Origin: a virus | Length of the DNA stretch: 20,671 nt | Strand: one strand, 5' to 3' | Virus record (IMG/VR): IMGVR_UViG_3300042862_000130 | Location: 1 to 20,671 of that record | Shown here: one piece after another, positions 1-20,671 of the stretch | Numbering within the stretch: the first letter of the stretch is position 1 | How the letters are laid out: the number at the start of each line of letters is the position of its first letter | Made by a program: the position numbers and the translations under genes | The notes under the pieces: generated by a model | Seen by the model: only the letters and a program-made list of their open reading frames with translations | What the model was told of the DNA's origin: nothing | Database searches by the model: none

Positions 1-1567
1 CTGAGGATTGGAAGAAGGCTGGGGCTGTGAGGCTGCCGGAGAGAGTACCACCTGTTAGGGGTAAGTAGTTATTTGGATTGAAGTTACCGTCGTGCCACAA
101 TTTTCTCCAAGGATTAAAACTATTAGTTTCACCATTTCGAGAGCGAAAAGCCATTTCATTACCATTCTGATTATAAGCTGCATTTAATTGAAGCCCATAG
201 CCGATAGCTCCAAAATAAGCAATAGGCCCATTATAAGGCGCATTGAGTTGGTATGTAAATCCAGACCTATTTTCCGACATCGTATTTGCGTTTGTCTGAA
301 AGTTTTCGTATTTGAAATAATCAGTAGATGTATAAGCATTAGAGCCTAATCCTAACCAAGTTCTAACACCAATTGCATCAGTGAGTCTTGTAATACCATC
401 ATGACTTCTTTGTAAAAGATTAACTACATCATTATCAACTGCGTTTAAATCAGCGTTTCTTCCTCCCCAATTGGTAGCGTTAGCTGCAACACCTGTAATG
501 TTAATCCCCCAAGTTCCGCTTGCTCCTACACCAGTTGAAGAAGGCTTATTATTAAAAACATTCCAATCAGTACTGCTTAATGCCCCCGTGGTACTCGTAG
601 AAGCCAATCCTAAAGACAAAGCCTGTGTACTCAAACTTAATCCATTGGCTGTGCCAAGCGTAAGTGCGTTGTGTCGTGAGGCAGCACTTGCATCAACACT
701 AGCGTTGGCGTTTACTCGTGCATCGGTGTAATACAAGTTCGAGCCTTCCGCTATATTAGAAGTGCTTAAGGTGACATTCCCTGCGAAGCCATTTACAGCC
801 GTAACGGCGTTGTTATTGTCGATTTTGCCCCAAGCGGTTCCGTTTGAGATGATCCAATCGCCAGGATTTAGTGCCAATCCCGCCTGAGTTCCAGCGGCAC
901 TCACAACGAAATAAAATCCTTTGTTACTAGTCGAAATCGTCGGCAAAGCTGGTGTGTTAGTAGCAGCATTGTACGTCCCCTGGTAATTTACCGAGCCAAT
1001 CAATGCATCGTTAATTTGTGTGAGCGGTACCTTTCCTGAAGCATCTAAACCAGCGTAACCATTAGAAATACCTTTGCTTGAAAGATTTTCTTTTCCGTCC
1101 AAAGCCGTTTGTAAATCTGTCTGAGCCGACAAAGTACCCGTAATACCGCCCCAAACCCCTCCACTAACAGGCTTGTTATACAACCCCTCGAAAGTAACGT
1201 CTACCCACTTTGATGAGGTTGCTGGAATATCGCCCGCAACGGTATTAGATGTTGCTATCCATTGTTTACCAGCATAAAATACTACTTGTCCGCTATTAAA
1301 GGCGGTTGCAGACCAATCAACAGGGGCTGTCGTGTATTGGTTTAGTAATGTGTTTGCTCCTACAATATCACCACTTGTTAAGCCTATGTTTTTGTTAAAT
1401 CCGCTGTTAATTGCCTGCGTGTTAACTTCTCCATTAGTTTCTTGAACATTTACTTTTGTGGCCGTACCACTATTGCTATTGCCTGTGATTTGTATTTTTG
1501 CAAATCTGCTAGGGTTTTGTCCGTAAACAGATACGGTAAGTAATAATAATAAAAGTATTCTTTTCAT
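1..1567 (-). CDS. Large tail fibre protein with putative signal peptide, 3'-truncated by window edge
   Basis: The frame is open from the ATG at 1567 to base 1: 522 codons without a stop, so the C-terminus lies outside the window. The ATG is 2 nt after the upstream fibre gene's stop, and the in-frame TAA immediately upstream excludes an earlier start. Residues 1-17 (MKRILLLLLLTVSVYGQ) look like a Sec signal peptide: K/R n-region, six leucines, and V-Y-G before Q17. Residues 190-285 carry a pattern common in phage fibres (NYQGTYNAATNTP, GFYFVVSAAG, GDWIISNGTAW, VNGFAGNVTLS, NIAEGSNLYYTDARV). Residues 440-496 resemble a pyocin-knob-like region (YNGPIAYFG, YGLQLNAAYNQNG, FRSRNGETNSFNPWRKLWHDGNF), followed by the tail repeat YLPLTGGTLSGSLTAPAF at 501-518. 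The likely role is receptor binding at the tail tip. A chaperone or peptidase domain may follow beyond the edge, but this cannot be seen. The signal peptide is odd because virion fibres are normally assembled in the cytoplasm. Confidence 0.85.
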   Translation of the reverse strand, partial: MKRILLLLLLTVSVYGQNPSRFAKIQITGNSNSGTATKVNVQETNGEVNTQAINSGFNKNIGLTSGDIVGANTLLNQYTTAPVDWSATAFNSGQVVFYAGKQWIATSNTVAGDIPATSSKWVDVTFEGLYNKPVSGGVWGGITGTLSAQTDLQTALDGKENLSSKGISNGYAGLDASGKVPLTQINDALIGSVNYQGTYNAATNTPALPTISTSNKGFYFVVSAAGTQAGLALNPGDWIISNGTAWGKIDNNNAVTAVNGFAGNVTLSTSNIAEGSNLYYTDARVNANASVDASAASRHNALTLGTANGLSLSTQALSLGLASTSTTGALSSTDWNVFNNKPSSTGVGASGTWGINITGVAANATNWGGRNADLNAVDNDVVNLLQRSHDGITRLTDAIGVRTWLGLGSNAYTSTDYFKYENFQTNANTMSENRSGFTYQLNAPYNGPIAYFGAIGYGLQLNAAYNQNGNEMAFRSRNGETNSFNPWRKLWHDGNFNPNNYLPLTGGTLSGSLTAPAFFQSS

Positions 1568-1569
1568 TT

Positions 1570-2790
1570 TTAATTTATTAAGGTTATTTTATCGCCATTT
1601 ATTGCTGTTGACACTGTTATTGTTGTTCCGCTTTGCGACCATTCCGAAGCATAGCACGGCACCTGATTTAAGTAAACATTTCTAATTTTTACACCCGATG
1701 GAACTGTGATAGCTGAACCGCTAAAAATGACATCGGTTTTGTATGTGTCAGGAACAATTGCTTCAACAGTTACAACGTTAATGCTTCGTCTGATTATTGA
1801 AAAACACCAGCTATGTACCTTAACAGTTCCGTTGCCATCGCTAATAATGTAAAGTTCGGATGGAAAATTTCTAATATTATCTGAACCTATGTAAAATTTT
1901 GTAAATAATGTAAACTCATTACTTCCTGCCGTTTTTTCGTGTGTCGAAAAGAACTGCAAATCGTTAACGCTAGAAGTTCCTACACCTAATTTTATATAAC
2001 CCCTTACAACTTGATTTGCAGATGTAGTCGTTGCTGTTAAATCAATCCTAAGACCTACCTCATCACCGTTTGTGAGCTGCGAAAAGTCACAAGAATTTGC
2101 AACACTATTCCAAACGTCTGTAATTCCATAAGGCGGATAATTTTTGTTGGTATCCGCTCCTAGCCCGTCATTAGTTAGCTTTTTTGCCGTATTAGCTACA
2201 AATGATAAAGGTGTGGTTTGAGTGGCTAAATCTGCATAATTGAAAAATCCTACACTTGCTAAATAAGGCTCTGGAATAGTCGGAATGTCCGACATTATTA
2301 ACGCTGTACCCGCAGCGTTAGTGGTAATCATTTTATTAGGCAATAACGAACTTGGTGTATCTGCTAATTGAACGAAATTTTGCACATTGTAAAAAGGTAC
2401 ACTTTCTAGTTTTTGCTGGCTTTCGTTAATTATCAAGGTTTGAGCGTTACGCCCTAAGTAACTAGAAAAGGTATCTGTTAATTCTGTAAACTTAACTGCG
2501 CCACCTGCACCTCCACCGCTACCAAGCCCAGCAAAAAAACCAGCGTTAATAAGTCCAACCCAAAGCGCATTTACACTTGCAAAGGTTGCACTTCCGCTAG
2601 TAACTAAAGCCACCTCTGAGTATAATACATTTTGTTCCTTTACTACGTTTGCACCATTTGCCGTTTTAAAATGGCAAAAATTACCCACTGTAGTAAGCCT
2701 ATTTTGGTCAGAAATAACTACACTTTCTCCGTTCAAAGCCAAAGAAAAGAAATTACCTGTTTGCTTGGTTATTATTAAACTATTACTCAT
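1570..2790 (-). CDS. Tail fibre / receptor-binding protein with two DTP repeats
   Basis: This 406-residue protein starts at an ATG overlapping the TGA of the collar-domain gene (ATGA). A glycine-rich hinge (GLGSGGGAGGA, about 88-98) separates an N-terminal part, perhaps for virion attachment, from the shaft. Two degenerate copies of a phage-fibre repeat follow: FTELTDTFSSYLGRNAQTL at about 101-119 and FVQLADTPSSLLPNKMITT at about 139-157. Each ends in a short hydrophobic stretch (LESVPF, LIMSDIP). Residues 180-336 are beta-rich without transmembrane segments and look like a jelly-roll head. Residues 337-406 form a second small beta-rich domain. There is no signal peptide, unlike the fibre gene directly downstream. 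The call rests on the repeat, position and composition. It could also be a baseplate spike or a fibre-anchoring protein. Confidence 0.65.
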   Translation of the reverse strand: MSNSLIITKQTGNFFSLALNGESVVISDQNRLTTVGNFCHFKTANGANVVKEQNVLYSEVALVTSGSATFASVNALWVGLINAGFFAGLGSGGGAGGAVKFTELTDTFSSYLGRNAQTLIINESQQKLESVPFYNVQNFVQLADTPSSLLPNKMITTNAAGTALIMSDIPTIPEPYLASVGFFNYADLATQTTPLSFVANTAKKLTNDGLGADTNKNYPPYGITDVWNSVANSCDFSQLTNGDEVGLRIDLTATTTSANQVVRGYIKLGVGTSSVNDLQFFSTHEKTAGSNEFTLFTKFYIGSDNIRNFPSELYIISDGNGTVKVHSWCFSIIRRSINVVTVEAIVPDTYKTDVIFSGSAITVPSGVKIRNVYLNQVPCYASEWSQSGTTITVSTAINGDKITLIN

Positions 2791-3308
2791 AATTTCATTA
2801 TATAAACTAATACCATGTAAGGCTGCATGTTGTTGTGCGGTTGTCCTCCACCTTTTGATGATGTTTTTCCGCCACCTATACCTGTAGTTGTTGAGCTAAA
2901 AATTCTTAACAAATTTGGCAAAGCTCCAGCATAACTTGCCACATCGTGATCGTGTATAGGCATTTCTAATTCTGTCAAAGTGTGTTGAGCAGCCCCTCCC
3001 ACTGCGTTAAGAGTTGTAAAGCTTCCTCCATAACCTATTATCGTTCGCCCTCCAAGGTTTGGCGTGCCGTTATTTTGGTTACAAATAGCCCATCCTAAGC
3101 GTAAATTAATACCTAAGCCGGTTGAGTCAAAATTATTGCCTAAGTATGTAGAGTTTACATAAATTGGTTTAATATCAAACTGTTGACTACTATTTTCTTG
3201 CAGAAAGTCCAACAAAGCCTTTTCTACAGCTCGATGTTTTATTGCTGGAATTTCTGTCCCGCTTGCAAGATTTGAATTTATTAAATCTAAAATTTCCTGA
3301 TATGTCAT
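2787..3308 (-). CDS. Phage tail collar-domain protein (short-fibre / Mdp-like)
   Basis: This 173-residue protein has the C-terminal signature of phage tail collar and microcystin-dependent-protein-like domains. It shows GWAICNQNNGTPNLGGRTI at 72-90, a glycine-rich turn IGYGG, then QHTLTELEMPIHDHD at 108-122 and QPHNNMQPYMVLVYIMKL at the very end. In related fibres such as T4 short tail fibres, His-x-His motifs of this kind coordinate metal along the trimer axis. H118 and H121 (spaced as HDH with H119-D120 around them in the IHDHD motif) are candidates, by inference. Residues 1-45 are helical and resemble an attachment segment. The ATG overlaps the TGA of the upstream gene by 4 nt. The likely role is a tail-tip fibre or adaptor that contacts the cell surface and carries or anchors the fibres encoded next to it. 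Confidence 0.8.
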   Translation of the reverse strand: MTYQEILDLINSNLASGTEIPAIKHRAVEKALLDFLQENSSQQFDIKPIYVNSTYLGNNFDSTGLGINLRLGWAICNQNNGTPNLGGRTIIGYGGSFTTLNAVGGAAQHTLTELEMPIHDHDVASYAGALPNLLRIFSSTTTGIGGGKTSSKGGGQPHNNMQPYMVLVYIMKL

Positions 3309-4108
3309 GTTGTTGAATAGTCTAAATTTGAATAATCGTACCCGTTATAATCTGCCATGCCAAACCTATCGTTTTTGTTTTGAGAAACTGTAAAATCTAT
3401 TTTTGAGAAATTTTCCTGCGATACTTTTTCAGAAAAATCCACCGCATCAAATAAAGATGATCGTACAGAATTTATATAAACTATAGGGCTTTCTAAAATA
3501 TCGGTCAAAAGAATCAATAAATCTTTTGGCATTAATTCGGTTCTGTAAATTTTAAGCTTAGAAACTTTTACATCTGTAGATACTGTATTCCTTGTGCTTA
3601 CTTCGTAGTAAGTAGTAAGTTCAGTTTGTTTGGTGTTTTCTAAAAACCAAGCTCTTAATCCAATACATTGATAAATATCATCTTTGTGGTCCTTGTAGTG
3701 AAACTGTGTAACTCTATCTATGTCGGTATCGGTAATCATAAAAGGAGTAGAATAAAATGTTTCTCCAACGGCTTGGTTAATTTCCAAATAAACCATTTGC
3801 CATCCAAAATCAACCGAAATATTCTCTAACGACCAATATAGTTGAGGGCTTCCGTTGTCGCCATTGGTAAGCGATTCAACCAAAAAATTAGCGGTGATAT
3901 TAGTCTTATTTCCTTTGCAGTCTACGACATAAACAGTCCAATCTTCTAAGTTTATTCCGTTAGGCGTGTTTGTAACTTGAATGTATTTAGTAGGGTTATT
4001 TGGCAATAACTGAACCCCTTTAAAAATATATTGCGAGTTTATAGGGGAGTTTTCAAAGAAAAACGCCTCTTGCTTGGTTCTGTAAATATTTATTATTGGT
4101 TCTACCAT
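3305..4108 (-). CDS. Beta-rich tail-tip / baseplate protein, unrecognised family
   Basis: This 267-residue protein starts at an ATG 24 nt after the preceding stop. I do not recognise a family. The sequence is beta-rich with many aromatic residues (IYRTKQEAFFF near the N-terminus, VYVVDC, LYWSLENISVDFGWQMVYLEI) and has no transmembrane segment or signal peptide. The C-terminus is short and tyrosine-rich (YNGYDYSNLDYSTT). It sits between a very large putative tail-tip protein and the collar-domain protein, in the region where siphoviruses encode baseplate-upper and fibre-adaptor proteins. By position I infer a tail-tip structural role, possibly linking the hub to the fibres. The short upstream gap contains TATATTTG, which fits the Bacteroidota -7 consensus, but it lies too close to the ATG to be convincing. 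Confidence 0.55.
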   Translation of the reverse strand: MVEPIINIYRTKQEAFFFENSPINSQYIFKGVQLLPNNPTKYIQVTNTPNGINLEDWTVYVVDCKGNKTNITANFLVESLTNGDNGSPQLYWSLENISVDFGWQMVYLEINQAVGETFYSTPFMITDTDIDRVTQFHYKDHKDDIYQCIGLRAWFLENTKQTELTTYYEVSTRNTVSTDVKVSKLKIYRTELMPKDLLILLTDILESPIVYINSVRSSLFDAVDFSEKVSQENFSKIDFTVSQNKNDRFGMADYNGYDYSNLDYSTT

Positions 4109-4132
4109 ACGGATACAAATATACTAATTTTT

Positions 4133-6721
4133 TTATATCATTAATTTCATCCACTCATCTAGTTTACTTTTAGTATCTGGAATTGCACCATTTACCGAAA
4201 CATTAAACCAATAAACGCCATTATAAAGTAATTGCCTTGTCACGCTGAATAAAAATAATTTTTCGTCTTTGATTTCGTAATTAATTTCATTAATTCTAGT
4301 CTCATTGTTTATTAATATGTAATTAATGTCTGTTACTATTGTCATAGAACTAGGCTCAAACTTTTCTTCTCCCTTGATGTCTAATTGCTTTTCTAGTAAC
4401 GAATATTCTATTTCTGTAGGGTATAATTTCACAACTCTACGGTTATTATCAATAAACCGAATAAACCCCCTTTGCGTTCTAATTGCATTTTGCAGATTAA
4501 TAAAATCAACAAAATCAACACCTTTAAACACAACATCACTATACTTAAACGGTGTTACAATTGGATTGCTTGGAAAAATATCATCTTTTTCTTTTAATAA
4601 AATACCATCAATGCTCGTGGTACATTCCCCATTATTCTTGTACCATGTGTTTTTAATTGTTACGTCTTTCCAATACAAATTGCAAGTAGCTAGATAGCTA
4701 TTCCAAAAGTTTTTAATATTTCTTGCAACGGAATAACGTAAATTTGAGTATTTATCTCCAGCATTTAGATTAAAAACACTATCAACCCCTTCGCTTGTTC
4801 TATTGGTAAAAGGTATATAAGCATCGTCTATTGTGTATTCATACTTAGTACTTCTAACACCATCGTTTGATGAACCAATTGCTCCGCTTGAAATTCGTGT
4901 TAGCGTTATTTGGTTTGGATCAACTTTGAAAACCGTGTAATCTCCTGCATTGTTGTCAGGGGCCAAAATTTTGAAAGGGCTGTTTTCTTGAATGCCTAAC
5001 AACGTAAAATTAATACCTCCATCCGTTCGTAATGTTAATTTACTTGCTTCATATTTATGAAATAATTGTGTGGTTTCTATAAACGATTCATCAGCCGTTG
5101 TATGCACAATGTCAATTGCAAAAATATTGTCATCGTCTTGGGTGGTTGTGTCTTCATTAATTACTAAAGCTTGTTTTCTTTGAACCTCAATTAATCTAGT
5201 GTCTCGTGTCCAAGCCACTTCAACATTTTTTTTGTTTTCTACTTTTTTATTATTCAAAACGTATCGGCTTTCACCGTGTATCGTATCTGCCGAACCCGCG
5301 ACAGTGTTTTCCTTTAAGGATTGGTAATTTTTATAAGCAAAAGCAAATTCATTAACCATATACAACGGATTGAACTCTTTTGTCATTTCTGAAAATTGCG
5401 TATTTGGGAAGTAAGCAATTTCATTTGAAGTATAAAAATCTGTTTCACCACCAAAAAACACTTTACCGTCAGGCGTTACCTCGTAATCAAATTTTATTTC
5501 AGGGAAAGATTTTTCTAAATCTTCTAAACTAATACTGAATGGCTTGTTTTTAATCTGCCGTAATAAGTTACCATTTACAAGCCTGTTGCCGTATAAATCT
5601 CCGTTAATCTGAAACCTTGGTGCAACAATTGACATACCTGATATTGATTTCACTATTTGCGAAGTCGTTTCGTACAAGCCAAAAGAAGGACAAACAGAAT
5701 TATATGTAGATGTTTCTAAATTTACCTCTATAGACCCGTTAAGTTTTAATTCAAAATTAGAACTACCTACAGGCGTACCTCCAGGGGTTGAAAAAGGCTG
5801 GAATATGCTTACGTAAACTAGAACATAGGTGTCTCGTTCTAATGCTTCTATAGGCACAACGTAGCTCTTGTTTCTAATATCTATATCTCCATTGTTTGAA
5901 GACTCTAAAGTTATTGTTTTAGTTTCAGATGGCGCAAAAGTTTTAGAAAATTGAACTTCTAACCTGACTTTTGATGAAAAACCTAAATTTATAACAAATA
6001 AAGAAATATCATTTATCTTAATTTCTCCTTTTACGACATTATCTTTTAATTTTAAAATAGACAAATCCTTTCTTGCTTGATAAGATTGCTCCTGTGTGTA
6101 AAAGCTGTTTAACTCAATACGAGGCTGTAAAGGCGTGTAAGAATCTTCTATTTCATATTGTAAAAGAGTGTCAATAGGAGATATAAATATAGCGTCTTGA
6201 CCGTAGTTAGACCATACTTTTTTGTTTTCATTCGACTGAGACCACTTACTCCTTTGATAATAAGGCGTAGATAACATCAAAATATTGTCAGGAACTAAAG
6301 GCGCAATATAATTCCCGTCGACATTTTTATCGCTAAACAAATCAACTTTTACACTTCTACGTCTTTTGATAATTTGATAGTCTGAAAGAGGTAAACCCTT
6401 AATTTTTAAATATTTAAAATCATCGCTTTGAGCCGTAGCAAAATCTAATTCACAAGTATACTTTGTTGTTTCGTTAAATTCTATTTCTAAATTTACTTTT
6501 GCTTCAAAACCGAATTTATTGAAATAATATAATAGTTGTTTTAGCTCGTGATTTCTCATGTAGCTAAAACTAAAATCTATCTTATCGCCATTTAAAGCAA
6601 TATCTCTAGCCATTCCACCCGAACGTTGTTTTATGTTAAAATCAACCTCTGCAAAGCCGATTGGTTCGTCTATTTGTTTACGCCCGTAGGTATCGCTTAT
6701 AAAATTTAAGTAGAAATTCAT
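4133..6721 (-). CDS. Large tail-tip / baseplate protein downstream of the tape measure
   Basis: This 862-residue protein starts at an ATG 6 nt after the tape-measure stop codon. I recognise no named domain. The N-terminal 120 residues (MNFYLNFISDTYGRKQID..., then an FSFSYMRNHELKQLLYYFNKFGFEAK segment) are compact and could be a tail-tube-docking domain. The rest is long, mixed alpha/beta and rich in Asn, Lys, Tyr and Ile. There is no membrane segment, signal peptide or visible lytic-enzyme motif. In siphoviruses the genes just after the tape measure encode the distal tail protein and the tail-associated hub, and a single large protein here may combine these roles. This is an inference from position and size. 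A carbohydrate-processing activity cannot be excluded from sequence reading alone. Confidence 0.6.
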   Translation of the reverse strand: MNFYLNFISDTYGRKQIDEPIGFAEVDFNIKQRSGGMARDIALNGDKIDFSFSYMRNHELKQLLYYFNKFGFEAKVNLEIEFNETTKYTCELDFATAQSDDFKYLKIKGLPLSDYQIIKRRRSVKVDLFSDKNVDGNYIAPLVPDNILMLSTPYYQRSKWSQSNENKKVWSNYGQDAIFISPIDTLLQYEIEDSYTPLQPRIELNSFYTQEQSYQARKDLSILKLKDNVVKGEIKINDISLFVINLGFSSKVRLEVQFSKTFAPSETKTITLESSNNGDIDIRNKSYVVPIEALERDTYVLVYVSIFQPFSTPGGTPVGSSNFELKLNGSIEVNLETSTYNSVCPSFGLYETTSQIVKSISGMSIVAPRFQINGDLYGNRLVNGNLLRQIKNKPFSISLEDLEKSFPEIKFDYEVTPDGKVFFGGETDFYTSNEIAYFPNTQFSEMTKEFNPLYMVNEFAFAYKNYQSLKENTVAGSADTIHGESRYVLNNKKVENKKNVEVAWTRDTRLIEVQRKQALVINEDTTTQDDDNIFAIDIVHTTADESFIETTQLFHKYEASKLTLRTDGGINFTLLGIQENSPFKILAPDNNAGDYTVFKVDPNQITLTRISSGAIGSSNDGVRSTKYEYTIDDAYIPFTNRTSEGVDSVFNLNAGDKYSNLRYSVARNIKNFWNSYLATCNLYWKDVTIKNTWYKNNGECTTSIDGILLKEKDDIFPSNPIVTPFKYSDVVFKGVDFVDFINLQNAIRTQRGFIRFIDNNRRVVKLYPTEIEYSLLEKQLDIKGEEKFEPSSMTIVTDINYILINNETRINEINYEIKDEKLFLFSVTRQLLYNGVYWFNVSVNGAIPDTKSKLDEWMKLMI

Positions 6722-6727
6722 ATTTTT

Positions 6728-9625
6728 TTACACTTTAAAACCAATACTAGAAGCTCGGTTTGCATTTCTTACTGTTTTACTGCCTTGCGCTTCCGACCAC
6801 TGCATTATCCCTTTTCTGTCAAAACTTGTATGGTTAGTTTGTATCTTACTAAAATGTTTTGACAAAATTACGTCCATTTCATTAGCTGTCATTCCGTTAT
6901 TTACTTGGTTGTTTAACATTACACCACGACTATTCAGCAAATACTCCAATTGTTTTTGCTGCCATTGTTCAGGGGTGAAAATTTCAGTTCCTTTTGGCAA
7001 ATCCGTTACAACATCACGCCCTTTGTATTGTTGAACTTTACCGTCAGGCGTTACCACCGTTTCAACATAATTAGAGCCGCCAGCATCGTTAATCATTGCT
7101 AAACCTCCCCCGTGAACACCTCCGTCAAAGTATTGGGGTATTTTTTGCGATGCCACTACTGCTATTTGTGCAGCTCCTAATAAACCCATTGCTACAGCTA
7201 AAGGGATTCCTGCAGGAGGGGGGGTTCTAGCAAGAGTAGCAACTATCGCTTGTGCCGTATCAATTGCAATATTAAAGATAGCTTGTTTTTGTTTGGCTTT
7301 AGTTTCCCGATTAGCTATTTCTTTTTTCTTTTTTTCGTAATCTTCTTCGATCCTTTTTTTTGCGCTAGTGCTATCACCGGCAAACTTTAAAGAAATATCT
7401 TTTTGACTTTCTAATCTTGAATATTCAGCATCAAAATTGGCTTGTGAAGCGTTTGAAATAAAATTAAACATCTCTTGTGCGCTTTCAGCAATTGCGTTAA
7501 ATGTAACACTTGCGTTTTCTCCGAAGCCGTCTATTTCTTTGTTTAGTATTTTGAAAGTATTGGTAAATCCACTTTGACTAATAAAATCACTTGTGAAGTT
7601 AGATAGGTACTCTTTCATTCCTTCCGATAATTTCTTTAAATTATCTACATCCTCCTTCTTAACAGGTTGTAAAATTGTTGTCGATGCTGTTGGTAGTGCG
7701 TTAAGCTGTTTTTTTAACTCAATTAAATCGGCTATTGATTTATTCGCATCGGCTCTTTCGCTTTCGTTTCCGGTAATTGCAGTTACTGTTAATTGTTCAA
7801 GTTGTTGATTTATTTGGCTAATCGTATCAGCAACGGACTTCAATTCAATAGCTTCTTTTTTGGCTCTTTCGGCTCGTGTATTCTGTTTCTTTCCGTCATC
7901 ATCGCTGAATAATGGTTTTGCAGGCGTTGGCTTTTTTTGCAGCAATTGATTTATGGCACTAACCTCTCCAGCGTATTTTTGCGAAAGTCCGTTAATAGCT
8001 TTTAGCCTTTCCATGTCTTTTCTTAAATCATATTCTGCCTTTGCTCTAGCTTGTTGGTCTTCTCCTCCTATTGATTTAGAGAAACTTCTTTCACCAAATT
8101 TTTGACTAAATAATTTTGATCTTTCAACTATTTGTTTTTTTTCTTTATTAAACTCATCTATCTTTTGGATATTGTACTGTCTGTGAAGCCTAATGTCTTT
8201 TTCGGTAGCATCTTGGTTTTTTTTGTAGTATTCTAAAGTTTCGGAATACCCTTTGTCTCTAAGTTTTTTTAAACTGTTTAAATTTTTTGTTTCGGACGAC
8301 TGAAAAATAAGTTCAACTCCTTTTATTAAGTCTGCGGCTACATTTGTGATGCTTGAGAAAAATTTACTCAATTTATTTCCATCAGAATCTAGGCTTCTTA
8401 CAAAGTTTTTCCATGCGTTTGAGAATCTAGTTTGTGCTGCGGATAAATTATCTACTCGTTTTACATTTTCAACACTGTATGTTTTTTCTAATTCTTTAGC
8501 AAATAAAGGCAAAACTTCTGAAGCAATAACTTTCCCGTCCTTCATCATTTTACCTAGTTGATGCTCAGTAACCCCCATAGAGCGAGCCATAATTCCAAAA
8601 GCACCTGGCAAAGCCTCACCCAACTGACCCCTTAACTCTTCCGCTGTTACCGTACCTTTTGACATCATCTGGTTTAACGCTAAAAAAGCTCTGTCTTGAC
8701 TCTCTAAAGAAAGCCCCATTTTAGCCGATGATTTAGCTACACTTTCAAATATATTTTGAATTGCCGTGCTTGATAACTTGTCACTAGCAGAAACATAAAA
8801 CTGAGTAAACTGTTTTTGTAATGCAGATATTTCAACGCCATAAGCTTCTGATATTCTTTGCAAAAAAACTTGTTGATTAGCAAAATTCTCACTTGTTTTT
8901 GTAACTAATTTCATTGCTCCGTCTAAAGACATAAGCTCTTTAGTTGTATCGAATAAATTTTTAGCCAGCATTGCAACTCCAGCAATACCCCCTGTTATTC
9001 CAAATGCTTGAATTAACTCTTTAATTCCTTTTGCTGCTTGCATTGGGTAGTTACCAACGGTTCGATTAAACCTGCCGACCGCTGCGTCAGCAGACCTAAC
9101 TCTTTGATCAAGTCGCTGAAAATCACCCCTAGCATTAGATAATTCCCTATTGTATTCTCGCTGTGTTTGAGTGGCTTCCCTACCCCTTACAATTAAATCT
9201 TGTAAATTTCTTGAAGCTCTTTGATGCTCTGCATTAAGCCTACCATAGGCACCAGCCAAAGATGATGTTATAGTGGCTGATTCTCTAGCATTTCTATTTA
9301 ACAAACGCTGATTTACCGCTTCCGCTGCTGTTTGGTTATTGCTTCTACTTCTTGTTTGTGCCAAATTATTGTATTGCGTTTGCAGTGCGGCCAAAGCAGC
9401 GGATTGTGATTGCATTTGAGCCGTTAATTGTGCGTTTGCTGCAACTGCCGCTAATACGTCATTAGGCTGTATTCCATTTAAAGCGGATGACATTCTTTGA
9501 CTACTCGTAATAAAACTATCAGCTACCGCTTTTATTTTTGTGTCTAATGCGGTTACTTTTGAAATAGCGTTATCAAGTTCTTTTAATGCGTCTTTTGTAA
9601 TCGTAATATCAATAGGATTTGCCAT
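6728..9625 (-). CDS. Tape measure protein
   Basis: This 965-residue protein is the longest in the window. It sets tail length, and its tail-lumen position lets it act in DNA entry. Residues 1-190 are helical and coiled-coil-like, rich in Ala and Gln. Residues about 225-390 match the N-terminal tape-measure domain: LMSLDGAMKLVTKTSENFA, then a central GTVTAEELRGQLGEALPGA, then MGVTEHQLGKMMKDGKV. Residues 440-700 are Lys/Glu-rich helices. Residues 782-826 hold a hydrophobic stretch (IAIDTAQAIVATLAR ... IPLAVAMGLLGAAQIAVVAS) that could insert in membrane, followed by a Gly-rich segment YFDGGVHGGGLAM and a conserved-looking FTPEQW. By the usual ratio of about 1.5 angstrom per residue, the predicted tail is about 145 nm. 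The ATG lies 9 nt after the preceding gene. Confidence 0.93.
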   Translation of the reverse strand: MANPIDITITKDALKELDNAISKVTALDTKIKAVADSFITSSQRMSSALNGIQPNDVLAAVAANAQLTAQMQSQSAALAALQTQYNNLAQTRSRSNNQTAAEAVNQRLLNRNARESATITSSLAGAYGRLNAEHQRASRNLQDLIVRGREATQTQREYNRELSNARGDFQRLDQRVRSADAAVGRFNRTVGNYPMQAAKGIKELIQAFGITGGIAGVAMLAKNLFDTTKELMSLDGAMKLVTKTSENFANQQVFLQRISEAYGVEISALQKQFTQFYVSASDKLSSTAIQNIFESVAKSSAKMGLSLESQDRAFLALNQMMSKGTVTAEELRGQLGEALPGAFGIMARSMGVTEHQLGKMMKDGKVIASEVLPLFAKELEKTYSVENVKRVDNLSAAQTRFSNAWKNFVRSLDSDGNKLSKFFSSITNVAADLIKGVELIFQSSETKNLNSLKKLRDKGYSETLEYYKKNQDATEKDIRLHRQYNIQKIDEFNKEKKQIVERSKLFSQKFGERSFSKSIGGEDQQARAKAEYDLRKDMERLKAINGLSQKYAGEVSAINQLLQKKPTPAKPLFSDDDGKKQNTRAERAKKEAIELKSVADTISQINQQLEQLTVTAITGNESERADANKSIADLIELKKQLNALPTASTTILQPVKKEDVDNLKKLSEGMKEYLSNFTSDFISQSGFTNTFKILNKEIDGFGENASVTFNAIAESAQEMFNFISNASQANFDAEYSRLESQKDISLKFAGDSTSAKKRIEEDYEKKKKEIANRETKAKQKQAIFNIAIDTAQAIVATLARTPPPAGIPLAVAMGLLGAAQIAVVASQKIPQYFDGGVHGGGLAMINDAGGSNYVETVVTPDGKVQQYKGRDVVTDLPKGTEIFTPEQWQQKQLEYLLNSRGVMLNNQVNNGMTANEMDVILSKHFSKIQTNHTSFDRKGIMQWSEAQGSKTVRNANRASSIGFKV

Positions 9626-9634
9626 AATTCTAAT

Positions 9635-10273
9635 TTATTCTTTGTTTTGCGTTGACATATTTTCTATCTTTTCCTGCGCTAATTTTTGCATTTCAATCCA
9701 GTATGCTTGTGACGTTTTTTTAGGATCAAGCATTTCGCATTCTAACACTTTGCAGACAGAAATAAAGTCACGATTTAGATTGTTTACTACTTTTTTACCG
9801 TCTGTTTTAATTTCGTCAATAAGCATATTCATTTTAGTTTTTAAACCTCCTGCTTCTTGATAAATACGGTTTAATTCTACAATGTCGCCTTCAATTGTGT
9901 TTATTTCTGGCATATTAAATCGTAATTGTTTTAATCGTTGGATGTATGCCAGTCGTTCGCCCATTTGGAACAAAGCAAACCCTTTAGACATTCTATTTAA
10001 AATAAGCATTACTACCTTATACTTTCCGTCTAAGTCTATAACTTGCAATCTCTTAAATAAATACTCATCTAATTTGTCGTTTTTTATTAAATTAAATACA
10101 TCTAATTCTAATTGGGACCTTATGTCTTCAAGTTCTTTGCTTTTAATCTTTTTTTGACGTCCGTCATACCCTTCACGTAGCCAATTCACCTCGTCTTCTT
10201 CTTGCATTTTAGCCCACGAGTAAGCTGAAATTAAGTCTAATGAATTTAGGTATTTTTCTTTTTGAAATATCAT
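9635..10273 (-). CDS. Helical protein in the tail-assembly-chaperone position
   Basis: This 212-residue protein overlaps the preceding gene by 4 nt (ATGA) and ends 9 nt before the tape measure. It is almost entirely helical and charged (AYSWAKMQEEDEVNWLREG, VELNRIYQEAGGLKTKMNML, AYWIEMQKLAQEKIENM), with no membrane segment. Siphoviruses usually encode tail assembly chaperones between tail tube and tape measure, often made as two proteins by ribosomal frameshifting. This gene occupies that slot and is the best chaperone candidate, but I recognise no family signature and no productive frameshift product. An A-AAA-AAG heptamer at RQKKIK near residue 40 would give an immediate stop after a -1 slip. 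The role is inferred from position only. Confidence 0.55.
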   Translation of the reverse strand: MIFQKEKYLNSLDLISAYSWAKMQEEDEVNWLREGYDGRQKKIKSKELEDIRSQLELDVFNLIKNDKLDEYLFKRLQVIDLDGKYKVVMLILNRMSKGFALFQMGERLAYIQRLKQLRFNMPEINTIEGDIVELNRIYQEAGGLKTKMNMLIDEIKTDGKKVVNNLNRDFISVCKVLECEMLDPKKTSQAYWIEMQKLAQEKIENMSTQNKE

Positions 10274-10731
10274 ATATATCTATTTACAAATCGCATTAAA
10301 TCAGGGTAAATAATCTCGTAGTTTAGTTTTCTTTGGTCTTGTGTGGTTAGTCCAAAAATGTTTTTATACCCTCTAAAAAAATCGGCTTTTAGTCCTCCAC
10401 CCGTACCCGTTGAAAATATTTCTATCTGTGTTTTGTTCGGCAAAACTTCAACTTTAAAATTACCCAGAAAAGAACCCGTTTCAAAAAATGTGTATAAATC
10501 TCCCGCTTTCTTTTCAGGTCTTAATAAATTAGTGCCTAATGTATATCTCCCTGTATATCGGCTGTCATCGTTTTTTAATTGTCTGTCATCGCTACCCTGC
10601 CCCACTTCAATTTTCTGAACGTTCAACTTTATAATTTCACTTTCATTATCATAAATTATTCTCTCGACCTCATCGGTCAAACCGTTTCTTAGATTTTTGA
10701 GTTTTTTTAAATAATCTGTCGATGTAATCAT
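10270..10731 (-). CDS. Putative neck / tail-completion protein
   Basis: This 153-residue protein starts at an ATG 14 nt after the T-tract of a terminator-like hairpin. Residues 1-35 are helical (LKNLRNGLTDEVERIIYDNES). The rest is mixed alpha/beta with RYTLGTNLLRPEKKAGDLY, FFETGSFLGNFKVEVLP and a C-terminal NIFGLTTQDQRKLNYEIIYPDLM. The layout (a helix, then a beta core with a 'short gain/ligand-like' loop, ending in a tyrosine/proline helix) resembles small phage neck or tail-terminator proteins known from Bacteroidota phages, but I cannot assign a family. It overlaps the next gene by 4 nt, so the two are probably translationally coupled. An alternative role is tail assembly. Confidence 0.5.
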   Translation of the reverse strand: MITSTDYLKKLKNLRNGLTDEVERIIYDNESEIIKLNVQKIEVGQGSDDRQLKNDDSRYTGRYTLGTNLLRPEKKAGDLYTFFETGSFLGNFKVEVLPNKTQIEIFSTGTGGGLKADFFRGYKNIFGLTTQDQRKLNYEIIYPDLMRFVNRYI

Positions 10732-10744
10732 TTACCAAAATTAC

Positions 10745-10773
10745 AAAAAAAACCGTTACCAAATTGATAACGG
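10745..10773 (-). terminator. Rho-independent terminator-like hairpin after the tail tube gene
   Basis: On the minus strand the sequence GGTAACGG follows CCGTTATC with the loop AATTT between them. This gives a stem of six perfect pairs plus one mismatch and a closing G-C pair. The hairpin is followed directly by eight T residues (plus-strand A run 10745-10752). The hairpin begins 28 nt downstream of the tail tube stop codon. The shape is that of a factor-independent terminator, though no experiment supports it here. It would reduce transcription of the tail assembly genes that follow. Confidence 0.75.
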
Positions 10774-10801
10774 CTTTTCCAATTAAAACACCTAAAAAAA
10801 A

Positions 10802-11725
10802 TTATGTTACGATAACTGTTCCTGTTATTCCTTTGTAAAGTAATCCAGAAGCCGATAACAACACTACCTTGTCTGCAAAGGCGTTTACAGTGTCAATAGT
10901 GTAAGTGCCTGCGGAAGCCGCTGGAATTGTGAACGTGTAAGTTTTTGCGTTTTCGTTCGCTACTACTAAAGTAGGTATTACTGAAACACCGTTTCTTTTA
11001 ATTGCAAAATCAGCCAATACCATACCCGCTGCAAAGTGCGACTTGTCGGACAATACCGCTTTCACGACTAAAGAAGTTGCAGCCGTTACCAATGGTGAAG
11101 GCGTTAGCGTTACATCGTTGTATCCGTCTAATTCGTTGATAGAATAATCAACAGTATCGCCACTTACCCAACTAGCGCGTTCCATTTCTGTAACATCGTC
11201 AGACAATTGAATGGTCATTTTGAACTCTGCAGAAGTGTCTCCTTCTTTCCCCTTGTATTGGCCTGTGTACACCATTGCTGTGGTAAAACCTTTTATCAAA
11301 CCAGATTTAGTTTGAGTCATGATTTTAGTTCCGTTAATGTCGTAAAAAGCAACATTGTAGATGCCATTTGAATTGAAACGTCTTAACGATTTCCAAAAGT
11401 TCATGCCTTTTTTCTTAAACATTAATTCGTATTTATACGGTAACTCTCCATCGACTGTTTCAATTCCTGAACCTTCGGTTGTTGAAATTGTAGGATCTAC
11501 GGGAACTAATTTAAAGCTTTCAGCACCTGCAATAATGAAAACATCTTCTTTTTGCTGAGCTTCTCTAATTGTAGATAGGGTTAGGTCGGATGTATAAGCA
11601 TAGCTTCGTGAGCTAAATTCAATTGTCTTAACCCGATTCCAATCAAAAGTACAAGCCTGTTGTCCTGTGCCTAACAAGTCGCCTGCACCGCACTCTACTA
11701 TGTTAATTTGATTTGCTAATGCCAT
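10802..11725 (-). CDS. Major tail tube protein with C-terminal Ig-like domain
   Basis: This 307-residue protein is a candidate for the repeating subunit of the tail tube. The N-terminal 200 residues are beta-rich with a helix (TLSTIREAQQ), a FKLVPVDPTI strand, an ELPYKYELMFKKKG segment, FWKSLRRFNSNGIYNVAFY and TTAMVYTGQY, consistent with a tube fold. From about residue 205 the pattern changes to a separate beta-sandwich (TLTPSPLVTAATSLVVKAVL, then IKRNGVSVIPTLVVANENA, then YTFTIPAASAGTYTIDTV). This resembles Ig-like add-on domains of phage tail tubes. The ATG lies 23 nt inside the preceding small gene. A terminator hairpin follows the stop, in keeping with a protein needed in high copy. It sits upstream of the chaperone-position genes and tape measure, the normal order. 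Confidence 0.78.
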   Translation of the reverse strand: MALANQINIVECGAGDLLGTGQQACTFDWNRVKTIEFSSRSYAYTSDLTLSTIREAQQKEDVFIIAGAESFKLVPVDPTISTTEGSGIETVDGELPYKYELMFKKKGMNFWKSLRRFNSNGIYNVAFYDINGTKIMTQTKSGLIKGFTTAMVYTGQYKGKEGDTSAEFKMTIQLSDDVTEMERASWVSGDTVDYSINELDGYNDVTLTPSPLVTAATSLVVKAVLSDKSHFAAGMVLADFAIKRNGVSVIPTLVVANENAKTYTFTIPAASAGTYTIDTVNAFADKVVLLSASGLLYKGITGTVIVT

Positions 11726-11903
11726 ATTTGTTAATGTGTTTGTTTGTTAATAAAGACTCTTCTAAATCTGAACCAGCCAAAACAGATAATGTTTCGCCAA
11801 TGTTGTACAATTTTTCAATTGTCACCGCTTTTATTACCGTGTATTGTTTGGTTTCTGCATTCTTTTTTGGCTCTTTTGCCGTTTCTTTTTTTTCTTCTAA
11901 CAT
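11703..11903 (-). CDS. Small conserved-looking protein of the head-tail region
   Basis: This 66-residue protein starts with an ATG inside the last codons of the previous gene (ATGTTAG, 7-nt overlap) and overlaps the tail tube gene by 23 nt. The N-terminal 20 residues are Lys/Glu-rich and probably disordered. The remainder (YTVIKAVTIEKLYNIGETLSVL ... LLTNKHINKYGI) follows a pattern seen in small phage proteins of the neck region: Y-x-V, a beta turn with G-E, and a short C-terminal helix. I cannot name the family with confidence. The overlaps on both sides support it as a real gene. A head-tail joining or accessory role is inferred from location only. Confidence 0.55.
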   Translation of the reverse strand: MLEEKKETAKEPKKNAETKQYTVIKAVTIEKLYNIGETLSVLAGSDLEESLLTNKHINKYGISKSN

Positions 11904-12436
11904 AATTTATCGTTTAAAGTGAAATCAGTTATTGTAAGCGTTATTTTAAAACAAAAGTAAGGTTGTAAGTCGTGTTTAAAATCATAGGTATATCCTTGAA
12001 AAACGCTATCTAAATCGGTAACAATCTTTGCGTTTAAAGCTAATTCGTCAAACTCTTTCAATACATCCATCACGTCATATAACACTTCTTTGTCGGCCCT
12101 GTTTGTATTGTTTGCTTTGCACTCTTTTAAGTTTACAATAAAATACAAATCCAATTCCGTTGAGAAATAATCTAATGATTTTTGAATGTAATCGTTGTCG
12201 GCTGTGAAAAAAAACTTATTTCTTTCACGGTGTATCAAATTTCCCGAATACTCATTTAATCCTTTGTAATACTCGATTGATTTTTGCTTGTCGCCATCTC
12301 TTTTGATTGATTGACAAATCGGATAACCGTCTAGTTGCGCACCCCAAACAAAAGAAAGTTTTTCGTACAATCTTTTTTGCACTTTATAAACTGTTGCGTT
12401 TATACCTATTGGATTACACTCTAAATTGTTAGCCAT
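11897..12436 (-). CDS. Unrecognised neck / tail-terminator candidate
   Basis: This 179-residue protein is joined to the preceding gene by a TAATG overlap. It has an N-terminal helix (VYKVQKRLYEKLSFVWGAQ), a central beta segment with IHRERNKFFFTADNDYIQKS and LDLYFIVNLKECKA, and a C-terminal beta strand (FCFKITLTITDF). Location between the capsid and tail tube genes, and size, fit a tail terminator or head completion protein. In many siphoviruses the protein just before the tail tube is the tail terminator. I do not recognise specific family motifs, so the call is positional. Confidence 0.5.
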   Translation of the reverse strand: MANNLECNPIGINATVYKVQKRLYEKLSFVWGAQLDGYPICQSIKRDGDKQKSIEYYKGLNEYSGNLIHRERNKFFFTADNDYIQKSLDYFSTELDLYFIVNLKECKANNTNRADKEVLYDVMDVLKEFDELALNAKIVTDLDSVFQGYTYDFKHDLQPYFCFKITLTITDFTLNDKLC

Positions 12437-13509
12437 TATTCCAAAGTTGATACCAAGATTTGACCCGATTTTTTTACTCCTATTTTTATTTTTTGTATTT
12501 CATCTCTTATTGAAGTTATTTCCCCGATAAGTTGGTTTTTCAACCCTTTTACTTTAATCATACTGTCAGCACTTGTGCCTTCTAATTCAATCATTATCTT
12601 CTCGTATAATTGAGTGGATAAGGCTTGATTTATATTGCTTCTAAGGCTAGATAAATATAATTGAATACATTGTATCTGACAATCTAATTGAATAGCTCTA
12701 GCGAATAAATACGAGTTGTTTATCACAAAGTCGGTGTAATCATCGTAAACAGATATGTCTAAGTTTAATCCTGTGTCTTGCGAAAGACCGTCATATTTTG
12801 AAACATCGAATAACTGTTCATAATTGTGATTTATTACGCTAATTTGTTCTATTTCCAAATACTTAAAATTACTCATAACGTTGCCGTTTTCATAATCCCT
12901 AGCATAAGGCACAACAGTTAAACCTTGCGTGTTATATCCAATGTAGTAATCGCCTTTGTATGTGTTGTTGGAATTGTCAAGTACCCAATCTAACACTTCC
13001 GCTTGGTGATCGCTTGTGATTGTAATTACTTTTGAGTAAATAGGCTGCAACGATGCAGTATTCCAAAGAAGTAGCTTTATTTGTCCTGTTCCTTGAAAGT
13101 CTAAAAGAACACGGTTAATTTTAAATGCTACATTTTTAACATTATCCACTTCAATTTCATAACCTACAAAGCCAATAGGTAAAACATTTGTGTTTACTTT
13201 TTTGGTTGCGTTTTTAAACAAAAGGTTTCTATCCAAAAAATCATATTCGGAAAAAACTTGATTACAAACATTTGATATTGCCGACTCTTTTAGTTGCTTT
13301 AAAACTAAATTAAAGTTTTCGTTTGATATTTGTAAATAGTCTTGATTGTCTTTTATATATTCTATCTTTGAATAAGGATTATCCGTAACATAATACCCAG
13401 ACTTGCTAAGTTGATTGTTTGAATCAACAATAGCATAATCAGGATTGAAAGGCTGTTTAAAACCAATCAATCCGATTAAACTATCTTGTATTTTTGCTAC
13501 GTTAATCAT
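12436..13509 (-). CDS. Capsid-proximal protein with a beta-sandwich middle and helical C-terminus
   Basis: This 357-residue protein starts at an ATG sharing one base with the capsid gene stop (TAATG), so translation is coupled. Residues 1-100 form a mixed domain including a helix (FNLVLKQLKESAISNVCNQVF). Residues about 105-205 are a beta-sandwich-like region (VLPIGFVGYEIEVDN, FKINRVLLDFQG, IKLLLWNTASLQPIY, YKGDYYIGYNTQGLTVVPY). Its GDYYIGY turn recalls carbohydrate-binding and decoration domains. Residues 260-340 are helical (FARAIQLDCQIQCIQLYL, then a charged helix). Position directly after the capsid gene suggests a neck or decoration protein. No family was recognised, and the carbohydrate-binding idea is an inference from the strand pattern. 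Confidence 0.55.
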   Translation of the reverse strand: MINVAKIQDSLIGLIGFKQPFNPDYAIVDSNNQLSKSGYYVTDNPYSKIEYIKDNQDYLQISNENFNLVLKQLKESAISNVCNQVFSEYDFLDRNLLFKNATKKVNTNVLPIGFVGYEIEVDNVKNVAFKINRVLLDFQGTGQIKLLLWNTASLQPIYSKVITITSDHQAEVLDWVLDNSNNTYKGDYYIGYNTQGLTVVPYARDYENGNVMSNFKYLEIEQISVINHNYEQLFDVSKYDGLSQDTGLNLDISVYDDYTDFVINNSYLFARAIQLDCQIQCIQLYLSSLRSNINQALSTQLYEKIMIELEGTSADSMIKVKGLKNQLIGEITSIRDEIQKIKIGVKKSGQILVSTLE

Positions 13510-14531
13510 TAAACAATACCGTATGCTAAGATTGTGGTTTCGTTTGCTGTACTCAAAGGAGCTTTTGCAAATGCTAAATCTTGTGAAATTTGGTACTGAG
13601 TAACAACATCCTGAGTGTAGCCGTTGTTAGCTGAGTCGTCAGCTCTTGTTTCGTAAGAATGTACAGCGTATGTTTCTCCATCTACTGGATTTAACAAGCT
13701 AGTATAAACATTCTCTTTAGTTTCTACACCTATTCTGTTTTGGATAGGAATCCAAGGCAATACTGCCACCGTGCCAGTTGGAACAATAATCCAAAAACCT
13801 TTTGAATAAGCCGAAACCAAAGCAGCAGCTAAAGCACCTAACTCAACACAATGCACATAAGTCAATCCATTAAACTGGAATGATAAGTTAGTGTTGTTTT
13901 GTGCTCCTTGCGCGGCTTGATACTCAAATTTAGCATAAGAAATTGAATCGCAGAAAACAGTAGCGCCAGCAGGATATTTGTTTGCGTTAACATTGATTTT
14001 AGCAATTTGAATAGCTCTACTTTCGTTGGCTGTTGCAATTTCAAAAACTTTGTCAACTGCGTCAAAAGTTCCTTCCGCAGTTCCAATATTCACACCTGTA
14101 CGGTTAGCAAACAAATAAGCAGTGGACTGTGTTTCGTAGCCTTCCATGAAATTAGATACAACATTTTGAACTTCTAAATTCATTTGCTCTTGTGCATTAT
14201 ACAAAGAATTGTCTGCCTGTTTTAACGACATATTAAATGTGTCAGAATTAACTGCCCATGTAGGGGTTAGGGTAGCAGTATCGCCTTTAACGCCTGTATG
14301 GTTGTGAGTTCTTGCAGTTCCTAGATTTCTTTTAGAGCGTGTTGCGTAGTTTGTTTCTATTGTTCTGTCTTCTCTTTTTCTCAGTTCCTCATAATTTGGG
14401 AACATAATTGTAGAGTTTTGTTTTAGAGCTAAGTATGTAGCTGGGTATCTGAATCTTAATTCAGAAGATTGAAAGGCTTGAACAAGTTTTGCTTGAGCCT
14501 TTACAAAATTTGCGGTCGTTCTATTCGGCAT
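13509..14531 (-). CDS. Major capsid protein
   Basis: This 340-residue protein lies directly after the scaffold-like gene and is called the major capsid protein from that order, its size and its sequence style. An N-terminal arm (residues 1-60, with KAQAKLVQAFQSSELRFRYP) precedes a region of mixed helix and strand. NSDTFNMSLKQADNSLYNAQ leads into a long helix ending near MEGYETQSTAYLFANRTG. Further on are PAGATVFCDSISYAKFEYQA and the hydrophobic LGALAAALVSAYSKGFWIIV. It then shows PWIPIQNRIGVETKENVYT and a C-terminal strand. I did not identify an HK97-fold signature by residue. The gene has its own upstream gap with a hairpin and repeats, consistent with separate, strong expression. Confidence 0.78.
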   Translation of the reverse strand: MPNRTTANFVKAQAKLVQAFQSSELRFRYPATYLALKQNSTIMFPNYEELRKREDRTIETNYATRSKRNLGTARTHNHTGVKGDTATLTPTWAVNSDTFNMSLKQADNSLYNAQEQMNLEVQNVVSNFMEGYETQSTAYLFANRTGVNIGTAEGTFDAVDKVFEIATANESRAIQIAKINVNANKYPAGATVFCDSISYAKFEYQAAQGAQNNTNLSFQFNGLTYVHCVELGALAAALVSAYSKGFWIIVPTGTVAVLPWIPIQNRIGVETKENVYTSLLNPVDGETYAVHSYETRADDSANNGYTQDVVTQYQISQDLAFAKAPLSTANETTILAYGIV

Positions 14532-14578
14532 CGCTATAAAGATTAAAATTAGTAATGATTATTTTTTTTTAAAATGAG

Positions 14579-14613
14579 CATTACCGCCCTTGCCCTTGTA
14601 TGACATTACCGCC
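14579..14613 (-). repeat. Direct repeat of GGCGGTAATG ahead of the capsid gene
   Basis: The 10-mer CATTACCGCC (minus strand GGCGGTAATG) occurs at 14579-14588 and again at 14604-14613. The two copies are 25 nt apart start-to-start, in the gap upstream of the major capsid gene. The nucleotides between them include a repeated GCCCTT. The arrangement, with a spacing near two and a half helical turns, suggests a protein-binding site or an RNA element in the capsid leader, but no function is known. Confidence 0.6.
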
Positions 14614-14623
14614 AAATGTATTA

Positions 14624-14631
14624 CAAAAGTA
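14624..14631 (-). promoter_or_regulatory. Possible -7 promoter element for the capsid gene
   Basis: The minus-strand sequence TACTTTTG fits the Bacteroidota -7 consensus TAnnTTTG. It lies just downstream of the terminator-like hairpin and about 90 nt upstream of the capsid ATG. No convincing TTTG -33 box is seen at the expected spacing (only T-rich sequence). In AT-rich DNA a chance match is easy, so this is a weak prediction. Confidence 0.25.
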
Positions 14632-14634
14632 TGT

Positions 14635-14672
14635 AAAAAATCCGAATAAAATTAATTACTCGGACTTTTTTT
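14635..14672 (-). terminator. Terminator-like hairpin between scaffold and capsid genes
   Basis: The minus strand reads TCCGAGTAA, loop TTAATT, TTATTCGGA, then TTTTTT. The stem is 9 bp including one G-U wobble (stem and loop 14641-14664). The plus strand also has a T run after the stem, so the hairpin could work in both directions. It lies 26 nt after the scaffold stop codon. This would partly end transcripts of the packaging and scaffold genes before the capsid gene. Confidence 0.7.
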
Positions 14673-14697
14673 AATTTTAGTATTTAATTGAAATTAA

Positions 14698-15498
14698 CTA
14701 CAATTTTAAACTTCCATCTTTTAGCCTTTTAGCCATAATCTCATTACGCTCGGAATCATTCCATCCCGCTTTTTCGGCTTCCTTCTCGAACGCTTCGAAA
14801 GAACCCGCTTTTGATGGCGGCACGTCATCACCCCCACCGTTACCGCCTTCGGGCTTGCCTACATAAGGAGTAATAAAGTTTTTCACGAAAGTTTCTACAG
14901 AAATAGGCGACAATGTTTTTTCGTCTTTTTGCGTTTCACCGTTTAGCTTAACAACTACTTTACCCTCTTCTTTTTCAAATGAGTAACCTTTTTCTTTCGC
15001 TTCTACAAAAATAGTATTCTTTGAAACTAAAACATTTGTAGGTACGTGCTTTGTAAACTCTCCTTTGATTTCGTTAAACTCTTTTTCTTTTTCAATGTTC
15101 ACTTTGAAAGTAGAGAACTCGGTATTAATTTCGTTTAGTTTCGCCAACGCTTCGGCTTTTTCGGCAACTGCTTTTTTATATTTTTCCTCAGGTTCAGCAC
15201 CGCCTTTTTCTTTTTCAGTTTCTACAAACGATTTTAAACCATCGATAAGATTTTCAGGTGTTTTCCCTGTAATATCCAAACCGAATGAATCACGAACAGT
15301 CTTAAAAAATTTATCTTGACCGTGTTTATATTCCTCTTTTTTGATGTTCGAAATACGCTCGTTATAAATTTCCTTTGGTTCAATTACTAAAGAACCTAAA
15401 TCGATAACGTGTTTTTCTTCGCTCGTTATCATTTCGGATAACTTTCCTTCTTCCAAGCCTAATGCTTGCTCTATTTCTTTTTGATTTTCTAATGCCAT
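14698..15498 (-). CDS. Capsid scaffold-like protein
   Basis: This 266-residue acidic and lysine-rich protein precedes the major capsid gene, the usual position of the assembly scaffold. Residues 1-60 are helical, and residues 100-150 are a probable coiled coil (EEKYKKAVAEKAEALAKLN, then FSTFKVNIEKEKEFNEIKG). Residues 151-212 are a small beta-rich region. A Gly-rich linker (GGNGGGDD, 218-225) leads to a helical tail (EAFEKEAEKAGWNDSERNEI) and a basic end (AKRLKDGSLKL), as expected for a capsid-binding C-terminus. No protease motif is visible. The family assignment is from layout and context. A chaperone or minor head protein remains possible. Confidence 0.72.
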   Translation of the reverse strand: MALENQKEIEQALGLEEGKLSEMITSEEKHVIDLGSLVIEPKEIYNERISNIKKEEYKHGQDKFFKTVRDSFGLDITGKTPENLIDGLKSFVETEKEKGGAEPEEKYKKAVAEKAEALAKLNEINTEFSTFKVNIEKEKEFNEIKGEFTKHVPTNVLVSKNTIFVEAKEKGYSFEKEEGKVVVKLNGETQKDEKTLSPISVETFVKNFITPYVGKPEGGNGGGDDVPPSKAGSFEAFEKEAEKAGWNDSERNEIMAKRLKDGSLKL

Positions 15499-15520
15499 TA
15501 TTTTAGGTGTTTAATTTCTT

Positions 15521-15940
15521 TTAATCTTCTGTTTCGATTTGCTCAATAAGTTCGGTTAAAATATTTTCGGCAGATTTTGATTTCTTAACCGTAAATCCGT
15601 TCTTGTCAGCAAATTCAATAAGTTCATCTTTGCTCATTTTTGACAACCTATGTTTAGGGGTTTCAATTGCTGGAATATCCTCTTTTACCTCTTCAAACGC
15701 TGCATACTCTTTTACTGCGTCATAAGGCTTTTTCTGCCAATACAATTGGGTAGCCTTCTTGTCTTCTTCGTACCATAACCCGTTTATTCTATGGTTTTCG
15801 TTTGACATTTCGGCAAAGTCATGATGTACAGGGTGTAAATCTCTTTCAGGTAATTTAATATCTTTGTTAAAAAATGTGTTGCCAGTTCTTCCTAGCTTAA
15901 ACAGTCGGTAGATACCTACTAATTGGGTTGGATTGCTCAT
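15521..15940 (-). CDS. Small head protein with HeH/LEM-like C-terminal domain
   Basis: This 139-residue protein lies between portal and scaffold. Residues 1-95 are of no recognised family, with HPVHHDF near residue 37 and LYWQKKPYDAVKEY near 66. Residues 97-139 (HRLSKMSKDELIEFADKNG, then FTVKKSKSAENILTELIEQI) match the two-helix pattern of HeH/LEM/SAP-type domains, which commonly bind nucleic acid. In phages this small domain occurs on proteins near the head genes. DNA binding would fit a job at the portal vertex or in packaging, but that is inferred. The ATG at 15940 is 11 nt after the portal stop, and the gene ends 22 nt before the scaffold start. Confidence 0.6.
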   Translation of the reverse strand: MSNPTQLVGIYRLFKLGRTGNTFFNKDIKLPERDLHPVHHDFAEMSNENHRINGLWYEEDKKATQLYWQKKPYDAVKEYAAFEEVKEDIPAIETPKHRLSKMSKDELIEFADKNGFTVKKSKSAENILTELIEQIETED

Positions 15941-15951
15941 ATTTATTTATT

Positions 15952-17565
15952 TTAAATGTTTTCCGTTTTAATTGTTTTTTTGTTGGTTTCAAACCAAATA
16001 TTAAACTCATTTTCTATTTTTGCTGCATCATTAAAATTTGTAACTGTTTGCCAAAACTTTTGAAACAACACTTTTCTTTGCGCTTCTTCATTTCCAAAAA
16101 TAGTAATTACGTCTTTTAATTGCAAATGTAAATAAGGCTCTACTTGCGCCTTTAATAAGTTGGCTTGTAAATCTATTGGATTGTTGCGGTATTTTGCTCC
16201 TAAATATTCTACAAATAACTTATCTAAAACCGTGTTGTTTTCTTGGGCTTGTACAGATTTTTCGTAACGCTCTAAGAGTATGTCATAACTTTCAATAATA
16301 TATCTACGTCCTAGATTTATCGTTATTTTACTTTCATCTTTTTTCTTTGTCGGATCGTAAAAATTAAGCAACCATTCGGATAATTTCCATTCTATGTATT
16401 CGCAAAAGTCAGCATATTTGTTCAGTTGATTTTCAAGTGGTTGTTTGTCAGCTACTATTTCGGTAGCTGTTTTTTGCCCTCTTGCGTTATCAAGTTGCAT
16501 CCCGTACATCGTTCCCCAATGCGATTTGTATATTTGTTCCTCGGTAAGTTTTAATGTTTCTTCATACTTGGCCCATACATCTAAATCAGGACTAATAAAT
16601 CCAGCGATATTTGGCGCAACTATTGGGCTTTCTTTGTCGTCAGGAATTGGCAACTCTACAGCATCAGTGACATCATTTTTACCTACATATTTGCCATGCC
16701 CGTTGCAACTTCCACACTTAACATCTTCAACAGTCCCTGAGCCGTTACAATCACCGCAATACTGGACGTATTTCCAAAAAATAGGATTCCCTTTGTAAAT
16801 CTTGTAAAGCGTCAGAAATGATTGGTCTCTTGCGTATTCTTTTGCATCGTCAAGGATTTGATCAATTGCTGCCAATTTATTTTTTTGACCAATGATATTA
16901 ATATTTGAGCAAATTAGTGCAGGAACTTGTCCGAAAGGATTTTCGAAAGTTTTTTCTTCTTGCAGAATAAAATCGCTCCCTGATTGTAAAAACAGTCTGT
17001 CTTTTGCATCGTCAACAATTCTCCAATATGTTTTTGTTTCTTTTATGTAAGGCTCGAATATTACAAAATCAACAATTTGCCCTTTTGATTTATAGTAACG
17101 AATTGCATCGATTGATTTGTATGTAGGATAAGCTTCTTGATCTTTGTATTCGATAAAAATTAATCCGTTTGGATCGGTGTTAAATAACTGTATTGCGTTA
17201 AGCTGCACCCATTCGGATAATGGCTTGTTATCTCGAATATTGGCTAGTTTATACAAGAACTCTTTTTTAATTGACTCCTTAACATCGTAGTCTTTTAATC
17301 CACCTGTAGCATAGTAAATGTTATCAATAGGTTGAAACAATCGGCTAAACATTGATTGTATATTTTTGGAATACTTACATCTAGCCTTTGCCTTGCTATC
17401 GCTTTCAATTCCTTCAATCTTGTTTATTAGTTCGTCTAAAAAGTCAGTACCATTCACTAACGATTTCAGCTCTTTAGAATATTCGCGCATTTCCTTCCAT
17501 ACAGGAGATAACGCCTGATGTTTTTTTATTGTTTCAATTGCTTCTTGATCGCTTTCAAAAATCAT
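15952..17565 (-). CDS. Portal protein with embedded four-cysteine zinc-finger-like motif
   Basis: I place the start at the ATG at 17565, giving 537 residues; a TTG at 17586 is possible but less likely. The gene follows the large terminase and precedes head assembly genes. Portal features include long helices, IVDFVIFEPYIKETKTYW (about 164-181), GTMYGMQLDNARGQKTATEIV and EYIEWKLSEWLLNFYD (about 397-412). The segment KTATEIVADKQPLENQLNK at 365-383 resembles the ring-helix region found in portals of other tailed phages. Unusually, residues 270-293 contain two CxxCxGxG motifs (YCGDCNGSG and KCGSCNGHG, with cysteines at 270, 273, 284 and 287). This looks like a DnaJ-type zinc module. Its position is internal, not terminal. 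The gap of 34 nt to the terminase stop is the longest in the packaging block. Confidence 0.85.
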   Translation of the reverse strand: MIFESDQEAIETIKKHQALSPVWKEMREYSKELKSLVNGTDFLDELINKIEGIESDSKAKARCKYSKNIQSMFSRLFQPIDNIYYATGGLKDYDVKESIKKEFLYKLANIRDNKPLSEWVQLNAIQLFNTDPNGLIFIEYKDQEAYPTYKSIDAIRYYKSKGQIVDFVIFEPYIKETKTYWRIVDDAKDRLFLQSGSDFILQEEKTFENPFGQVPALICSNINIIGQKNKLAAIDQILDDAKEYARDQSFLTLYKIYKGNPIFWKYVQYCGDCNGSGTVEDVKCGSCNGHGKYVGKNDVTDAVELPIPDDKESPIVAPNIAGFISPDLDVWAKYEETLKLTEEQIYKSHWGTMYGMQLDNARGQKTATEIVADKQPLENQLNKYADFCEYIEWKLSEWLLNFYDPTKKKDESKITINLGRRYIIESYDILLERYEKSVQAQENNTVLDKLFVEYLGAKYRNNPIDLQANLLKAQVEPYLHLQLKDVITIFGNEEAQRKVLFQKFWQTVTNFNDAAKIENEFNIWFETNKKTIKTENI

Positions 17566-17599
17566 AAGTAAATTATTTGCATACAAATATATAAATTAA

Positions 17600-18955
17600 T
17601 CACCAAATTATTTTCTTTTTCTTTGTTGGCTTTTTTTGATAGTCTTTAAACTGCTTATCAAAAGCGGTACACATAAGGTAATCAAATAAATCCGAGAAGT
17701 GACCAAACTTTTGATAATTAGCTCCAGTCTTCGGGTCTTTTGCCAATTCTTTTAATTTCGTTCCGTCAGGCGCTTCTTTGAGACCTATAAAGTCTGAAAT
17801 TGATTTATGGCAACTTTCGTCAATATTAAATACAATTTCATCGTTAAGCTCTAATACGTTATTAATCCATCCCCCACGCATAACTACGCTAGGATTTGAT
17901 TTCTGCACTCTGTTTATTGGCTTGAATTGCTTTAAACAATCCATTATAATACTGTAGAAGTTATGACCTTTTTCTAATTTTGTGTCTTGTTTATTTGCTG
18001 TTGCATCACCATAAATAAACATTCCAGCATCGTGATGTCTGTATTTCTCAACGATAATTTTACAAACTTCTTTTACTGTATTTCGTGGTGTTTCTCCAGC
18101 TATCTCATCAATTTGAGATACTAAATACTTACCATTATTAATTTGTGATATTTGGAATATACCGCAGGGTAAATAAGGGTTTACGTTGTCATCCCAACTT
18201 ATGTGAAGTGGTAAATTTGGATTATATTTTTGATTATTAACGTGTTTATTAATTTCAAATTGCTTGTAAAATTCTCCACCTGTTTTTAGTTGAACATCCC
18301 AATTCCCCTCCACGTATACCATGTACTCAAACTTTGGCAAATTGTTTAAATTGTCTATGTACGCTTGTGGCAAGTGCGGATTATCGGTTATTTTAGCAGG
18401 AATGTATAGCCAATCGATAGGTAATTCATTCTTTTTATATTTATCGTAAACAACAGTCTTAACCCATCCAAAAGTAGGGTTACAAGTTGCTAAAATAATT
18501 GGTTTTGGTTGTATTTTTGAATGAGGAATAATCCATGACCCCGCACGCTCAAAAGCTTTATACAAACATTTTTCTTGACATTCGTTTATTTCTTCAAATA
18601 AAAATCCATTTACTTCTAATCCTTTCATCCAATCAAAGTCTTTATCTAGCTTGTAGTTTTCGGACTTGAAAATTATAACACTGCCATTTGGATGAGCATA
18701 TTCGAATGGACTTTCTTTTAATTTTCCAGAAGGTTCTAATTTTTTAAAAGAGGGTATCGTAGTGGTTCGTATCTTCTCCATATCCTCACGAATTACGCAC
18801 CATCTTGAACGTGGAAATATTTGGCACATTATAAGAAGTGAGCTTAAACCCCAAACGGATTTCCCCCCACGAATTGCGCCACCGTACAAAATGAAATTAT
18901 AAAGCTCACTTTGCAAAGCGTTCATTGCCTCTGTTTGCTTTGGTGTTAATTCCAT
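17600..18955 (-). CDS. terL: Terminase large subunit (ATPase and nuclease)
   Basis: This 451-residue protein drives genome packaging at the portal. The ATPase half shows a Walker A motif GGAIRGGKS at 25-33, a hydrophobic strand and acidic Walker B in GFLFEEINE at 117-125, and a coupling motif LATCNP at 155-160. The nuclease half carries acidic candidates in HISWDDN (D255, D256), FIYGDAT (D317) and HFSDLFDYL (419-427, D422 and D425), matching the RNase H-like nuclease layout. The C-terminus is short and basic (KKPTKKKKIIW). The ATG follows the small subunit stop by one base. The size is typical of the family. It cuts and translocates DNA together with the small subunit encoded just upstream. 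Confidence 0.95.
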   Translation of the reverse strand: MELTPKQTEAMNALQSELYNFILYGGAIRGGKSVWGLSSLLIMCQIFPRSRWCVIREDMEKIRTTTIPSFKKLEPSGKLKESPFEYAHPNGSVIIFKSENYKLDKDFDWMKGLEVNGFLFEEINECQEKCLYKAFERAGSWIIPHSKIQPKPIILATCNPTFGWVKTVVYDKYKKNELPIDWLYIPAKITDNPHLPQAYIDNLNNLPKFEYMVYVEGNWDVQLKTGGEFYKQFEINKHVNNQKYNPNLPLHISWDDNVNPYLPCGIFQISQINNGKYLVSQIDEIAGETPRNTVKEVCKIIVEKYRHHDAGMFIYGDATANKQDTKLEKGHNFYSIIMDCLKQFKPINRVQKSNPSVVMRGGWINNVLELNDEIVFNIDESCHKSISDFIGLKEAPDGTKLKELAKDPKTGANYQKFGHFSDLFDYLMCTAFDKQFKDYQKKPTKKKKIIW

Positions 18956-18956
18956 T

Positions 18957-19421
18957 TTATACTTGTACTTCGTTGTTGCCCCATTTAATTACCGTTACTT
19001 CTTGATTTAAGTTTGTATTTAAGTTTTCGCTTTTGGCCGGGGCGTTCCATCCTTCAATCTTTGCCATGGTTTCAATAGCGCCACGCCTTTCGCTTGCCGT
19101 TGGCATTACGATTGTTCCCTCGACTTTTTTTGGCTTACCTATTGCAATTTCGGTTAAAATTTCCATTGCTTCGTGTTTGCTTAAAATAGCCTTTTTAACG
19201 GCTTTTATTTCTTCTTTGGCACTTGCCTCTATTACTTTATTTTTAATTCCATCACGATACTCCAAATGTGTTGTGTTAGCTTTTTTCCAGTCAATAGTAA
19301 AAGTGACCTCTGAAAGTTTACCAAACGTTACCAAATAATCGCTAAACATTTCACCAAACGTTTTGTTTTTATCTTTTACAAGTTCTTTAAATATCCAATC
19401 TTGACGGTCTTTTGGTTTCAT
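18957..19421 (-). CDS. terS: Terminase small subunit
   Basis: This 154-residue protein would recognise the phage genome's packaging site and hand it to the large subunit. Residues 1-70 are helical with a possible DNA-binding turn (KTFGEMFSDYLVTFGKLSE, then IDWKKANTTHLEYRDG). The stretch KKAILSKHEAMEILTEIAIG at 76-95 followed by PTASERRGAIETMAKIEGW (107-125) is the typical small-terminase pattern: a helical hairpin followed by a helix with a GAIETMAKIEGW end. The gene begins one base after the methyltransferase stop (TAATATG) and lies one base before the large subunit. The size and position fit the family well. Confidence 0.82.
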   Translation of the reverse strand: MKPKDRQDWIFKELVKDKNKTFGEMFSDYLVTFGKLSEVTFTIDWKKANTTHLEYRDGIKNKVIEASAKEEIKAVKKAILSKHEAMEILTEIAIGKPKKVEGTIVMPTASERRGAIETMAKIEGWNAPAKSENLNTNLNQEVTVIKWGNNEVQV

Positions 19422-19422
19422 A

Positions 19423-20466
19423 TTACTTAATTTTATCTAACCATTGTATTTTTATTTGATTAGCTATTTGTGCAGTCATTACTGGCGGTACACTCATACC
19501 AATTAAATATTTTGGTTCTACATCTTGAAAATCGTAATCGAGTGGGTAAGTGCCACACATTTGCACTTCTTTATCGTTTCTATATCTTGGCTCTGAATAT
19601 AAAGTACATAAATCACTTGATGTAATTGTGTTAGATACTTCGTTATCTTTTAATAATTTATGGTTAAAAAACGAATTTGGTCTATTGTCTAACCTTCCAG
19701 CAACATTAGCTAAATCAATATCACTTATAATTTTATTATCCCAATATCTTTTCATATTTTCAGAAATTGGATATTGATTTTCTTTTGTCTTAACCACTCC
19801 AAACGGTATAGCATCCTCACTAAACTCCAACTTCAATTTAGGTAAATTCAAATCCTTTCTTTGGCAAATAAAGAAAACCCTTTCACGTTTTTGTGGAACG
19901 CCCATTGATGCAGCATTAAGTAGAAATAATTGCACATTGTAACCAGCTTCGTCAAAAGCTTTAAATATCTTTTTTACATAAAGTTTAGCATTGCCTTGTA
20001 TCAATCCTTTTACGTTTTCAGCTAATACAATTTTAGGTTGCAACTTCTTTGCAAGTGCAATGTATTCAAAAAACAAATCGTCCAAAACTTGTTCAGCTTG
20101 TCCTTCTTTAAATACCTTTTTTTTGCCCCAATCTTTTTCACGGTTTCCAGCCATTGAAAAAGAACTGCAAGGCGGTGAACCATCTAATAAATCTAAATTG
20201 TATAATTCATCTGGAATATCAGAACGCTTTACAAAGTGCCTAATATCCTCTAAAAATAAGTGTTTTGGTTTATGATTTAATTGATAAACCTTTGCAATTT
20301 TTGGGTCTATTTCAACGCCTCCTAAATGATTAAATCCTGCAAGTTTATAACCCATTGTAGAACCACCACCGCAAATGAAAGTACCAAAAACATTATAATT
20401 ATTTTTAGGTATATTCTTTGACGGATAACCATCGGCTAAATACCATTTATAAGGAAACAAGTGCAT
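19423..20466 (-). CDS. DNA (cytosine-5)-methyltransferase
   Basis: This protein transfers a methyl group from SAM to cytosine C5 in DNA. I prefer the ATG at 20466 (347 residues); a longer frame begins with TTG at 20496. Motif I is FGTFICGGGSTMGY (27-40). The catalytic Cys is in SPPCSSF (C100), followed by ENVKG (150-154) and QKRER (192-196). The 'RYRNDKEVQMCGTYPLDYDF' stretch fits the degenerate motif IX, and GMSVPPVMTAQIANQI (323-338) fits motif X. The target-recognition region at about 220-290 is short, so the recognition sequence cannot be read from it. No nuclease is visible in this window. Its place in the packaging operon suggests protecting the phage genome or aiding packaging. Confidence 0.92.
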   Translation of the reverse strand: MHLFPYKWYLADGYPSKNIPKNNYNVFGTFICGGGSTMGYKLAGFNHLGGVEIDPKIAKVYQLNHKPKHLFLEDIRHFVKRSDIPDELYNLDLLDGSPPCSSFSMAGNREKDWGKKKVFKEGQAEQVLDDLFFEYIALAKKLQPKIVLAENVKGLIQGNAKLYVKKIFKAFDEAGYNVQLFLLNAASMGVPQKRERVFFICQRKDLNLPKLKLEFSEDAIPFGVVKTKENQYPISENMKRYWDNKIISDIDLANVAGRLDNRPNSFFNHKLLKDNEVSNTITSSDLCTLYSEPRYRNDKEVQMCGTYPLDYDFQDVEPKYLIGMSVPPVMTAQIANQIKIQWLDKIK

Positions 20467-20671
20467 CGTATAATATTTTTTCAGGACTTTGTCCAAGTTG
20501 CTTAATTTTGTCTTTAACGAAATTATAATCGTCTTCGGTAAATTCTAATTTAATGCTGTATTTTTGGTCTTCAAAATCATTAGCATTAAATTCCTTGTTT
20601 TTTTCTGAATAGTCTGTATCATTATTCTCTTCCTCCACAACCTCAACCCCCACCTCTTCAATATCAATATC
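20447..20671 (-). CDS. C-terminal part of an upstream gene, truncated at the window edge
   Basis: The frame is open through base 20671, so only the final 74 codons are present. The GTG at 20653 need not be a start. The visible part begins acidic (EEVGVEVVEEENNDTDYSE) and ends in KLEFTEDDYNFVKDKIKQLG and SPEKILYDALVSL, a short helical C-terminus. It overlaps the methyltransferase ATG by 20 nt. The ending resembles C-termini of phage ParB-type or DNA-methylase-linked proteins, but this is a weak impression, and the upstream sequence would decide it. Confidence 0.6.
   Translation of the reverse strand, partial: DIDIEEVGVEVVEEENNDTDYSEKNKEFNANDFEDQKYSIKLEFTEDDYNFVKDKIKQLGQSPEKILYDALVSL

Follow-up and report, generated by a model that had tools for sequence, protein, structure and literature searches.

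The portal protein encoded in the window, by which we mean the whole 20,671-base IMG/VR virus record analysed here, carries four cysteines in its middle part that are kept in every distinct homologous portal covering the region (173 of 173, down to ~14% identity). The four residues very probably bind a metal, and the motifs in which they sit suggest that this metal is most likely zinc. Our preferred reading, which draws on sequence comparison and on a predicted model, is that they form a structural zinc brace of the portal clip, a rigid base first for the packaging motor and then for the adaptor; we put its probability at roughly 70%.

The structural genes of the window all lie on the minus strand, in the order possible terminase small subunit (a weak match, E 0.027), terminase large subunit (TerL), portal, two proteins of unknown function, a capsid-type protein, adaptor, and tail genes. 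The portal gene (15952..17565, minus strand) starts with an ATG at 17565 and encodes 537 amino acids. Residues 25–513 match PHROG 7376 “portal protein” in a full-length profile match (E 7e-35), and the same PHROG was matched by all 48 members of our alignment A2. Structural matches to solved portals, described below, agree with this assignment, and the gene context fits a portal, with terminase upstream and a capsid protein downstream. The terminase large subunit (17600..18955, minus strand), with which the clip is also expected to interact, is without a CxxC; the neighbour in the head block is a major capsid or virion structural protein (13509..14531, minus strand; PHROG 7231, E 5e-20). Pfam PF05133 (SPP1-type portal) gave no row for the window portal up to E 1. 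Directly upstream of the terminase genes lies a DNA methyltransferase gene (window 19423–20496; PHROG 116, E 3e-66).

A double CxxCxGxG module occupies portal residues 270–291 (16693..16758, minus strand). The first motif, CGDCNGSG (C270 and C273; residues 270–277), is encoded at 16735..16758 and the second, CGSCNGHG (C284 and C287; residues 284–291), at 16693..16716, both on the minus strand. The translation therefore confirms the earlier note on this DNA, which had reported two such motifs, with cysteines at 270, 273, 284, and 287, inside a portal. The interval 16705–16758 (minus strand) corresponds exactly to codons 270–287, and the full double motif extends down to 16693. The portal has seven cysteines in total, and its two CxxC pairs are the only ones among the 18 window proteins scanned.

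The four cysteines were present in 12 of 12 portals in a first alignment, in 91 of 91 in a larger one, and in 101 of 101 after ten more had been added. In a further set of 84 rows from 83 loci they were found in 81, the remaining three rows stopping short of the site. Once these three rows and nine duplicates had been dropped, 173 distinct records remained, which form 119 clusters at 90% identity and 78 at 70%; the figure of 100% for invariant columns was computed on the 78 representatives. Among these, seven of the 537 window columns are invariant, namely C270, C273, C284, C287, G351, L381, and G419. Identity to the window protein falls to 14–16% in the most distant members, and the Flavobacterium branch is securely homologous (hhalign probability 100, E 1.2e-47, 542 columns). 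The relatives taken in comprised 80 of 141 from one scan and six of 81 from one phage-record list, with others coming from elsewhere. None of the scan patterns used to find the contigs covers the cysteine region, so the contigs were not selected for their cysteines. Named phages covered include those of Bacteroides, Parabacteroides, Elizabethkingia, Croceibacter, Polaribacter, and Flavobacterium, a Rhodobacteraceae phage, and Pseudanabaena phage Pan5. A search of related portals for the cysteine pattern, as the earlier note had proposed, thus finds it in close and in very distant homologues alike. Two of the records deserve comment in their own right: the portal frame of L194 (3300001335_000036) is in two pieces, possibly through a frameshift or sequencing error, and L099 (JALHFX010000009.1) is a Propionibacterium-binned contig with a portal of the Bacteroides phage type, likely a phage placed in the wrong bin.

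The spacing between the cysteines is less constant than the residues themselves. Among the 78 representatives, the gap between the first and second cysteine ranges from 2 to 10 residues and that between the second and third from 10 to 27, whereas all 78 have CxxC as their second pair. The 2-10-2 spacing is found in 47 of them, and both CxxCxGxG motifs in close succession in 29. Members of the Bacteroides/Flavobacterium branch have a longer first pair, Cx4-10C, and a longer linker of 21–27 residues, the second pair always being CxxC; the Bacteroides branch, at about Cx8-10C-x21-27-CxxC, differs from the window portal also in being without the second CxGxG. Outside the cysteines and a few glycines, the sequence of the module is variable. 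The neighbouring loops vary in length while the second pair stays CxxC, a pattern to be expected if selection acts on ligand geometry, and on the evidence of these alignments what evolution preserves is the four putative ligands and not the DnaJ motif.

Constancy within the family goes together with absence from the portals sampled outside it. No CxxC pair was found in five classical portals (T7, lambda, crAss001, HK97, and P22), nor in 25 full-length SPP1-type portals from bacterial genomes. The four-cysteine site is therefore a trait of the PHROG 7376 family and not a general portal trait, and a clip does not in general need such a site. PHROG 7376 portals, including MP3 of B40-8 and chain A of PDB 9WWA, are homologous to the window portal over their whole length and have the four cysteines in the same place in every member read. 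The SPP1 gp6-type portals (PF05133) share the portal fold (SPP1 7Z4W aligns with Z 18.0 and an rmsd of 5.7 over 389 residues) but, unlike the window family, are without any CxxC in all 25 full-length members. A sub-threshold PF05133 match was obtained for a Flavobacterium phage member of the PHROG 7376 family (E 5.7e-5), and the relative L094 scores 22.7 bits, below the 25.5 cut-off. The earlier view that a four-cysteine portal site is uncommon thus holds outside this family but not within it, where the site is constant, and the description of an otherwise ordinary portal with an oddity has to be given up.

To place the module in the fold, we used an AlphaFold model of the window portal built from 48 window and contig sequences (mean pLDDT 83.4, pTM 0.74). 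Compared with solved structures by Foldseek and VIA-align, the model resembles portals: the 50 matches listed are portals, with Z from 19.6 to 15.0, the best match listed is 8ZDJ (Z 19.6, rmsd 5.5 over 390 residues), and the portals of SPP1, T7, crAss001, P22, and lambda are among them. No zinc-domain structure is among the 50 matches listed by Foldseek for the full portal model, and PDB 9WWA is absent among the matches listed by Foldseek and VIA-align. Two long helices are predicted, a first stem helix at residues 235–257 (16795..16863, minus strand) and a second at residues 328–350 (16516..16584, minus strand). Between them lies a predicted segment of strands and loops, residues 258–327 (16585..16794, minus strand), that we call the clip by analogy with solved portals. 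Local pLDDT is ~75–77 at residues 271–290 and below 50 at residues 296–301. In solved portals, the clip sits between the two stem helices, on the outside of the capsid, and receives the adaptor. The excerpted accounts of phage 812 (PMC12886913) and of JBD30 (PMC11445458) both describe a portal clip that is extra-capsid and takes the adaptor. We assign the four-cysteine site to the clip because it falls between two long helices of the portal fold, as the clip does in solved portals; it is thus predicted, from the model and by analogy, to lie where terminase and adaptor dock. This supports the earlier suggestion that the site is at the connector surface.

DnaJ carries four CxxCxGxG motifs and two zinc sites, and anti-TRAP two motifs and one zinc. 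With its two motifs, the window module therefore corresponds to the single-site form. It has the same motifs as the central zinc domain of DnaJ (PF00684) but two of them instead of four, and hence could make one site at most. The portal aligns with the last part of the PF00684 profile (DnaJ_CXXCXGXG; E 7e-4), at 20.2 bits against a gathering cut-off of 32.7; TIGR02349 also matches the window portal (E 1.5e-4), and the module aligns ungapped with DnaJ 1EXK (E 0.0017). Its alignment with anti-TRAP (RtpA, 3LCZ) is likewise ungapped, with the same two motifs and identical 2-10-2 spacing (E 0.12). The NCBIfam RtpA model (NF058604) matches the Rhodobacteraceae phage portal with E 2.8e-4 and the window portal with E 0.061, at 13.4 bits against a cut-off of 65. 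Apart from this score below the cut-off, anti-TRAP differs from the portal module in being a small stand-alone protein that blocks TRAP. Folding the clip by itself produced a weak model (pLDDT 64, pTM 0.33), for which the top Foldseek row was anti-TRAP 2BX9, a non-significant match (24 columns at 1.3 Å, E 3.4); VIA-align compared the same weak model with anti-TRAP at Z 2.1 (41 residues, 3.4 Å). The label “DnaJ-type”, under which the module was first described, suits the clade of the window; it does not suit the rest of the family, given the 29 of 78 noted above, and the module resembles anti-TRAP or half of a DnaJ domain at scores below the cut-offs.

The nearest described site in the literature searched is in another neck protein. 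In phage 812, a tetra-cysteine loop of the stopper is reported to hold zinc in a crystal structure (PMC12886913). That loop is likewise a four-cysteine zinc site in a neck protein, but it belongs to a stopper and not to a portal, has the form C-P-C…CxxC, and is said in the same paper to be confined to the Herelleviridae. In the excerpted text of two other papers, zinc concerns the tape measure protein of another phage (JBD30 paper, PMC11445458) and turrets and tail fibres (HFTV1 paper, PMC12494034). The literature searched, which consisted of titles and the starts of abstracts with few subscription journals and is thus weak evidence of absence, did not describe a metal site in any portal. A structure of a PHROG 7376-family portal is already in the PDB: chain A of 9WWA belongs to the family and has all four cysteines (profile E 1.2e-222). 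Related PDB chains include the capsid protein of 9WW9 and the terminator protein of 9WWA.

PDB entry 9WWA also points to the likely docking partner of the clip. Over all 440 residues, PDS1 gp52 (L102:132–1451) matches its chain I, which is named “adaptor protein” (1020 bits). The window gene at 12436..13509 (minus strand) has a BLASTP match to PDS1 gp52 (E 4e-14, 22% identity), and both proteins match PHROG 8189, which is listed as of unknown function. On these sequence matches, the window product is identified as the adaptor (head-completion) protein, which is likely to dock on the clip; it has three cysteines and no CxxC. Adaptors of the Bacteroides/Flavobacterium branch, in contrast, have two CxxC pairs in 16 of 18 sequences, with one pair each in L118 and L119, whereas window-type and Rhodobacteraceae adaptors have a CxxC in none of 26, of which five are truncated (L139, L140, L143, L145, and L146). 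Examples of the adaptor pairs, seen in PDS1 gp52 and its relatives L109–L122, L148–L150, and L152, are CGTCTGYG and CLSCNNRG. These pairs possibly form a second metal site in the neck, on the adaptor of that branch. The adaptor thus differs by branch together with the spacing of the portal cysteines, an unexplained parallel.

We propose that the four cysteines make up one metal-binding pair of knuckles in the clip, most likely with one zinc per subunit and hence about twelve zinc ions per portal ring. The clip is the small part of the portal that protrudes from the capsid, and it would have to be rigid although it is small and has long loops, since it would hold the terminase motor first and the adaptor next. 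The zinc site would take the place of a hydrophobic core by pinning the strands that follow the first stem helix, so that loops whose length varies from phage to phage would keep a fixed base for docking. A structural brace seems to us the best reading because the ligands are fixed while the loops vary freely, in a small domain outside the capsid.

The main rival is that the zinc knuckles are a binding surface that touches terminase or adaptor directly and times the exchange of motor for adaptor. The predicted position in the clip speaks for direct contact, as does the branch-wise variation of the adaptor CxxC pairs alongside the portal spacing; however, a module that varies beyond its cysteines and a few glycines is more in keeping with a scaffold than with a conserved surface for contacts, and we hold direct contact to be a possible but clearly less likely account. 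Quite unlikely is a role during packaging in binding DNA or scaffold, two ligands that the earlier note had entertained. Nucleic-acid binding is common among zinc knuckles, and DNA crosses the clip ring, but across 67 sequences the module has a net charge between −4 and +2, with a negative value in 46, which disfavours DNA as the ligand, and an alignment of 39 clip segments has no invariant basic residue in the module. We likewise consider it quite unlikely that the cysteines are engaged in disulphides or in a redox switch, or that their metal is iron and not zinc: the second pair of the Bacteroides branch, CPxC, does recall rubredoxin-like iron sites, but portals assemble in the reducing cytoplasm, and CxxCxGxG is the motif of established zinc modules, those of DnaJ and anti-TRAP. 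That the motifs arose by chance, or through a recent insertion found in this contig alone, is refuted by the conservation of the cysteines in all distinct homologues, a stronger test than shuffling, in which 20,000 permutations of the portal’s own residues gave at least one CxxCxGxG in four cases and at least two CxxC pairs in 47.

Beyond the structural brace itself, we offer a speculative extension, which we think less likely than not: that a whole tailed-phage lineage builds its neck around metal, with a zinc clasp in every clip and a second four-cysteine site on the adaptor of the Bacteroides/Flavobacterium branch, in which case the ring of clasps may order the release of the motor and the docking of the adaptor. 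It is at the clip that the tail connector replaces the packaging motor, an exchange that is difficult to study in detail. The invariant cysteines of the clip offer a single chemical handle by which its function could be tested, either by stripping the metal or by changing single residues. The four-cysteine site also serves as a reliable marker, at the sequence level, of a portal family whose members are often annotated only as hypothetical proteins.
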